A program made the translations under genes and the position numbers. From NCBI GenBank assembly GCA_021555075.1, contig JAKGBX010000003.1:124001-188000 (forward strand): DNA of 64,000 nucleotides. Reading direction: 5' to 3'. Of the stretch, positions 1 through 64,000 are shown piece after piece (within the stretch, counting starts at the first letter, position 1; the number at the start of each line of letters is the position of its first letter). Source of the stretch: Rhodobacteraceae bacterium LMO-JJ12. GTDB taxonomy: Bacteria; Pseudomonadota; Alphaproteobacteria; Rhodobacterales; Rhodobacteraceae. The notes under the pieces are model-generated. The model saw nothing but the letters and a program-made list of their open reading frames with translations. It was not told where the DNA came from and made no database searches.

Positions 1-45
1 ACGCCTTAGCCACCTCGTAGGCGCGCAGATATCCTGTCGAAGGAA

Positions 46-82
46 GGCCCGCCCGGCGTGATGCCTGGGCGGGTCTTTTTTT
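46..82 (+). terminator. Rho-independent terminator of a gene left of the window
   Basis: A 7-bp GC stem (CCCGCCC at 48-54 with GGGCGGG at 67-73) is followed by an uninterrupted T run (76-82) on the plus strand. It must end a plus-strand transcript entering from the left. It also lies just beyond the stop of the minus-strand phyR. Confidence 0.8.
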
Positions 83-115
83 CGCGCTACACTACTGATG
101 GCCGCTTGTTGTGGT

Positions 116-937
116 TCAGCGTGTGAGGGTTTCGGTCGAGGCGAAGAACATTGCCTGGCTGACGGCCGAGACAACTTGTTCGGGCTCGTAAGGTTTGGCG
201 ATCAGGAAGGCCGGTTCGGGGCGTTCGCCGGTGAGTAGGCGCTCGGGGAAAGCGGTGATGAAGATCACCGGGATATCACCGAGATCGGGCAGCAGATCGT
301 TGATTGCGTCGATACCGCTGGAATTATCGGCCAGTTGGATGTCAGCGAGGATCAGATCGGGGCGGTCATTGAGACCCATCTCGACCGCCGCGGCGCGGGT
401 GCGCGCGATGCCGGTAACGTGATGCCCCATGATCGAGACGATGCCTTCGAGGTCCATCGCGATGATCGCTTCGTCTTCGATGATCATCACCCGGCCCTGC
501 ACCGCTTTCTGCATCTCTTCGCGGGCGATCTCGATCAACTCCTGGGCCTCGCTGGTGTCGATGCGCATGATGTCGGCAATGGATTCGACCGCGAAGCTTT
601 CGACGGTGTTGAGCAGCAATGCCTCGCGGGTGTTGGGGGTGAGGCTGGAGAGATGCGAGTGCGCGCGGGCGTGCAAAACATCACCATCGCTATCGCCGGC
701 GGGTTGGCCCGAGCTGATCCAGAGATCATGGAACACCCGAAAGAGCGCGGCCCGCGAACCAGATTTGGAAGCGTCAAAGGCGCTGGGATCTGTCAGGATA
801 GCTTCTAGAGTGGCCGCTGCGTAACGGTCGCCGCTGTCTTGAGCGCCGGTCAGGGCACGCGCGTAGCGGCGCAGATAGGGCAGCTCGGGTGCAATCAGAT
901 CGGAGAGAGACAGGGAAGGGCGTGAGGGTTTGGTCAC
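116..937 (-). CDS. phyR: PhyR, general stress response anti-anti-sigma regulator
   Basis: This is a 273-residue protein with an N-terminal sigma-factor-like domain (about residues 1-140) and a C-terminal receiver domain. The receiver shows the acidic pocket (IIEDEAIIAMD) and the phospho-acceptor Asp at about residue 199 (LADIQL). In the known system, phosphorylated PhyR mimics a sigma factor, binds NepR and so releases sigma-EcfG. The reading frame extends upstream to 1042, but I chose the GTG at 937. It has GGAG a few bases upstream, the protein then begins at the usual family position, and the extension would run through the promoter palindrome. It is divergent from nepR. Confidence 0.93.
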   Translation of the reverse strand: MTKPSRPSLSLSDLIAPELPYLRRYARALTGAQDSGDRYAAATLEAILTDPSAFDASKSGSRAALFRVFHDLWISSGQPAGDSDGDVLHARAHSHLSSLTPNTREALLLNTVESFAVESIADIMRIDTSEAQELIEIAREEMQKAVQGRVMIIEDEAIIAMDLEGIVSIMGHHVTGIARTRAAAVEMGLNDRPDLILADIQLADNSSGIDAINDLLPDLGDIPVIFITAFPERLLTGERPEPAFLIAKPYEPEQVVSAVSQAMFFASTETLTR

Positions 938-956
938 TTTTTTCTCCAGTTTTGAG

Positions 957-1006
957 ATATTCTTTGGAACAAACGCAGGGGGTATCGCGTTTGTTCCAAA
1001 GAATAT
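957..1006. promoter_or_regulatory. Palindromic divergent sigma-EcfG promoter pair
   Basis: The phyR-nepR intergenic region holds a perfect inverted repeat with 20-bp arms (957-976 and 987-1006) and a 10-nt centre. Each strand carries the EcfG consensus. On the plus strand it is GGAAC at 966-970, 17 nt, then CGTT at 988-991. On the minus strand it is GGAAC opposite 993-997, 17 nt, then CGTT opposite 972-975. The two promoters therefore overlap almost completely and face opposite ways, toward phyR and toward nepR-ecfG. Positive autoregulation of this locus by EcfG is established in alphaproteobacteria. Confidence 0.9.
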
Positions 1007-1071
1007 GTATTTTTTCCGCCCAATGACAGGCAGGATGGCCATGCCATATCGACACGAGCAAGAGGTGAACT

Positions 1072-1278
1072 GTGCCTAATCGACCGAATAAAGCAAAGAT
1101 AAACGCGCAGATTGATGAGAACCTGCGGCGGGTGTTCGAGGAAGATGCGGCCTCGGAGCTGCCGCCGCAGCTGTTGCAGTTGCTCAATAAACTTGACGAA
1201 ATCGAGGTGCCGATAGCGAATGCGCCACCCGATCACGGTATGGGCGATGACGGGGCCGATGAAGGGGCCGACAAATGA
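1072..1278 (+). CDS. nepR: NepR family anti-sigma factor
   Basis: A 68-residue acidic protein with the NepR core (INAQIDENLRRVFEE) followed by the conserved leucine-rich helix (ELPPQLLQLLNKLDE). It sequesters sigma-EcfG and is itself captured by phosphorylated PhyR. The start is the GTG at 1072; the ATG at 1041 is out of frame. Its end overlaps the ecfG start by 4 nt (ATGA), implying coupled translation of anti-sigma and sigma. It is expressed from the palindromic EcfG promoter just upstream. Confidence 0.92.
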   Translation: MPNRPNKAKINAQIDENLRRVFEEDAASELPPQLLQLLNKLDEIEVPIANAPPDHGMGDDGADEGADK

Positions 1279-1832
1279 AACGGCGCGATGCCAAGGCTGA
1301 GTTGGTCAGCCACATGAAGGCACTGCGCGCGTTTGCGATGAGCCTGTCGCGCAATGATGCGCAGGCGGATGATCTTGTGCAGGACACTGTGCTGAAGGCG
1401 TGGACGAACTTTGACAAGTTTCAGGAAGGCACCAACATGCGTGCCTGGCTGTTCACCATTCTGCGCAATACCTTTTATTCGCAGCGCCGCAAGGCCGCCC
1501 GCGAGGTCGAGGACAGCGATGGCGCCATGGTTGAGAGGCTGTCGGTGAAGCCAGACCATGACGGGCGGTTGCAGATGGCTGATTTTCGCACCGCTCTTGA
1601 TACCCTGCCAGCCGAACAGCGCGAGGTTCTGATTCTGGTGGGGGCGTTGCAATACTCCTATGAGGAGGCGGCGGAGGTTTGCGGCGTGAAGGTTGGCACG
1701 GTCAAGAGCCGTCTCAACCGGGGGCGTGAAGCGTTGAGCATGGCGATGGGTCTGAACGACGATGAGACGCTGGAGATGACCGATGCGGGCACGCGGGCGG
1801 TTGTCGGGACGTCGAGGACGCCTGCGGCATGA
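1275..1832 (+). CDS. ecfG: EcfG family RNA polymerase sigma factor
   Basis: A 185-residue ECF sigma factor. The sigma-2 region includes DLVQDTVLKAWTNFDKF and the WLFTILRNTFYSQRRK stretch. The sigma-4 helix-turn-helix includes LPAEQREVLILV, YEEAAEVCGVKVGTVKSRL and NRGREAL. It is the general stress response sigma factor, held by NepR and released by PhyR. It overlaps nepR and the downstream kinase gene by 4 nt each, so nepR-ecfG-kinase reads as one translationally coupled operon. Promoters matching its consensus occur at three places in this window. Confidence 0.93.
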   Translation: MKRRDAKAELVSHMKALRAFAMSLSRNDAQADDLVQDTVLKAWTNFDKFQEGTNMRAWLFTILRNTFYSQRRKAAREVEDSDGAMVERLSVKPDHDGRLQMADFRTALDTLPAEQREVLILVGALQYSYEEAAEVCGVKVGTVKSRLNRGREALSMAMGLNDDETLEMTDAGTRAVVGTSRTPAA

Positions 1833-3610
1833 CGCGCAACTGGCGTCGTAGCCTGTCGCTCAGGCTGGCCTTCATGCTGACGTTGGCGCTTTTGCCGCTG
1901 GGGCTGATTGCGGTGGATCAAACCGTGCAGCTTCAGCGTGAGTTGAAGAATATCAACAGTCTCAACATGACCCGATTGACCGCCGAATTCGCCCAGCGCG
2001 AACGCATGGCGGTCGAGGCGGCGTTTGGCACGGCCAATGGGCTTATTGCGGCGATGCCTTCGTTGCTTGAGGCGCCGGACATTTGCACGAAGGAATTGAG
2101 CCGCGTTGTGGAGCGTTCGGGCGGGCAACTCGTCTTTGCGGGTTTCCTGCCGCCTGACGGGGTGATGACCTGTACGTCGAGCGGGCGCAGGCTCGATTTT
2201 TCGGCTGAACCATCGGTGCGTGACATGATGCTCAACCCGCGGCGCGTGATTGAGATGGCGCCGACGGCGCGGTCTTCGGGGATACCCGTCATCCAGGTCA
2301 ATGTGCCGTTCACAGACGACGATGGCGCGTTGGCGGGTTATCTGAGCGTGTCGATCCCGCATCGCGGGCTGAAAGAGCATTATGACGCCGTGATCGGGGA
2401 GCGCCCGATGGAGCTTTTGACGCTCAATTCCAATGGATCGGTGTTGAGCGCGTCGGGGTCGCTGGAGAGTGCCGCAAACCGTCTGCCTGCGGATCGCCCT
2501 GTGTCTGATCTTGTCGGATCGGGGGCGCAATCGTTCGTGGCGCGCAACAAATATGGCCAGATGCGGGTCTATTATGTTGTGCCGGTGGTGGAAGGAGAGG
2601 TCTATGCCGTGGGCGCCTGGGAAAACACCGCCCGGGTTTTGAGCGGGAGCACGAACAGCAAGCGCTGGTGGACTTTGCCGGGGTTGTTTCCGATCATCAT
2701 GTGGGTTGTTTGTCTGGTCATGGTGATTGTCGCGATCGAGCTTCAGGTGGTGCGCCCGGTGCGGCGTCTGGCCTTCAAGATGCGGCGTTTCGGGCGGCAG
2801 CGTGAATTGCCCGAACCGACGCCGGGCCTGGCCCAGGAACTCAGCGTGATTGACGATGAGTTTCAGGAGATGGCAAACTCTCTGGTGCGTGACGAAGCAG
2901 GGCTTCTGAACGCGATGCATGAGAAGGATGTGTTGCTGAAAGAGGTGCACCATCGGGTGAAGAACAACCTGCAACTGATCTCGTCGATCGTGAACATGCA
3001 GGCGCGTAGATCACGCGATTCCGGGGTCAAGCGGGCTCTGAATGATGTCAACCAGCGGGTCAATTCCATGGCCACAGTGCACCGGCGGCTCTATCAGGCC
3101 GAGGATTTGGGGCAGATCAGGGCTGATGAATTGCTGCGCGATGTGATCGGACCGCTGAGCAAGCTGGTGCCTGAAGGCGCGACAAAGCCCGAGATTGATT
3201 TACAGCTCGATCCGGTTTCGCTCTATCCCGATCAGGCGGTGCCGATGGCGCTTTTGTGTGTTGAGGCGATGACCAATGCGTTGAAATATGCCGGACCTGA
3301 TGCCTCGGGACGCGCCTGGATTTCTGTGAGGCTTGAGCAGATGGAGGACAATCGCGTGACGCTGCGGATCGAAAACTCGACCGCGCCTGTAGATGAGAAA
3401 AAGCAGGCAGATAAGGATGAGGACGTCTTTCCACCACCGGGAATGTCGCTGGGAGTGCAGTTGATCCAGGCTTTTGCTCGCCAGCTTGATGGGCGCGCCG
3501 ATAGCCGCCAGAGCGCGGATCGGTTTGCCCTGTCATTGAATTTCAAGGCGCAGGATTTTGTCACTGAAGCGGAGATGGCGGGGGCCGGGCCAGACGGCGC
3601 GTCGGGTTGA
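1829..3610 (+). CDS. HisKA_2/HWE-type sensor histidine kinase (PhyK-like)
   Basis: A 593-residue membrane kinase. A first membrane helix (about residues 10-30) is followed by an extracytoplasmic sensor region of about 240 residues. A second membrane helix (about 288-305) and a HAMP-like linker come next. The HisKA_2 phosphoacceptor motif EVHHRVKNNLQLI lies near residue 374, and the ATPase domain includes ALLCVEAMTNALKYA. Position directly after ecfG with a 4-nt overlap, and the HisKA_2 type, match kinases that phosphorylate PhyR in other alphaproteobacteria. The signal it senses cannot be told from sequence. Confidence 0.85.
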   Translation: MTRNWRRSLSLRLAFMLTLALLPLGLIAVDQTVQLQRELKNINSLNMTRLTAEFAQRERMAVEAAFGTANGLIAAMPSLLEAPDICTKELSRVVERSGGQLVFAGFLPPDGVMTCTSSGRRLDFSAEPSVRDMMLNPRRVIEMAPTARSSGIPVIQVNVPFTDDDGALAGYLSVSIPHRGLKEHYDAVIGERPMELLTLNSNGSVLSASGSLESAANRLPADRPVSDLVGSGAQSFVARNKYGQMRVYYVVPVVEGEVYAVGAWENTARVLSGSTNSKRWWTLPGLFPIIMWVVCLVMVIVAIELQVVRPVRRLAFKMRRFGRQRELPEPTPGLAQELSVIDDEFQEMANSLVRDEAGLLNAMHEKDVLLKEVHHRVKNNLQLISSIVNMQARRSRDSGVKRALNDVNQRVNSMATVHRRLYQAEDLGQIRADELLRDVIGPLSKLVPEGATKPEIDLQLDPVSLYPDQAVPMALLCVEAMTNALKYAGPDASGRAWISVRLEQMEDNRVTLRIENSTAPVDEKKQADKDEDVFPPPGMSLGVQLIQAFARQLDGRADSRQSADRFALSLNFKAQDFVTEAEMAGAGPDGASG

Positions 3611-3665
3611 GCGGGGGCGTCGGCAGGCGTGTGGAGTCAGGGGGCCGGTCTTTAGGGTGACGGGC

Positions 3666-4730
3666 TCAGGAGGGGGCGTCATCGACCTCGGCTGTGAGGG
3701 AGGTGTCATGTGCGGCGTTGGAGGCGCGCAGCCCGGCCAGCGTGAGACCCCAGACAAGAACCGGCAAGGCCACGATTCCGCCTGCAGGCCCCCAGAGCCA
3801 GAGAAACCCCGCCAATGTCATGAACAGCAGGAACGGGTTGATCGCCATACGTTTGCCGACCAGCGCGGGGGTGACGAACTGTCCTTCTGTCATATTGAGC
3901 GCGAAGTAGATGGCGGCGGGTACGATGGTCTGTATCCCGTCGAACGACACGAGCCCGGCCAGCAAGAGCGTCAGCCCGAGCATGATCGGCCCGAGATAGA
4001 GGATGTAGTTCAAGGCAAATGCCAGCACGCCCCAGAGGATTGGCGCGGGCATGTCGAGCACATACATCACCGACATCACCACAATCCCGAAACCCATGTT
4101 TATCAGGGTGATGGCAAAGAGATAGCGCGAAACTCTCTGTTCGGCGGCGATGAAACGTTCGGCGCTGTCGAGGCGAAAGGCGCGGCAAGCCAGATCATAG
4201 ATTTCATCGCGGCTGAGCAGAAAGAAAAACAGCGTGCCGACAAAGATCAGGATCTGACCGCCCATCGAGGGCACCCAGGCCAGTGCGGTGGAGATGTCGG
4301 GCAATGCGGCGGCGGCAGCGTTGGCGGCATTCTTGGAGGTTTCACCGGGGGGTTTCCTGGCGGCTTCGGGGTCGATCGCGGCGGCGACTTCTTCGGTTAC
4401 GTTGTCGACGTCGGCGAGAATCCCTTGCATGGCTTCGGCGCTTGATTTCAACTCATGGAGCAGGACGGGCGCCTTGGCGATTGCCGCGCTGATGTGGGGT
4501 TCGAGAAACAGGATGAAGAGCACCGCAACGGCCAGTGTCAGACCAAGACCGAAGGCCGCTGCGACCGGGGCAGGAAGGCCGCGATGGATGGCACGCGATG
4601 TTATCGGGGCCAACAGAATACCCACCATCAACGCCAGCAGGATCGGCGCGAGCAGGGTTTGCGCGGCTTTCATGGTGAACCCTGTGGCAACGATTGCCAG
4701 GATGAGAAGCGCAGCGGATTGAATTTTCAT
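3666..4730 (-). CDS. AI-2E family (PerM/YdiK-like) transporter
   Basis: A 354-residue integral membrane protein with about eight hydrophobic segments. They include the paired helices of the AI-2E family (NYILYLGPIMLGLTLLLAGL and a C-terminal GFLWLWGPAGGIVALPVL). A large soluble loop between about residues 85 and 145 separates the N-terminal helices from the rest. The family name comes from autoinducer-2 export, but members have varied or unknown substrates. It converges on the kinase gene. An EcfG-type promoter lies 21 nt upstream of the start, so it is probably a general stress regulon member. Confidence 0.85.
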   Translation of the reverse strand: MKIQSAALLILAIVATGFTMKAAQTLLAPILLALMVGILLAPITSRAIHRGLPAPVAAAFGLGLTLAVAVLFILFLEPHISAAIAKAPVLLHELKSSAEAMQGILADVDNVTEEVAAAIDPEAARKPPGETSKNAANAAAAALPDISTALAWVPSMGGQILIFVGTLFFFLLSRDEIYDLACRAFRLDSAERFIAAEQRVSRYLFAITLINMGFGIVVMSVMYVLDMPAPILWGVLAFALNYILYLGPIMLGLTLLLAGLVSFDGIQTIVPAAIYFALNMTEGQFVTPALVGKRMAINPFLLFMTLAGFLWLWGPAGGIVALPVLVWGLTLAGLRASNAAHDTSLTAEVDDAPS

Positions 4731-4750
4731 TGATGGCCCTTTGGTGGTTT

Positions 4751-4775
4751 AACGCGCCAGCGCGCTAAAGGTTCC
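4751..4775 (-). promoter_or_regulatory. Sigma-EcfG-type promoter of the AI-2E transporter gene
   Basis: On the minus strand GGAAC (opposite 4771-4775), 16 nt, then CGTT (opposite 4751-4754) match the EcfG consensus. The -10 element ends 21 nt before the ATG at 4730. Spacers of 16-17 nt are accepted for this sigma class. The ecfG gene itself is 3 kb away. Confidence 0.75.
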
Positions 4776-4928
4776 CTGCCAAGGTGCTGTGTGATTGCCG
4801 GGAGTGCTGGCCGGATTTGATCTGGAGTCTTTGCTGCAACAGGGCAGGGCAGTTTTGGTCGCTGTGCTTGAATGGCGCTTTGGGGCCGTCTAGACAAGAA
4901 AAAAAGGCGTCGGGCAGATCGCGATTAG

Positions 4929-5636
4929 ATGAGAGAACAGGTGATCCTTCAATCGGTGGCGCCGTTTTTCGAGGAAATCGAAAAACTCGGCTACGAGGTG
5001 CATGCGACCAGCGATTTCGATGAGATCGAGCGGCTTGTGGCGCAGACCGGTCGCGCGAACCAGACACCGATGATGTCGATCTCGCGGTTGGATTTCACCC
5101 GCAGCCAGGCGTTCTGGGCCTTTCTGATGAAAGATGGCGAGGCGATTGGCGGTTCAGGGGTCAAATACATCGACCTTGAGGGCGAGGATTTCACCGCCTA
5201 TCTGCAACGCACCTCACGGGCGCAATATGGTCGCGAGAGCGATCCGATAGCCGAATTTGCACGACCCTTGGCGGATACGTTGCGGGGGCGATTGATCTAT
5301 ATTGGGGAGTTGGAATTACGAGCACAGTGCCGCGGTAGCCTGAGGCTGGTTGCTGCGTTCGGCAAGGTGCTTCAGGGTCTCGCGGCGCTGAAATGGGCCA
5401 GTTTCGATTGGATGTATGCCATCGTGCCGGAGGCGCATTTGAAATTTGATCACCTTTACGGGTTTTCCCTGACCATTCCCGATGCGTTGACCTGGGCCGA
5501 GCCGGTGCCCGAAGGGCGGCTGAATTCACATGCGTTTCTGGCCGTGGAGGGGCGCCATATCGAGCATCTCTTCAAGGTCGCTGCAAGGCGTTTGAAAGAT
5601 CGGAGTTTTCAAGGATCTTCGCAAAAACCAGCGTAA
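4929..5636 (+). CDS. Hypothetical protein with a GNAT-like layout
   Basis: A 235-residue soluble protein I do not recognise as a named family. The order of predicted strands and helices resembles a GNAT acyltransferase. A strand pair (QAFWAFLMKDGEAIGG) leads to IYIGELELRAQCRGSL followed by a helix, where GNAT motif A would sit. The residues for CoA pyrophosphate binding are not canonical, so the assignment is inference. Its last 65 nt overlap the end of the convergent helix-turn-helix gene. No clear ribosome site precedes the ATG at 4929. Confidence 0.7.
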   Translation: MREQVILQSVAPFFEEIEKLGYEVHATSDFDEIERLVAQTGRANQTPMMSISRLDFTRSQAFWAFLMKDGEAIGGSGVKYIDLEGEDFTAYLQRTSRAQYGRESDPIAEFARPLADTLRGRLIYIGELELRAQCRGSLRLVAAFGKVLQGLAALKWASFDWMYAIVPEAHLKFDHLYGFSLTIPDALTWAEPVPEGRLNSHAFLAVEGRHIEHLFKVAARRLKDRSFQGSSQKPA

Positions 5637-6327
5637 GTTTCTTGCCGTCAAGCGTTTCGACCGGGGCGACGATGCGGCGGTAATTCCCATTGATGAACTC
5701 GCCGTCGATCTTGACGGAAATCGAGACATCCTCAATGTCGTAGCGTTTTTTTTGGCGCACACGCCAGTGCGACGCCAGCGAGTTTTCAATTATGGACCTG
5801 TCGAATTTTCGAACTTTGCTGAGGTATTCAGAGGTGTCATGGATATTGAAGAATCGTGCGGCGAGGCTGAGCTGTCCAATTTTGTTCGGCTCCATGATGC
5901 TGGTGTCGGCGGTGGGCACTTCGAACAGATCGACACGTTCGCGCAGGGCGTCGAAATCGGTCAGACGCCCGTTGTTGCGATGCAGCCAGTTGAGCACATC
6001 GTCACAGATGATGTCGCCACCTGTCAGGCGCATTTCGGATTGCACATCGCGCAGGGCCTGGGAATAGGCGGCGGCGGCGCGGCGGTGCAGGGCGTCGGAC
6101 ATCTCGGGCGCGGCCAGCCCGATGGTGGTGCGGGGCTTGCGAAAGACTTCGAGTGAAACGCCGGCAGCATCACAGAGCCGCTCAATAGTGGAAAAAGGAA
6201 TCTCGCGTTCGAGCGATATCTGTGCATGCAGGGTGGAATACTTCAGATTTGCCGCGGTGCAGGCGGATTTCAGCCCGCCGAATTGTCGGTCGCAAAAATT
6301 GGCTACTGTTTTCCCAAGCTCATTCAT
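5572..6327 (-). CDS. Putative DNA-binding regulator with a PAS-like C-terminal region
   Basis: A 251-residue protein. Residues 1-50 look like an XRE-type helix-turn-helix (KSACTAANLKYSTLHAQI, then FSTIERLCDAAGVSLEVF). A middle alpha-helical section follows, and a C-terminal alpha/beta region (from LSLAARFFNIHDTSEYL) has PAS-like spacing. The ATG at 6327 is preferred over the one at 6363 because the helix-turn-helix begins immediately after it. It is convergent and overlapping with the GNAT-like gene, which may be functionally linked. The ligand and targets are unknown. Confidence 0.75.
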   Translation of the reverse strand: MNELGKTVANFCDRQFGGLKSACTAANLKYSTLHAQISLEREIPFSTIERLCDAAGVSLEVFRKPRTTIGLAAPEMSDALHRRAAAAYSQALRDVQSEMRLTGGDIICDDVLNWLHRNNGRLTDFDALRERVDLFEVPTADTSIMEPNKIGQLSLAARFFNIHDTSEYLSKVRKFDRSIIENSLASHWRVRQKKRYDIEDVSISVKIDGEFINGNYRRIVAPVETLDGKKLTLVFAKILENSDLSNALQRP

Positions 6328-6514
6328 GTCGTTATGGTGTGAAACACAAACATGTATTGTCAATCCATTTTTGTGGATTCATGCGAATTGAATGAATACA
6401 ATTCTAAGCAATTGGCCGAAAACGAAACGCCCGCCGCGTGGGAGCGTGTCAGATGTTTCGACTTGCCTGCGGGCTGCCTTGCTGATTGCCTTGGGTCGAA
6501 CAGGAGGGTGAGAT

Positions 6515-7372
6515 ATGGCAAAAGTGACATATGAAAAGGACGGACGGATTGCGCGGATCACGCTGAATCGGCCCGAGGTGATGAACGCGATCGATGATGA
6601 TCTGCCGCGCGAGTTGGCCGAGGCCGTGGCACGCGCCGAAGCCGACGATGGCGTGCATGTGATGTTGCTTTCGGGCGCCGGGGCGGCGTTTTGTGCGGGC
6701 TATGATCTGGCCTATTACGCCGAGGCGAATGGCGCCAACAACGTGACGCAAGAGATGCCTTGGGATCCGATCAAGGATTACCGCTTCATGTGGGCCAATA
6801 CCCAGCATTTCATGTCGCTTTTCCGGGCGATGAAACCGGTGGTGACCAAGGTGCACGGATTTGCCGTGGCCGGGGGGTCGGATATCGCGCTGTGCAGCGA
6901 CATGGTGATCATGGGCGAAAACGCGCAGATCGGCTATATGCCCACGCGGGTCTGGGGCTGTCCGACGACGGCAATGTGGGTCTATCGGCTGGGGCCGGAA
7001 AAGGCCAAACGGATGCTGTTCACCGGCGACAAGATCAGCGGGCGCGAGGCGGCGGAAATGGGGCTTGTTCTCAAGGCGGTGCCGGAGGCGCAGCTTGACG
7101 ATGAGGTCGAGACGCTGGTGGCGCGGATGGCATCGGTGCCGATCAATCAACTGGCGATGCAGAAGATGGTGATCAATCAGCCGATGGAAGCCTCGATCAA
7201 CGCCACCCAGCGCCTGGCGACGGTGTTTGACGGCATCACGCGGCATTCGCCCGAGGGGCTGAACTTCAAGGCGCGTTCGGAAGAAGCGGGCTGGAAGCAG
7301 GCGGTGGAGGATCGCGATCAAGGCACTTGGGACTGGACCACGAACGAGCCTTTGCCGAAATCGAACCGCTAG
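6515..7372 (+). CDS. Enoyl-CoA hydratase/isomerase family protein (crotonase fold)
   Basis: A 285-residue crotonase-superfamily enzyme. It has the N-terminal ITLNRPEVMNAID, the first oxyanion-hole segment (GAGAAFCAGYDL) and the second (VTKVHGFAVAGGSDIALC). The position of the usual catalytic glutamates near residues 130-150 is occupied by a segment around MPTRVWGCPT, so substrate and exact reaction (hydration, isomerisation or hydrolysis of an acyl-CoA) cannot be set. A strong AGGAGGGTGAGAT ribosome site precedes the ATG. It is a single gene, convergent with the downstream methyltransferase with 4 nt between stops. Confidence 0.88.
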   Translation: MAKVTYEKDGRIARITLNRPEVMNAIDDDLPRELAEAVARAEADDGVHVMLLSGAGAAFCAGYDLAYYAEANGANNVTQEMPWDPIKDYRFMWANTQHFMSLFRAMKPVVTKVHGFAVAGGSDIALCSDMVIMGENAQIGYMPTRVWGCPTTAMWVYRLGPEKAKRMLFTGDKISGREAAEMGLVLKAVPEAQLDDEVETLVARMASVPINQLAMQKMVINQPMEASINATQRLATVFDGITRHSPEGLNFKARSEEAGWKQAVEDRDQGTWDWTTNEPLPKSNR

Positions 7373-7376
7373 GGGG

Positions 7377-8018
7377 TCAGCCCGGCCTGCGCGCGACGAT
7401 GAAGCGGCTGGGCGGGTTGGCGGGTTGATTGGCGGTTTCGACGATTTCAAAACCTGCGCGGGTGATGGTGTCCTGGAGCGTGGCAATCGAGAGTTTCGCC
7501 ACGCGTGGGGCTTTGCCCAGCATCTGCATTACCGGCAGCGCCAGCCAGAGCATTGCGCGCAGTTTCAGACTTAGCCCCGGATCGGCAAGACAAACGGTCT
7601 TCGAGATGAACGTCCCGCCGGGGCGGGTCTTGGCGGCGATTGCGGCGAGGGTGGTGTCGAGGTCGGGAACCAGGTGCAGCAGGTTGAAGGCGCAGATTAC
7701 ATCGAACGGCCCGTCGGGCAGGCCGTCGCCCGACGCGTCGGCCAGCACGAAAGTGACATTCTCGATGGCTTGCTCGGCGGCCTTGCGCCGGGCGATGGCG
7801 ATCATGTTTTCGGCATAGTCGCTGGCGGTGATATTACCCGCCGTTGCGGCCAGCAGCAAAGCGGTGGAGCCGGTGCCGCAGCCCAGTTCGAGCATCTGCG
7901 CATCCGGCGAGAGATAACTGCGGGTGCGTTCGAGGGTTTGTTCATAGCTGTCGTTATTGCGGATCGGCATTTTGGCATAGCGTTCGGCCATGCGGTTCCA
8001 GAAGGACGCGTCTTTCAT
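7377..8018 (-). CDS. Class I SAM-dependent methyltransferase
   Basis: A 213-residue Rossmann-fold methyltransferase with motif I MLELGCGTGSTAL, the acidic adenosine contact in ITASDYAENMIAIA, motif II FVLADASGDGL and motif IV FDVICAFNLLHLVPD. The start is the ATG at 8018, preceded by AAAGGTG; a GTG nine bases earlier is less likely. The C-terminal tail with a hydrophobic stretch (LWLALPVMQMLG) could contact membrane lipid or quinone substrates, but the substrate is not predictable. Confidence 0.85.
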   Translation of the reverse strand: MKDASFWNRMAERYAKMPIRNNDSYEQTLERTRSYLSPDAQMLELGCGTGSTALLLAATAGNITASDYAENMIAIARRKAAEQAIENVTFVLADASGDGLPDGPFDVICAFNLLHLVPDLDTTLAAIAAKTRPGGTFISKTVCLADPGLSLKLRAMLWLALPVMQMLGKAPRVAKLSIATLQDTITRAGFEIVETANQPANPPSRFIVARRPG

Positions 8019-8123
8019 CGGGAGCACCTTTCGCGGGCGGCAGGGATGCGCCGGATGTAGCCGATATGGGAGATGGGGGAAATCATGGAATGTGGACGGG
8101 GCGGTTTCATCGGGAGGCTTTGG

Positions 8124-9122
8124 TCAATAGCGCCGGTTCACGCGGCGCGTGGCGAGGGGGCGGTTTTTCTGCCGTTCGCGCAGGAAGACGAAGAGACCCG
8201 AGCCGACGATCAGCACGATCCCGGCGAACACCCATGGGCCGGGAAGTTCGGCCCAGATCAGCCAGCCCCAGAAGATCGCCAGCGGCAGGCCGACATATTC
8301 AAACGGGGCCACGGTGGCGGCGCTGGCCATGCGGTAGGCCTGGCTGAGGCAGTAGCCAATGATTGCGGCATTGAGCCCGAGACCGAGAAAGAGCCAGCGG
8401 TCAAAGCCTTGGGGCATGACCCATTCGCGGGCGAGGAAGATCAGGCTTGGGTTGTCGGTCATCGCGGCGTATTTGCCATCGCCCGCCACCAGCCAGACCA
8501 GAAGCGACACGAAGATGAACATCACCTGAATATAGACCGACATGGCCGAGGCGCGCGAGGTCACGCCGAGCTTGCGCGTGAGTACCTGATTGAGCGCATA
8601 GGTCAGGGCGGCAAGGATCGGCAAGGAGAAGATCCAGCGGCTCACACCGCCGGGGGCGGTGCTGGCCCAGGGCTGCATCATCAGGATGACGCCGCAAAAA
8701 CCGACCACCACGGCGCCCAGCCGCATTGGCCCGACCTTTTCACCAAGGATCGGGATCGAGAGCAGCGTGATCAACAGGGGCGCGACGAAGAAGAGCGCCG
8801 TGGCATCGGCCAGCGGGATCACGGCGAGGGCGGCGAAAAAGGTGAGGTTTGAAATCACGATGACCAAACCGCGCAAGGCGTGCAGGCCCGGTGTGCGGGT
8901 TTTCAGAATGTGCCAGCCGCCTTCGACCTGCACCAGCATGAGCGAGAACATGAGGCCGACCGAGGAGCGGATCAACACGATCTCGTGCAGCGGGTAGCCA
9001 CCCGAGAGCCGTTTGACCAACATGTCGTTGATCGAAATCGCCACCATGCCCGCGAGAATGAAGGCGATGCCGATGGCGGGGCGATTGATGGCGCTTGGGG
9101 CGGTCATGGTCGGGCTGGTCAT
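8124..9122 (-). CDS. DMT/EamA family membrane transporter
   Basis: A 332-residue protein with ten predicted membrane helices in two repeats of five, the EamA layout. It begins with FILAGMVAISINDMLVKRL and has the second repeat from IFSLPILAALTYALNQVL. Such proteins export or import small metabolites in the inner membrane. The substrate is unknown. The tail (FLRERQKNRPLATRRVNRRY) is basic and cytoplasmic. Confidence 0.85.
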   Translation of the reverse strand: MTSPTMTAPSAINRPAIGIAFILAGMVAISINDMLVKRLSGGYPLHEIVLIRSSVGLMFSLMLVQVEGGWHILKTRTPGLHALRGLVIVISNLTFFAALAVIPLADATALFFVAPLLITLLSIPILGEKVGPMRLGAVVVGFCGVILMMQPWASTAPGGVSRWIFSLPILAALTYALNQVLTRKLGVTSRASAMSVYIQVMFIFVSLLVWLVAGDGKYAAMTDNPSLIFLAREWVMPQGFDRWLFLGLGLNAAIIGYCLSQAYRMASAATVAPFEYVGLPLAIFWGWLIWAELPGPWVFAGIVLIVGSGLFVFLRERQKNRPLATRRVNRRY

Positions 9123-9286
9123 GGGATTCCTCTCGGCTTGTGCGCTAACATGGGGCGCGCGTGCGGTGATAGCGCGTTTGCGACATCATGGCGGTGGGCG
9201 GCGCTTTGCGACGTGGCGTCGTGGCTCTGCCCCTTGCGGCGCGGCGCAAAGCGACTAGGGTGCGCGGCGCGAACAAGGAGATTTCC

Positions 9287-10237
9287 ATGCCGGCGATCGT
9301 CGAAATCAGCGGGTTGAGCAAAACCTATGTTGGCGGGTTCACCGCATTGGAGCCGCTGGACCTGAACATCGAGGAGGGCGAGATTCTGGCCCTGCTCGGC
9401 CCCAACGGTGCGGGCAAGACGACCCTGATTTCAATGCTTTGCGGGCTGGTTTCGCCAAGTGGTGGACAGGCGCGCGTTGCCGGGTATGACATCATCACGC
9501 AGTATCGCGCTGCACGCCAGAAAATCGGGCTGGTGCCGCAGGAAATCCATCTGGAGCCGTTTCAGAAGGTTTGGGATTCGCTGCGCTTTACGCGCGGGTT
9601 GTTTGGTTTGAAGCGCGATGATGCGGGGCTGGAGCAGATTTTGCGCCGCCTTTCGCTGTGGGACAAGCGCGATGCGCGGATCACCGAACTGTCGGGCGGG
9701 ATGAAGCGGCGGGTGCTGATCGCCAAGGCGCTGAGCCATGACCCAAAGGTTCTGTTTCTGGATGAGCCGACCGCCGGGGTTGATGTCGAGCTGCGCCGCG
9801 ACATGTGGGAGATCGTGGCCGATCTGAAGCAGAGCGGCGTGACCATCATTCTGACCACGCATTACATTGAGGAAGCCGAGGCGATTGCGGACCGTGTAGG
9901 GGTCATCCACAAGGGGCGGTTGCTTTTGGTCGAGGAAAAGCAGGCTTTGATGGCACGCATGGGGCGCAAGGAGTTGCGCATTAGTCTGCGCGAACCGGCG
10001 GAGGCGGTGCCCGCGGAGCTGGCCGAATACGATCTGAAGCTGGCCGATGAGGGGCAGACGCTGATTTATGGCTATGACACCACGGCGCAGAGCACCGGCA
10101 TCACACGATTGCTGCAGCGGCTGGCCGAGGCCGGGTTACAGCTGGCTGATATCGAGACGCGGCAATCGAGCCTTGAGGAGATTTTTGTCGGACTGGTGGC
10201 GGATGAAGACCATAAGGCAGAAGGAGCGCAGGCATGA
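9287..10237 (+). CDS. ABC-2 type exporter, ATP-binding protein
   Basis: A 316-residue ATPase with Walker [10 protein letters not shown] near residue 43, the Q-loop ([10 protein letters not shown]), signature [15 protein letters not shown], Walker [14 protein letters not shown] and the switch His in TTHYIEEAE. The C-terminal 90 residues form the accessory region typical of DrrA/CcmA-type exporters. The start is the ATG at 9287, with AAGGAG seven bases upstream; a longer frame to 9188 is not supported. It overlaps the permease gene by 4 nt, forming a two-gene exporter operon. Confidence 0.92.
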
Positions 10238-10995
10238 TCTGGCAAGGTGTTTGGGCCATATATGCCCATGAAATGAAGCGGTTCTTCCGCACATTCGTGC
10301 AAAGTCTGGTTTCGCCGGTCTTGTCGACATCGCTCTATTTCGTGGTGTTCGGCACGGCGATTGGAAGCCGTATTCAAGAGGTCGAGGGGGTTTCCTATGC
10401 GGCGTTCATCGTGCCGGGGCTGATCATGCTTTCGGTGATGACGCAGGGGCTTACGAATGCAAGCTTCGGGATATATTTCCCCAAGTTTACAGGCACGATC
10501 TTTGAGATCTTGTCGGCACCTGTGAGTTTTTGGGAGATCGTGCTGGGATATGTCGGGGCGGCGGCGAGCAAGGCGATGTTCATCGGAATGGTGATTTTGG
10601 CGACGGCGTGGTTCTTTGTCGATCTCAAGATCGCGCATCCGTTCGCAATGCTGGCTTTCATGATTCTGACCTGCACCAGCTTTGCGCTGTTCGGGTTCAT
10701 CATCGGGATATGGGCGAAGAATTTCGAGCAATTGCAGTTGATTCCGCTGTTGGTGGTGACGCCACTGGTGTTTCTGGGGGGTGCGTTCTATTCGATTTCG
10801 ATGCTGCCGCCGATCTGGCAGAATATCTCGTATTTCAACCCGGTGGTTTATTTGATCTCGGGCTTTCGCTGGGCGTTCTTTGAGACATCGGATGTGCCGG
10901 TGGGGGTGTCTCTGGCGGCGATTGCGGGGTTCACGATCTTGTGTCTCGCAATCATCGGGTGGATTTTCAAAACCGGTTTTCGGCTCAAGCCCTGA
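10234..10995 (+). CDS. ABC-2 type exporter, permease
   Basis: A 253-residue membrane protein with six hydrophobic segments and the ABC-2 signature near the C-terminal third ([23 protein letters not shown], then [15 protein letters not shown]). It pairs with the overlapping ATPase gene to form a full exporter in the inner membrane. Homologous pairs have been linked to drug, polysaccharide or lipid export; the substrate here is unknown. Confidence 0.9.
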
Positions 10996-11031
10996 AGGTG
11001 TGGCGTTGGGACATGCCAAGTGACTTTTATG

Positions 11032-11066
11032 CCTCCGGCGGGGATATTTTTCGCAAGATGAAGCGC
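11032..11066 (+). repeat. Intergenic repeat, copy 1 (CCTCCGGCGGG-TATTTT-GATGAAG)
   Basis: This lies 37 nt after the permease stop. It shows CCTCCGGCGGGG, then ATATTTTT, then GCAAGATGAAG. The same arrangement recurs at 16074, 30998 and 41955. The short GC stem followed by T residues would work as a terminator on the plus strand. Confidence 0.7.
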
Positions 11067-11110
11067 GTGAGCAGGGTGCCTGTCTTGTCTCTGGCGGGTG
11101 CGGTCTCTAG

Positions 11111-11914
11111 ATGGGTTTAATGAAAAGATACATCCCATTTATGAAAACGCCGCCACGCGTCGCGGTGATCCGCCTGCAGGGCGCTATCGGAACCGGGCGC
11201 ATGCCGCTCAATGATGAGGCGCTGGCGCCGGTGATCGAGCGGGCGTTTCGCCGAGGCAAGCCCAAGGCGGTCGCGCTGTTGATCAATTCGCCCGGTGGTA
11301 GCCCGGTTCAGAGCGACAGGATTGCTGCGCGCATTCGTCGGCTGGCCGATGAAAAGAAGCTTCCGGTGCATGCGTTCGTTGAGGATGTGGCGGCGTCGGG
11401 CGGGTATTGGCTGGCCTGTGCGGCGGACGATATATATGCCAATGCGGCGTCGATCGTGGGCTCGATCGGGGTGATCTCGGGCGGGTTTGGTGCGCATGAG
11501 TTTATTGCCAAACACGGGATTGAGCGGCGCATCTATACCGCCGGAAAATCGAAATCTCAGCTGGATATGTTTCAGCCGGAAAAGCCTGCGGATGTGAAAC
11601 GGTTGAAGGGCATTCTTGATGATATGCACCAAGTGTTCATCGACCATGTGACGCGCGGACGGGGCGACAGGCTGGCCGATGATCCGTCTATTTTCACCGG
11701 CGAGTTCTGGCTGGCGGGGCGGGCGCAGGAATTGGGCGTGATCGACGGGATTGCGCAGATGGAAAGCAAGCTGAAAGAGCTTTATGGTGAGGATGTGAAG
11801 TTGCTCAACTATGGGCGCAAGCGGCCTTTCATGCAGCGATTTGGTGCAGAGATGGCGGGCGATGCGATGGCCGCTTTGGAAGAACGGGCGCAATTTGCCC
11901 GGTTTGGGCTGTAG
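11111..11914 (+). CDS. S49 family serine peptidase (SppA/SohB-like)
   Basis: A 267-residue peptidase with the Clp/crotonase-like fold of family S49. It has the oxyanion-hole segment LLINSPGGSPVQSDRI, the nucleophile Ser in DVAASGGYWLACAADDIYA, and the general base Lys in IYTAGKSKSQLD. It degrades signal peptides or membrane protein fragments. No clear N-terminal membrane anchor is present, unlike long SppA. ATGs at 11111, 11120 and 11141 are all possible, and none has a strong ribosome site. It is followed within 3 nt by a small zinc-ribbon-like gene and then the antiporter gene, so it probably starts an operon. Confidence 0.88.
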   Translation: MGLMKRYIPFMKTPPRVAVIRLQGAIGTGRMPLNDEALAPVIERAFRRGKPKAVALLINSPGGSPVQSDRIAARIRRLADEKKLPVHAFVEDVAASGGYWLACAADDIYANAASIVGSIGVISGGFGAHEFIAKHGIERRIYTAGKSKSQLDMFQPEKPADVKRLKGILDDMHQVFIDHVTRGRGDRLADDPSIFTGEFWLAGRAQELGVIDGIAQMESKLKELYGEDVKLLNYGRKRPFMQRFGAEMAGDAMAALEERAQFARFGL

Positions 11915-11917
11915 GCG

Positions 11918-12079
11918 ATGATTGCCAAGATTGTTGTTCTCTTTTTGGTGTTCATCGGCGTGATGGGCATGTTTGGAAAAATGAGAATGCCCGGCGCCAA
12001 GCGGCTGGATTCACGCCGTTGCCAGAAATGCGGCAAGTTTCGTCTTGGGCGTGGCCCATGTGATTGCAGCAGGGGATAA
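11918..12079 (+). CDS. Small membrane protein with a Cys-rich zinc-ribbon-like tail
   Basis: A 53-residue protein with an N-terminal hydrophobic helix (AKIVVLFLVFIGVMGMFG), a basic linker, and a C-terminal CQKCGKF...GPCDCSRG segment. The four cysteines in two pairs could bind one zinc ion. It begins 3 nt after the peptidase stop and ends 6 nt before the antiporter start, and the coding frame fills the gap exactly. That spacing and the clean Cys pattern argue that it is a real gene. Function is unknown. Confidence 0.7.
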   Translation: MIAKIVVLFLVFIGVMGMFGKMRMPGAKRLDSRRCQKCGKFRLGRGPCDCSRG

Positions 12080-12085
12080 GCCGCG

Positions 12086-13048
12086 ATGAGTTGGGTCTAT
12101 GCCTCCTTGGGTCTTGTGATCCTGCTTCTGGCGGGTGACAGCCTTGTGCGCGGAGCGGTGAATCTGAGCTTGCGGGTCGGGATTCCGGCGCTGATCGTGT
12201 CGTTGACCATCGTTGCGTTCGGGACATCTGCGCCGGAACTGCTGATTTCGATCAGCGCGGTACGTGAGGGTGTGCCGGGGATCGCAATGGGCAACGTCGT
12301 GGGCTCAAACACTGCCAATATCTTGCTGGTGCTGGGGATTCCGGCGCTGATGGCGACGATGCACACTTCGCAATGTGCCACCCGCAAGAGCTATCTTTTC
12401 ATGATTGGTGCTTCGGTGCTTTTCATCGCGCTGGCCTTTCGTGGGGTGTTTGACTGGAAATCCGGCATCATTTTGCTGGCTATGCTGGCCTATGTGCTGA
12501 TCGACCAGTTTCTCGCTGCTCAACGCCATCGCCGCGAGATGGCGGGGCTGGCTCTGTTGAAGGCCGAGGACGACGAAGAGGTCGAGGGCGCCGACCCGGA
12601 CATGCCCTGGTGGAAGATCATCGTCTTTCTTGTGTTGGGGCTGATCGGGCTGCCGTTGGGTGCGGATCTTCTGGTTGACAGTTCAACGCATATTGCGCGG
12701 ATGTTTGGTATCTCGGAAGTTGTGATCGGGCTGACCCTGGTGGCGGTTGGGACATCTCTGCCCGAGCTTGCGACCACCGTGATGGCGGCGCTGCGCAATC
12801 AGGCCGATGTGGCACTGGGCAATGTGATCGGCTCGAACATGTTCAACCTGTTGGCGATTATCGGCATTACCACGTTTATCGGGCCGGTGCCGGTGGACCC
12901 GGAATTCTTGCGGTTTGATCTTTGGGTGATGCTGCTGGCGTCGGTTCTGTTGATCCCGTTTGTCTTCTTCAAGCGAGACATAAACCGGCTCTGGGGTGTC
13001 GTTCTGACGGCGCTCTATGTGGTTTACCTTGCGTTGGTGCTGATATGA
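12086..13048 (+). CDS. Calcium/sodium antiporter (CaCA, YrbG-like)
   Basis: A 320-residue membrane protein with two alpha-repeats typical of the CaCA superfamily: VAFGTSAPELLISISAV with MGNVVGSNTANILLVLG, and VAVGTSLPELATTVMAAL with LGNVIGSNMFNLLAIIG. About ten hydrophobic segments are split by an acidic cytoplasmic loop (KAEDDEEVEGADPD). It exchanges calcium for sodium or protons across the inner membrane. Its stop overlaps the SDR gene start by 4 nt. Confidence 0.92.
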   Translation: MSWVYASLGLVILLLAGDSLVRGAVNLSLRVGIPALIVSLTIVAFGTSAPELLISISAVREGVPGIAMGNVVGSNTANILLVLGIPALMATMHTSQCATRKSYLFMIGASVLFIALAFRGVFDWKSGIILLAMLAYVLIDQFLAAQRHRREMAGLALLKAEDDEEVEGADPDMPWWKIIVFLVLGLIGLPLGADLLVDSSTHIARMFGISEVVIGLTLVAVGTSLPELATTVMAALRNQADVALGNVIGSNMFNLLAIIGITTFIGPVPVDPEFLRFDLWVMLLASVLLIPFVFFKRDINRLWGVVLTALYVVYLALVLI

Positions 13049-13830
13049 GCGGGGGTGCGGCGCTGATTACTGGCGGGGCCGATCGGCTGGGCGCGGTGAT
13101 GGCGCGGTATCTGGCGGCGCGGGGTATGGATGTGGCCGTGCACTACCATTCCAGCGCGGCGAAGGCCGAAGCGCTGGTGGAGGAGCTTGGCGAGACCGGT
13201 GTGCGGGCTGTGGCGCTCGGGGCGGATCTGCTGGAGGAGCGGCAGGTCGAGACGCTTGTGGCGCGGGCGCGCGAGGGTTTGGGGCGCAGGCTAAGTCTGT
13301 TGGTCAACAATGCGTCGATCTTTGAGTATGATACGATTGAGAGTGGCACGCGCGAGAGTTGGGACCGGCATATCGAGTCGAATCTGCGCGCGCCATTCGT
13401 ACTGACCCAAGCGTTTGCCGCGCAGGCGGAGGCGGCAGAGACCGACGCCAACGGCGAACCGCGCGCACGGGCATTGGTGGTGAACATGGTGGATCAGCGG
13501 GTGCGCAAGCTAACGCCTGAATTTGCCTCTTACACGATTGCCAAGATGGGGCTTTGGGCGTTGACGCAGACCGCCGCGCAAGGGCTTGCTCCGGACGTGA
13601 GGGTGAATGCGATCGGCCCCGGCCCGACGATGGTCGGCGCGCGACAGAGCCCGGAGCATTTTGCAAGACAGCGGGCGAACACTGTGCTGAAACGCGGCTC
13701 GAACCCGGAGGATATTTCTGCGGCGCTGGGGTATCTTCTGGATGCGCCGGGGGTCACGGGACAGCTGCTTTGTGTCGATGGCGGCCAGCATCTGGGATGG
13801 AAGACGCCGGACATTCTGGGGCCAGAGTAG
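13045..13830 (+). CDS. SDR family oxidoreductase (pteridine reductase/FolM-like)
   Basis: A 261-residue short-chain dehydrogenase. It has the cofactor motif ITGGADRLGAVMARYLA, NNAS at the central motif and the catalytic YTIAK. The C-terminal VTGQLLCVDGGQHLGW is typical of SDRs. GGADRLG followed by an HYHSS loop resembles pteridine reductases and FolM, which prefer NADPH. The catalytic Ser position is replaced by an MVDQR segment, as in that subgroup. The ATG at 13045 overlaps the antiporter stop by 4 nt; a longer frame from 12922 only overlaps the antiporter gene. Confidence 0.85.
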   Translation: MSGGAALITGGADRLGAVMARYLAARGMDVAVHYHSSAAKAEALVEELGETGVRAVALGADLLEERQVETLVARAREGLGRRLSLLVNNASIFEYDTIESGTRESWDRHIESNLRAPFVLTQAFAAQAEAAETDANGEPRARALVVNMVDQRVRKLTPEFASYTIAKMGLWALTQTAAQGLAPDVRVNAIGPGPTMVGARQSPEHFARQRANTVLKRGSNPEDISAALGYLLDAPGVTGQLLCVDGGQHLGWKTPDILGPE

Positions 13831-14139
13831 TCAGCATTTCGGGGGTGACAATGGTGCACCTGAAAAAGTTTTGCACTGGGTCGCAACACGTTACAGAAGT
13901 GTTTCAAAAATACTAATGTTTTCAAGGCATTGCCGCGGACGCTAGAAAGAATGTAACAATTATAAGGACTTAGGGAACTGCCTAAAAAATAGGCAAATCG
14001 ACGAAGCCAGCCAAAATCAAGGAAGAATCCGAATTCGGTGGAAGATACACCCAGGTTTATCCACAAGATCGGTGGATGCCTTTCATCTTGCCCCGAGCGC
14101 GGTAACATTGCAGCGAGCGACGAGAATCAGACCCGGTGA
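13831..14139. other. 309-nt intergenic region before uvrC, with a small hairpin
   Basis: I see no gene here. The stretch is visibly richer in A/T than its surroundings. A perfect 6-bp stem (TGCCTA/TAGGCA, loop AAAAA) lies at 13979-13995. A GGAAC at 13974 has no CGTT at the right distance, so it is not an EcfG promoter. The uvrC promoter is probably in here. Confidence 0.5.
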
Positions 14140-16017
14140 ATGATGGCGCAGGATGCAGACGATAAGGTGACCCAAGGGAAGCTTGGCCACGAGGTGATCG
14201 CGGGCTATCTCAAGACGCTTGACGCGTCGCCCGGGGTTTACCGGATGCTGGATGCGAAGAACGCGGTTCTTTATGTTGGCAAGGCGCGCAACCTGCGCGC
14301 GCGGGTTTCAAACTATGCCAGGCCCACGGGACATTCGGGGCGGATTGCCCGGATGATCCGCGAAACCGCTTCGATGATGTTTCTGACCACGCGGACGGAA
14401 ACCGAGGCGCTTTTGCTGGAGCAGAACCTGATCAAGCAGTTGAAGCCGCGCTATAATGTGTTGTTGCGCGACGACAAGAGCTTTCCAAATATCCTGGTCA
14501 CGGATCACGCGTTTCCGATGATCAAGAAACATCGCGGCGCCAAGAAGGAGAAGGGCAGCTATTACGGCCCCTTTGCCAGCGCGGGTGCGGTCAACCGGGC
14601 GTTGGCCCAGCTTCAGCGGGTGTTCTTGCTGCGAAACTGTTCGGACGCGATGTTTGAGAGCCGCACCCGTCCTTGCCTGCAATATCAGATCAAGCGTTGC
14701 ACGGCGCCCTGTGTGGGCAAGATTTCCGAGGCCGAATACGGCGAGTCGGTGCGCGATGCCGAGCGGTATCTGTCGGGGCGCTCGACTGAGATACAGGCGA
14801 AACTGGCGCAGGATATGGCACGGGCGTCTGAGGCGTTGGAATTCGAAAAAGCCGCCGCGCTGCGCGACCGGATCAAGGCATTGACCCAAGTGCAGACGGC
14901 GCAAGGCATTAACCCGCGCAACACGGCCGAGGCGGATGTGATCGCGCTGCATCTGGAAAAGGGGCAAGCCTGTGTGCAGGTGTTCTTTATCCGGGCCAAT
15001 CAGAATTGGGGCAATCGCGATTTCTATCCGCGTGTGGGCGAAGGGATCGAAGCGGCGGAAGTTCTGGAGGCGTTTATCGGCCAGTTTTACGATGGCAAGG
15101 AGCCGCCCAGGCTTTTGTTGTTGTCGAACCCGATCGACAACGCCGACCTGATGGCGGACGCATTGAGCCAGAAGGCAGGGCGCAAGGTCGAATTGATGGT
15201 GCCGCAGCGGGGTGAGAAGGCCGAGTTGGTGGAATCGGCAGCGCGCAATGCACGTGAGAGCCTGGCGCGCAAGATGGCCGAGACGGCAACGCAGGCAAAG
15301 CTGCTCAGAGGGGTGGCAGACGCGTTTGGGCTGGATGCGGCGCCGCGGCGGATCGAGGTTTACGACAACAGCCACATTCAGGGCGCGCATGCGGTTGGCG
15401 CGATGATCGTGGCGGGGCCGGAAGGGTTTGCCAAGAACCAGTATCGCAAGTTCAACATTCGCGGCGATGACCTGACGCCGGGTGATGATTTCGGGATGAT
15501 GAAAGAGGTCTTGAAGCGCCGGTTCAAGCGGTTGTTGAAGGAAGATCCGAACCGTGAGGAGGGGCATTGGCCCGATCTGTTGCTGATTGACGGCGGCGCG
15601 GGGCAGGTTTCGGCAGTGCGCGCGATCATGGATGAGATGGGGGTTACGGATATTGCCATGGTGGGCGTGGCCAAGGGGGTGGACCGCGACGCGGGCAAGG
15701 AGGAGTTCCATCGCTCGGGGCAGCGCCCGTTTGCGTTGAGACACAATGACCCGGTGCTCTATTTCATTCAGCGATTGCGCGACGAGGCGCATCGCTTTGC
15801 AATCGGGACACACCGCGCCAAGCGCGCGAAAGCGGTGGGGGCGACGCCGCTTGATGATGTGCCGGGTGTCGGGGCGACGCGCAAGCGCGCGCTGCTGGCG
15901 CACTTTGGCAGTGCAAAAGCGGTGGGACGCGCGGCGTTGGCGGACTTGAAGGCGGTTGAAGGGATTTCCGGGGCTTTGGCCGAGACGATTTACGACTTTT
16001 TCCATGAGAACGGATAA
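14140..16017 (+). CDS. uvrC: UvrABC excinuclease subunit C
   Basis: A 625-residue protein with the full UvrC layout. The GIY-YIG nuclease is at about residues 27-105 ([21 protein letters not shown]). The UVR motif lies near residue 230 ([17 protein letters not shown]). The second RNase H-like nuclease domain includes [20 protein letters not shown], and a helix-hairpin-helix pair closes the C-terminus ([35 protein letters not shown]). It makes both incisions in nucleotide excision repair. The start at ATG 14140 could also be the ATG three bases later. Length is normal. Confidence 0.96.
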
Positions 16018-16073
16018 CTTGAGGCTGGGGATTCTGGTGATGAGTGATGTTGGCGTGCGCGGCGGGGTAGCGA

Positions 16074-16107
16074 GCCTCCGGCGGGAGTATTTTGAGAAAG
16101 ATGAAGC
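16074..16107 (+). repeat. Intergenic repeat, copy 2
   Basis: This lies 56 nt after uvrC. It reads GCCTCCGGCGGGAG, then TATTTT, then AAAGATGAAGC. Here CTCC and GGAG can pair around GGCG, directly followed by TATTTT, which is the best terminator-like version of the four copies. Confidence 0.7.
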
Positions 16108-16193
16108 GCAAGGGCGCGTTGATTCCCGGCCGGGTGTGGCATTGCGCAGCAACCTTCTTTCCCGCACGTTCAAAGCAGGTTAGATATTGCGGT

Positions 16194-16865
16194 ATGAGAT
16201 GGACGATCCCCAATATCCTGACCGCTCTGCGGCTTCTGGCGGCGCCGATGGTACCGGTGATGTTTTTGTATTTTACCCGGCCCTATGCGGATTGGTTTGC
16301 GCTTTTGCTGTTCGTGAGCGCGTCGGTCACCGATTGGTTTGATGGGTATCTCGCGCGGGCGTGGAAGCAGGAGACCAAGCTGGGAACGATGCTTGATCCG
16401 ATTGCGGACAAGGTGATGGTTCTGATCGCGCTTCTGGTGATCTGTGGCTATTCCAACACCGCCTGGACGCCTTGGCTTGTGCTGCCCGCGACGATCATCA
16501 TTTTTCGCGAAGTGTTCGTTTCGGGTTTGCGCGAATTCCTTGGGGATACGGCGGGAACATTGAAGGTCACCAATCTGGCCAAGTGGAAGACGACATTGCA
16601 GATGGTGGCAATTGCGGTGCTATTTGCCCATGGCATGTTCGAACACTATTATGGAATGTCGACGTTTGGCATGGATGATTTGACGCTTGATGCGGTTCTG
16701 AGCGGCGTTGAAGAGGATGTGCTGGGGTTGCGCTGGAAGCTTTCTGCCTGGATCTGGTCGGGCAACCTGGGCGTGGTGTTGCTTTGGTTTGCGGCGTTGC
16801 TGACGCTGGTGAGCGGGTTTGATTACCTGCGCAAGGCGGCACCTTATCTCAAGGAGGATGGGTGA
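16194..16865 (+). CDS. pgsA: CDP-diacylglycerol-glycerol-3-phosphate 3-phosphatidyltransferase
   Basis: A 223-residue membrane enzyme of phosphatidylglycerol synthesis. The CDP-alcohol phosphotransferase signature is complete (DWFDGYLARAW, then GTMLDPIADK). It starts MRWTIPNILTALRL, typical of PgsA. It is slightly longer than usual because of an insert around residues 150-185 between the fourth and last membrane helices. The ATG at 16194 is used; an upstream in-frame extension would run through repeat copy 2. It overlaps moaD by one base. Confidence 0.93.
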   Translation: MRWTIPNILTALRLLAAPMVPVMFLYFTRPYADWFALLLFVSASVTDWFDGYLARAWKQETKLGTMLDPIADKVMVLIALLVICGYSNTAWTPWLVLPATIIIFREVFVSGLREFLGDTAGTLKVTNLAKWKTTLQMVAIAVLFAHGMFEHYYGMSTFGMDDLTLDAVLSGVEEDVLGLRWKLSAWIWSGNLGVVLLWFAALLTLVSGFDYLRKAAPYLKEDG

Positions 16866-17110
16866 TGGAGGTGCTCTATTTCGCTTGGGTGCGTGAGCGT
16901 ATCGGCGTGCCGCGCGAGACGGTGAAAACCGGAGCGGCGACAGTGGCCGAATTGATTGACGAGTTACGCGGGCGCGAGGCGCGTTACGAGGCAGCATTTG
17001 CCGATCTGGGGGCGTTGCGCGTGGCGCTGGATCAGGAATTGGCGGATTTCAACGCACCGCTGGAAGGCGTGCGCGAAGTGGCGTTTTTTCCGCCGATGAC
17101 GGGGGGCTGA
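16865..17110 (+). CDS. moaD: Molybdopterin synthase small subunit MoaD
   Basis: An 81-residue beta-grasp protein ending in the required Gly-Gly (PPMTGG), which carries the thiocarboxylate used for molybdopterin synthesis. The ATG at 16865 overlaps the pgsA stop (TGATG), with AAGGAGG upstream inside pgsA. A GTG three bases earlier is possible. moaE follows 1 nt after the stop, so both subunits are made together. Confidence 0.93.
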   Translation: MEVLYFAWVRERIGVPRETVKTGAATVAELIDELRGREARYEAAFADLGALRVALDQELADFNAPLEGVREVAFFPPMTGG

Positions 17111-17111
17111 G

Positions 17112-17558
17112 GTGGTGGACATTCGGGTGCAAGAGGCACCGTTTGATTTCGGGGCCGAGGCCGAAGGATTTGCCCAGGGCCACACGGAATCGGGCGCGGT
17201 TGTGACCTTTACCGGGATCGTGCGCGATCTGGTGGGCGGGGGGTTGGACCGGATGGAAATTGAACATTATCCGGGAATGACCGAAGGTGCGCTGATGGCG
17301 CAGGCTCAGGAGGCCAAGGCACGTTTTGGGTTGGGCGATGTTCTGGTGATTCATCGCTATGGTGTGCTGCGCCCTGGCGAGATGATCATGATGGTGGCCA
17401 CGGCTGCGCGGCATCGCGGCGATGCGTTTCACGCAGCAGAATTTCTGATGGATTACCTGAAATCCCGCGCTCCGTTCTGGAAGAAGGAATTCACCGCCGA
17501 AGGCGGCGAATGGGTGGCGGCAAAGGACGAGGACGAGGATGCGTTGGCGCGTTGGTAG
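17112..17558 (+). CDS. moaE: Molybdopterin synthase catalytic subunit MoaE
   Basis: A 148-residue protein with MoaE hallmarks: GAVVTFTGIVRD, LEIEHYPGM-type segment (MEIEHYPGM), VLVIHRYGVLRPGE, and the C-terminal KSRAPFWKKEF containing the active-site lysines. It joins MoaD to convert precursor Z to molybdopterin. The start is the GTG at 17112; a second GTG follows at once. moaB is found about 15 kb downstream. Confidence 0.94.
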   Translation: MVDIRVQEAPFDFGAEAEGFAQGHTESGAVVTFTGIVRDLVGGGLDRMEIEHYPGMTEGALMAQAQEAKARFGLGDVLVIHRYGVLRPGEMIMMVATAARHRGDAFHAAEFLMDYLKSRAPFWKKEFTAEGGEWVAAKDEDEDALARW

Positions 17559-17644
17559 TGGCGTGCGGTCTTGACGCCAAGGCAGGCTTGCGCGGGGACA
17601 GCGCAGACGGCAGTTGGTTTCGCGAACCTCTGGGAGAGTGCGAG

Positions 17645-17938
17645 ATGGTAACTGTCATGGACGAATTTCTGGCCGCGTTGCAGCCGCGGGTGCACGGTGT
17701 GCTGAAGGGCAGTGCGAAGCTGGTGATCACCGGGGTCGGCAGCGTGATGATGGATGAGACCGGCGCGCGCGAAGGTGATGGTGCGGTGGATGTGACGCTA
17801 AGCGCCAGCGAGGGTGTGTTTCGTGCCATCATGGATGGCTCGCAAAATCCGGTGATGGCGGTGATGTCGGGCAAGCTTAAGGTTGATGGCAGCGCGACGC
17901 GGGCTTTGAAAATCGGGCAGATCCTGACCGGCGCTTAA
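17645..17938 (+). CDS. SCP2 sterol-binding domain protein
   Basis: A 97-residue single-domain SCP2-like protein (VITGVGSVMMDETGAREG, DVTLSASEGVFRAIMDG, MSGKLKVDGSATRALKIGQ). Such small proteins bind lipids or acyl-CoAs; the ligand is unknown. The start is the ATG at 17645 (MVTVMDEF); the ATG at 17657 is an alternative. Confidence 0.85.
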   Translation: MVTVMDEFLAALQPRVHGVLKGSAKLVITGVGSVMMDETGAREGDGAVDVTLSASEGVFRAIMDGSQNPVMAVMSGKLKVDGSATRALKIGQILTGA

Positions 17939-17994
17939 GACGCAGGTTCTGGGTTTCCACTGGCCGGGCGCTTGCGATAGCGTGGCGTGATGAG

Positions 17995-19179
17995 ATGCGG
18001 AGCCCGAACATGACGCCCCTAAGGATTTCCAACCGCGCGGCGCGGTGGCTTTGGCTGTCGGCGCAGGGGTTGGCCAGTGCGCCGACGGGCAAGATTGATC
18101 TTGGCCAGATGATCCACGATCTGGGCTTTGTGCAGCTTGATACGATCCGGGTGATCGCGCGTGCGCATCACCATATCCTGTGGTCGCGCAATCAGAACTA
18201 TCGCGAACCGATGCTGGGCAAGCATTTGAGGCAGCGCCATGTTTTCGAACACTTCACCCATGATGCCAGCGTGTTGCCGATGGAATTCCTTCCGATGTGG
18301 CAACGGCAGTTCGACCGTAGGGCCGCGCGGATCATCAAAGCCGGTTGGTGGAAGGGGATGCCCGACGCCGAGGGACGTGCAGAGATCAAGGCGCGGATTG
18401 AGCGGGAGGGGCCGCTTTCGACCCATGCGTTTGATACCAAGGTGGACGGCAAGCGCGAGATGTGGTCGCGCCCGCCACACAAACTGGCGCTGGATTACAT
18501 GTGGTATGCGGGCGAATTGGCCACCTGCCACCGGGAGAATTTCACCAAGTTCTATGATCTGGGCGAACGGGTGTTCCCCAAGGCATTGCGCGAGGTGGCG
18601 ATGGCAGAGGAAGCGCAGATTGATTGGCTCTGCCGCGCCGCATTGACGCGGATGGGGTTTGGCAGCGCGGGTGAGATTCAGCGGTTTTGGGACGCGATGT
18701 CGGCACGCGAGGTCAAGGGGTGGCTGGAACGTGCGTCGGGTGGGCTGGTGGCGGTGGAGATCGAGAACGCCGATGGCAGCGTAAGCAGTGGCTGGGCGGT
18801 GCCGGATATCGAGGCGCGGCTGGCGGCGTTGGAAAAGCCGACCGCACGAATGCGCATTCTCAACCCGTTTGATCCGGTGATCCGGGATCGCAACCGGCTG
18901 GCGCGGCTGTTTGGATTTGAGTATCGCGTTGAGATGTTCGTGCCAGCGGCCAAGCGCAAATGGGGGTATTACGTTTACCCGCTGCTTGAGGGGGATCGGT
19001 TTGTAGGGCGCATCGAGGCCAAGGCGGATCGGGCCACGGGCGTTTTGCAACACATGCAGACATGGGTCGAACCGGGGGTGAAATGGAGCAATGCGCGTCA
19101 AACCCGGCTTGAGGCCGAATTAGGGCGGTTGGCGCGGCTGGCAGGGGTGTCGGAGTTGGTGATTAGCCCGGCGCAATAG
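17995..19179 (+). CDS. YcaQ/AlkZ family winged-helix DNA glycosylase
   Basis: A 394-residue protein of the family that removes bulky alkylated bases and unhooks interstrand crosslinks. The start (LRISNRAARWLWLSAQGL) and the catalytic-region motif LGFVQLDTIRVIARAHHH, containing the QxD-type pair, fit YcaQ. Repeated winged-helix domains follow, with the conserved end segment LNPFDPVIRDRNRLARLFGFEYRVE and RKWGYYVYPLLEGDRFVGRI. ATG 17995 or ATG 18010 may be the start. It stands alone. Confidence 0.85.
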   Translation: MRSPNMTPLRISNRAARWLWLSAQGLASAPTGKIDLGQMIHDLGFVQLDTIRVIARAHHHILWSRNQNYREPMLGKHLRQRHVFEHFTHDASVLPMEFLPMWQRQFDRRAARIIKAGWWKGMPDAEGRAEIKARIEREGPLSTHAFDTKVDGKREMWSRPPHKLALDYMWYAGELATCHRENFTKFYDLGERVFPKALREVAMAEEAQIDWLCRAALTRMGFGSAGEIQRFWDAMSAREVKGWLERASGGLVAVEIENADGSVSSGWAVPDIEARLAALEKPTARMRILNPFDPVIRDRNRLARLFGFEYRVEMFVPAAKRKWGYYVYPLLEGDRFVGRIEAKADRATGVLQHMQTWVEPGVKWSNARQTRLEAELGRLARLAGVSELVISPAQ

Positions 19180-19239
19180 GTCTTTTCTGGCCCTGTCTAT
19201 AGGGGTGCTATACCGGGCGCGGCAGGCTGATCGTTGTTG

Positions 19240-19566
19240 TTAGGCGCCTCTGGCCCGTTCAAGTTCGCCGCGCAGTTCTTCGGCCTCGTAGCGGGCATCG
19301 CGCAAGCCTTCCATGGCTGCTCCAAGCTCGGCTTCGGTCTGGCTTAGCTGGTTGGTCAATTCAGCCTCGCGTTGTTGCAGATAGGTAATGGCCTGATCGC
19401 GGGTCTCTTCGGCTTCGTGCAGTTCTTGTGCCATGCGGTCGAGTTCTTCGACGTCGGAACGCGCCACGCGGGTGAAGCGGTGGATCAGCCAATTGGCGAA
19501 CCAGCCGGTACAAAAGGCGACGAACAGGATGATCGCGGTAGCAATGATGAACTCAGTTCGTGTCAT
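19240..19566 (-). CDS. Small membrane-anchored coiled-coil protein
   Basis: A 108-residue protein with one N-terminal membrane helix (EFIIATAIILFVAFCTGWFANWLI), then about 75 residues of continuous heptad-rich coiled coil (from VEELDRMAQELHEAEETRDQA to the end). Its start overlaps the end of the upstream OmpA-domain gene by 14 nt, so the two form an operon and may act together at the envelope. I recognise no named family. Confidence 0.75.
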   Translation of the reverse strand: MTRTEFIIATAIILFVAFCTGWFANWLIHRFTRVARSDVEELDRMAQELHEAEETRDQAITYLQQREAELTNQLSQTEAELGAAMEGLRDARYEAEELRGELERARGA

Positions 19567-21505
19567 CGGGAACTCCTTCGTCTGATGCGTCACCCGGATC
19601 GCCCGGTTCACCGTGCGCGTCCTCTTCGCCCTGCTCTGGCGTTTCGGGCAATTGTTCTGCACTTTCCAGCGTGGTTTTCACTTCTTCGATCGGCTCGGGG
19701 CGGACCAGGTCGAATTCGATCCGGCGGTTTTCCTCGCGGCCTTCCTCGGTCTTGTTATCGGCAATCGGCTGCGTCTCGCCATGGCCGACGGCATTGTATG
19801 ACGAGGTAAGAACACGGCGCGCGCGCAATCCGTTGAGGACCGCCTGGGCGCGGGCCTGGCTAAGTTGTTGGTTCATCTCTTCGCGGCCCTGGCTATCGGT
19901 ATGGCCGCTGATCACAAGCTGAATCGGGCCGCATTTTTTCAGAACTTCGGCAATCGCATCGACGGTCTTGCGCGAGGCGCCGTCAATTGTGTCGGAGCCC
20001 GGTTCAAACGAGATCTTGCGCTCGGCCTGAATTGCCTTGATTTCGGCGATGCATTCATCGGGTGTCGGCAAGCCAGCTACCGGGTCGAGCTTTTCCTGAT
20101 AGGTGATGTTGATGTCGAAGCTTTCGGCGTCACCCAGCTTTTCCGACAACATGCGCGAGATTTCGGCATTTGCCTCGGGGTTGCCGGTATTGCCCAGCAC
20201 CTGCATGTTGTCGGGAGTGATGGTGACGGCGCCGTTGGAGAGATACGCGAGCGCGTTGAGCCCGGTAAGCACCCGAACCGGCCAGTCGCGCGACAGTGTT
20301 TCGTCGACCCGCGCCGAGCTGTGCACCGAGTCGGATCCAAAGCGCGCTTTGGCAAAGCTGATGGTGGATTCGCGGGCCAATTCATCGCTTACCCGGCCAC
20401 GTAGGTGCAACAAGCCCTCGGGTGAGAGCGTGGCGACAAATTCGGGGGGGCCGCTGCTGTTGGCTTCGGGCGTTTCAGGCAATACAGCATGCAGGCTGAA
20501 GACATCGGGCAGGTTATTCTCCAGCTCACCGACCACTTGGTCGAAGAGGGCGGGATCAGTGCCTTCTATCGCGAGCAGCGAAATGTCGGCGTCGGCGAAT
20601 GTCACCGTGCCCTGGCCCAGTTTGGCCACCGAAGCGATGGCCATTTCGGTAGCAATGGCCCAGTTCGGCGAGGGCACGCCAAGCCCGATGGTGCAAACCG
20701 CCTTGTCATCCTCAAGCCCGGCGGCGCGGGCGGCGTTCAGGATGCGGCTCTGGGACTGGGCTGAGTCGGCTGAACAGCTATCGAAGCGGGCGCCGTTTTC
20801 ATCGATCAGGAAGCGCAGCGAAAACGGGGTAATCACCGGGCGAGGGGCCGAGATGTTGAGCGTCACGGCGACACCATCGGGCGCGCGCCGGGTCAGTTCG
20901 GATTGCAGCTTGCGTTTGGCATCTGCGCTGTCGGACATGGCTGTGATATGAACGCTGTTGGCGTCGATCGAAATTTTTGAGCGCGGCAGTGATTTGAGCG
21001 AACGCAGACCGAAATCGAGCGCCTTTTCCCAACCGTTGGGCACGGGGTAGTCGGCCACGTCGAGCAGGTCGGCCACCTGATCTTCGCCGAAACTGTCCTT
21101 GAGATCTTCGAGCATCTGTTCGTTGTCGGTCGCGGCCGGGATCAGACCGATCAGCGAGATGCCGGAATCATTGCGCAGAATTTCAATTGAGAAGCGAGGC
21201 GGGGTCAGATCCTTGGCCGCGGCCATTTCCAGCTTGTCGATCACCCGCGCCGCATCGACAATCTCTCCGGCTGTGGAGAGGGCGAGGAATCTGTTGGCTT
21301 CGCTCGGGGCGGTGCCGGTAATGAAGACCTGAAGCCCGTCGGCATGGACCTCGGCCCAGGTCAATCCGCGCCGATCCAACGCTTCGCGTACACCAAACTC
21401 CGACGTTTCTTCAATCAGAGTCACAGCAAAGCTGGCTGCGAACAGGCTTGCTAGGGCGGCCGCGACGAAGGTAGCGGCAATGGTGAACATGGCGGAAAGG
21501 CGCAT
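19553..21505 (-). CDS. OmpA-domain envelope protein with BON-like repeats
   Basis: A 650-residue protein with an N-terminal hydrophobic helix (FTIAATFVAAALASLFAASFAVTL). A long middle region holds repeated alpha/beta units similar to BON domains (for example GVREALDRRGLTWAEVHADG). A C-terminal OmpA/MotB peptidoglycan-binding domain (about residues 490-605) follows, with ISGHTDSQGREEMNQQLSQARA and REENRRIEFDLV. The tail is acidic and disordered. The N-terminal helix lacks a clear cleavage site, so it may anchor the protein in the inner membrane. The start MRLSAMF at 21505 is chosen over an upstream codon at 21565. Confidence 0.85.
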   Translation of the reverse strand: MRLSAMFTIAATFVAAALASLFAASFAVTLIEETSEFGVREALDRRGLTWAEVHADGLQVFITGTAPSEANRFLALSTAGEIVDAARVIDKLEMAAAKDLTPPRFSIEILRNDSGISLIGLIPAATDNEQMLEDLKDSFGEDQVADLLDVADYPVPNGWEKALDFGLRSLKSLPRSKISIDANSVHITAMSDSADAKRKLQSELTRRAPDGVAVTLNISAPRPVITPFSLRFLIDENGARFDSCSADSAQSQSRILNAARAAGLEDDKAVCTIGLGVPSPNWAIATEMAIASVAKLGQGTVTFADADISLLAIEGTDPALFDQVVGELENNLPDVFSLHAVLPETPEANSSGPPEFVATLSPEGLLHLRGRVSDELARESTISFAKARFGSDSVHSSARVDETLSRDWPVRVLTGLNALAYLSNGAVTITPDNMQVLGNTGNPEANAEISRMLSEKLGDAESFDINITYQEKLDPVAGLPTPDECIAEIKAIQAERKISFEPGSDTIDGASRKTVDAIAEVLKKCGPIQLVISGHTDSQGREEMNQQLSQARAQAVLNGLRARRVLTSSYNAVGHGETQPIADNKTEEGREENRRIEFDLVRPEPIEEVKTTLESAEQLPETPEQGEEDAHGEPGDPGDASDEGVPDDTN

Positions 21506-21565
21506 TGAACCTGCAACGTCGGTGGTGTTGGTCTGTTGTCTAGTGCGTGGCGCTGCGGGTTGCAA

Positions 21566-22537
21566 TCACAGGAATAGGGCGCAGGCGAAAAACAGCAAAG
21601 GGATCAAACCTGTATCGCGATTTGAGCGAAACAGCATGATCAGACGGTCATTGTCGTCAAGCTTGAGGACTCGCAACTGCCAGACCATGTGCCACCCCAT
21701 TGCGCAGGCTCCGGCCAGAGCTAGAAGAAGCGCCAGCGGATTATCGTTGAATCCGACCATGGCGGTGATGATCGCCAGCCCAAGGAGCGAGACCGTGGCC
21801 ACCATGAAGCGGCGCAGCCATGTTGGCGACTCGTCCCCGAAAAGCCGCGCGGTGGATTTCACTCCGATCAAGGCGTCGTCCTCGGTGTCTTGATGGGCAT
21901 AGATTGTGTCATAAAACAGCGTCCATGCGATGCCTGCGACATAGAGGATCAGCGCCGGAGTTTCGAGCGTTCCGGTATGGGCCGTCCAAGCTAAGAGCGC
22001 GCCCCAGTTGAAGGCGAGACCGAGGAAGACTTGCGGCCACCATGTAAAGCGTTTGGCGAATGGATAGATCGCCACGGGGAGCAGCGACAGGAAGCCAAGC
22101 ATGATAGCATTTTTGTTGAATGTCAGAAGGATAGCGAAGGCGACAAGGGCTTGCAGGAGCATCCAGCCGGTGGCTTGCTTGGTGCTGACCTGACCCGAGG
22201 GGATGGGGCGCGAACGCGTGCGTTCGACGCGCCCGTCGATGTCGCGGTCGGTGATATCATTCCAGGTGCAGCCCGCGCCGCGCATGAGGAACGCCCCGGC
22301 GCCGCAGGATAGAAATATCCACAGATCAAACCAGCGTGCCTGTCCGTCATGCAGCATGGCGAGCGTCAGACCCCACCAGCATGGCAGTAGCAAAAGCCAG
22401 GTGCCGATTGGCCGGTCTGCGCGTGACAGGCGAAGATAGGGGCGTGACCAGACGGGGGCGAAACGGTCAACCCAGTTGCCTTTCACGGCATCGGCAACCT
22501 GACCTTCCGGCTCTGGTGTCTGATTTGAAGTGCTCAT
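21566..22537 (-). CDS. ubiA: 4-hydroxybenzoate polyprenyltransferase
   Basis: A 323-residue membrane prenyltransferase of ubiquinone synthesis. The first Asp-rich motif is NDITDRDIDGRVERT and the second is YDTIYAHQDTEDD; both bind the Mg-prenyl diphosphate. Nine hydrophobic segments follow the usual pattern, and ADRPIGTWLLLLPCWWGL near residue 40 is typical of UbiA. The start is the ATG at 22537 (MSTSNQT). It is divergent from rsmE, with only 11 nt between start codons, so their promoters overlap the opposite coding sequences. Confidence 0.94.
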   Translation of the reverse strand: MSTSNQTPEPEGQVADAVKGNWVDRFAPVWSRPYLRLSRADRPIGTWLLLLPCWWGLTLAMLHDGQARWFDLWIFLSCGAGAFLMRGAGCTWNDITDRDIDGRVERTRSRPIPSGQVSTKQATGWMLLQALVAFAILLTFNKNAIMLGFLSLLPVAIYPFAKRFTWWPQVFLGLAFNWGALLAWTAHTGTLETPALILYVAGIAWTLFYDTIYAHQDTEDDALIGVKSTARLFGDESPTWLRRFMVATVSLLGLAIITAMVGFNDNPLALLLALAGACAMGWHMVWQLRVLKLDDNDRLIMLFRSNRDTGLIPLLFFACALFL

Positions 22538-22548
22538 ATGCTCGGCCC

Positions 22549-23277
22549 ATGAAAATGGCAAAAATCAGATTGTATGTAGAGCACCCGCTTGGGGCAGGGC
22601 AATCGGTTCCTTTGGACCGCGATCAGGCGCATTATCTTTTCGGGGTGATGCGATTGAGCGTTGGCGATGCGGTTGCGTTGTTCAATGGGCGCGATGGTGA
22701 GTGGCAGGCCGAAGTTGTCCATGCGGGCAAGCGGAACGGGATATTGGAGTGCCGCGCGCAATCGGCGGAGCAGCGCAATCCGCCCGACCTGTGGTTGATG
22801 TTTGCCCCGATCAAGAAGGCGCGCACCGATTTCATCGTTGAGAAGGCCGCCGAGATGGGGGCGTCAAAAATATGCCCGGTGCAGACCGATTTCACCAATT
22901 CCGAGCGTATTCGGCAGGATCGCCTGCAAGCCCATGCGGTTGAGGCGGCAGAGCAATGCGGTGGCGTTTTTGTGCCGGAAGTCGAGGGTTTGGCCCGGTT
23001 GGAGAGGAAGTTGGCGGATTGGCCTGAGGGGCGGCAATTGATGTTTTGCGATGAGGCACTGGCGGGTGGATCTTTTGCGCTTCCGAGCGATCTTGCAGGG
23101 CAGCCATGGGCGATCTTGATCGGGCCTGAGGGAGGGTTTTCAGAGGCTGAGCGGGCACGGCTTTCGGCGCTTGAGTTTGCCCATCCGGTGGCTTTGGGGC
23201 CGCGCATCTTGCGTGCTGATACGGCGGCGGTGGCGGCGATGACCTTGTGGCAGACTCAATTGGGGGACTGGCGGTGA
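22549..23277 (+). CDS. rsmE: 16S rRNA m3U1498 methyltransferase
   Basis: A 242-residue SPOUT-class methyltransferase. It has an N-terminal PUA-like domain (YLFGVMRLSVGDAVALFNG) and a C-terminal knotted SAM site with LIGPEGGFSEAERARL and LGPRILRADTAAVAAM. It methylates U1498 of 16S rRNA. The start is ATG 22549 or ATG 22555 (MAKIRLY, the commoner family start). The frame continues open far upstream, antisense to ubiA, which is not coding. It overlaps the next gene by 4 nt. Confidence 0.94.
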   Translation: MKMAKIRLYVEHPLGAGQSVPLDRDQAHYLFGVMRLSVGDAVALFNGRDGEWQAEVVHAGKRNGILECRAQSAEQRNPPDLWLMFAPIKKARTDFIVEKAAEMGASKICPVQTDFTNSERIRQDRLQAHAVEAAEQCGGVFVPEVEGLARLERKLADWPEGRQLMFCDEALAGGSFALPSDLAGQPWAILIGPEGGFSEAERARLSALEFAHPVALGPRILRADTAAVAAMTLWQTQLGDWR

Positions 23278-23801
23278 ACTTTATCCGGCCCGAAGTGCGC
23301 GCGGCGTTGTGGCGTTGGCGCGAGGTGTTGCTCGGGGCTGTTATCACGGCGCTGGGGGCGAATTGGGCGTTTGGGTCGTTTGGGGTCATGGGCTGGCTTG
23401 GCTGGGTAGTTTTGGTTGTTGGGCTGTCGTTATTGATTGCCGGGTTGCAGCGCGCGCGGGTCAGGCCGCGCAGCGGCGGGCCGGGGGTTGTTGAGCTGGA
23501 CGAAGGCCAGTTGAGCTATCTGCACCCTGAGAATGGCGCGATTGTGACACTTCCGGCGGTGATCCGGATTGAGATCGAAACCACCGGTGGGGGGCCGGTT
23601 GAGGATGATCTGTTCTGGCGCTTTTTTCAGAACAACGGATATGGCGCGCGTATTCCGGCATCTGCCGTGGGGGGCGAGAGATTGTTTGATTCGCTGGCCG
23701 GTTTTCCCGGTGCAGATTACCAAAAGGTTATCGAGGCGTCCGGGTCTACAGAGCCACACGTCTTTGTCATTTGGCAGAAAGAAGCGGGGCGGTTGCATTG
23801 A
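23274..23801 (+). CDS. Hypothetical membrane protein downstream of rsmE
   Basis: A 175-residue protein with two membrane helices near the N-terminus (VLLGAVITALGANWAFG and WLGWVVLVVGLSLLIAGL), then a beta-rich cytoplasmic domain (LDEGQLSYLHPENGAIVTLPAVIRI). The GTG start at 23274 overlaps the rsmE stop. The beta-rich part resembles PH-like membrane proteins in layout only. Function is unknown. It is 60 nt upstream of gshA. Confidence 0.75.
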   Translation: MNFIRPEVRAALWRWREVLLGAVITALGANWAFGSFGVMGWLGWVVLVVGLSLLIAGLQRARVRPRSGGPGVVELDEGQLSYLHPENGAIVTLPAVIRIEIETTGGGPVEDDLFWRFFQNNGYGARIPASAVGGERLFDSLAGFPGADYQKVIEASGSTEPHVFVIWQKEAGRLH

Positions 23802-23861
23802 CACTTTGATGCGCAGACCGCAGAGATTTCCCTCAAACGCGAACAGAGCGGAGTTAACCAA

Positions 23862-25232
23862 ATGTCCATTCCCCAGTCCGGTGGCGGCCCGATCGAGCGG
23901 CACGAGCAGATGGCCGAATTTCTCGAAAAGGGCTGTAAACCCAAGAAAGACTGGCGGATCGGCACCGAACACGAGAAGTTCGGCTATTGTAAGGATACGC
24001 TGTTGCCGATCCCTTATGCCGGCGAGCGTTCGGTGTTGGCGGTGTTGGAAGGATTGCGCGACGGCTATGGCTGGGAGCCGGTGCTGGAAGGCGAAAATCT
24101 TATTGGATTACAAAAGGATGGGGCGAATGTCAGCCTTGAGCCAGGAGGGCAGTTGGAGCTTTCCGGTGCCCCTTTGGAGAGCATCCACCAGACCTGCGAC
24201 GAGGTTAACACTCATTTAGTTGCGGTTAAGGATGTTGCCGACAAGGTGGGCGTTGGCTTTATCGGGCTTGGTGCGGCACCAGAATGGACCCACGAACAGA
24301 TGCCGTTGATGCCCAAGGGCCGTTACAAGCTGATGGACGCCTACATGCAAAAAGTCGGCACCATGGGTCGGGTTATGATGCGCCGGACCTGCACCGTGCA
24401 GGTGAACCTTGATTTCGGCACCGAAGCCGACATGGTGCAGAAAATGCGGGTGGCGATTGCGCTTCAGCCGGTGGCCACCGCGCTGTTCGCCAATTCGCCG
24501 TTTCTGGAGGGCAAGCCCAACGGTCACAAGAGCTGGCGGAGCCGGGTCTGGCGCGATCTCGACGCGTCGCGCACGGGGATGATTCCGTTCGTTTTCGACG
24601 AGGGGTTCGGCTTTGAATCCTGGGTGCAATATGTGCTCGATGTGCCAATGTATTTTGTCTATCGCGATGGTAAATATGTCGATGCGCTGGGCCAGAGTTT
24701 CCGTGATTTTCTTGAAGGAAAGCTGCCCGCGCTGCCCGGCGAGAAGCCGACGTTGAGCGATTGGGCCGACCATCTGACGACGGTCTTCCCTGAGGCGCGC
24801 CTGAAGCAATATATCGAGATGCGCGGAGCCGATGGCGGCCCGTGGCGGCGGCTTTGTGCGCTGCCGGCCCTTTGGGTTGGGTTGATGTATGACCAGACCG
24901 CACTTGATGCCGCCTGGGATATGGCCAAGGGCTGGGATGCTGAGACCCGCGAGGCGCTGCGCGTGGCGGCGAGCGTGGACGGGTTGCAGGCCCAAGTCGG
25001 CAAGATCAAGATGCGCGATCTGGCGCGTGATGTGCTGGAAATCGCCCGCGAAGGGCTGCGCGCGCGCGCCATGCCGGGGGCCGGTGGGATGATCCCGGAT
25101 GAGCGCCATTTCCTGCATGCGCTGGAGGATTCGGTGACCGATGACAAGGTGCCTGCCGATGAGTTGCTGGAGAAGTATCACGGCGAATGGGATGGTGATC
25201 TGAGCCGGATTTACAGCGAGTTCAGCTACTGA
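23862..25232 (+). CDS. gshA: Glutamate-cysteine ligase (plant/alphaproteobacterial type)
   Basis: A 456-residue enzyme of the GCS2-like class found in alphaproteobacteria and plants, catalysing the first step of glutathione synthesis. Recognisable segments are WRIGTEHEKFGY (substrate Glu/metal site), NVSLEPGGQLELSGAP, RTCTVQVNLDFG and YIEMRGADGGPWRRLCALPALWVGL. The start is the ATG at 23862 following GGAGTTAACCA. It appears monocistronic. Confidence 0.93.
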   Translation: MSIPQSGGGPIERHEQMAEFLEKGCKPKKDWRIGTEHEKFGYCKDTLLPIPYAGERSVLAVLEGLRDGYGWEPVLEGENLIGLQKDGANVSLEPGGQLELSGAPLESIHQTCDEVNTHLVAVKDVADKVGVGFIGLGAAPEWTHEQMPLMPKGRYKLMDAYMQKVGTMGRVMMRRTCTVQVNLDFGTEADMVQKMRVAIALQPVATALFANSPFLEGKPNGHKSWRSRVWRDLDASRTGMIPFVFDEGFGFESWVQYVLDVPMYFVYRDGKYVDALGQSFRDFLEGKLPALPGEKPTLSDWADHLTTVFPEARLKQYIEMRGADGGPWRRLCALPALWVGLMYDQTALDAAWDMAKGWDAETREALRVAASVDGLQAQVGKIKMRDLARDVLEIAREGLRARAMPGAGGMIPDERHFLHALEDSVTDDKVPADELLEKYHGEWDGDLSRIYSEFSY

Positions 25233-25390
25233 TCCGTTAACCTTTGCCGGGGCGGATTAACCGGAGTTAATCGAGAATATGGGTGAAAACCGGGGGGTGA
25301 CTCTCGGCTGACATCCGGCTGACTCGCGGCTGCCGGGTGAAATGCGCCAGCGGACAACGCGAAAAGATTAATTTCGGGCGTTCGGTCGGG

Positions 25391-25819
25391 TTACGAAGGC
25401 GGAATGGCGGCGCGACGTGATTTTCGAGTGAAGAAATTGTAGAGCAAGCCGAAAAGACCACCCCAGAGCATCGAGAACATCGCACCATAGGTGAAGTAGA
25501 CCGAAGCGATCGAGCGCAGGTCTTTGGTGCCGATAAAAAGCGCGGCCAGAAGAATCGGAATGCAGGCAAGAGTGTTGACGACGAGTGCGGCAGTGGCTGT
25601 TTGCCAAGCGCTGCGTGGTTCGCGTGACAGCATCCAATAGAGTGTTGGTCCGCCGAGAAGCAGGTAAAACGGCCCACCCATGTAAAGCGCAACGTAGGGG
25701 ATCAGCAGTGGGAAGCCGAGTAGCGCAGGAATCAGCGGCGCGAGGATCAGGGCGGCAAAGAAGGCCGGAAGACGGACCGCGTGGCGCAGAGTTTTGTGCT
25801 TGGGCGGAGTTCCGGTCAT
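25391..25819 (-). CDS. Hypothetical four-helix membrane protein
   Basis: A 142-residue hydrophobic protein with about four membrane segments (AFFAALILAPLIPALLGF, VALYMGGPFYLLLGG, ALVVNTLACIPILLAALFIG, FSMLWGGLFGLLYNFF) and short charged ends. I do not recognise a family. It is 43 nt downstream of plsY on the same strand, so it may be the last gene of the pyrB-plsY cluster. Confidence 0.7.
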   Translation of the reverse strand: MTGTPPKHKTLRHAVRLPAFFAALILAPLIPALLGFPLLIPYVALYMGGPFYLLLGGPTLYWMLSREPRSAWQTATAALVVNTLACIPILLAALFIGTKDLRSIASVYFTYGAMFSMLWGGLFGLLYNFFTRKSRRAAIPPS

Positions 25820-25862
25820 ATTGGCAAGCTCCGGATAACTGCGATGAAGGGCGGCGCGCGGG

Positions 25863-26471
25863 TTAGCTTTTCTGCCCGATCTTGGGTTCGGTTCCGGCGC
25901 GCAGGCGCGAAATATTGGCGCGGTGGCGCCAATAGATCAGGCAGGTGAGGATCACGCCGAGGAAGAAGGCTGTTCCATTGTCCAAGAGCAGCATCCACGC
26001 GGTTGAGCTGCCCGCAGCTATGAGCGCGGCCATTGACGACGTGCGGCTGATTGCGGCGGCGGCCAGCCATGTGGCACAAACCGCCAGACCGACAGGCCAG
26101 GCGAGGGCCAGCATGATGCCGATGAAGGTGGCCACGCCTTTGCCGCCCTTGAAGCCGAGCCAGACGGGGTAGCAATGACCAAGAAAGCTCGCCAGTGCGG
26201 CGATCTGTGCGGCGTCTTCGCCGACAAAGGCACGGGCCAGAAGTACGGCCACGGCGCCTTTGCCGCCATCAAGCAACAAGGTGAGTGCGGCGGCCTTTTT
26301 CGAGCCGGTGCGCAGCACGTTGGTTGCGCCGATATTGCCCGAGCCGATGGTGCGCAGATTGCCGAGACCCATGGCGCGCGACACGATCACCCCAAAGGGG
26401 ACCGAGCCCAGAAGGTAGCCCAGAACGACCCAGAGGGCGAGGGTTGGATAGCTCGCTTCAATCAGGGGCAT
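25863..26471 (-). CDS. plsY: Acyl-phosphate glycerol-3-phosphate acyltransferase
   Basis: A 202-residue membrane enzyme that makes lysophosphatidic acid from acyl phosphate. All three PlsY signatures are visible: SGNIGATNVLR near residue 43, DGGKGAVAVLLAR near 70 and FKGGKGVATFIG near 107. Its ATG overlaps the stop of the upstream dihydroorotase-like gene by one base, so the two are cotranscribed. Confidence 0.94.
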   Translation of the reverse strand: MPLIEASYPTLALWVVLGYLLGSVPFGVIVSRAMGLGNLRTIGSGNIGATNVLRTGSKKAAALTLLLDGGKGAVAVLLARAFVGEDAAQIAALASFLGHCYPVWLGFKGGKGVATFIGIMLALAWPVGLAVCATWLAAAAISRTSSMAALIAAGSSTAWMLLLDNGTAFFLGVILTCLIYWRHRANISRLRAGTEPKIGQKS

Positions 26472-27751
26472 CAGCCATAAACCTTTTCTCCGCCGACATA
26501 AGTGGTGCGCACTTTACCTTGCATGCGCGCGCCGTCAAACGGGGTGTTCTTGGATTTTGAATGCAGGGTGAAACGGTCGAGCACGAAGGGCGCGTCAGCG
26601 TCAAAAACCACCAGATCGGCGGGCGCACCGGTGGCAAGCCGCCCGCACGAGAGGCCGAGACGGCGGGCGGGTTTGAGCGCCATGGCGCGAAAGAGTTGTG
26701 GCAGGGTGAGATCGCCCGAATGATAGAGGCGCAGGGCGGCGGGCAGGAAGGTTTCAAGCGCGACGGCGCCCGAGGCGGCCTCTTCAAAGGGCAGGCGTTT
26801 GGATTCTTCGTCTTGCGGCGTGTGCATCGAGGAAATGATGTCGATCAGGCCGGAGGCGACGGCTCCGACCACGGCGAGGCGGTCATCTTCGGATCTGAGC
26901 GGGGGTTTGACCTTGAAGAAGGTGCGGTAGTTGGCGACGTCAAATTCATTGAGGGTGAGGTGATGAATCGAGGTGCCTGCGGTGATGTCGAGGCCGTTGT
27001 TTTTGGCGCGCTCAAGCGCGGGGAGGGCGCGGGCGGTGGTGATCTGATCGGCGTGATAGCGGGTTTGGGTCATCTCCAAAAGTGCGATGTCACGGTCGAG
27101 CGCCATGCGTTCGGCCATGGGGGAGACGGCCGCGAGACCTCTGAGAGAGGCGAATTTTCCCGAGGTGGCGGCGGCACCGTCCGAGAGGGTGGGTTCCTGC
27201 ACGTGGGCGATGACCAGCGCGCCAAGGGAGCGGGCGTAGGTGAGGGCGCGGGCATAGACCTTGGTGTTGCGCACAACATGGTCGCAATCGGTGAAGGCGA
27301 CGGCGCCCGCATCCATCAGCAAGCCGATCTCGGTCATCTCGTGGCCTTCGCGCCCTTTGGTGAGGGCGGCCATGGGCAGAACGTTCACCGGGGCGGCCTC
27401 GTTGGCGCGTCGGCGCACAAATTCGAGGGTTTCCGGCGTGTCGGTGGCGGGCAAGGTATCGGGGCGAGTGACGATGGTGGTGACACCGCCAGCGGCGGCG
27501 GCGAGGCCGGCGGAGCGATAGCTTTCCTTGTGGCGCTCACCGGGTTCGCAGACCTTGACGCCGATATCGACGATGCCAGGGGCAAGGCATTTGCCATTGC
27601 AATCAACCGTTTGATCCGCCTGATCGGTGGGCGCTGGGGTGCTGGCCTCGCCCGTTGCGGCGATGTTGGCGCCGTCTATCAGCAGCCAGCCGAGGGTATC
27701 TGTTCCGGTTTCGGGGTTGATCAGGCGGGCGTTGGTAAGGAGGGTTTTCAT
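26471..27751 (-). CDS. Dihydroorotase homologue lacking catalytic residues (PyrC'-like)
   Basis: A 426-residue amidohydrolase-fold protein clearly related to class I dihydroorotase along its whole length. The catalytic positions are changed. The metal-binding HxH in the usual VDxHxHxREPG is GxK here (VDIGVKVCEPGE). The AHCE-like segment is AHVQ, and the expected His of YHxxHxST is Gln (YHADQITT). The catalytic Asp of TDHAP is lost (ISSMHTPQ). Substrate-loop flanks (PPLRSEDDR) remain. In Pseudomonas an inactive PyrC' supports assembly of aspartate transcarbamoylase. pyrB lies 2.2 kb upstream in the same run of genes, so a similar structural role is my inference. Confidence 0.85.
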   Translation of the reverse strand: MKTLLTNARLINPETGTDTLGWLLIDGANIAATGEASTPAPTDQADQTVDCNGKCLAPGIVDIGVKVCEPGERHKESYRSAGLAAAAGGVTTIVTRPDTLPATDTPETLEFVRRRANEAAPVNVLPMAALTKGREGHEMTEIGLLMDAGAVAFTDCDHVVRNTKVYARALTYARSLGALVIAHVQEPTLSDGAAATSGKFASLRGLAAVSPMAERMALDRDIALLEMTQTRYHADQITTARALPALERAKNNGLDITAGTSIHHLTLNEFDVANYRTFFKVKPPLRSEDDRLAVVGAVASGLIDIISSMHTPQDEESKRLPFEEAASGAVALETFLPAALRLYHSGDLTLPQLFRAMALKPARRLGLSCGRLATGAPADLVVFDADAPFVLDRFTLHSKSKNTPFDGARMQGKVRTTYVGGEKVYG

Positions 27752-28308
27752 GACATTTGCCTCTTTCGGATCTCGTGCATCTGGGCAAGCACGGAGCGGG
27801 CGTCGGGGATGCGGATGAAGCCGACGGGTTTGCGGGCCGTGCCGCGCCGGGTTTCATAGGCGAAGATCAATGTGCCGGGATCGCGACCATCAAACTCGAT
27901 ATCGGTTTCGGGGACGATATCATAGGATTTAAGCGTGCGCCCGCGCATCGGCACATTGGTGGCGATGAAGGCGCGCCGGTTGGTAAGGGTATACCAGGTG
28001 TGGCGACGCACGAAGGCCGCCCAGAGCGCGTCGCCGCCCAGCATTTTGAGTCCGACCAGCACGAAGGGGATGCCGAACAGCGGAAAGAGCCGGACGAAGC
28101 CGGGAAGTCCATCTTGGCCGGTGATCCAGGACGCCTGAACGATCCAGAACAGCGCGAAACCGGTGAAGAATACGCCCATGATCATCTGCATCGGCGCGCG
28201 CCCGGCAAAGCTGATGCGCGCGTCGGGGCGGTCCTGCCAGACGATCTTTTCGCCGGGGTCGAGGATGCCGTCCCATCCGGGGGCCGTGGTAGGGGCGGCG
28301 GTATTCAT
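27748..28308 (-). CDS. PH-like (bPH) domain membrane protein 1
   Basis: A 186-residue protein opening with DGILDPGEKIVWQDRPDARIS, a start typical of bacterial PH-like membrane proteins. Two membrane helices follow (MQMIMGVFFTGFALFWIV and LFPLFGIPFVLVGLKML). The beta-rich domain then begins at TWYTLTNRRAFIATNVPMRG, where TLTNRR is the family's signature strand. The start is the ATG at 28308. It overlaps both neighbours by 4 nt. The role is unknown, probably at the inner membrane. Confidence 0.8.
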   Translation of the reverse strand: MNTAAPTTAPGWDGILDPGEKIVWQDRPDARISFAGRAPMQMIMGVFFTGFALFWIVQASWITGQDGLPGFVRLFPLFGIPFVLVGLKMLGGDALWAAFVRRHTWYTLTNRRAFIATNVPMRGRTLKSYDIVPETDIEFDGRDPGTLIFAYETRRGTARKPVGFIRIPDARSVLAQMHEIRKRQMS

Positions 28309-28763
28309 GGTCGGCCCCCGCCACAAATGCGCTCGATCAGGACTTTGGTGGCGTTGCTGTCGGGTTGATACTTGATCAGGTGTTTGCCGCCCGTGAGCGT
28401 GACAACCTGCACCACCGAAAGCAGCGCATTGACCTTCTGGATATCGCCGAGACGCAGGGCGCGCCCACCGGGGCCGAGAAGGCGGCGGTTGGTCAGATCC
28501 CAGCGCTGGGCCAATTCATCCGAGGCGACATACCAGCCGCGCAGGGCTATCGCTGCCAGACCGCCAATGGCGCCGGTCCAGACATGCGGATTGCCCAGAG
28601 CCCAGAGGATCGCCATGCCGAGCGCCATGGCTATTGCCGCCATAACGGCATGATCGCGCAGATAGGTGGCGCGGTCGGGGGTGAGGCTGACCAGAAGTTC
28701 TTCGCCTTCCGCCAGGGGGGAATCGGGGGTGTTGGAATAATGCAGTTCGGGCGCTTTAGTCAT
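28305..28763 (-). CDS. PH-like domain membrane protein 2
   Basis: A 152-residue protein with two membrane helices (about residues 38-75) followed by a beta-rich domain starting WDLTNRRLLGPGGRALRLGDI, the same signature strand as its neighbours. The start is the ATG at 28763 (MTKAPEL), which lies inside the end of the preceding gene, an 8-nt overlap. It is paralogous in layout to the genes on each side. Confidence 0.78.
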   Translation of the reverse strand: MTKAPELHYSNTPDSPLAEGEELLVSLTPDRATYLRDHAVMAAIAMALGMAILWALGNPHVWTGAIGGLAAIALRGWYVASDELAQRWDLTNRRLLGPGGRALRLGDIQKVNALLSVVQVVTLTGGKHLIKYQPDSNATKVLIERICGGGRP

Positions 28764-29232
28764 TCTTACCATCCTCGAAACCCGCCTTGGCATTCAGGAT
28801 GCGAGTGCGGATGTCACGCGGGCGGGGGACGAATTGCATTGTCGTGGAGGTGCCTGCGGAAAAACCGATACGCAGCGCCCACCACGCCCAAGGGCGCAGC
28901 CAAGCCAGTTGATCCAAGGAAATGGCGGCATTTTCTTCGGGCGCTTGGAGGCGTTCATAGATCAGGCGGCGGTCGGTCAGGAACCAGCGGTCGTTGCGGT
29001 GGCGAAACCATGTTGTGAGATCATCAAAGATCACCACAAAAATCACCGTAGAGACCGGTACTGCGATGAGCCATTGGATGAGCGTCAGATAGCCGAGACT
29101 GGCCAGCGCCAGCGCGGTCACAAAGCTAAGGAGGGCTGCGCGGTGGGCAAATAGCTGAAGCTGGGGTTGCCAGCTGGCCAGTAGCCGCTCGCCCGAAAGC
29201 AGGGGCGTGACGGGCGGGGCGGGCGTGCTCAT
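28756..29232 (-). CDS. PH-like domain membrane protein 3
   Basis: A 158-residue protein with the same layout as the two downstream genes. It has an N-terminal LLSGERLLASWQPQLQLF, two membrane helices (LLSFVTALALASLGYLTLI and LIAVPVSTVIFVVIF), then WFLTDRRLIYERLQAP and a beta-rich tail. The ATG at 29232 overlaps the stop of a tiny membrane peptide gene by 3 nt. Confidence 0.78.
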   Translation of the reverse strand: MSTPAPPVTPLLSGERLLASWQPQLQLFAHRAALLSFVTALALASLGYLTLIQWLIAVPVSTVIFVVIFDDLTTWFRHRNDRWFLTDRRLIYERLQAPEENAAISLDQLAWLRPWAWWALRIGFSAGTSTTMQFVPRPRDIRTRILNAKAGFEDGKND

Positions 29233-29333
29233 CCCGCGACCCAGACCATGAGCGCGGCGATGGCGAAGAGCACGAGGAGCGCCACGGTTGCGACGCGGCC
29301 ACTCATTTTCGGGTCTTTGGGATCTTCGCTCAT
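29229..29333 (-). CDS. 34-residue single-span membrane peptide
   Basis: A short frame encodes MSEDPKDPKMSGR followed by a hydrophobic helix (VATVALLVLFAIAALMVWVAG) to the end. It fits exactly between its neighbours: its stop overlaps the start of PH-like gene 3, and it begins 16 nt after the upstream gene ends. The acidic cytoplasmic head and clean membrane span suggest a real coupled gene, possibly a partner of the PH-like proteins. Confidence 0.6.
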   Translation of the reverse strand: MSEDPKDPKMSGRVATVALLVLFAIAALMVWVAG

Positions 29334-29349
29334 TTCACGCACGCCTTGG

Positions 29350-29919
29350 TTATTTAAGCAGGGCGATGCCCGCCCAGAGCAATAGGGCGGCGGCAATCAC
29401 CGCCGTCAGGATCAATGCGCCGCTCGGGGCCGAGCGGCCTTGGGGTGGGGGGGCTGATTGGGGGGGCGTGAGCGTTCCGCGACCGGTGTCTGAGGTCAGC
29501 CGCTTCATCGAAATCTCGGCCTGCGGGGTGTCAAATGTGGCGATCAGGGTAAGGGCAGGTTCCGGGGCAAGCGGGCCGGGGGCGGGCAGCGCCTCGGAGA
29601 GCAGCAAGAGAATGTAGCCGTCGAGCGCGTTGAGCTTGCTGCGCAGCGGTGCGATCTGCTCATCAGTGATATCATAGGCGGTGGCAAGATAGCCGGGTAG
29701 GCCCAGCCCGGCGAGATCGGCCACGTCAAAGAGTTCGACCTGGGGGAGATCAAGCGCGGGTTGGTTGAGCAGCGTGGGCGCGGCGGCAACGAAGGGGCGC
29801 TCGGGGTCGGCGGGAAGATCGGGGTTGATGCGATCACGCAGGGCGGCGTCATCAAGGCTGACGGTGAACAGACGCAAGCGCCCGCGTTCGCCGGGTTCGA
29901 TTTCTATCGGTGCGCTCAT
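29350..29919 (-). CDS. Hypothetical tail-anchored protein next to pyrB
   Basis: A 189-residue protein with a soluble N-terminal domain of about 150 residues ([22 protein letters not shown]...), a Pro-rich linker ([15 protein letters not shown]) and one C-terminal membrane helix ([21 protein letters not shown]). It overlaps the pyrB stop by 4 nt, so it is translated after it. No family is recognised. Confidence 0.75.
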
Positions 29920-30866
29920 GCCATCACCGATGTTGGCGGGCGCGTCAGGTTGCGCGCCAAAAGGTCCATCGCGGCCATGCGCACGGCGACGCCCATTTCG
30001 ACCTGTTCCTGAATGACCGAGCGGGTGATGTCATCGGCGATTTCGCCGTCAATCTCGACGCCGCGATTCATCGGGCCGGGGTGCATGACGATGGCGTCGG
30101 GCTTGGCAAGCGCAAGCTTTTCGGCATCAAGCCCGTATCGGTAAAAATATTCGCGCTCGGACGGGATAAAGCCGCCATCCATACGCTCGCGTTGAAGGCG
30201 CAGCATCATCACCACATCGACGTCTTTTAGGCCTTCGCGCATGTCGTCAAAGACCTCGACGCCGAATTCGCCAATCTGGCTGGGCATCAAGGTGGTGGGG
30301 CCGACAAGGCGCACGCGGTTTTCCATCTTGCCCAAGAGCAGGATGTTGGAGCGGGCAACCCGGGAATGGGCGATGTCGCCGCAGATCGCAATCGAAAGGC
30401 GGTGCAGGCGGCCTTTGGCGCGCCGGATGGTCAGGGCATCGAGCAGCGCCTGTGTGGGGTGTTCGTGACGCCCGTCACCGGCGTTGAGCACGGCGCAATT
30501 GACCTTCTGGGACAAGAGATCGACGGCGCCGGAGTGGGGATGGCGCACGATCAAAAGATCGGGGTGCATGGCGTTGAGGGTGAGGGCGGTGTCGATCAGG
30601 GTTTCGCCCTTTTTGATCGAACTGGCCTGCATCGCCATGTTCATCACGTCGGCGCCAAGCCGCTTGCCTGCCAGCTCAAAACTGGCCAGGGTGCGGGTCG
30701 AATTCTCGAAGAACATGTTGATCTGGGTGAGTCCGGCAAGGGCATCGGAATGCTTGTGCGCGGAGCGGTTGAGCGTGACATATTGCTCGGCCAGATCGAG
30801 AATGGTGGTGATGTCGACGGGCGAGAGCGCCTCGATCCCCAGAAGATGTCGGTGCACAAAGCTCAT
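29916..30866 (-). CDS. pyrB: Aspartate carbamoyltransferase catalytic subunit
   Basis: A 316-residue transcarbamoylase. The carbamoyl-phosphate loop [19 protein letters not shown] is at about residues 52-70. Other motifs are [12 protein letters not shown], the [16 protein letters not shown] segment and [12 protein letters not shown] near the C-terminus. It forms carbamoyl aspartate in pyrimidine synthesis. I saw no pyrI regulatory subunit nearby; the inactive dihydroorotase homologue downstream may be its partner. The start is the ATG at 30866; the open frame to 31844 beyond it is antisense to the uracil-DNA glycosylase and not coding. Confidence 0.95.
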
Positions 30867-30997
30867 AACATGTCTCTTCGTCGATTTCGGTGGGTTATAG
30901 GAAGGGCATGGGGCGGAGTCTAGCGGTTCTGGGTGGAATCGCGGATGATCTGCGGGCAGGGGGCCAGGATTGCGGCGGTGGGTCTGGGTGTTCTGGC

Positions 30998-31030
30998 GCG
31001 GATTTTGGATATTTGTAGCAAGATGAAGGG
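30998..31030 (+). repeat. Intergenic repeat, copy 3 (degenerate)
   Basis: This shows only the right half clearly: GCGGATTTTGGATATTTGTAG, then CAAGATGAAGGG. The GC stem is weak. It lies between divergent pyrB and the uracil-DNA glycosylase gene. Confidence 0.5.
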
Positions 31031-31133
31031 CGAAGGCCCCGTCGCAGCGCCGCTGGTGGCGCAAAACATTGGGTGATGCCGAGGGTGATATCGGTGGTTC
31101 AGGCCGCTCGCGTGATCGGTTAGACTTGGGCGC

Positions 31134-31934
31134 ATGGAATCGGGTCTGGGATATTACGAGGCGAAAGCCGCTCTGGAATGGCAGATGGAACTGGGCGCCG
31201 ATGAAGCCATCGGGGAAGCGCCCGTTGATCGCTATGCATTGGCGACGGCGGAGTTGGCGCGCGCGCAGGCACCTGTCGCGGCTTCGGTTGCAGCGGTCGC
31301 CCCGGTGGCCAGAGCGCAGCAGGCCGAGGAGCGCGATCCGGTTGGCGAGGCACGCAAAGCGGCGGCGGGGGCGGGCGATCTGGCAGCACTTGCGGCTGCG
31401 ATGGCGGCCTATGAGCATTGCGAACTCAAGCGCGGCGCGCGCCAGTTGGTGTTTGCCGATGGTTTGCCCGCGGCGCGGCTGATGATTATCGGCGAGGCGC
31501 CGGGGCGCGAGGAAGATATCGCAGGAAAGCCCTTTGTCGGTCGGGCCGGGCAATTGCTTGACCGGATGCTCGGGGCCATCGAGATGGGGCGCGACCGCGA
31601 GGAGGCGCCAGTCTATATCACCAATGTCATGCCCTGGCGCCCGCCGCAGAACCGCGATCCCAAACCCGAGGAAATCGCGATGATGTTGCCGTTTCTTGAA
31701 CGCCATGTCGCGCTGATTGATCCCGAAGTGGTTGTTTTGATGGGCAATACCGCCTGTCAGGCCGTTCTTGGAAAGCGCGGCATCATGCGTCTGCGGGGGC
31801 AATGGAGCGAAGCCTTTGGACGCCCGGCATTGGCGATGTTTCATCCGGCCTATCTCTTGCGTCAGCCAGCTGCCAAGCGCGAGACCTGGGCGGATTTGTT
31901 GAGCGTCAAGGCAAAGCTGGCGGGCGGTGCATGA
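31134..31934 (+). CDS. Uracil-DNA glycosylase, family 4/5-like
   Basis: A 266-residue protein whose C-terminal 180 residues carry the family 4 motifs: [22 protein letters not shown] (motif A), [15 protein letters not shown] and the motif B region [10 protein letters not shown]. The N-terminal 85 residues are Ala-rich with low complexity. Classic family 4 enzymes bind a [4Fe-4S] cluster through four cysteines. Only two Cys are seen (YEHCEL, NTACQ), so the cluster is probably absent. It removes uracil from DNA in base excision repair. Confidence 0.85.
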
Positions 31935-32233
31935 CGCGACCGGCTGTGAGCGTGAGCGCGCCAGAATTTGAGTGCCAGAAGCTTTTTCAGCAACGCGGTG
32001 GTGAATTATGCGCCGGTCGGTGTGTCGGGCAAGCCGTTTTTGCAGTGCGGCGCGCGGCGCTGTCGAGGAGCGCTTGCAGACGCGGCGTCAGGCTTATAGG
32101 CAAGGGGGCGCGGGGATTTGGCGCCGCGATGATGCCGCCGAACAGGGCCTTGTCGGGAGGACCCGAAATCTGGCGCGCGGTGCCGGATGCAGAGCGAATG
32201 ACCGGTTTCTCAGCCAAGCGCGAGCGTCGGTGA
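31931..32233 (+). CDS. Doubtful 100-residue reading frame after the glycosylase gene
   Basis: The 327 nt between the glycosylase gene and the metallophosphoesterase gene hold a frame starting at an ATG that overlaps the glycosylase stop by 4 nt. Its product ([16 protein letters not shown]...) is Arg- and Ala-rich, with no domain I can recognise. The overlap supports translation; the composition resembles out-of-frame GC-rich sequence. It could equally be decayed coding sequence. Confidence 0.25.
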
Positions 32234-32260
32234 TGGAACTGTCAAATACAAGGTAGCAAC

Positions 32261-32857
32261 ATGAGAATACTTGCTTTTTCTGATCTCCATGCGAGCCGCA
32301 AGCAGGCCGCAGAGTTGGTTGCGGCCAGCCGGGACGCTGATCTTGTGATCGGTGCCGGGGATTATTGCAACATGGGCGAGGGGCTGGGTGAGGCGCTGGG
32401 ACTGCTGAGTGGCATTCGTGCGCCGATGGTTCTGGTGCCGGGCAATGCCGAAAGCGCGGAGGCGCTGCGCGCCGAAGTCGAAGAGGGTATCGCCGTGCTG
32501 CATGGCGGCGGTATCGCGATTGGTGGGGTGAAGATGTTTGGTCTTGGCTATAGCGTGCCGCCGCCGCCGTTCGGCGAAGGATGGTCATGCAATCTCGATG
32601 AAGCCGAAGCCGAGGCGATGCTGGCTGAGTGCAAGGCCGCCGACATCCTGATCAGCCATTCGCCGCCCCGTGGCGTGGCCGACCGCACGTCAGCGGGCCA
32701 ATCGGTCGGTTCGCTCGCGGTGGCCGAGGCGATCCGGCGGGTTCAGCCGGAGTTGGTGCTGTGCGGTCATATCCATGACAGTTGGGGCGAAGAGGGCCGG
32801 ATCGGGGCGACACGGATCGTCAACCTGGGGCCGTTTGCCAATTGGTTCGAGATTTGA
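32261..32857 (+). CDS. Calcineurin-like metallophosphoesterase
   Basis: A 198-residue phosphoesterase with metal-binding motifs in order: FSDLHAS near the N-terminus, GAGDY, GNAE (variant of GNHD), LISHSPP and GHIHDSWGE. It starts at an ATG eight bases after AAGGT. The 8-nt gap to moaB suggests cotranscription. The substrate is unknown. Confidence 0.85.
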   Translation: MRILAFSDLHASRKQAAELVAASRDADLVIGAGDYCNMGEGLGEALGLLSGIRAPMVLVPGNAESAEALRAEVEEGIAVLHGGGIAIGGVKMFGLGYSVPPPPFGEGWSCNLDEAEAEAMLAECKAADILISHSPPRGVADRTSAGQSVGSLAVAEAIRRVQPELVLCGHIHDSWGEEGRIGATRIVNLGPFANWFEI

Positions 32858-32867
32858 GGAGCCGGGC

Positions 32868-33410
32868 ATGAGCCGGATCGACGAAAGCAAGGATTTCATC
32901 GCGGTGCGCATTGCCGTGTTGACCGTATCGGACACGCGCAGGCCCGAGGAAGATCGTTCGGGCGACACATTGGTGGCGCGGATTGAAAAGGCGGGGCATG
33001 TGTTGGCGCATCGCGCTATTGTGCGTGACGAACGCGACCTGATTTCCGCGCAACTGCGCGCGTGGGTGGCGGATGACGATGTGGACGTGATCATTTCGAC
33101 CGGGGGCACCGGGTTGACCGGGCGCGATGTTACTGTCGAGGCGCATCGCGATGTGTATGAGAAAGAGATTGAGGCGTTTGGCACGGTTTTCACCATCGTG
33201 TCGATGAAGAAGATCGGAACCAGCGCGGTGCAGAGCCGGGCCACGGGCGGCGTGGCGGGGGGGACGTATCTGTTCGCATTGCCGGGCAGTCCGGGGGCGT
33301 GCAAGGATGCCTGGGACGATATCCTTGAGCCGCAGTTGGACTATCGCCATCAACCGTGCAATTTCGTCGAGATCATGCCGCGCCTGGATGAGCATCTGAG
33401 GCGCAAGTGA
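32868..33410 (+). CDS. moaB: Molybdenum cofactor biosynthesis protein MoaB
   Basis: A 180-residue MoaB/MogA-fold protein. It has IAVLTVSDTRRPEEDRSGDT, the molybdopterin-binding IISTGGTGLTGRD, and ALPGSPGACKDAWDDIL at the end. It acts in adenylylation of molybdopterin or its precursor. The start is the ATG at 32868. Its stop overlaps the NUDIX gene start by 4 nt. Confidence 0.93.
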   Translation: MSRIDESKDFIAVRIAVLTVSDTRRPEEDRSGDTLVARIEKAGHVLAHRAIVRDERDLISAQLRAWVADDDVDVIISTGGTGLTGRDVTVEAHRDVYEKEIEAFGTVFTIVSMKKIGTSAVQSRATGGVAGGTYLFALPGSPGACKDAWDDILEPQLDYRHQPCNFVEIMPRLDEHLRRK

Positions 33411-33847
33411 GCGGGTTTGTCGATATTGGCCCGCTACCCGACAAGGTGATCTGGCGGGGGGCGGCGGTGCTTGCGCGCGACCGCGAAGGCCGGGTTCTGA
33501 TGCAGCTTAGAGACAGCTATGAGGGCATTGCGGCGCCGGGGCTGTGGGGGTTGTTTGGCGGCGGGGTCGAGCCGGGCGAGGAGCTTGAAGCCGCGGCGCG
33601 GCGCGAGTTTCGCGAGGAGACCGGGATTGATCTGAGCGGCGATACGCTCTGTCCGATGGTGCGGTTTGCCAGCCAGGCGATAGCGCAGGGGATTGTGCAT
33701 GTCTTTGCGCTGGAACGGGTGGTTGGCGCGCAGGAAGTGCAGTTGGGTGAGGGGGCAGGTTTTGCATTTCTGACCCGTGATCAGGTCAAATCGTTTGATC
33801 TGATCGGCAACTTTCGCGACGTTTTGTTGACGCTCGACGATTTTTAG
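33407..33847 (+). CDS. NUDIX hydrolase
   Basis: A 146-residue protein with a complete Nudix box (GGGVEPGEELEAAARREFREE followed by TG) at about residues 46-70. The GTG start at 33407 overlaps the moaB stop. It hydrolyses a nucleoside diphosphate derivative; the exact substrate cannot be predicted. It is the last gene of the phosphoesterase-moaB-Nudix set. Confidence 0.88.
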   Translation: MSGFVDIGPLPDKVIWRGAAVLARDREGRVLMQLRDSYEGIAAPGLWGLFGGGVEPGEELEAAARREFREETGIDLSGDTLCPMVRFASQAIAQGIVHVFALERVVGAQEVQLGEGAGFAFLTRDQVKSFDLIGNFRDVLLTLDDF

Positions 33848-33967
33848 AAGTTTTTTAGACGGAATTTGCGGCCTGGGGCGTATCATGCTTGTGGCTTGGA
33901 AATTTTGTGTGGTGCACTAGATTATTCAATCTATATCGCAAGAGTTTGCAGCAAGGGCCTGATCGAA

Positions 33968-35431
33968 ATGCGTTTTTTGCGTCAAAGTCTGACCGGCCTA
34001 TTCCTTTTGTCTCTGACATTGGGGGTGTTGGTCTATGCCGGCGACATGGTGCGCGAGGCGGTGCAAGAGCGGTTGAACCGTGAAGCGCGGGTGCCGCAGG
34101 CGCGCGAACGAGAGTTTGCCGTGAACGTGGTGCGGGCGCGGCTGGGCGAAGAGGCTCCGATCCTCACCGCCTATGGCGAGGTGCAAAGTCGGCGCACGCT
34201 GGATCTGCGCGCGGCCACGGGTGGTAGTATCGTGATGCTGGCCAGCAATTTCGTGGAAGGCGGGCAGGTGAAGGCCGGGCAGTTATTGGCACGGATCGAC
34301 CCGTCAGAGGCGCAGGCGGCGCTGGACCGCGCGACTTCGGACAAGCGGGACGCCGAAGCAGAGGTGCGCGATGCGGCCAGTGCGGTGGATCTTGCGCGCG
34401 ACGAGGTTGCGGCAGCGAGAGAGCAGGCGGCGCTGCGCGAGCGGGCGTTTGAGCGGCAGGTGAATTTGAAGGAACGCGGCGTTGGCACCGATGCGGCGGT
34501 GGAGGCGGCGGAGTTGACCGCGTCATCTGCGCGGGCCGTTGTGTTGGGCAAGCGGCAGGCGTTGGCCAATGCCGAAGCGCGGATCAATCAGGCCGCCACG
34601 CGGCTGGCGCGGGCCGAGATCGTTCTGAGCGAGGCAATGCGCATGTTGGCGGATACCGAGATCAGGGCCGGGTATTCCGGCACGTTGAGCGAGGTCACCG
34701 TGGTTGAGGGCGGGCTGGTATCGCCGGGAGAGCGGCTGGCGCGGCTGGTGGACGGTGATGCGCTTGAGGTGGCGTTTCGCATCTCGACGCAGGCTTATGC
34801 GGGGCTTCTGGATGAAAACGGTCGGCTGACGCCGGCGAATATGCGCGCGGCGCTGGACGCGTTCGGGCTTGATCTGGTGGCCAAGGGCCAATTGAGCCGC
34901 GATAGCGCGGCGGTTGGCGAAGGACAGACCGGGCGCTTGCTGTTTGCGCGCCTTGATGCGGGGCGGGGATTGAAGCCGGGTGACTTTGTCACGGTCGAGA
35001 TCGACGAGGCGCCGATGCAGAACGTGATCCGACTGCCTGCTGGGGCGCTGGGGCCTGACGGGACGGTGCTGGCGCTGGATGAGGAAGACCGGCTGATCGA
35101 GTTCGAGGTCGAGTTGGTGCGGCGGCAGGGCGATGATGTGATCCTGCGCAATGACGATTTGGATGGTCGTGACGTGGTGACGTCGCGCACGCCGCTGTTG
35201 GGGACGGGGATCAAGGTGAAACCATTTCGCATTGATGGCGGTGCGGCGGAGCCTGAGCCAGAGCCGGAGATGCTTGAGCTTTCCATGGAACGGCGCGAGC
35301 GGCTGGTCGCCTATATCGAGGCCAACAACCGGATGCCTGACGAGGTCAAGACGCGGATTTTGAGTGCGCTTACCAAGGAGCAGGTGCCTGCGCAGATGGT
35401 GCAGCGGCTCGAAGCGCGGATGGGGGGATGA
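33968..35431 (+). CDS. RND efflux periplasmic adaptor (HlyD/MFP family)
   Basis: A 487-residue adaptor. An N-terminal membrane anchor (LTGLFLLSLTLGVLVYAGDMV) is followed by a split lipoyl-like domain (GGSIVMLASNFVEGGQVKAGQLLARID and TEIRAGYSGTLSEVTVVEGGLVSPGERLARL) around an Ala-rich alpha-hairpin of about 120 residues. Beta-barrel domains follow, then an unusual C-terminal helical extension (from LELSMERRERLVAYIEANN). It links the inner membrane pump to an outer membrane channel. The ATG at 33968 is chosen because the membrane anchor begins there. The RND pump gene follows. Confidence 0.88.
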   Translation: MRFLRQSLTGLFLLSLTLGVLVYAGDMVREAVQERLNREARVPQAREREFAVNVVRARLGEEAPILTAYGEVQSRRTLDLRAATGGSIVMLASNFVEGGQVKAGQLLARIDPSEAQAALDRATSDKRDAEAEVRDAASAVDLARDEVAAAREQAALRERAFERQVNLKERGVGTDAAVEAAELTASSARAVVLGKRQALANAEARINQAATRLARAEIVLSEAMRMLADTEIRAGYSGTLSEVTVVEGGLVSPGERLARLVDGDALEVAFRISTQAYAGLLDENGRLTPANMRAALDAFGLDLVAKGQLSRDSAAVGEGQTGRLLFARLDAGRGLKPGDFVTVEIDEAPMQNVIRLPAGALGPDGTVLALDEEDRLIEFEVELVRRQGDDVILRNDDLDGRDVVTSRTPLLGTGIKVKPFRIDGGAAEPEPEPEMLELSMERRERLVAYIEANNRMPDEVKTRILSALTKEQVPAQMVQRLEARMGG

Positions 35432-35441
35432 GGATTTGCAC

Positions 35442-35576
35442 ATGCAAACCCGGACTGATGCGATGACATGGGCGCGCGAACCTTTGTGCACGATTGCGGT
35501 GCGTGATGGCGGCGCGCCGGGTGGTCTGGTGACGCGGCCTGATCGGTGGTCTTGCAAATGTCGGCCGGGCGCATGA
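35442..35576 (+). CDS. Possible 44-residue leader frame overlapping the RND pump start
   Basis: A small frame starts at an ATG with GAGGA about ten bases upstream, just after the adaptor stop. It ends in TGA overlapping the pump ATG at 35573 by 4 nt. The product (MQTRTDAMTWAREPL... ending CKCRPGA) resembles nothing known. It fills the 141-nt gap and could couple pump translation, or it may be chance. Confidence 0.3.
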   Translation: MQTRTDAMTWAREPLCTIAVRDGGAPGGLVTRPDRWSCKCRPGA

Positions 35577-38500
35577 ACCCCGGCGGTATCCTGTCTTATT
35601 TTACCCGTCATGCGACGGCGGCGAACCTGCTTTTGGTGATGTTGCTGGTGGCGGGGCTTGCTGCCTTGCCGAAGATGCGTGCGCAGTTTTTTCCCGATGT
35701 GATCATCGACAACGTGCGCGTGAACGTCGATTGGGAAGGCGCGGGGGCCGAAGACCTGGACGGTGCCATCGTGCAGGTTTTGGAGCCTGTGCTTTTGGCG
35801 GTGGAAGGTGTGGAAAGTTCTTCAACCGGGTCGTCGGAAGGGCGCGCGCGCATCGCTCTGGAATTTGAGCCGGGATGGGATATGGCGCGGGCCGCCGACG
35901 ATGTGCAGACGGCGCTTGATGGGGTGACAACCCTGCCCGAGGACGCAGAGGAACCCGAAGTCATCAGGGGCGTATGGCGCGACCGGGTGACCGACGTGGT
36001 GATCACCGGGCCGGTGGGCAGTGAACAGTTGGGGCGGTTTGCCGATGAGTTCGTCTCACGGCTGTTTGCCGAAGGGGTGACGCGCACCACGATCCGGGGC
36101 GTCGCGGCGCCGCGCACCGTGATCGAGGTGACATCGGCCAATCTGATCGCCCATGACATCAGCTTTGCCCAGATTGCCGCGGCGGTTGCCGCCGAGGTCA
36201 ATGCCGATCCTGCGGGGGATGTGGAAGGGGCCAATACGCGCGTGCGGACCGGCACGGAGAAGCGGGCGCCGGAACAGTTGGCGCAGGTGGTTTTGCGGGT
36301 CAATCCGGGCGGTGCGAAGCTGACTGTGGGAGATGTTGCGCAGATCCGGCGCGAGGGGATGGACCGCAACCGAAGCTATTATGTCGGTGAGAACCCGGCG
36401 ACGTCGATCCGGGTCGACAGATCGGCGCAGGGCGATGCGATCAAGATCCAGGCGCAGGTCGAAAAGGTGGCCGCCGAGATGCAGGCGACAATGCCTGCCG
36501 GTGTGTCCATCGAGCTTATCCGCACGCGGGCCGAGGCGATTACCGACCGGCTTGATATCCTGATCGATAATGGCGCGATGGGGCTGGTTCTGGTTCTGTT
36601 GCTGTTGTTCCTGTTTCTCAACGCGCGCACGGCGTTTTGGGTGGCGGCGGGCATTCCGGTGTCGATGCTGACCGCGATTGCGTTGATGTATGCCTTTGGG
36701 CTGACGATCAACATGATCTCGCTTTTCGCGCTGATCATCACGCTGGGCATTGTGGTGGATGATGCCATTGTGGTGGGGGAGCACGCCGATGCGCGGGTCA
36801 AGCAATTGGGCGAGAAGCCGTTAGAGGCGGCGGAGAACGCGGCGCGGCGTATGTCGTTGCCTGTCTTTGCCTCGACGCTGACCACAATCATCGCGTTTTT
36901 CGGGCTGACCGTTATTTCAGGGCGGTTCGGCGATATGATTGCCGATATTCCGTTTACCGTGATCATGGTCTTGGTGGCGAGCCTTGTGGAGTGCTTTCTG
37001 ATCCTGCCCAATCACATGGCGCATGCTCTGAAACATTCGGCCAAAGAGCATTGGTATGATCTGCCCTCAAGGTTGGTCAATCGCGGCTTTGTGTGGGTGC
37101 GTCAGTGGCTGTTTCGCCCGTTTATCGCCGGAGTTGTCTGGGCGCGCTATCCGGTGTTGGCGGGGGCGGTCTTGTTATTGGCAGTGCAAGCGGCGAGTTT
37201 CATTCGCGGCGATGTGCAATGGCGGTTTTTCAATTCGCCCGAGCGCGGTTCAGTGACCGGCAATTTCGCCATGGCGCCGGGGGCGATACGTGCGGATTCG
37301 ATTGCGCAAATGCATTCGCTGCAAGCCGCAGTCGATACGCTGGGTGCGGAATATGAGGAGCGCTATGGGCGCAATCCGATTGATTATGTGATTGCCGAGG
37401 TGGGGGGCAATTCGGGGCGTGATTTGCCCGGTGCCGAAACCAAGGATGCCGATTTGTTGGGGGGCATTGCAATCGAGCTGATTGATGCCGATCTGCGGCC
37501 TTATTCCAGCTTTGCCTTTGTCGCCGAATTGCAGGATCGCGTGGAACACCATCCGCTGGTTGAGGTACTGAGCTTTCGCGGCTGGCGTTCAGGGCCGGGA
37601 GGCGATGCGCTGGACGTGCAGTTTTTTGGTGCGGAGGCCGAGACGCTGAAGGCGGCGTCGGAGGCGTTGAAAACCGCTTTGCTGCGCTATCCCGAAGTGA
37701 GTGCGGTTGAGGATAGTCTGCCTTATGACAAGGACGAGTTGATCCTTGAATTGACGGCGCAAGGGCAAGCGTTGGGCTTTACCATTGATGGGTTGGGGCG
37801 GGTGCTGCGGCATCGTCTGAACGGGCTTGAGGCGGCGACCTATCCCGACGGGCCACGCAGCGCCGAAATTCGCGTGGAGCTGCCCAAGGGGGAGTTGACG
37901 GCGGATTTCATGGAACGCAGCCAGATGCGCACGCCATCGGGCGCATATGTGCCGCTGGCCGATATCGTGAGCGTGCAGCACCGCGCCGGGTTCTCGATGG
38001 TGAAGCGGGAGAATGGTATTCGCACCGTGTCGGTCACCGGCGATATTTCCGAAGATGATCCGGCGCGCGCTGCCGAGATCATGCGGGCGTTGGAGCAGGA
38101 AATTCTGCCCGATATCGCCGCGCGTCATCAGGTGGAATGGCAGCTTGCCGGGCTTTCTGAGCAGGAGGAGGAATTCCTCGCTGATGCCAAGCTTGGGTTG
38201 TTGCTGTGTCTAACGGGTATCTATCTGGTGCTGGCATGGGTGTTTTCGAGTTGGACCAGACCGCTGGTGGTGATGGCGATTATTCCTTTCGGGTTGGTCG
38301 GTACGATCTATGGCCATGCAGCGTGGGATGTGCCGCTAAGCATGTTCACGGTGGTGGGGCTGTTGGGGATGATCGGGATTATTATAAATGATTCCATTGT
38401 GTTGGTCACAACCATTGACGAATATGCCAGCGAACGTGGGCTGGTGCCGTCAATCATTGATGGCGCAGCGGATCGGTTGCGGCCCGTGTTTCTGACCACG

Positions 38501-38962
38501 GCGACGACGGTGATCGGCCTTGCACCGTTGCTCTATGAACGCTCGCAGCAGGCGCTATTTCTCAAGCCGACGGTCATCACACTGGTTTACGGCCTTGGCT
38601 TTGGCATGGTGCTGGTTCTGATGGTGGTGCCTGCGCTGATGGCGATACAGTCGGATGTTCAGCGTCAGGTTGCTGCGTTTCGCCACGGCATTCGCGCGCG
38701 CAAGGGCGCGGGGCTGGTACGGGGGCTGACCGGGGCGGGCGCTGCGCTGGTGTTGATCTGGTTGGCAATGACGATGGGGCATGTGCTTTGGACGGGCGCG
38801 CTCTGGTCCGGGCTGGATGCGGTCTTGCCGGGGCTTGGGGCAATGCCTTCGATGCTGGCGGGGCTGATCGCGTTTGTGCTCGGGGTCTTTGCGGTGAGTA
38901 TCGGGCTGTTTGTGATTGGCGCTTTGGGGCGGCTGACGGCGGCGCGCGGCGCGCGGAGTTAA
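35573..38962 (+). CDS. RND family efflux transporter permease
   Basis: A 1129-residue inner membrane pump with twelve membrane helices and two large periplasmic loops. The first helix is followed by MRAQFFPDVIIDNVRV. The proton-relay segment in helix 4 is ITLGIVVDDAIVVGEHADAR, where Asp-Asp is conserved. The second-half repeat has GMIGIIINDSIVL. The start MNPGGILSYFTRHATAANLL at 35573 is the family's usual opening; ATGs at 35546 and 35558 are also in frame. With the adaptor it forms a tripartite pump. No outer membrane channel gene is nearby. Confidence 0.93.
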   Translation: MNPGGILSYFTRHATAANLLLVMLLVAGLAALPKMRAQFFPDVIIDNVRVNVDWEGAGAEDLDGAIVQVLEPVLLAVEGVESSSTGSSEGRARIALEFEPGWDMARAADDVQTALDGVTTLPEDAEEPEVIRGVWRDRVTDVVITGPVGSEQLGRFADEFVSRLFAEGVTRTTIRGVAAPRTVIEVTSANLIAHDISFAQIAAAVAAEVNADPAGDVEGANTRVRTGTEKRAPEQLAQVVLRVNPGGAKLTVGDVAQIRREGMDRNRSYYVGENPATSIRVDRSAQGDAIKIQAQVEKVAAEMQATMPAGVSIELIRTRAEAITDRLDILIDNGAMGLVLVLLLLFLFLNARTAFWVAAGIPVSMLTAIALMYAFGLTINMISLFALIITLGIVVDDAIVVGEHADARVKQLGEKPLEAAENAARRMSLPVFASTLTTIIAFFGLTVISGRFGDMIADIPFTVIMVLVASLVECFLILPNHMAHALKHSAKEHWYDLPSRLVNRGFVWVRQWLFRPFIAGVVWARYPVLAGAVLLLAVQAASFIRGDVQWRFFNSPERGSVTGNFAMAPGAIRADSIAQMHSLQAAVDTLGAEYEERYGRNPIDYVIAEVGGNSGRDLPGAETKDADLLGGIAIELIDADLRPYSSFAFVAELQDRVEHHPLVEVLSFRGWRSGPGGDALDVQFFGAEAETLKAASEALKTALLRYPEVSAVEDSLPYDKDELILELTAQGQALGFTIDGLGRVLRHRLNGLEAATYPDGPRSAEIRVELPKGELTADFMERSQMRTPSGAYVPLADIVSVQHRAGFSMVKRENGIRTVSVTGDISEDDPARAAEIMRALEQEILPDIAARHQVEWQLAGLSEQEEEFLADAKLGLLLCLTGIYLVLAWVFSSWTRPLVVMAIIPFGLVGTIYGHAAWDVPLSMFTVVGLLGMIGIIINDSIVLVTTIDEYASERGLVPSIIDGAADRLRPVFLTTATTVIGLAPLLYERSQQALFLKPTVITLVYGLGFGMVLVLMVVPALMAIQSDVQRQVAAFRHGIRARKGAGLVRGLTGAGAALVLIWLAMTMGHVLWTGALWSGLDAVLPGLGAMPSMLAGLIAFVLGVFAVSIGLFVIGALGRLTAARGARS

Positions 38963-39049
38963 GCCGAAACCCAGCGTAAAACGCCGGGCTGCTGGACCGG
39001 GGGCTGCGGAATCAGATATGGGGGCAGGCGTTGCGCTTGGGGGGATGTC

Positions 39050-40039
39050 ATGCTCAGATCTGTTTCTTTATTCACGGCGCTTGTGGTTTTGTCGGCTTGC
39101 GGCGGTGATCCGCTGGCCAATGTCCAGCGGATTGAGGATGTGGATGTGGCGGATGCTTCGCCCGTGGTTGAAGCGGTGGCAGCACCCCAGGAAAGCGATG
39201 AGAGCGTCGGTTTGTTTCAACGCTTGATGCGCAAACGGCAGGTGACGCCGGAGGCTGAGGCCGACGTGGCAACTGAGACTGGGAGCGATGACGCTTCCGC
39301 TGATGCCGCTCGGGTCGAGACAGTGCAGACGGTTGAAACCGCCGCCCCACGCAAGCGCGGCTGGTTGTTTGGCGGAAGTTCCAAGACCAAAGCTGCGGGG
39401 GATGCGCCCGGTGAGGTCGCTGCGGGCGAATCTGCGCAGACGGTCCAACTGGCCTCGCTTGAGGCGGCGCCGAGCGTTGCGCCGACGCGTCAGAGCAATA
39501 CGCGCCGGGGATTTTTTGGCGGCTCAAAATCGGCCGGGCCTGGGGCGTCTAACCTGCGTGAGGTTCTGGCGGGCGAGGTTCTTCCCTATGGCGAGATCGC
39601 GCGCGCCTGCCATGCCAAGGGGTCGAAACTGGGTCAGGTCGTCGCCAAATACCCAGAGCGCGGCACGAAATACCGGGTTTATGACAGCGCGCCGGGGCAC
39701 GTTGGGCTGCATAGTTTCTTCATCACCGGCTTTGCCGATGGGTGCCCACGCCAGTTTACCGCCGCGTTGGCAGTGTTCGGCTCGCCCGGCATGTATGAGG
39801 CGCTGCGCTATGGCCTGCCTGTTAACGAGCGCAGCAGAAAGCCGACCGATATTGCCTATGAAAAGGTGAAATCCAGCAAGTGTGGCGTTAGCCGGACGAA
39901 ACCTTGCGGTTCCAAGATTTCGCGGCTGGAGAAAGACACTGTGTTCCTGAGCCTTTATAATCGGTTTGAGGGCGCGCAGGGCTGGACCAATCTGTTGCTG
40001 AGCGATGGCAAGGTGGTGGCGTTGGACAAGGAAGGCTGA
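39050..40039 (+). CDS. Putative outer membrane lipoprotein of unknown function
   Basis: A 329-residue protein with a lipoprotein signal (LFTALVVLSACGG, lipobox LSAC, Cys at residue 17). A disordered region rich in Ala, Glu and Val has two related GWLFGGSSKTK/GFFGGSKSAG segments. A conserved-looking C-terminal domain starts near residue 170 (LREVLAGEVLPYGEIARACHAKG). That domain has paired cysteines (CGVSRTKPCGSK) likely forming disulfides in the periplasm. No family is recognised. It follows the RND pump gene by 87 nt. Confidence 0.8.
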   Translation: MLRSVSLFTALVVLSACGGDPLANVQRIEDVDVADASPVVEAVAAPQESDESVGLFQRLMRKRQVTPEAEADVATETGSDDASADAARVETVQTVETAAPRKRGWLFGGSSKTKAAGDAPGEVAAGESAQTVQLASLEAAPSVAPTRQSNTRRGFFGGSKSAGPGASNLREVLAGEVLPYGEIARACHAKGSKLGQVVAKYPERGTKYRVYDSAPGHVGLHSFFITGFADGCPRQFTAALAVFGSPGMYEALRYGLPVNERSRKPTDIAYEKVKSSKCGVSRTKPCGSKISRLEKDTVFLSLYNRFEGAQGWTNLLLSDGKVVALDKEG

Positions 40040-40057
40040 GGCGGATTGCTCCGCCTC
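40038..40057. terminator. Hairpin at the end of the lipoprotein gene
   Basis: GAGGCGGA (40038-40045) pairs perfectly with TCCGCCTC (40050-40057) across a 4-nt loop, overlapping the stop of the lipoprotein gene and lying 12 nt beyond the stop of the minus-strand gene. T residues follow only weakly on the plus strand, so it may serve both convergent transcripts. Confidence 0.5.
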
Positions 40058-40069
40058 TTGCCGGGGATT

Positions 40070-40330
40070 TTACGCTTGGGTCTGGCGGCGTGCCTGTCGC
40101 GACGCGGTGGCTGATTTCGCGCGGTAAGTGCGCCCGGCGCGCTGTGTGACGTTGGCAGGGGGTGTCGCTTTGACAGGGGGGCGGGGCCGCAAAAAGCCAG
40201 TCAGCATGCGAAAAAGTGATTTCAGGGCCTCATGATAGCTTTGGGCACGAATTTGGCGAGTGCGGGCAAAGTAATAGGCATAATCAATCGAACCGTCGGC
40301 TAGGGTTTTGTAATCGGGTTGCTGTGTCAT
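40070..40330 (-). CDS. Small basic protein of unknown function
   Basis: An 86-residue protein. Its N-terminal half is regular (YKTLADGSIDYAYYFARTRQIRAQSYHEALKSLFRML) and its C-terminal half is basic and disordered (RAGRTYRAKSATASRQARR). GGAAGGA lies nine bases before the ATG at 40330, which supports this start over the ATG at 40480. The N-terminal half has a pattern common in short roseobacter proteins, but I cannot name a function. It is divergent from the winged-helix hydrolase gene. Confidence 0.7.
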   Translation of the reverse strand: MTQQPDYKTLADGSIDYAYYFARTRQIRAQSYHEALKSLFRMLTGFLRPRPPVKATPPANVTQRAGRTYRAKSATASRQARRQTQA

Positions 40331-40478
40331 CTGGTGTTCCTTCCACGTTGATGAGATCAGCATGCCTGCCGATGCGCTGCCCCACTTGAAGAACACCTTT
40401 AGAAGCCCTTGAGATTTCCTTGATTTTCGTTGGGTTTCGCCTGATCGTTGCTGCATTCCCAAGGGAAAGCAGAATTTC

Positions 40479-41675
40479 ATGCGCTATCGCTTTGCCAATT
40501 GCGTTCTTGATACCGACCGCCGTGGGTTGTTGCGCGATGGTGAGGCAGTGTCGGTCGAGCCGCAGGTGTTTGATCTGTTGGAATTGCTTGCGCAGAACGC
40601 CGGGGCGATGGTGAGCAAGGATCAACTGATCGAGGTGGTCTGGGGCGGGCGGATCGTGTCGGAGGCGACGATCAGCGCGCGGATCAATGCGGCGCGCCGT
40701 GCTGTAGGGGATACCGGCAAGGCGCAGGCGGTGATCAGAACTGTGCCGCGTCGGGGGTTCGAGATGGTGGCGGCGGTTATTGCCGAAGGGAGCGGTGCGG
40801 GACCCGCGCCGCAGGCTGCATCCGACATCCCGCAAACCATCCGCTATACCACGTCAAAGGATGGCACCAGCATCGCCTATGGCGTGTCGGGCAGCGGGCC
40901 GCCGTTGATGCGTGCGGGGCATTTTCTGACCCATCTTGAGGTCGATTGGCGGCAATCGGTGTTTCGCCCGTTTCTTCAGACGTTGAGCCGCGCGCATAGG
41001 CTCGTGCGCTATGACATGCGCGGAATGGGGCTGTCACAGCCGGATGCTGAGGAACTAACGATTGAGCGCTATATCGAGGATATGTTGGCTGTGGCCGATA
41101 AGGCGGGGTTGGAGCGGTTTCCGATCCTGGGGATTTCGCAAGGCGTGCCAATCGCCGTGAAATTTGCCGCTGAATTCCCCGAGCGGGTGAGCCGTTTGGT
41201 GCTTTATGGCGGATTTGCCCAAGGGCGTGCGCTGCGCGATGGCGGGATGCGTGTGGAAGAGGCCGAAGCGATGAAGGCGATGATCCGCGCCGGGTGGGGC
41301 AAGCCGGGAAGCGCGTTTGTCTCGGCCTTTACGGCGGTGTTTTGCCCGGATGCCACCAAAGCGGAACGCGACAGTCTGGTTGAGACACAACAGGCGTCGG
41401 CCACGCCCGAAATGGCGTTGAAGATCAGAACGGCGCTGGATCACTTGGATGTGAGTGACGCGCTTGCCAAGATCGTCGCGCCGACATTGGTGGTTCATGC
41501 CAGCAACGATGCGGTCAATCCGATGTCACAGGCGCGTTTTCTGGCGGCGCATATCGCGGGGGCGGAATTGCGGGTGTTGGAGAGCAATAACCATCTGTTT
41601 GTGCCGTCCTGCCCGGCGACGGATGAGTTGTTGGCGGTCTGTCTGGAATTTCTGGGGCGCGATTTGGATCAGTAG
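40479..41675 (+). CDS. OmpR-type winged helix fused to an alpha/beta hydrolase
   Basis: A 398-residue two-domain protein. Residues 1-100 form a Trans_reg_C winged helix (CVLDTDRRGLLRDGEAVSVEPQVFDLLELL, then SEATISARINAARRAVGD and RTVPRRGFEMV). Residues 115-395 form an alpha/beta hydrolase with YDMRGMGLSQPDAEE, the nucleophile elbow GISQG near residue 220, an acid in VHASNDAVNP and His in ESNNHLF. No receiver domain or membrane helix is present. It could be a regulator that senses a small ester or lactone through the hydrolase domain; this is inference. The ATG at 40479 is consistent with the winged-helix start. Confidence 0.88.
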   Translation: MRYRFANCVLDTDRRGLLRDGEAVSVEPQVFDLLELLAQNAGAMVSKDQLIEVVWGGRIVSEATISARINAARRAVGDTGKAQAVIRTVPRRGFEMVAAVIAEGSGAGPAPQAASDIPQTIRYTTSKDGTSIAYGVSGSGPPLMRAGHFLTHLEVDWRQSVFRPFLQTLSRAHRLVRYDMRGMGLSQPDAEELTIERYIEDMLAVADKAGLERFPILGISQGVPIAVKFAAEFPERVSRLVLYGGFAQGRALRDGGMRVEEAEAMKAMIRAGWGKPGSAFVSAFTAVFCPDATKAERDSLVETQQASATPEMALKIRTALDHLDVSDALAKIVAPTLVVHASNDAVNPMSQARFLAAHIAGAELRVLESNNHLFVPSCPATDELLAVCLEFLGRDLDQ

Positions 41676-41866
41676 TGCGGCGGGGGTGGTTCAGAGGCGC
41701 CGAACGTATGGCTGCCACTGGCGGCTTCGCGTTCCCCTTCGCGGCGCATCAGCATTTCGACCCGGCGTTTGAGCGTGTCTATGTCCTCGGCCTGCGTGGC
41801 GATGATCGTGCTGAGATCATCGACGGTGCGTTCGAGATGGGCGATTTTTTCTTCGAGCCGTTCCAT
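41669..41866 (-). CDS. slyX: SlyX family protein
   Basis: A 65-residue protein with a coiled-coil N-terminus (MERLEEKIAHLERTVDDLSTI, then DIDTLKRRVEMLMRRE) and a Pro-rich end PPPPHY, the typical SlyX layout. The start is the ATG at 41866. It ends within the last 7 nt of the convergent hydrolase gene. The family's function is not established. Confidence 0.85.
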   Translation of the reverse strand: MERLEEKIAHLERTVDDLSTIIATQAEDIDTLKRRVEMLMRREGEREAASGSHTFGASEPPPPHY

Positions 41867-41954
41867 GAGTTTCTTCTGACGTGGAGGGGCGGAGCGGTCA
41901 AGGGCCGTTCGGGGGGCTGTGGGCGGCGATTGGCGGGGGCTCTGCCCCCGCGCC

Positions 41955-41985
41955 CCCGGGATACTTTGGGCAAGATGAAAGAGGG
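41955..41985 (+). repeat. Intergenic repeat, copy 4
   Basis: CCCCCGGGATACTTTGGGCAAGATGAAAGAG preceded by a GGGGGC...GCCCCC palindrome (41937-41948). It lies 101 nt before hisS and matches the other three copies in its ATATTTT-GCAAGATGAA part. Confidence 0.6.
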
Positions 41986-42086
41986 GCGGGTGAATGTGGT
42001 GGGGTTCGGCGTCCAACCACCACCTTGCCCCTGCGCGGGCCATCCGGTAGAGGCAAGGCGCAAGTTCAAGGCAAGGAAAAGCCCCT

Positions 42087-43574
42087 ATGGCCAAGCAGAA
42101 AAAAGCCCCGCGCCCCAAGGCGATCACGCCCAAGGGCTTTCGCGATTATTTTGGTACGGATGTGACCGAACGCGCCGAGATGCTGCAAAAGATTGCCGGG
42201 GTCTATCACGCCTATGGGTTTGACGCGTTGGAAAGCAGCGCGGTTGAGACGGTTGAGGCGCTGGGCAAGTTTCTGCCGGATGTGGACCGCCCGAATGAAG
42301 GTGTGTTCGCTTGGCAGGAAGATGATGACGGCGACAAGGGCGATTGGCTGGCTCTGCGCTATGATCTGACAGCACCTTTGGCGCGGGTTTATGCCCAGCA
42401 CCGCAATGATTTGCCCACACCTTATCGGCGCTATGCCATGGGGCCGGTGTGGCGCAACGAAAAGCCGGGACCGGGGCGGTATCGTCAGTTTTACCAGTGC
42501 GATGCGGATACGGTGGGCAGCTCAAACGTGGCGGCGGACGCCGAGATTTGCGCGATGCTGGCCGATTGTCTTGAGAAGGTTGGGATTGAGCGCGGCGATT
42601 ACATCGTGCGGGTGAACAACCGCAAGGTTTTGAATGGTGTGTTGGAAGTGATGAATGTCGGCGAGGGCGAGGCGCGCGATGCCGTGCTGCGCACCATCGA
42701 CAAGTTTGACAAGGTCGGCGAAGCTGGTGTTCGTGAGTTGCTGGGCAAGGGGCGTTTGGATGCCTCGGGCGCGTACATCGACGGTGTGGGTTTAAGCGAT
42801 GCGCAGGCCGAGCCGGTAGTGCGGTTTCTGACCTCAAAGGGTGCGGATAATGGCGCGACATTGGCGAATTTGCGTGAAGCGATTGGCGCAAGCGCGATTG
42901 GTGCCGAAGGCGTCGCGGAGTTGGAAGAGATTGCCGCGCTTTTGGCGGCGCAAGGTTATGGTCCCGACCGGATCGTTATCGACCCCTCCGTTGTGCGCGG
43001 CCTCGGTTACTACACCGGGCCGGTTTATGAGGCGGAGTTGACCTTTGAAATCCTCGACGAAAAGGGGCGCAAGCGGCAGTTTGGATCGGTTGCGGGTGGT
43101 GGGCGCTATGACGATCTGGTCAAGCGGTTTACTGGTCAGGCGGTTCCCGCGACCGGGGTTTCCATCGGCGTGGATCGCTTGTTGGCGGCGCTGCGTGAGA
43201 AGGGGCGGATCGTCTCAAAATCGCAGGGACCAGTCGTGGTCACAGTGATGGATCGCGAGAGGATGGCAGACTATCAGGCGATGGTGGGCGAGTTGCGCGC
43301 GGCGGGTATTCGCGCCGAAGTGTATCTGGGCAATCCAAAGAATTTTGGCAATCAGCTTAAGTATGCCGATAAGCGCGAAAGCCCGGTGGCGGTGATTGCC
43401 GGGAGTGAGGAATTCGAGGCGGGGCGGGTGCAGATCAAGGATTTGATTTTGGGCGCAAAGATTGCCGAAAACGCCACACTGGAAGAATGGAAAGAGCGCC
43501 CGAGCCAGTTTGAGGTGAAGCGCACGGAATTGGTGGCCAAGGTGCGTGAAATCCTTGCCGGGCAGGCGGACTGA
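42087..43574 (+). CDS. hisS: Histidyl-tRNA synthetase
   Basis: A 495-residue class II synthetase with motif 1 near [11 protein letters not shown], motif 2 [15 protein letters not shown] with [20 protein letters not shown], the His-A segment [14 protein letters not shown], motif 3 [10 protein letters not shown], and the C-terminal anticodon-binding domain. Its length fits the alphaproteobacterial long form. hisZ, its paralogue, starts one base after the stop, and hisG overlaps that. Confidence 0.96.
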
Positions 43575-43575
43575 G

Positions 43576-44679
43576 ATGCCACAAAGAGCGGCGAACCGGG
43601 CCGAAGCGGCGCGATTGATGCGGGCGTTTGAGGCGGCGGGGGCAACGGCGATTGAGGCGGCGATATTGCTGCCTGCGGAAACCCTGCTTGACCTTTATGG
43701 CGAGGATATTCGCGCGCGCGCCTATGTGACATCGGATGCTTTGCGCGGTGAGCAGATGTTGCGCCCGGATTTCACTGTTCCGGTGGTGCAGATGCATATG
43801 GCGCATGGCGCGGAACCGGCGCGCTATACCTATGCAGGCGAGGTGTTTCGTCGTCAGGAAGACGATGCGGAGCGGGCCAATGAATACCTTCAGGTAGGTT
43901 ATGAGGTGTTTGAACGCGACAATCCGGCGGCGGCGGATGCCGAGGTTTTTGCGCTGATCCAGACTGCGTTGATCGGCCTGCCGGTGCGCGCGGCGACGGG
44001 TGATATCGGGATTTTGACGGCGGCTGTCAGCGGGCTGAACACGACGGAGCGGCGCAAGGCGGCCTTGATGCGTCATATCTGGCGGCCGCGCCGGTTTCGC
44101 GCGCTGATCGACCGGTATTCGGGGCGCGTGCCTATGCCACCCAGCCGCGAAGCATTGTTGGCGGCGGAGGACGCCTTTGCTGAGGCGGGGCCCGAGATCG
44201 GGCTGCGCAGTCGCGCCGAAGTGGAAGCCCGGATTGCGGCGTTGCGCGACGATGCGGAGGCACCGGCGATTGCGGCGGGTGAGGTTGATTTGATGGACGC
44301 GCTTTTGGGCGTGCGCGAAACGATGCCTTATGCGTTGGAACGGTTGCGCGACATCGCGGTGGACATGCCCGCGATTGGCGGCGCGGTTGAGCGGCTGGAC
44401 GCGCGGGGCGAGGCGTTGTCGCAGCGCGGTGTTGATGTGGCGCAGTTGGAATTCGAAGCGACCTATGGGCGCACTCAGATGGAGTATTACGACGGCTTCG
44501 TGTTCGGGTTTTATGCCGATGCGCGCCCCGATCTGCCCGCCGTGGCGACGGGTGGGCGCTATGATGCGCTGACCCGGAGATTGGGGCAGGGCAATGGCAA
44601 GGCGGCGCGTGAAATACCGGCGGTGGGCGGCGTGGTGCGGCCCGGCCTGATGCTTGGCCTGAGGGAGGGACGGCTATGA
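43576..44679 (+). CDS. hisZ: ATP phosphoribosyltransferase regulatory subunit HisZ
   Basis: A 367-residue class II synthetase-like protein without catalytic synthetase motifs. It keeps MLRPDFTVPVVQMHM and AGEVFRRQEDD, and ends with GFVFGFYADARPDLPAVATGGRYDALTRRLG. HisZ allosterically regulates short-form HisG in histidine synthesis. The start is the ATG at 43576. Its stop overlaps the hisG start by 4 nt, which supports stoichiometric coupling. Confidence 0.94.
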   Translation: MPQRAANRAEAARLMRAFEAAGATAIEAAILLPAETLLDLYGEDIRARAYVTSDALRGEQMLRPDFTVPVVQMHMAHGAEPARYTYAGEVFRRQEDDAERANEYLQVGYEVFERDNPAAADAEVFALIQTALIGLPVRAATGDIGILTAAVSGLNTTERRKAALMRHIWRPRRFRALIDRYSGRVPMPPSREALLAAEDAFAEAGPEIGLRSRAEVEARIAALRDDAEAPAIAAGEVDLMDALLGVRETMPYALERLRDIAVDMPAIGGAVERLDARGEALSQRGVDVAQLEFEATYGRTQMEYYDGFVFGFYADARPDLPAVATGGRYDALTRRLGQGNGKAAREIPAVGGVVRPGLMLGLREGRL

Positions 44680-45371
44680 CGATCAAGCTGGGCGTGCCGT
44701 CAAAGGGTCGGTTGATGGAGAAGACATTCCACTGGTTCGGGCAGCGCGGCATCACGTTGATGCGAACCGGGTCAGAGCGGGAATATGCGGCAGCCGTCGG
44801 AGGCATCGATGGGGTTGAATTGGTCCTGCTGTCGGCGGGGGAAATTCCGCGCGAGATGGCCGCTGGGCGTATTCATCTTGGTGTGACGGGAACCGATCTG
44901 GTGCGCGAAAAGCTGGGCGCTTGGGAGCGGCAGGTCGAGGAGTTGGCGCCGCTGGGCTTTGGCCATGCGGATCTGATCATTGCAGTGCCGTCTTGTTGGG
45001 TGGATGTGGATATTCTGGATGATCTGGATGCGGCGGCGGCGGCGTTTCGGGCCAAGCACGGATTTCGCCTGAGGATTGCCACGAAATACCACCGGTTGGT
45101 GCGTGACTTCCTGCGAGAGCATGGGGTTGCGGATTATCAGCTGGTTGACAGTCAGGGCGCGACCGAGGGCACGGTAAAGAACGAGACCGCCGAGGCGGTG
45201 GCCGATATCACCTCGACGGGCGACACGCTGCGGGCCAATCATTTGAAGATGCTGGATGATGGGCTGATCCTGAAGAGTCAGGCGACGCTTTTCCGGGCGC
45301 GAAGTGCCAAATGGAGCAAAGCAGACCTGCAGCTTATGGCCGTCTTGAAGGATAAGCTTGAAATCGACTAA
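44676..45371 (+). CDS. hisG: ATP phosphoribosyltransferase, short form
   Basis: A 231-residue HisG starting IKLGVPSKGRLMEKTFHWF. It has MAAGRIHLGVTGTDLVRE, the PRPP-binding region SQGATEGTVKNETAEAVADI, and TGDTLRANHLKML. It lacks the C-terminal ACT-like regulatory domain, so it needs HisZ. It is the first committed step of histidine synthesis. It ends the hisS-hisZ-hisG operon. Confidence 0.95.
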   Translation: MTIKLGVPSKGRLMEKTFHWFGQRGITLMRTGSEREYAAAVGGIDGVELVLLSAGEIPREMAAGRIHLGVTGTDLVREKLGAWERQVEELAPLGFGHADLIIAVPSCWVDVDILDDLDAAAAAFRAKHGFRLRIATKYHRLVRDFLREHGVADYQLVDSQGATEGTVKNETAEAVADITSTGDTLRANHLKMLDDGLILKSQATLFRARSAKWSKADLQLMAVLKDKLEID

Positions 45372-45546
45372 AGCGTTTCTTGCTAAATCTGTGGCAGGGA
45401 TGAGTAGAAACTCCGCGCAACACTTCAACAGTGTGGGCGTCTCAAGACAAACCCGTTAATCAAGTTTATCTCGAAACGCCTGAATGGGCCGCCGCGCCGG
45501 GAGGGGACGCGGCAGCCCGAGTTGGCCAGTCTCGCGACGTGAGTGG

Positions 45547-45906
45547 TTAGAGCCAGTAGAACGGCGCGCCGTAATGTTCGTGGGTGCGGCGCTCCCATTC
45601 GCGATCAGCATGCCAGCGATCTTGGGGCTCGGGGGCACCCTTGACGGTTTCCTCGGTAAGATCGGTTACGAAACCGTTTTGTTCGGGGCTGTAGCGAAGC
45701 GCGTGCCACGGCACGGGATAATGCTCTTCGCCGATCCCAAGAAAGCCACCAAAGCCCATAACGGCATAGGCAACTTTGCCAGATGTCTTGTCGATCATCA
45801 GATGATCGATTGCGCCGATATTGCTGCCATCGCGGCCATAGACCTCGGTTCCGGTTACGTTTGACGAGGAGACGAGTGTGTTTGTGGTCTCGGTTGTGGT
45901 GGTCAT
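45547..45906 (-). CDS. PRC-barrel domain protein
   Basis: A 119-residue protein with a PRC-barrel core (SSSNVTGTEVYGRDGSNIGAIDHLMIDKTSGKVAYAVMGFGGFLG, then YPVPWHALRY). The C-terminus is charged and aromatic (RWHADREWERRTHEHYG). PRC-barrel proteins of this size are often among general stress genes in alphaproteobacteria, and an EcfG-type promoter lies upstream here. Its molecular role is not known. Confidence 0.88.
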   Translation of the reverse strand: MTTTTETTNTLVSSSNVTGTEVYGRDGSNIGAIDHLMIDKTSGKVAYAVMGFGGFLGIGEEHYPVPWHALRYSPEQNGFVTDLTEETVKGAPEPQDRWHADREWERRTHEHYGAPFYWL

Positions 45907-45942
45907 GATTTCTGCTCCTGTGTTGCGGTTGCATGTAGGCTC

Positions 45943-45967
45943 AACGCCGGTTTGCGTTGCTGGTTCC
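45943..45967 (-). promoter_or_regulatory. Sigma-EcfG-type promoter of the PRC-barrel gene
   Basis: On the minus strand GGAAC (opposite 45963-45967), 16 nt, then CGTT (opposite 45943-45946). The -10 element is 36 nt upstream of the ATG at 45906, leaving room for a normal leader with a ribosome site (AGGAGCAG). Confidence 0.75.
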
Positions 45968-46118
45968 GAGGAGCGTGGGAGGGATGGCGGGAAGTTGCTT
46001 ATGACGCCGCCCTGAGTGCTGCGCAGATGGCTGTCACGACTTGGTCGTCACAATGATGCGGGTGGAGTGCCGAAGGCAGGTCGCGTCCCGGTCTCGCAAA
46101 TCGCTGGCATATGATGGA

Positions 46119-46550
46119 TCAAAGCACGCCGATTTCGGCCAGGCGGGCCGAGAGGTCAGGGGGCAGGTCGTCGTCGCTGGCGCGGGACTTGGAGAGATCG
46201 GGCGGGGCATCGGCGGGGTCGAGATAGCGCCAGCCCTGAAATGGGCGTTTGAGGGCGGCGGTGGTGTGGTGTAATTCAGGGTCGAGCACCATGGCGCAGC
46301 GGCGGATGCCGTCATCGCCGATCATTTCGTCGAGGCGCAAGAACCGCTGGCGGCATTGGATGGCGCCCTTGATGACCCAATAGATCGAGCCGCCGTTGAG
46401 CAGTTCTTTCTCGCGCTTGGGCCACATGCGTGTGACATGATAGGGCAGGCCATCCGGGGTCTCGGAGGCACGGATCTTCTGCCAAGCGGCGAGAGTTTCG
46501 ACGCTTTCGCTTCCGACAGAAAGTTTCACAATATGCACGAAGTTCTTCAA
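46119..46550 (-). CDS. DUF1489 family protein
   Basis: A 143-residue protein matching the alphaproteobacterial DUF1489 pattern (MKNFVHIVKLSVGSESVETLAAWQ, YHVTRMWPKRE, SIYWVIKGAIQCRQRFLRL, CAMVLDPELHHT, RPFQGWRYL). It looks like a small beta-rich domain possibly related to nucleic-acid binding folds, but the function is not established. It is divergent from nrdJ. Confidence 0.85.
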   Translation of the reverse strand: MKNFVHIVKLSVGSESVETLAAWQKIRASETPDGLPYHVTRMWPKREKELLNGGSIYWVIKGAIQCRQRFLRLDEMIGDDGIRRCAMVLDPELHHTTAALKRPFQGWRYLDPADAPPDLSKSRASDDDLPPDLSARLAEIGVL

Positions 46551-46748
46551 TTGTTCCCCCTAGATGTGGTAGGGTAAAAGTCTTCCGCCGATTCTGCCAG
46601 TGGGTGTGACTTCACAGTTGCCCGGGAACTGCACCGTTGAGCGAGATTCGGGATGGCCCTTTGTTTAGGTGTTGCCCGTGCCTGTCGCTCTCAGTATGCG
46701 TCGGATGCCTTGAGTCCGCCTTGCAACCTACCGACCGGATGACATGAT

Positions 46749-49244
46749 ATGAGCCGTTTTGCCGCCCCCATCGCCGAACAGATCTGGGATATGAAATATC
46801 GCCTGAAAGAAGCCGACGGCACGCCGGTCGATCTTTCGGTTGAGGACAGCTGGCGGCGGATTGCGCGGGCATTGGCCAAACCCGAGGCCGACGCGGATGC
46901 CTGGGAAGAGCGGTTTTACAGCGCGTTGGAAGATTTCAAATTCCTGCCTGCCGGGCGGATCACGGCGGGGGCGGGCACGGCGCGCAAGGTGACGCTGTTC
47001 AACTGCTTCGTTATGGGCACCATACCCGACAGTATGGGCGGAATTTTCGAAGGTCTGAAAGAGGCCGCACTGACCATGCAGCAGGGCGGCGGCATCGGTT
47101 ATGACTTTTCCACCATCCGGCCAAGGGGTGCGGATGTGTTGGGGGTTTCGGCGGATGCAAGCGGCCCGCTCAGCTTTATGGATGTGTGGGACGCGATGTG
47201 CCGCACGATCATGAGCGCAGGGTCGCGCCGCGGTGCGATGATGGCGACGATGCGCTGTGATCACCCCGACATCGAGGATTTTATCAGCGCAAAACGCGAT
47301 TCCGCGCGGCTCCGCATGTTCAATATGTCGGTGCTGATCACCGATGATTTTATGGACGCGGTAAAAGCGGGCGGCACGTGGGAATTGAAATTCGGCGACA
47401 AGATTTATCATACTGTCGAGGCGCGTGATCTGTGGAACTTGATCATGCAGGCGACCTATGATTATGCCGAGCCGGGGGTGATTTTCATCGACCGGATCAA
47501 CCAGATGAACAACCTTAACTACTGTGAGGAGATTGCCGCGACCAACCCGTGTGGTGAGCAACCATTGCCGCCTTATGGAGCTTGTTTGCTTGGCTCGATC
47601 AATATGGCGCGTCTGGTAAAGGCACCGTTTGAGAAAGGCGCAGAGATTGATGTGCGCGCCTTGGACGAGCTGGTCGCAACCGCCGTGCGGATGATGGATA
47701 ACACCGTGGATGCCAGCGGCTTTCCTTTGGAGGCACAGGCACGTGAGGCGCAGGCCAAGCGGCGGATCGGGTTGGGTGTGACCGGTCTGGCGGATGCGCT
47801 TTTGATGGTGGGTTTGCGCTATGGTAGCGACGAGGCGGCGGCGCAGACGGAAGTTTGGCTGAAGGCGATTGCGCGGGCGGCCTATCTGGCGTCAGTCGGG
47901 CTAGCGCGCGAAAAGGGCGCGTTTCCGCTGTTTGATGCGGAAAAATACCTTGAGAGCGGATCGCTTACCCATATGGACGCCGACGTGCGAGATGCGATTG
48001 CCGAGCATGGCATTCGTAACGCGTTGTTGACGTCGATTGCGCCGACGGGGACGATCTCGCTTTATGCCGGGAATGTCTCATCCGGGATCGAGCCGGTGTT
48101 TGCCTATGCCTATACCCGCAAGGTTTTGCAAAAAGATGGCTCGCGCACCGAGGAAGAAGTGGTGGATTATGCCGTCGCGCTGTGGCGTGAGAAGTTTGGC
48201 GACGCACCCTTGCCCGAGCATTTTGTCGATGCCCAGACGCTGGCACCGCAAGACCATGTGAAGATGCAGGCGGCAGCGCAGAAATGGGTGGATTCAAGCA
48301 TTTCCAAGACGATCAACGTGCCCGAAGATATCTCGTTTGATGCGTTCAAGGACGTCTACATGCAGGCGTGGGATACCGGCTGCAAAGGCTGCACGACCTA
48401 TCGCCCAAATGATGTGACGGGGAGTGTTTTGAGTGTTGGGGGGGAGAAGCCTGTCGATATCGCAGCAAGATTAAAAGATCTTATGGCATCGAACAATCTT
48501 AAGGCAGCGACGTTGTCAAAAAAGGCTGGTCTAAATGCACGCGCCGTAACTGATATTATTGATGGGAGAAGTCAGAGTCCGCGAACAGATACTGTAGTCG
48601 CTCTCGCAAAAGCTCTGGACGTTGATGTGAGCGCATTGATTGGTAAGCATCGGGAGTTGGCCCCCGAACTCATTTCCAACACCGACGCCGAACCGCTGAC
48701 CCCGCATGGCGATGTGGTCTATATGACCGAACCGCTGGACCGGCCGCAATCGCTGGAAGGCTCGACCTATAAAGTGAAATGGCCCGACAGCGAACATGCG
48801 CTTTATATCACCATCAACGATATCATCATCAACGGCCATCGCCGCCCGTTCGAGGTGTTCATCAACTCCAAAAACATGGAGCATTTTGCCTGGACCGTGG
48901 CACTGACCCGGATGATTTCGGCGGTGTTTCGGCGCGGTGGCGATGTCTCGTTTGTGGTTGAGGAGTTGAAAGCCGTGTTCGACCCGCGCGGCGGGGCGTG
49001 GGTGCAGGGGAAATACATCCCTTCGATTTTGGCGGCGATTGGCGGCGTGATCGAGCGCCATATGATCGCCATTGGCTTTATCGAAGGCGAGGGGATGGGC
49101 TTGAAATCCGACCCCCAAGCGCAAGTGGTGAACCTTGACGAACGCCCCAAGGGGCCAGCCTGTCCGAATTGCGGGCAATATGATTTGCGCATGGTGGAAG
49201 GCTGCATGACCTGCGGAAGCTGTGGGCATTCGAAATGTTCTTAG
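46749..49244 (+). CDS. nrdJ: Adenosylcobalamin-dependent ribonucleotide reductase with XRE-domain insertion
   Basis: An 831-residue class II reductase that makes deoxyribonucleotides without oxygen dependence. The catalytic barrel has the substrate Cys segment (TLFNCFVMG), NPCGEQPLPPYGACLLGS near residue 268, and IAPTGTISLYAGNVSSGIEPVF. The C-terminal TSCPD-type domain ends in the redox cysteine tail (CPNCGQYD, GCMTCGSCGHSKCS). Between them, at about residues 570-635, lies a Cro/C1-type helix-turn-helix (ARLKDLMASNNLKAATLSKK, GLNARAVTDIIDG, VVALAKALDVDVSALIG). This segment (about 48460-48655) uses TTA, AGA, CTA and ATT codons rare in the flanks. The frame is unbroken. Confidence 0.92.
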   Translation: MSRFAAPIAEQIWDMKYRLKEADGTPVDLSVEDSWRRIARALAKPEADADAWEERFYSALEDFKFLPAGRITAGAGTARKVTLFNCFVMGTIPDSMGGIFEGLKEAALTMQQGGGIGYDFSTIRPRGADVLGVSADASGPLSFMDVWDAMCRTIMSAGSRRGAMMATMRCDHPDIEDFISAKRDSARLRMFNMSVLITDDFMDAVKAGGTWELKFGDKIYHTVEARDLWNLIMQATYDYAEPGVIFIDRINQMNNLNYCEEIAATNPCGEQPLPPYGACLLGSINMARLVKAPFEKGAEIDVRALDELVATAVRMMDNTVDASGFPLEAQAREAQAKRRIGLGVTGLADALLMVGLRYGSDEAAAQTEVWLKAIARAAYLASVGLAREKGAFPLFDAEKYLESGSLTHMDADVRDAIAEHGIRNALLTSIAPTGTISLYAGNVSSGIEPVFAYAYTRKVLQKDGSRTEEEVVDYAVALWREKFGDAPLPEHFVDAQTLAPQDHVKMQAAAQKWVDSSISKTINVPEDISFDAFKDVYMQAWDTGCKGCTTYRPNDVTGSVLSVGGEKPVDIAARLKDLMASNNLKAATLSKKAGLNARAVTDIIDGRSQSPRTDTVVALAKALDVDVSALIGKHRELAPELISNTDAEPLTPHGDVVYMTEPLDRPQSLEGSTYKVKWPDSEHALYITINDIIINGHRRPFEVFINSKNMEHFAWTVALTRMISAVFRRGGDVSFVVEELKAVFDPRGGAWVQGKYIPSILAAIGGVIERHMIAIGFIEGEGMGLKSDPQAQVVNLDERPKGPACPNCGQYDLRMVEGCMTCGSCGHSKCS

Positions 49245-49283
49245 GGGCCCGCGGTAGTTCCTATTATGACGACAAGCTAATTT

Positions 49284-49313
49284 TGGCCATTTTCGGGAAA
49301 AAATGGCCATTTT
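49284..49313 (+). terminator. Rho-independent terminator of nrdJ
   Basis: TGGCCATTTT (49284-49293) pairs perfectly with AAAATGGCCA (49300-49309) over a 6-nt loop, followed by TTTT. It starts 40 nt after the nrdJ stop. Confidence 0.75.
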
Positions 49314-49548
49314 ACAACTTAACGGCGGCCATCGAGGAAAATCGCGTTTGCAGCGTGATTTTCACTGCTCTTCGCGATTTCCGCCTAAGGCTGGCTTCCT
49401 GAACAGAACATGGGTCCGGGCGTCAGTCAACGGAAACGGAAACTAAAAAAAATTCAAAGAATCTCGCTAAAGGATGAGCGCGGGATCTCCTTTTGGACAG
49501 GACGGGTTGCCGGGCGCTTGTCAATGGTTGGGGAGGATGCCGCAAACG

Positions 49549-49577
49549 TAAAAGGCCGCGGGCAATCCCGCGGCCTT
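49549..49577 (-). terminator. Rho-independent terminator of the two small accessory genes
   Basis: An 11-bp perfect stem (AAGGCCGCGGG at 49552-49562 with CCCGCGGCCTT at 49567-49577, loop of 4 nt) runs into TTTTA on the minus strand. It is 67 nt beyond the stop of the 49645-50082 gene. Confidence 0.85.
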
Positions 49578-49644
49578 CGAGTGTCTGCGCCTGATGGTCC
49601 CGTATCGGGGGGCCGCCATACCCAGCTTGAGGGTTAGCTCTGCG

Positions 49645-50082
49645 TCAGGCGGCTTTCAGACTGGCGATCTGAAGCTCTGCATCGACGCGGGCGGCGAGAA
49701 GGTCGCGCATGGCCAGCACCGTCCTGAAATACGCCAGATGCGCGTCGAGCTCGGTGCCCGCTTCCGACAGGATTGGCACCGATCTGACCCGGCCGACTGC
49801 GCCATCTTCCGGGTCATGGACCCCGTCGAAGACGTTCCGGTGGCCCAGAGTTTCGCGTGCAACCGCCTCCTCCAGGATACCGAGCACAGAGCCGATGTGA
49901 TCGACTGAGGTTGATGCGAGCGGCCCCTCGTGGCGCAGAGCGGCAAGCGCGCGCAACAGAGCATTGAGATTTGTCGCAGAAAGGGGTGTGGAGTCGCACT
50001 GGACCGCGTCATGCATGACATCGAGCCCGAGCAAGATGCGTGCCCAGAGGTCTTCGAGCGACAGGTGATCGTGATATTTCAT
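49645..50082 (-). CDS. Small acidic alpha-helical protein of unknown function (accessory gene A)
   Basis: A 145-residue, mostly helical, acidic protein (MKYHDHLSLEDLWARILLGLD, then LNALLRALAALRHEG, ILEEAVARETLGHRNVFDG and LAYFRTVLAMRDLLAARVDAEL). GAAGGAAGAAG before the ATG is a good ribosome site. It follows the 50159-50572 gene by 76 nt and ends before a strong terminator, so the two form an operon downstream of the transposase genes. I cannot assign a family. Confidence 0.75.
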   Translation of the reverse strand: MKYHDHLSLEDLWARILLGLDVMHDAVQCDSTPLSATNLNALLRALAALRHEGPLASTSVDHIGSVLGILEEAVARETLGHRNVFDGVHDPEDGAVGRVRSVPILSEAGTELDAHLAYFRTVLAMRDLLAARVDAELQIASLKAA

Positions 50083-50158
50083 TGCTTCTTCCTTTCATCG
50101 CGCAGGGCGCCGATGGGTGGAGTCCATCTCGCCAGCCGGTTGCGGTCGGCGAGCCATT

Positions 50159-50572
50159 TCAGGCGGCGTCCTGTTTGCGCAAGGTCAGCGCCAAGGCGCC
50201 CCGGTGCTCGTCTCGCTCGCCGATTTCGACCAGCAGGTCGAAAAGCCCGTCGGTGAGAAGGCAGATCTGCTCGACTTCAGGGCAGCCAGGATCGAAAAGC
50301 ACCCAGGACGAAAGGTCCGGCTCAAACCCCTCAAAGACCGGGTCGAGGGACAGTAGCCGGTGCAGATCGACCAGCTTGTGCCGGATCCCGCGATTGAGGC
50401 ATGTCGCCTCGCGTAGGTCGGACATCAGCCGCAGGACGCGGGCGGTGCCTGCAGCGCCGTTGATTAGCCCGGCAGCATTGCACAATGCGGCCCCGGTTTC
50501 GACGAAATGGGAGCGGACGGCAGTAAGCCCTGGGTCTGCGGACAGGGTCTTGGCAAGTATTTTACGCAGCAT
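50159..50572 (-). CDS. Small protein of unknown function (accessory gene B)
   Basis: A 137-residue protein with a helical N-terminal half (LRKILAKTLSADPGLTAVRSHFVETGAALCNAAGLI) and a C-terminal half containing PDLSSWVLFDPGCPEVEQIC and LLTDGLFDLLVEIGERD. AAGGAGG upstream of the ATG at 50572 is an excellent ribosome site. It sits between the TnsB-like gene and accessory gene A, and all three share a strand. It has no recognised domain. It could be cargo or part of the transposition machinery in a diverged form. Confidence 0.75.
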   Translation of the reverse strand: MLRKILAKTLSADPGLTAVRSHFVETGAALCNAAGLINGAAGTARVLRLMSDLREATCLNRGIRHKLVDLHRLLSLDPVFEGFEPDLSSWVLFDPGCPEVEQICLLTDGLFDLLVEIGERDEHRGALALTLRKQDAA

Positions 50573-50950
50573 GGTGGTCCTCCTTTTTGTTGCGCGTCTG
50601 CCATTCGTGGCAGCATCAAGCCTGTCTGCAGTCGAGTGTTCGCGGATGCTCTCCTTTGGTCATGTCCGGGCAGCCGAGCTCATATTCTCGTCTCCTATGA
50701 AGGACATTGGCTGTTTCCCAGTAAGGCGAAGAAAAAAACTTCGATCCGGAAGAAAATCTCGCAGGATTTTGTCATTAGCCGGCTCCACCACGCCGGGTGA
50801 TGACAAGATCAGCGGAGAAGGAACCGCCTTCCATGCGCTGGCATACCGGGTTCGGGCCCAGTGTTCGCCCTCACCCGGCGGCGGAAAAAGAAAGGCCCCC
50901 GCAGCCGTGGATGACTGCGGGGGCCCAGCTCGAGGGCATGCATGGGGCGC
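50573..50950. other. 378-nt gap between accessory gene B and the TnsB-like gene
   Basis: I see no convincing gene. The left part probably holds the promoter of the accessory genes; the right part holds the TnsB operon terminator. A minus-strand TnsC gene, expected here in Tn7-like operons, is absent. Confidence 0.55.
50883..50926 (-). terminator. Rho-independent terminator of the TnsA-TnsB-like operon
   Basis: An 11-bp stem (GGCCCCCGCAG at 50894-50904 with CTGCGGGGGCC at 50915-50925) is followed on the minus strand by TTTCTTTTTC. It begins only about 25 nt after the TnsB-like stop, so transcription of the pair ends here. Confidence 0.85.
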
Positions 50951-53155
50951 CTACTTGTCGCCAAAACTCCAGGTCTCGGCACCGTCGTCGGCCGTCGGCC
51001 CGGAGATACTGCCATCGGGCACCTCCGAAGTTTGTGCGGCCCGGGAGTGCGACGTCGGAAGCTCGAGGCCCAGACCATCGGTCGCGGGAGGCATCTGCGC
51101 CTCACGCGGCGTTTCGTCTACCTCGAACCCGACGAGAAGCCTATCCTCAAGCTCAGCCAAGCGCTCCTTGGAGTAGTCATCAACCAGGAGCCTCTGGCGG
51201 GCCAGGGCGTTGGCGTTGATCTCCCGAATCCGGGACATCGCCTTGAATATGACCACCTCGTCGATTTTTGTCTGCGCCGCGACCGATGCTCGGATGTCTT
51301 GCGCGGCCAGGATCCAGGTCTGGGCGCGCTCGCCCCTATAGCCCTTGAGCACCGAGGGCACTTCGATCCAATGGCCATTCAGTTCCACCGCGATGGCGCC
51401 GATATCCTCCGAATAGAAGCGGACCCGGACCTTCTTTGACGTGGTATGCATGAACCAGCGGGCGAGTACCTTCGAATGATATCGAATGCCCAGCACGGTG
51501 ATTCCCTTCTTCGTGACGGTTTTCTCCAACCGCGTGCCGAGCGCCTTGCGCCGCAGTTTCACGGACGGCATCGGCGCGACACCATACTTCGCAACCAACC
51601 TGTTCCAGCAATTCAGCGGGGTTTCGCCATTGAGCCCGGCATGGGGGCGGCGGTGGTAGACATCCACAACCCAGCGGACCAGCGCCTCGCTCAGGTCCTC
51701 GATGGTCAGGGCTGCGCGCTCTTCGGCATCGTAATCGCCTTTGACGACCGTGTTGCTGAAGGTGCGCCCGGAGAATCGCCCGATGAAGTTGTTCGCCATC
51801 GTGCCGAACATCCGCTCGATCCTGGCCCGAAACTCGGGCATCCCGGCGGGCCCGGCATCGATATTGATCCCGAGGTCGGCTGCACCGACCCGGGTGTCAA
51901 AATCGATGAAGGCAGAACCGCAATCGGTAACGATCAGCTCCGGCGTGCCCGACATGTTCCAGGGGGTCAGTGCCCCTACAGCATCAGTCCATTGCCCCTT
52001 GTCACGCACGATCATGTCGATGGTCTGCATTGCGCTACGTGCGCTCGGCACTCGCGAGAGCTTCATACCGAGTATGCAGCGGGTGGTAGTGCAGATCGCG
52101 GCGGTCAGGTACCAGCGTGTCCTCTTGCCCTCTTCGAGACCAAAGCTGGCTTTCTCCTTGTCGCTGAGGATTGACCAGATTCCGGATGTGGCAAGCAAGG
52201 TCATGAGATCGACTTTCCACTCATCCATCTCGACCCGCTCGAGCGGCCGGGTCAGCTCGAGGCCCTTGCCGACAGGCGCGTTGCGCTTGCGCGCCTCGTC
52301 CAGCCCGAACCGGGCAATGTCGACTTCGAACGGGTCGAGCTTCTTGATCTCGAGACGGACTGTTTCACGTGATGGCATGACCAAAGGAGATTTGGCTTTC
52401 TTCCCTTTTTTGCCTTTCTCCTCTTTCTTGCGAAGTTCTTCGCGCCGAAGGTTTTCGGCGATGAACGCATCGCGCACATCTTCGACCACCTGGGCAATTG
52501 AAGGTTGTTCCATGACCAGGTAATTCCGCACAGTCTTCGAAAGAAGCGCAAGCTCTTCAGGACCAATGCGGCGGATGCGTCGGCTATTTGCCCCACGACC
52601 GTAAAGTGCCGACATGCCGTCGCGGCTGAAAGCGGCGACGCGCTTTAGAAGCCGGCTCGCGCTGATCTTTGTCGGTACGATCATCTTGTTGCCGCCAGTC
52701 TCGATCGTGTCGCCTTCGCTCGGGATCGACAGGTACTTTCCAGCCCGGAACTTTACCTCGCGCAAAGCCGCATTAGCCGATTTCTCAGTGCGTTTGACCT
52801 TCCCCTCGGCTTCCATCTCGAGGAATGCGCGCACCAGGGATTCATGGTACTTGGCTTTCTGCTGCTGCTTCAGCGGGAGAGGGGAGAGCTCCTGTGCCGG
52901 TGCCCTCAGCCGCCGCTTCGCGCTCTCGGGCAAGAAAGCATCGCGGCGGTGCTGGAGCCCGCCAAGCGTGACACGTTGCGACAGAACCGCATGGGAGAAG
53001 GATTCTGCGACGCCGGTGCCATCCGTGCGAGCAAACACGTAACCACCATCACTGCAATCGATGGCGCGGTAGGAGATACCTTCCATGACGATTTCGTCAT
53101 GTTTTCCGAAGGCAAAGCGCGGCAGGGTCGGGCTGGGCAAAAGATCGAGCATCAC
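50951..53155 (-). CDS. TnsB/Mu-type DDE transposase
   Basis: A 734-residue transposase with an N-terminal DNA-binding region of about 300 residues and a central RNase H-like catalytic core. The DDE triad is visible as Asp in MDEWKVDLM, Asp in IVTDCGSAFIDF and Glu in ARIERMFGTMANNF. A Mu-type C-terminal beta-barrel follows (GITVLGIRYHSKVLARWF, KVRVRFYSEDIGAIAVEL). A Lys-rich spacer (EKGKKGKKAKS) lies at about residues 245-260. Size and layout match TnsB. It overlaps the TnsA-like gene by 4 nt. Catalytic residues look intact. Confidence 0.85.
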   Translation of the reverse strand: MMLDLLPSPTLPRFAFGKHDEIVMEGISYRAIDCSDGGYVFARTDGTGVAESFSHAVLSQRVTLGGLQHRRDAFLPESAKRRLRAPAQELSPLPLKQQQKAKYHESLVRAFLEMEAEGKVKRTEKSANAALREVKFRAGKYLSIPSEGDTIETGGNKMIVPTKISASRLLKRVAAFSRDGMSALYGRGANSRRIRRIGPEELALLSKTVRNYLVMEQPSIAQVVEDVRDAFIAENLRREELRKKEEKGKKGKKAKSPLVMPSRETVRLEIKKLDPFEVDIARFGLDEARKRNAPVGKGLELTRPLERVEMDEWKVDLMTLLATSGIWSILSDKEKASFGLEEGKRTRWYLTAAICTTTRCILGMKLSRVPSARSAMQTIDMIVRDKGQWTDAVGALTPWNMSGTPELIVTDCGSAFIDFDTRVGAADLGINIDAGPAGMPEFRARIERMFGTMANNFIGRFSGRTFSNTVVKGDYDAEERAALTIEDLSEALVRWVVDVYHRRPHAGLNGETPLNCWNRLVAKYGVAPMPSVKLRRKALGTRLEKTVTKKGITVLGIRYHSKVLARWFMHTTSKKVRVRFYSEDIGAIAVELNGHWIEVPSVLKGYRGERAQTWILAAQDIRASVAAQTKIDEVVIFKAMSRIREINANALARQRLLVDDYSKERLAELEDRLLVGFEVDETPREAQMPPATDGLGLELPTSHSRAAQTSEVPDGSISGPTADDGAETWSFGDK

Positions 53156-53895
53156 GCGGCCCTCCGGATGATGTGGGTGTCGTAATCGATCCGCGCCGGG
53201 CGCTGGAGTTCGAGTTCACGGGCGCCGACAAGCCGCGCGATCGAGCGAAAGCCACGGCCGCCAAGGCCGGTATGCTCGACCAGATCGCCGATCTTCGCCG
53301 CGCCAACCAGACCCGCAACCGCGTTCCGCATGGCGGCGTCCGCCTCGGGGTCCGGCTTTCGCACGGCATTGAAAAGCGTCGCATTATAAACATCGTCGGG
53401 ATCGAGATGCTTCTCCGTCATCATTGTCACGCGCTCCGCGAAGTCCGGGGTGACCTGTGCGGCGATACAGCCGATCAAGTCACGAAAAACCTCATCCGCG
53501 AGTTTTTTGTCATACTTGACCATTATCGCAACCCGGCTGCCGTCAGCCATCGTTGCCCGAAAATCGAAGAAGTGCCTCTTCTTCGATCCATCCTCGGCTT
53601 GCCAGTTGAACAGGACCTGGTTTTCCAGGTTCACGATATCGGGCCGGGCGAGCAATACAAGCGCCACACGCTTCTCCGTGAGGCTTTCCGTGTTCATCAC
53701 GCAACCGGCACCCGGCCCGTGCACGAAAGCGCAGGCGAAATGCTTCTTTGCGCCGACAGCTGGCGTACGCGCGGTCACAGGGCGCGCTGGCAGCGTGGCC
53801 TCTGAGTTCGTGTTGGCAGCAGCGGCGTACGTGAGCGAACTGCCATCGCTTGCTTGGCTCAACTCGAACCCGTTATCGTTATGGGGGTGATCCAA
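53152..53895 (-). CDS. TnsA-like endonuclease
   Basis: A 247-residue protein. After an N-terminal region of about 55 residues, it shows the TnsA nuclease pattern. Glu lies in NTESLTEKRVALVLLARPDIVNL, Asp in HHFFDFRATM-type segment (RHFFDFRATMADG), and Lys in VAIMVKYDKKLADE. The C-terminal part has a winged-helix-like segment (IGDLVEHTGLGGRGFRSIARLV). In Tn7, TnsA cuts the 5' strands so that, with TnsB, the element moves by cut-and-paste. The 4-nt overlap with the TnsB-like gene supports the pairing. The start may be later than 53895. Confidence 0.72.
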   Translation of the reverse strand: MDHPHNDNGFELSQASDGSSLTYAAAANTNSEATLPARPVTARTPAVGAKKHFACAFVHGPGAGCVMNTESLTEKRVALVLLARPDIVNLENQVLFNWQAEDGSKKRHFFDFRATMADGSRVAIMVKYDKKLADEVFRDLIGCIAAQVTPDFAERVTMMTEKHLDPDDVYNATLFNAVRKPDPEADAAMRNAVAGLVGAAKIGDLVEHTGLGGRGFRSIARLVGARELELQRPARIDYDTHIIRRAA

Positions 53896-54293
53896 TTTCT
53901 TGCTCCTTCTTGGTTCTGGCAGGGCACCGATCGCACCCGGCTCAAGGAGAAAATTGGTTGATCCGAAAATTCCCGAAGCGATTAGGAGGCTGAAAACGCA
54001 AAAAAGGTTGGAAATTGTCCGTTAAGATGTTGATTTTAAACGTAAGAAAAATTCTCCGGTACGGTGGGTTGGCCAGCACAGGCGGCTGCTCGACTCCTAT
54101 CCGGCTCGACGATTGCGCTTTACATCATCGATCTGCCAACCATGAACTCATCGTCCAATGTCTGGATCGTGGGGAGTACGGTCCGCAATGACTGGGTTGC
54201 ACTCGCCCTGCCGCTCAACGCCACCAAACGACATCATTCAAGACGATAGACCACCGGGTTCGAGAGGGTGACTTGCGCTGCGTCATTTCTTGA
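53896..54293. other. 398-nt noncoding region between the transposase and restriction operons
   Basis: It contains the promoter side of the TnsA-like gene and the 3' end of the restriction operon. A 61-residue plus-strand frame (54064-54249) has no ribosome site or recognisable domain. The segment 53950-54060 is A/T-rich. No repeated transposase-binding sites are obvious by eye. Confidence 0.5.
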
Positions 54294-55379
54294 TCAAGCG
54301 GACGCTGAACCCGGAGTTTTGACGAGGGTTGTCTTCAATCTTTCCACGGTAGTGCGCCACGACGGGGTCACCGGTTTGCACACCGTATTTTGATTTCCGA
54401 ACATCCCGACCTCCTGTATCGCTTTATCCTCCGAAACTGTGTGTTCCCACTCGACAGGAACGAAGTATTCAGCCTTTTCTGGATCATCGGCGAATTCGCG
54501 GTGATAGTCGGCCTGAAGTACTTCGAGCGAGGGTCTGCCATCGACGACGAAGTCGTTAGCGGCGACCCGGCCCCCTGTAACGCGGCCTACACCGACGAAG
54601 CCTTTCCCGGGAATTTTAGCCCAGATACGATCGCCCTCGCTCAGCATGCGGAGCGAGTTGCTATACCAAGTGCCGCCGCCGCCGGAGATGAAGCCATGGC
54701 GCATCGCTTCGTCCCAGCTTCGAGACACGCCTGCGCCGAAACTGACGTAATATTCACCATTCCACGGCTCCTTTTCACCCCGCTTTCCGGTACTTGCTGC
54801 CTGCACCTGAACGTCTCCAGGGTCAATCAGCCATGCGCGGCTCAAGAGCTGACTTTCGCCGTGATCGAAGACTTGGAAAAATAAAACGTTGATAGCGAGG
54901 CCACGATCATTGAGGTAGTTGACGATACGTTCGCTGCTGGCGTCCAAGGTCGCTGCGACGATAACGACCTGATGGGTCTGATTTATCATTTCCTCATCGA
55001 GAGGCTGGCCGAACCGCTGTTGGAAATCGTTGGAGAGGCTTTGGCCTTGACGGAAACGGGCGTAGATCCGAACGACATCGTCAGCATCCAGGCTTTCGAT
55101 CCAAGCGGCGTAATCCAGAGCTTGGGCCACGACCTCACGAGGTGTGCGATCGCGTTTGAGTTCGACCAAGACAAGCGACCCGTCTGGCGCGATGGCCAAC
55201 AGATCAATGCGACCGCCAAATCCGGTATCGTTCTGTCGGCCGATGAGCATCCATTCGGAAGATAGAATACGCGGCTGATCGATGATCATGTCTTCCGGCA
55301 ATTGCTCTGATGGCAAAATTCCTTGCCTGATTTCTTGTGGGTTTTTCGAAACGGTCCAGACCGCGTGACTGATAGGCAT
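54294..55379 (-). CDS. PD-(D/E)XK nuclease (DUF91/NucS-like) with possible EVE-like domain
   Basis: A 361-residue protein. The N-terminal 110 residues carry the nuclease core: a conserved GGRIDLLAIAPDGSLVLVELKRD (Asp-ELK catalytic motif) and a following REVVAQALDYAAWIESL helix, as in DUF91/NucS proteins. The second half contains GGGGTWYSNSLRMLSEGDRIWAKIPGKGFVGVGRVTGG, with the Trp, GD and G(V/I)G spacing of PUA/EVE-like domains that read modified bases. That match is inference. It is the last gene of the hsd operon, 18 nt after the HNH gene. It may cut modified invader DNA. Confidence 0.8.
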   Translation of the reverse strand: MPISHAVWTVSKNPQEIRQGILPSEQLPEDMIIDQPRILSSEWMLIGRQNDTGFGGRIDLLAIAPDGSLVLVELKRDRTPREVVAQALDYAAWIESLDADDVVRIYARFRQGQSLSNDFQQRFGQPLDEEMINQTHQVVIVAATLDASSERIVNYLNDRGLAINVLFFQVFDHGESQLLSRAWLIDPGDVQVQAASTGKRGEKEPWNGEYYVSFGAGVSRSWDEAMRHGFISGGGGTWYSNSLRMLSEGDRIWAKIPGKGFVGVGRVTGGRVAANDFVVDGRPSLEVLQADYHREFADDPEKAEYFVPVEWEHTVSEDKAIQEVGMFGNQNTVCKPVTPSWRTTVERLKTTLVKTPGSASA

Positions 55380-55397
55380 TGCAATACTACCTCGCGG

Positions 55398-56879
55398 TTA
55401 GGTCTCGGACACTTCAATGCCGCGGACTACATTCAATAGGTGTCGAAACTCAGCGTCATCGGATGCTTGCTTCCAGAAGTTTATAAAACGGCAAACGATC
55501 TGTAGATTCCCCCGCTCGTAATGACCGTTGCTGTCAACACGGTCGAGCGACGGCAGCATGTTCTCGTCAGTATGTGTCCCGCGAAATTGAAGGGGCAAGC
55601 CGGTGATTGCGCAGTGTTCCTCCTGAACCTCAAGAAGTTCGCGCAGGAGCTGGTCCAGCTCAGCATCAGAGAGCCGGAGTTCTTTATTCTTGACCTTTGC
55701 CTCGACCATCTGACCGTTCGAATTGAAGACAGTCTTGCCAACGGAATACTTGATTTCGGCAATTGATTTTTCCCTGGCGCCAAGATATCTCTCGCTCGCT
55801 TTTGCACCAGCGGAGAGCTCGCCTTTTGCTTCCATTCGAAGCAGTGTGGAGAATATCCAAAGCAGGGAATGAGCGTCAATCAGTCGAACATTGGACAACC
55901 CAGCCACCTTGGCAATGGGCTGTCGTAGAGAAATCAGAATTTCGTTAAACTGATCATAGTTTTCCCAAGTGCAATTCCTCAGTGTCCGGAAATCGAGGCC
56001 AATTTCCGCGAAAACACGGTCGAAACCGGTCGGCTGGATCGGCATGAACCGATCCATGTCTTTAAGAAAGAACAGGTAAGCCATGAGGGGGTATTTTGCC
56101 CCGGTAGCTTTACTGAGCTCTTCAAAGACTTCGCTGTTCTGTCGATCCCCCCGGTAAAGATCGAAGAGGAGCCTCTCAAGTGACCCCAGTCCGGTCCCGG
56201 TCGCGGCGGCTTCGATAAGGGCACGATGGTCGCGATTGGCGTGACCGTAACGGTTCTGCCAGAAGACCATGTTGTTTGTCAGATCACCGTGGGTTGCCTG
56301 AATTTCGATGGCGTTGATGGCGTTCCCGATGATCTCGCCAGACCCGATCTGGTCCTGTGTCCAGCTTTCCGCCTGCAACCGCTCCAAGGCGACATCGCGC
56401 ACCCGCGGTTTGTAGCTCTCCCAAGCAGCGATGAGCCCTTCGTCGAAGCGCGTGAAGGGCTGATCGTACCGCGTGATGAGGTCTTGGAAGCGGGCGAATG
56501 CGCTGGAGAAGTCGATGTCGCCCAGCGGGTCGGATCGCATGACCTCGGATGCCGTGGCGTCGTCATACCAGTCGAGAAAACGTTGCAATGCGGTGAGGCT
56601 ATCGATCTCAACGCGCTGCGTATCTGGACGCCGGAGCGGGGCGAGAGGTCCGTTGATGTTGGAATTTCCGTTGTTCGGTTCATCCAGCAGCGTGACACCA
56701 TCCAGCCGCGGTGGGGCTGGCGGCTGAAACCAGATGCGGGTTTCTTGAGTGGCGCGGTGGATCGCGAGAACGCGGCCAACCGTGTTGCGGAAGCCGATGA
56801 TGTAGTCTGTGGCGGCCTTGGCGGGTTCGCCATAGCGGGCAAGGAGCACCCGTTCGGCGTCTTTGGGAGGGATTGTCAT
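55398..56879 (-). CDS. HNH-type endonuclease-like protein of the restriction operon
   Basis: A 493-residue protein. The C-terminal 90 residues hold an HNH-like metal finger: HCAITGLPLQF, then LPSLDRVDSNGHYERGNLQIVCRFINFWK, closely following the CxxTG...SLDRxDS...GNxQxVCxxxNxxK pattern. The first 400 residues are alpha-helical with no clear domain, except GAKYPLMAYLFFLKDMDRFMPIQPTGFDRVFAEIG. The start overlaps the hsdS stop by 4 nt, so it is translated with the type I system. It could be an extra effector or a nickase. Mechanism is not established. Confidence 0.8.
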   Translation of the reverse strand: MTIPPKDAERVLLARYGEPAKAATDYIIGFRNTVGRVLAIHRATQETRIWFQPPAPPRLDGVTLLDEPNNGNSNINGPLAPLRRPDTQRVEIDSLTALQRFLDWYDDATASEVMRSDPLGDIDFSSAFARFQDLITRYDQPFTRFDEGLIAAWESYKPRVRDVALERLQAESWTQDQIGSGEIIGNAINAIEIQATHGDLTNNMVFWQNRYGHANRDHRALIEAAATGTGLGSLERLLFDLYRGDRQNSEVFEELSKATGAKYPLMAYLFFLKDMDRFMPIQPTGFDRVFAEIGLDFRTLRNCTWENYDQFNEILISLRQPIAKVAGLSNVRLIDAHSLLWIFSTLLRMEAKGELSAGAKASERYLGAREKSIAEIKYSVGKTVFNSNGQMVEAKVKNKELRLSDAELDQLLRELLEVQEEHCAITGLPLQFRGTHTDENMLPSLDRVDSNGHYERGNLQIVCRFINFWKQASDDAEFRHLLNVVRGIEVSET

Positions 56880-58585
56880 TCGGCGGCCTCCAGCGCTTCG
56901 GTGGCGGGCTCCAGCGCCTCGTGGAGGAGGGACTCAAAGAGGCGGGTGCGGGTGGTGTCGGTGGTGGTCAGGGCGGCCTCCAGCCGGTCGCAGAGGGCCA
57001 TGAGGGCGTCCACCTTGGCCACGATGCGGTGTTGTTCGGCGAGAGGCGGGATTGGGATAGGCAATTCCCTAAGGGTTCCAAGATTGAGTCCCTTATATGC
57101 GATGCCCCGCAGGTTGCCTTGGATATGGCGCCAGAAAAACGGTGATAGCATCAGATAAACGACATAGCGCCCAAGGATTTGCTCAGATATCGGAATGACC
57201 GCGACTTCGCGAGCAATGTTGTACCCCGCCATCATTGCGGGGACTTCAGCGACGCCTCCTAAAGTCCCACGGATGTTGATCAATACCTCTCCACCAACGA
57301 GTCTCGTTCGGGTGTATTCGGCTTCGATTTCCTCACGTACTCGTCGAATCGTACGATGCTCGATGTAGCCTGGGCGCACGTCGCTACAACGCAAAGTTGG
57401 GATGCCTCCAGATTCAGGCTCATTTCCCAGCTTGATTACGCCATAAGAAATTTCTCGTCCGGGCATCAGCGTATCTTGCACCCTCGCAGTCGCCCAACCA
57501 ACCGGTAGGGGGAACGGAAGATCGGCGATCCCGCGCTTTATGGAGCGCATCTCTTCTCTGGATTTGCTGATTTTCATCAACAGATGAGACGCCGGCTCAT
57601 CCGCAGCATCCTGCTCCACCAGCTTCCCGCGGACGGCGAGGTTGAGGATGGTTTGGCGGAGGGTCTTGATCTGGTCGGGGCGGGTGGTGAGGGCCGGGAG
57701 GGCTTTGAGCGCGAAGGCGGCGTGGGCGGGGAAGTCCTCTGCTGTCGTATCGGGGGCGGTCAGGCGGGCGAGGCTGGCGGCCGTGAGCTTGTCGCGCGTC
57801 TCCTCGCGGATCTTGCGGGCTTCCTCCAGCCGATCACAGAGCGCCATGAGTTCATCGACCTTGGCGACGATCCTGTGCTGCTCGGCAAGGGGGGGGAGCG
57901 GAACAGGTATGCGATCCATTCTGTTCTTGGGTAGGCCACCGCGCCCGGCGCCTGTCTGCTCCCCCAAAACGTAAGCCTGAAAGAAAGGAGACATGACCAA
58001 GAGGTGCAAGAAATCCTCTGTACTGGCAACAGCAGTCCTGATGATTGCGACATGCTGGCTTACGTTGGCTCCACGGAAATCGTCCGGGATGCGACAGCAC
58101 CGACCAATTGAACCGCCCGTAATATTCAACAGCAGATCATTTGCTTTCACTTGGGTGCGCTTCATTTTTTCGTTGGTTTCATCATTGATGAATACAACAT
58201 CATCCAGACGAAGGCCGTCGTTATAGACATTCTGCGAACGAAGGAATGGGGTGCCGGTTGCAGCATATGCAGATTTGCCACCCCTGGGAGTGCTGCCGGA
58301 ACCCGTCTGCAATGCGATCTCGCCAACACGCGTCCAAACCCAGCCGGTTGGCGCTGGGAAGGGAGTTTCACCACCTCCGATCGGATCGGCCTTGTGTTTG
58401 ATGCCCTGCTCAACCTTCCGCGCTTTTGCGCGTAGGAGAAGAGCGGAGGCAGGCTCATCCCCAGCATCCTGCTCCACCAGCTTCCCGCGCACTGCCAGAT
58501 CCAGCACGAACCGCCGTAGCCGCGCGATGGCGTCGGGGGCTTCGCTGATCTGCTCATAGACCTCCAAAAGGCGTTCCGGGTTCAT
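56876..58585 (-). CDS. hsdS: Type I restriction-modification specificity subunit HsdS
   Basis: A 569-residue specificity subunit with two target recognition domains, each followed by a conserved repeat. The spacer repeats are ILNLAVRGKLVEQDAADEPAS and VLDLAVRGKLVEQDAGDEPAS, and the helical repeats are PPLAEQHRIVAKVDELMALCDRLE and PPLAEQHRIVAKVDALMALCDRLE. The two TRDs differ, so they read two half-sites of a bipartite target. ATG 58585 (MNPERLLEVYEQ) is chosen because it overlaps the hsdM stop by 4 nt; the frame's earlier start at 58690 would overlap hsdM by 109 nt. Confidence 0.93.
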   Translation of the reverse strand: MNPERLLEVYEQISEAPDAIARLRRFVLDLAVRGKLVEQDAGDEPASALLLRAKARKVEQGIKHKADPIGGGETPFPAPTGWVWTRVGEIALQTGSGSTPRGGKSAYAATGTPFLRSQNVYNDGLRLDDVVFINDETNEKMKRTQVKANDLLLNITGGSIGRCCRIPDDFRGANVSQHVAIIRTAVASTEDFLHLLVMSPFFQAYVLGEQTGAGRGGLPKNRMDRIPVPLPPLAEQHRIVAKVDELMALCDRLEEARKIREETRDKLTAASLARLTAPDTTAEDFPAHAAFALKALPALTTRPDQIKTLRQTILNLAVRGKLVEQDAADEPASHLLMKISKSREEMRSIKRGIADLPFPLPVGWATARVQDTLMPGREISYGVIKLGNEPESGGIPTLRCSDVRPGYIEHRTIRRVREEIEAEYTRTRLVGGEVLINIRGTLGGVAEVPAMMAGYNIAREVAVIPISEQILGRYVVYLMLSPFFWRHIQGNLRGIAYKGLNLGTLRELPIPIPPLAEQHRIVAKVDALMALCDRLEAALTTTDTTRTRLFESLLHEALEPATEALEAAE

Positions 58586-60027
58586 CGCAGCAGCGCCTGT
58601 TCCAGAATGCCCTTCAACTCGGCGCACAGGCTCTCGACCGAGGCTTCGGCCTTGGTCAGGTCGTTCAGAAGGGTCTCGGGGTCGCCCCAATCCTCGGCCT
58701 CGACGTGGGGGTTCTTGATGTCGAGGTTGAAATTTCGCTCGCGGATTTCGCCGATGGAGACCTTCCAGGCGCGCTCGCTTTCTTCGCGGCCCTCACGCTC
58801 CGCGCCACCCCACCAGGCGGCGCAATCGTCCAAATGCTCCAGCCGGATCGGGCGGGTCATGGAATAGGCCTTTTGCGTCTCCGGCACGCGGTGTTCCCAA
58901 TACCAGATGTCCTGCGTCGGCGTGCCTTTTTCAAAGAACAGCAGGTTGGTGCCGATGGAGGCATAAGGTTTGAAGACAGAATTTGGCAGCCGCACGATGG
59001 TGTGCAGGTTGCATTCCTTGAGCAGGTGTTCCTTCAGGCGGGTCTTGATCCCTTCGCCGAAGAGCGAGCCATCGGGCAGCACCACGGCGGCGCGGCCCTT
59101 CTTTTTGAGCAACCGGATGATGAGGGCAAGAAAGAGGTCGGCGGTTTCGCGCGTCTTGAACTGCGGGAAGTTGTTCTCGATCCCGTCCTCCTCCTTGCCG
59201 CCGAAGGGCGGGTTGGTGAGGATGATGTCGACGCGTTCGTCCTTGGACCAGCTGATGAGGGGGCGGGCGAGCGTGTTGTCGTGCTTGACCCAGGACGGCT
59301 CCTCGATGTTGTGCAGCAACATGTTGGTTGTGCAGAGCATGTGGGGGAGTGGCTTCTTCTCGACCGCGCGGAGGGAGGCCTGCATCAATGCCTCATCCTC
59401 GGGGCGTTTGACGTAATTGTCGCGCATGTGGCGCATGGCGCAGGTGAGAAAGCCGCCGGTGCCACAGGCCGGATCCATCAGGATTTCGCCGGGGCGCGGG
59501 TCGATCTGCCCGACCATGAAGGCGGTGACGGCGCGCGGCGTATAATATTCGCCGGCGTTGCCCGCGTTCTGGAGGTCATTCAGCAGCTGTTCATACATGT
59601 CGCCGAAATGCTGGCGTTCGGTCAGGGAATTGAAATCCACCTGCGCGATTTTGTTGATCACCTGCCGCATCAGCTGGCCGGATTTCATGTAATTATGAGC
59701 ATCCTCGAAGACCGAGCGCACGACGCGGCCGCGCGGCGTGGTGGCGGGGAGCTCCTTCAGCGCCGGGAAAAGATCGTCGTTGACGAAGTCCAAAAGGGCA
59801 TCGCCGGTGATGCCTTCGGGATCGGCGGCCCATGCGCGCCATTGCAGATGCGCGGGAATGGGCGAGGTGTAATCATCGCGGGTGAATTCCAGCGCCTCGT
59901 CCTGATCGTCGATGATCTTGAGGAAGAACATCCAGACCAGCTGCGACAGGCGCTGCGCGTCGCCGTCGACGCCAACATCCTTGCGCATGACGTCCTGGAT
60001 GGTTTTGACGAGGTTTCTCATGGACAT
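58582..60027 (-). CDS. hsdM: Type I restriction-modification methyltransferase subunit HsdM
   Basis: A 481-residue adenine-specific methyltransferase. It has the N-terminal helical HsdM_N domain (VWMFFLKIIDDQDEALEF), SAM motif I DPACGTGGFLTCAM and catalytic motif IV NPPFGG. ERQHFGDMYEQLLNDLQNAGNAGEYYTPRAV is typical of HsdM. It methylates host DNA with HsdS. It starts 3 nt after the hsdR stop and overlaps hsdS by 4 nt. Confidence 0.95.
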   Translation of the reverse strand: MSMRNLVKTIQDVMRKDVGVDGDAQRLSQLVWMFFLKIIDDQDEALEFTRDDYTSPIPAHLQWRAWAADPEGITGDALLDFVNDDLFPALKELPATTPRGRVVRSVFEDAHNYMKSGQLMRQVINKIAQVDFNSLTERQHFGDMYEQLLNDLQNAGNAGEYYTPRAVTAFMVGQIDPRPGEILMDPACGTGGFLTCAMRHMRDNYVKRPEDEALMQASLRAVEKKPLPHMLCTTNMLLHNIEEPSWVKHDNTLARPLISWSKDERVDIILTNPPFGGKEEDGIENNFPQFKTRETADLFLALIIRLLKKKGRAAVVLPDGSLFGEGIKTRLKEHLLKECNLHTIVRLPNSVFKPYASIGTNLLFFEKGTPTQDIWYWEHRVPETQKAYSMTRPIRLEHLDDCAAWWGGAEREGREESERAWKVSIGEIRERNFNLDIKNPHVEAEDWGDPETLLNDLTKAEASVESLCAELKGILEQALLR

Positions 60028-60030
60028 GGG

Positions 60031-62487
60031 TCAGGCGCTTTCATCGTAAAGGGCGTCCTGCAGCTCATGAATCGCGCGCAGGTAGTCAGGCTTCTTGCCG
60101 AAGGCGCGCATAAGTTCAACCGGTGTGCCCATGTGCGAGAAGGGGTTGATCTGCAGGATATTCGTGTCGTCGAGGTTCAGGACACCGTCGTCGGCATATT
60201 TGTCGAGGAGCGCTTCGAGCACGGCGCGCGCCTTGTCGCCATGGCGATTGAAGACATCCCGCTTCTTGACGTTGTTTGCGCGCTCCTGCCGCGTCAGGGG
60301 CTTGGCACCGAATGCGATGTGGCAGACAAGATCGAAAGGATCGAGGTCCGCGTCGATTTCATTGCCGATCAGCTCCAGGTCGAGACCTTCTGCGGCAAGC
60401 TCGTCGATGATGACCTGCTTGCGATCTTCGGCATGCCACCGGCGCAGGAAATCGTTGAGAGAGGCAAACCTTTTGATCAGATGCTTCCGGGTGAAATCCT
60501 GCAAGCTCTCGGTGATGAGATTCCCGTTGGCGTCGAGGTATTCTACCCGCTCCTTGACGATCGACGCGCCAATGCCATCGACGTAGATTTTCTTTCGCCG
60601 CCCGGTGCCACCTCCGAAATCATCGCCACCTTCGGGATCGTTCGGACTGCCGGGAACCATCGGGTCAACGATCACGGTCATGTCGTCATCCGGATCGTCA
60701 GGTGGCTCGCCGCCCGTGTCATCTGGTGGTGCCATGGGGTCATCCGGGCCGGGATGATAGATCTGCACTGGCTCGCCATCGAAGTCCGGATCGGCAAAGT
60801 GGCTGGTGGCGCCGCGGAAATCCATCAGGGTGAAGTAGTATTTGCCGGTATCCGCATGGACCCGTGTGCCTCGGCCGACGATCTGCTTGAACTCTGTCAT
60901 CGAGCCCACTTCCCGATCAAGGGCGATCAGGCGGCAGGTTTGCGCATCGACGCCGGTGCTGAGAAGGCGGGACGTGGTCACAATCACGGGGAAGTCCGAT
61001 TCTGGGTCGATGAAGTTCGCGAGCTCGTTCATCCCATCCTTGTCATTGCCGGTAATCCGCATGACATAACGGTGATCTTTCGCGACGAGGTCCTCGTTTT
61101 CATTGATCAGCGCCTGACGCATCCGGCCAGCATGTTCCTGGTCTATGCAGAAAACGATGGTCTTCTGCATCCGGTCTCCGCTTTCTTTCAGGAAGCGTGT
61201 GACGCGTTGCGCAACCAGTTTCGTTCGGTCGTCGATCACCAATGTTCGATCGAAATCCTTCGTGTTGTAGATGCGATCTTCGACCTCAATGCCATCCCGG
61301 TCGAGCTGACCTTGTTCGGGTCGATACCCCTCGATGTCGCGATCGATATGGCTTTTGATGACCTTGTAGGGCGCGAGGAATCCATCGCGGATGCCTTCCT
61401 TCAGCGAGTAGCTGTAGATCGGTTCTCCGAAATAGTTGATGTTCGAGGCATACTCGGTTTCCTTCGGAGTGGCCGTCATGCCGATCTGCGTCGCTGAGGA
61501 AAAGTGCTCGAGTATTTCCCGCCATGCCGAGTCGTCGGCGGCGCTGCCCCGATGACATTCGTCGACGATGATCAGGTCGAAGAAGTCCGGCGAAAGCTCC
61601 TTGTAGATTTTCTGCGCCTCGGTCGGGCCGGTGAGGGCCTGATAGAGGCCCAGGTAGATCTCGTAGGCCGTGTTGATGCGGCGCTTCTTGTCGATGGCAA
61701 CAGTCAACTCTTCGGTGCTGCCATCTGCGCGCTCAATCGTCTTGGAGTGCGTGGAAAGCTTGGCCATTGCTCCCGAAAAGGGTCGGAAGTCATTGACCAT
61801 GGTTTGATCCACGAGGACATTCCGGTCCGCGAGAAAAAGAATTCGCTTCCTGGCGCCGGATTTCCAGAGGCGCCAGATGATCTGGAATGCCGTGAACGTC
61901 TTGCCCGTGCCCGTCGCCATGACAAGAAGCAGCCGGTCCTGCCCTTTGGCGATGGCATCCACAGCCGCATTGATCGCGTTCATCTGGTAATAGCGAGGTG
62001 TCTTTCCGATGTCGCGGTAGCCGTGAAGCGCAATCCTGGCCTCGCCAGCATCGAACCCCTTCCATTGTTCGAACGACCTCTGCAAGGCAGTAGGCGAAGG
62101 GAACTCGGCGAGGGCAAGATTGGTCTCTACGCTCGGCGACTGGCCGGTTCCATCGTGGAACAGGAAGCCGTCGCCATTGGATGAGAACGCAAAAGGAACC
62201 CTGAGCATTTTTGCGTAGGTCAGGGCTTGCTGCATTCCGTCTCCGACGGCGTGAGAGTTGTCTTTCGCCTCAATAACCGCGATGGGGATATTCGGCTTCA
62301 GGTACAAAACATAATCGGCGCGCTTTTGCTTTCCGCGAGCGACCAGCTTACCGCGAACAATAATCCGACCATCGGTGAGCGTCTTTTCTTCGGAAATCTG
62401 CGTTTGCAAATCCCAGCCGGCGCCCTGCAGGGCGGGCGTAACGAATTTGCTGCAGATGTCGCGTTCGGATAGCTCGGATTTTTTCAT
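60031..62487 (-). CDS. hsdR: Type I restriction enzyme subunit HsdR
   Basis: An 818-residue translocating restriction subunit. It has an N-terminal nuclease (ADYVLYLKPNIPIAVIEAKDN, the D...EAK motif) and an SF2 motor with Walker A MATGTGKTFTA, DEAH-type IIVDECHRGS, MTATP and QIVGRGTRV. The C-terminal region includes EIDADLDPFDLVCHIAFG. An acidic Pro/Asp-rich linker (PGPDDPMAPPDDTGGEPPDD onward, about residues 578-625) separates motor and tail; it is longer than usual. The first gene of the operon, transcribed from 62488 leftwards. Confidence 0.95.
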   Translation of the reverse strand: MKKSELSERDICSKFVTPALQGAGWDLQTQISEEKTLTDGRIIVRGKLVARGKQKRADYVLYLKPNIPIAVIEAKDNSHAVGDGMQQALTYAKMLRVPFAFSSNGDGFLFHDGTGQSPSVETNLALAEFPSPTALQRSFEQWKGFDAGEARIALHGYRDIGKTPRYYQMNAINAAVDAIAKGQDRLLLVMATGTGKTFTAFQIIWRLWKSGARKRILFLADRNVLVDQTMVNDFRPFSGAMAKLSTHSKTIERADGSTEELTVAIDKKRRINTAYEIYLGLYQALTGPTEAQKIYKELSPDFFDLIIVDECHRGSAADDSAWREILEHFSSATQIGMTATPKETEYASNINYFGEPIYSYSLKEGIRDGFLAPYKVIKSHIDRDIEGYRPEQGQLDRDGIEVEDRIYNTKDFDRTLVIDDRTKLVAQRVTRFLKESGDRMQKTIVFCIDQEHAGRMRQALINENEDLVAKDHRYVMRITGNDKDGMNELANFIDPESDFPVIVTTSRLLSTGVDAQTCRLIALDREVGSMTEFKQIVGRGTRVHADTGKYYFTLMDFRGATSHFADPDFDGEPVQIYHPGPDDPMAPPDDTGGEPPDDPDDDMTVIVDPMVPGSPNDPEGGDDFGGGTGRRKKIYVDGIGASIVKERVEYLDANGNLITESLQDFTRKHLIKRFASLNDFLRRWHAEDRKQVIIDELAAEGLDLELIGNEIDADLDPFDLVCHIAFGAKPLTRQERANNVKKRDVFNRHGDKARAVLEALLDKYADDGVLNLDDTNILQINPFSHMGTPVELMRAFGKKPDYLRAIHELQDALYDESA

Positions 62488-62656
62488 TTGAAACCACAGT
62501 AACTCTCGGGGCTACTCTAATCGGTAAGGGTAGTAGAGCAACCGGAGATTGCGGTACTGTGCTTCGTGTCAGCGAGTCCTTCGGCGACAGCAGGGGCAAT
62601 CGAGCCGGGATTTTCCTGCACGATGCTGGCGACAACCTGCCCAGATTATGTGATCT
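62488..62656. other. Upstream region of the hsd operon
   Basis: A noncoding stretch between hsdR and the IS3 remnant. A minus-strand CTCTA...TAGAG pair (62514-62538) lies about 30 nt before the start codon. No clear ribosome site or promoter is recognisable, and the region could be regulated by host factors. Confidence 0.35.
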
Positions 62657-62755
62657 TCAAGTCTGTGGGATGGCTGCCTCCCGGCTGATTGGGATGGAAT
62701 GCAGTGAGAATTTGGTGCGGATGATTTCCAGTTTCTCAGACGCCGGGTATCTCAT
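62657..62755 (-). pseudogene. IS3-family orfB, 5' fragment
   Basis: An ATG at 62755 begins MRYPASEKLEIIR, the usual N-terminus of an IS3-group orfB (DDE transposase). After about 13 residues (near 62717) homology stops and the frame runs into unrelated sequence to a TGA at 62657. The rest of the transposase and the left IS end are missing. Confidence 0.7.
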
Positions 62756-62774
62756 TCCTCGAACTCCCCATCCA

Positions 62775-63167
62775 TTACCCGCCAGGCGAATGCGAAGCAT
62801 TCTGCCGCGAGGGCCCTGTCATGCCTTTTTTGTGCAGACGGTTTTCCAGGGTCAGATCGGCGACGCATTCCTTCAGTGCCGTCGCCTCGGATCGCAGCTC
62901 CTTCACCTCGGGTGAGGTTGCCTGGCGGGCTGTATCGCCGGACAAACGGCGCTTCCCAGCCTCGAGAAACTCCTTTGACCAACTGTAATACAGACTCTCG
63001 GAGATGCCCTCGCGGCGGCATAGCACCGAGATAGTTTCTTCGCCGCGAAGGCCCGCCAGATCAATGCGGATCTTCTCTTCGGAAGAATAGGTTTGCCGCG
63101 TCTTGCGGCGGATGGTTTTGACCAGCTTGTCAGCCGAAGCTTTGCTGGTTCCGGATTTCTTGTTCAT
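62775..63167 (-). pseudogene. IS3-family transposase orfA remnant
   Basis: A 130-residue orfA with an N-terminal helix-turn-helix (RRKTRQTYSSEEKIRIDLAGL, then SVLCRREGISESLYYSWSKEFLEAG) and the coiled-coil region (VKELRSEATALKECVADLTLENRL), typical of the IS3/IS2 group. The expected C-terminal end is displaced: 41 extra nt lie between the GMTG codons and a downstream DGEFEE-TGA that overlaps orfB. It is therefore frameshifted at its end. The start at 63167 (MNKKSGTSK) is chosen because the upstream extension lies antisense to the IS110 fragment. Confidence 0.75.
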
Positions 63168-63241
63168 CTTATGGAATGGACGCCCCTTGCATCCAAGCCG
63201 ATAGTTTTCGGCATACGTAGCAAGAAGAAGGAGTTCACAAA

Positions 63242-63502
63242 ATGCAGTTGCTCGCAATCAATTTGGGCAAGCAATCGTTTCACATTCACGGGATTAGCAA
63301 TGACGGCCAGGTGCTCTCAAGGAAGGTGACCAGATCAAAGCTTGAGGCTACCGTGCAGGAGCTTTCCCCTGGAGCCATTGCCATGGAAGCTTGTGCCAGC
63401 GCTCATCATTGGGGACGTCGTTTCGAGACTATGGGTTTTCCGGTTCGCCTCATACACCCACGTTTCGTTATGCCATTCGTCAAAGGCTCGAAGAATGACG
63501 CG
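63242..63502 (+). pseudogene. IS110/IS1111-family transposase, N-terminal fragment
   Basis: The start at 63242 (AAGGAG upstream) encodes LLAINLGKQSFHIHGISNDG, RKVTRSKLEATVQELSPGAI, AMEACASAHHWGRRFE and VRLIHPRFVMPFVKGSKNDA. This is the N-terminal DEDD-type domain of IS110 transposases, including the first Asp position as Asn (AINLGK instead of AIDLxK). It ends at about 63502 where it abuts the antisense IS481-like fragment. Further reading in frame to 63673 is chimeric and not a real C-terminus. Confidence 0.8.
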
Positions 63503-63619
63503 GTAGAAACTGGCGCGACCAATCCCAAAATAGCGGCAGGTTTTAGCGAACTGGCCGATCTCTTCGGCGTATCGCAAAATCCGCAACTTGCGTTGAATCT
63601 CGCGTTTGTCCTTGGTCAT
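63500..63619 (-). pseudogene. IS481-like transposase, N-terminal fragment
   Basis: A minus-strand frame from 63619 encodes MTKDKREIQRKLRILRYAEE, IGQFAKTCRYFGIGRASFYR. This is the helix-turn-helix N-terminus seen in IS481-type transposases. Homology ends at SFYR, exactly where the plus-strand IS110 fragment ends, so the two broken ends are joined head to head. GGAAGGAG precedes the start. Confidence 0.7.
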
Positions 63620-63679
63620 GAACATCTCCTTCCTCCCAAACCTGGGACGCTAAAGGAAATGTCTCGCGAGTAACGGCAT

Positions 63680-64000
63680 ATCTACAGATCACACTTCCGG
63701 CGAATTCACGATTTCCGCCCACCTATCTGGTGCTGCACATGCTGGAGGCCATGAAATAAATGCCTTGATCGGGCTGAGAGCGGACCTTTGACACTTCCGG
63801 AATAAATGTCGGCCATAGCACTTTACTGCCACGCGCATCTCGTGTCGGCGACCAGGCCTTGACCTGCACCCAACGGCTCCCCCGACACCGTTCAGATGCT
63901 ACCTAAAAATGTTGGCTTCTGGTTCCCTGGCCGCACTCACCTTTTCTTTAGGCCAAGATAATCACGTATTCCGATTGTCCGTCTCTCGCGTCCGGTACCG
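63680..64000. other. Right end of the window, no gene recognised
   Basis: A 320-nt stretch with no supported gene. The 10-mer ACACTTCCGG occurs twice (63688-63697 and 63798-63807), possibly a remnant of an IS end. Composition is mixed and the frames are broken. Confidence 0.4.

Follow-up and report, generated by a model that had tools for sequence, protein, structure and literature searches.

PutA, NadR, and BirA are trigger enzymes, i.e., enzymes that carry a DNA-binding domain, which in NadR is of the XRE kind. In type I restriction, the specificity of HsdS changes by swapping of its target-recognition domains. Ribonucleotide reductases (RNRs) can contain inteins, which occupy conserved catalytic motifs and are removed by splicing. 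Class II RNRs also possess known extra folded domains after the catalytic barrel, i.e., the IscU-like domain and the zinc-finger C-terminal domain, which are widespread in this class (PMC9669993, PMC5704485). Among the matches listed from the open-access literature, no report of a helix-turn-helix (HTH) in an RNR was found. The terms helix-turn-helix, HTH, and DNA-binding are all absent from the available part of the text of a 2022 analysis of RNR insertions (PMC9669993), and helix-turn-helix is likewise absent from that of PMC5704485.

The locus analyzed here lies in a stretch of 64,000 nucleotides from Rhodobacteraceae bacterium LMO-JJ12, referred to below as the window. Its nrdJ gene (46749..49244, + strand, as for all parts of the gene given below) is an intact open reading frame of 831 aa, in frame and position as the original prediction had read it, and encodes an adenosylcobalamin-dependent (class II) ribonucleotide reductase with an inserted HTH. 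The protein scores 583 bits with the NrdJ profile TIGR02504 (NrdJ_Z; cut-off 400) and thus belongs to class II NrdJ. The catalytic barrel comprises residues 85-551 (47001..48401; PF02867), and the C-terminal part contains both elements that characterize the class, i.e., a TSCPD domain at residues 674-772 (48768..49064; PF12637) and a Cys-rich ribbon (49161..49241) seen in the alignment of NrdJ, the six cysteines of which (C805, C808, C819, C822, C825, and C830) are invariant in 23 of 23 aligned NrdJ. This TSCPD domain probably corresponds to what Burnim et al. 2022 (PMC9669993) call the "IscU-like" domain, an equation made in the present analysis. The genome of this organism encodes a second class II RNR besides nrdJ.

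Between the barrel and the TSCPD domain, the linker carries an XRE/Cro-C1 HTH module with the core LSKKAGLNARAVTDI at residues 571-632 (48459..48644), an assignment that draws on Pfam, AlphaFold2, Foldseek, low GC3, and polyphyly. The original prediction had placed an XRE-type HTH with foreign codon use at this point, and both parts of that claim are borne out, as is its expectation that structure prediction would fold the linker region as an HTH. Pfam recognizes HTH_26 at residues 574-628 (28.4 bits, cut-off 22), HTH_31 at 571-627 (27.1 bits, cut-off 27), and HTH_3 at 575-628 (23.5 bits, cut-off 23). In the AlphaFold2 model of full-length NrdJ, helices span residues 571-581, 586-592, 599-604, 613-622, and 627-631, with a pLDDT of 76-87 for the block, while the stretches on either side are predicted to be disordered (pLDDT <50); the mean pLDDT of 55.9 is too poor for the arrangement of the domains, and the HTH block alone was used. 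When the linker region was modelled alone, the same five helices were obtained. A Foldseek search with this region model ranked DNA-binding regulator domains on top, with the CapH N-terminal domain, P22 c2 on its operator, C.AhdI, DdrO, SinR, and 434 Cro all high in the order (best E-value 6e-4), and chains of HppE and HEPD were also among the matches. By its predicted five-helix fold and its profile matches, the insert is an XRE (Cro/C1) HTH domain. Its GC content is 0.48 and its GC3 is 0.40, compared with a GC of 0.58 in the flanks and a GC3 of 0.67 in the barrel and 0.73 in the C-terminal part. An intein was considered and rejected: what is inserted in the linker is a stretch of about 62 aa with an XRE fold, and a Pfam search of the whole protein gave no intein domain.

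A set of 275 loci, from which 5 without an NrdJ ORF at the threshold used and 7 without an anchor (L143, L118, L271, L208, L228, L265, and L142) were left out, gave 263 loci and 236 distinct NrdJ. A linker insert is present in 57 of the 236, a ratio that is enriched because some loci were fetched via HTH similarity or chosen for long frames, and the other 179 have a short linker. The linker lengths are bimodal, i.e., at least 98 aa or at most 57 aa, with none of the 236 NrdJ in between; empty linkers are thus short, as originally assumed. The frame is intact in all 57 counted NrdJ; L118 and L265, which carry HTH sequence in a broken frame, are outside the 57. At the level of genomes, an HTH at the NrdJ linker site was found in at least 43 of the 349 genomes of the family in which NrdJ was matched (hand-counted as 29 + 3 + 10 genomes plus G048, with G319 excluded as outside the 349), which is a lower bound because only part of the 349 linkers was read. 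The insertion in the window stands, but it is not a private oddity, and several HTH subfamilies occupy the same site. Cultured strains with an HTH-containing NrdJ include Roseovarius nubinhibens ISM and Pseudooceanicola batsensis HTCC2597. Outside the family, no HTH-containing NrdJ was recognized in 289 genomes of the class, at least three of which, besides the window's own, belong to the family; the query carried the window-type HTH, so that other HTH types could escape this search.

The HTH_3 profile matches 52 of the 57 inserts (E<=0.01), and the phage families phrog_8 (transcriptional regulator) and phrog_4 (transcriptional repressor) match 54 and 52 of them, respectively. Rescanned singly, all 14 unusual inserts gave an HTH profile, mostly a good one, the weakest being L266 (E 0.07) and L063 (E 0.05), and four inserts of type T7 hit phrog_2328, a family of phage repressors, with E 7e-8 or better. 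However, the profile matches are generic and include antitoxin, RM-control, and defense-regulator profiles as well. Profile scans recognized no kind of domain other than the HTH in the 57 inserts, with a few of the HTH matches weak. At the cut-off used, the inserts fall into 15 clusters, 8 of which are singletons.

The presence of the HTH turns over fast among the NrdJ. On a FastTree tree of NrdJ built with the linker removed, presence and absence require 42 changes, 19 of them forced, i.e., across starred (well-supported) branches, compared with a mean of 51 for shuffled labels; the number of changes does not distinguish gain from loss. The domain is not found in all close relatives, a point on which the insertion proposed in the original prediction depended: the starred sister of the window NrdJ, from the same-genus L117, has an empty linker and is 90% identical without the linker. 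Other pairs that differ in HTH presence are L015, with a T5 HTH, and the empty Ruegeria pomeroyi L112 (97.8% identity across the final 420 residues of the barrel plus the C-terminal part), L036 and L067 (97.5%), and Puniceibacterium confluentis L042 and P. sediminis L061 (93.9%). For 27 of the 57 HTH-containing NrdJ, the nearest NrdJ is an empty allele. The HTH types cluster somewhat, since the nearest HTH-containing relative is of the same type in 14 of 57 cases, against a shuffled mean of 6.4, with 21 of 2000 shuffles reaching 14.

The flanks of the insert differ between occupied and empty linkers. The left flank of the window insert (DVTGSVLSVGGEKPVD, 48411..48458) resembles that of other HTH-containing alleles and carries the synonymous codon signature GGG, AGT, TTG, AGT. 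In HTH-containing versus empty alleles, GGG occurs in 38/57 versus 47/165, TTG in 32/57 versus 31/165, and AGT in 27/57 versus 17/165. The right flank (..APELISNTDAEPLTPHGDVVYMTE, 48645..48731) is of the HTH-associated haplotype according to a comparison of PHGD/E, which is present in 47/57 HTH-containing and 29/164 empty alleles (Fisher p 2e-18, uncorrected for kinship of the rows). The left signature of the empty PHGD alleles is intermediate, and these alleles may be scars left by a deletion. Overall, the pattern looks like recombination in conserved flanks that brings in different cores. A hairpin of RNA or DNA pairing both flanks, prompted by the fold of 48405-48740 (z -1.0), was rejected: when the duplex energy was compared with synonymous-codon randomization, the mean z was +0.55, with 1 of 57 at p<0.05.

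The composition and the phylogeny of the inserts both bear on their origin. The mean GC3 is 0.61 in the insert and 0.83 in the barrel, and 55 of 57 inserts lie below their own barrel. The foreign character belongs mainly to the core, since its GC3 is 0.60, compared with 0.79 and 0.75 in its own flanks and with 0.73 in empty linkers (0.79 in their barrels). On an HTH tree of 37 standalone XREs and 58 NrdJ HTHs (L189 has two HTHs in tandem), the NrdJ label needs 12 changes, 7 of them forced; this tree has 85 columns and an unsettled bootstrap, with standalone kin sought with some of the types and two standalone rows removed. The NrdJ HTHs form a single clade in 0 of 200 bootstrap trees, and such a clade is rejected with a p-AU of 0.0005 (quick tree, four long-branch rows removed). 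The starred clade that holds T2, the type of the window, comprises 10 NrdJ HTHs and 24 standalone XREs, and the starred clade of T5 comprises 9 and 4, respectively. For 28 of 58, standalone kin are nearer than all NrdJ HTHs outside their own type. Against a reading by capture, however, 55 of 58 have a closer neighbor in another NrdJ HTH, mostly one of the same type, than in any sampled standalone XRE. As judged from these trees, the NrdJ HTHs are polyphyletic, with more than one origin. Among the 25 listed same-type HTH pairs, dN/dS is 0.13-0.31 in 15 and the other 10 are saturated in dS, and in most same-type pairs dS is >1 or saturated. Stronger conservation of the recognition helix was considered as a sign of DNA reading and set aside, since the value of 0.62 is not clearly higher than the 0.55-0.58 found elsewhere in the domain (93 pairs).

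Some of these HTHs have kin among phage repressors. A viral contig of 39 kb, L329, encodes a repressor that is 55% identical to the window HTH and shares its 15-residue core without a difference. As read from the sequence, this repressor adjoins a divergent small gene, and an SSB-like gene lies 2 kb away. In 50,697 phage records it has one homologue, in the Rhodobacter phage RcapNL (two accessions; 36% over 81%, E 4e-4), which is annotated as a phage repressor or CI-like repressor. Prophages and GTAs are described in the family in the available part of PMC8224337. One T10 insert has hits in nine phage records (34-40%), of which seven are named CI or S24 repressor, and T10 and T8 inserts match eight viral contigs at 39-46%. 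The window HTH itself gave no tblastn match at E<=1e-3 in the 50,697 phage or in 72,556 plasmid records, one T5 HTH gave none in the phage records, and a T5 and a T7 query matched no viral contig. Among the close standalone kin, many are regulators encoded by the host, either S24-like or small, so the kinship with phage repressors is shown for some HTH types only. Compared with a phage CI-like repressor, the window protein possesses the homologous DNA-binding domain (55%, with the 15-mer identical to L329) and lacks both the C-terminal part of the repressor and the context of an immunity region. Since the HTH alone is present, inside NrdJ, it is a captured domain and not a repressor.

The inserts occupy the same site, give an HTH-type profile in those examined, fall into 15 clusters, and have a foreign GC3. 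We tentatively favor, at somewhat less than an even chance, the explanation that the NrdJ linker in Rhodobacteraceae is a slot that has captured XRE-type DNA-binding domains from repressors on repeated occasions, with exchange between lineages in which the linker flanks are shared. The site looks like such a slot because related bacteria have no domain, or a different one, at the same spot. On grounds of selection and fold, the inserted domain probably still reads DNA, with two copies brought together by a dimeric NrdJ, a dimer being what we take the enzyme to be from its family. DNA reading is likely since XRE folds alone have been captured, are intact under purifying selection, and show a diversity like that of repressors, whereas the loss of the repressor's own dimerization part could abolish operator binding. 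The trait under selection may be the binding of operators that belong to temperate phages or to mobile elements of another kind, which we put forward with reserve and as slightly less probable than its opposite; the turnover and diversity would favor such changing operators over a fixed promoter. The host would then keep the DNA-reading half of a repressor, without the regulatory half, on a housekeeping enzyme, resulting in a non-inducible immunity repressor, and changing phages would lead to a diversity of specificities and a patchy presence. For the window HTH, an inherited specificity close to TGTGA-N4-TCACA is predicted. It is doubtful whether the reductase goes as far as to confer anti-phage immunity as a permanent, non-inducible superinfection-immunity repressor, its slot being refilled as phages change and the nrdJ linkers forming a fossil record of phage encounters.

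Alternatively, NrdJ may be an autoregulator, i.e., a trigger enzyme like PutA or NadR, which binds its own promoter and represses nrdJ when the enzyme is in excess; we regard this as rather improbable. A candidate operator, TGTGACTTCACA (46605..46616, no strand assigned), lies 132 bp before the nrdJ ATG and is suggestive as the sole TGTGA-N(0-8)-TCACA in the 64-kb window. The source of its half-site was the pair of immunity regions in L329 and L302, which share TGTGATTTTTCACA and whose repressors are 62% identical. The probability that such a palindrome falls by chance in the intergenic region of 198 bp is about 0.0014 as estimated from window shuffles and 0.0011 as estimated from its 25 places in the 4.35-Mb genome, figures that flatter the candidate because the site had already been noticed in an alignment when the spacer range of 0-8 was set. 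Both TGTGA and TCACA are absent from the 230 bp upstream of the gene in the HTH-less sister L117. However, the spacer is 2 in this palindrome and 4 in phage-type operators, and G082 (L009), with the identical recognition helix NARAVTDI, has a half-site only upstream. Upstream inverted repeats are not stronger in HTH-containing genes (34 versus 139 empty, p=0.44), and L119 and L112, which differ in the HTH, have upstream DNA that is 92% identical, with only a weak repeat with 6-bp arms private to L119. A diversity of specificities would also be superfluous to an autoregulator. With the mismatched spacer, the half-site in G082 (L009), and no excess of repeats, autoregulation is thus possible for the window and not supported generally.

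The main rival, which we consider unlikely, is that the module is tolerated or structural, i.e., that the linker is a permissive site where the XRE fold, inert toward DNA, provides the swinging C-terminal arm with a small stable spacer or an aid to dimerization. The predicted disorder around the insert and the intactness of NrdJ without it are consistent with this rival, the second class II RNR of the genome could relax constraint, and something similar may hold for the HppE/HEPD-type enzymes with an XRE fold, which appear among the Foldseek matches. It would be odd, however, for a mere spacer to be captured from many XRE subfamilies, and the recognition of XRE-type domains only in the 57 inserts (with a few of the HTH matches weak), the purifying selection, and the first place of DNA-binding regulator domains in Foldseek argue against it. 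A single ancient HTH of the family ancestor, with very fast divergence and many losses, would account for the same site, the shared flanks, the PHGD haplotype, and the 55 of 58 HTHs that are nearest to another NrdJ HTH, and the count of changes does not separate losses from gains. This explanation is already disfavored and is highly improbable, since the single clade is rejected (p-AU 0.0005), the starred T2 and T5 clades mix NrdJ and standalone HTHs, 28 of 58 have standalone kin nearer than other-type NrdJ HTHs, GC3 is not ameliorated in 55 of 57, and near-identical alleles differ in presence. That the reductase is tethered in a general way to DNA or to sites of replication for local dNTP supply, independent of operators, is an idea raised in the original prediction as recruitment to DNA; it is compatible with the DNA-binding fold placed by Foldseek but leaves the turnover of many repressor-type specificities unexplained, and is very unlikely.

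If the linker is a slot for repressor-derived domains, as we favor, it differs from the usual view of domain capture as rare in a family, with repeated capture and fast turnover at one site of a central enzyme, and the empty alleles of close relatives provide built-in controls. If the domains bind DNA, an enzyme that makes nucleotides doubles as a regulator with exchangeable specificity, and if the targets are phage operators, this would be an unrecognized defense strategy, with the linkers recording past phage encounters.

Compared with known systems, NrdJ resembles PutA, NadR, and BirA as a metabolic enzyme with a fused DNA-binding domain. However, the domain of these enzymes is terminal and a stable family feature, whereas that of NrdJ is internal, patchy, of more than one origin, and exchangeable. 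The CI-like repressor of RcapNL and the immunity regions of L329 and L302 share the HTH subfamily of the window, with the 15-residue core identical in L329. The repressors of L329 (106 aa) and RcapNL (212 aa) are small proteins encoded beside their operator, whereas NrdJ keeps the DNA-reading part alone, inside an enzyme. Like the inteins of RNRs, the HTH is a recurrent in-frame insertion in RNR genes, but inteins sit at catalytic motifs, whereas the HTH sits in the linker without an intein domain. The IscU-like and zinc-finger domains are likewise extra folded domains of class II RNRs, but are widespread in the class. Finally, HsdS and NrdJ both have conserved flanks around an exchangeable DNA-specificity module, whereas HsdS is a dedicated DNA-binding subunit and NrdJ is a central metabolic enzyme.

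The G-ending codons are abundant in the left flank of the linker HTH domain of the window NrdJ, and C-ending codons in the right flank (48400-48740), a bias that also appears in many further NrdJ alleles carrying a linker HTH. A hairpin between the left and right flanks was tested and rejected.

Among the T7-type inserts (L033, L034, L063, L261, L264, and L189b), several pairs show higher conservation of helices 4-5 than of helices 2-3, which include the recognition helix, e.g., 0.94 vs. 0.59 for L033/L261. The lower conservation of helices 2-3 could reflect diversifying specificity. The 202 aa linker of the L189 allele (791-1396, minus strand) carries two HTH domains in tandem, which differ in type, i.e., T5-like and T7-like. 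In two further HTH-bearing nrdJ genes (L118 and L265), the reading frame is broken within or downstream of the insert, through either sequencing error or decay.

Two long NrdJ frames, G008:C2:1069-3885 (1179 aa) and G409:C101:745-3528 (1163 aa), have their alignment interrupted near residue about 268, at the TNPCGEQ motif, by about 370 additional residues, which are probably inteins. The window's own genome (G000) encodes a second class II-like RNR on contig C1 at about 1794134-1796392 (L002-L005), a 1242 aa open frame that is longer than the window NrdJ and 31-44% identical to it in pieces. This second enzyme could relax the constraint on the window NrdJ.

Upstream of nrdJ, CCCCTAGATGTGGTAG (window about 46556-46573) has a matching counterpart, CCCCTATATGTGGTAG, in L117, a same-genus HTH-less relative, and in L037, and resembles an NrdR box. 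The only occurrence of the pattern TGTGA-N(0-8)-TCACA within the window, TGTGACTTCACA (46605-46616), also lies upstream of nrdJ; this candidate operator appears similar to half-sites in operators of related prophages.
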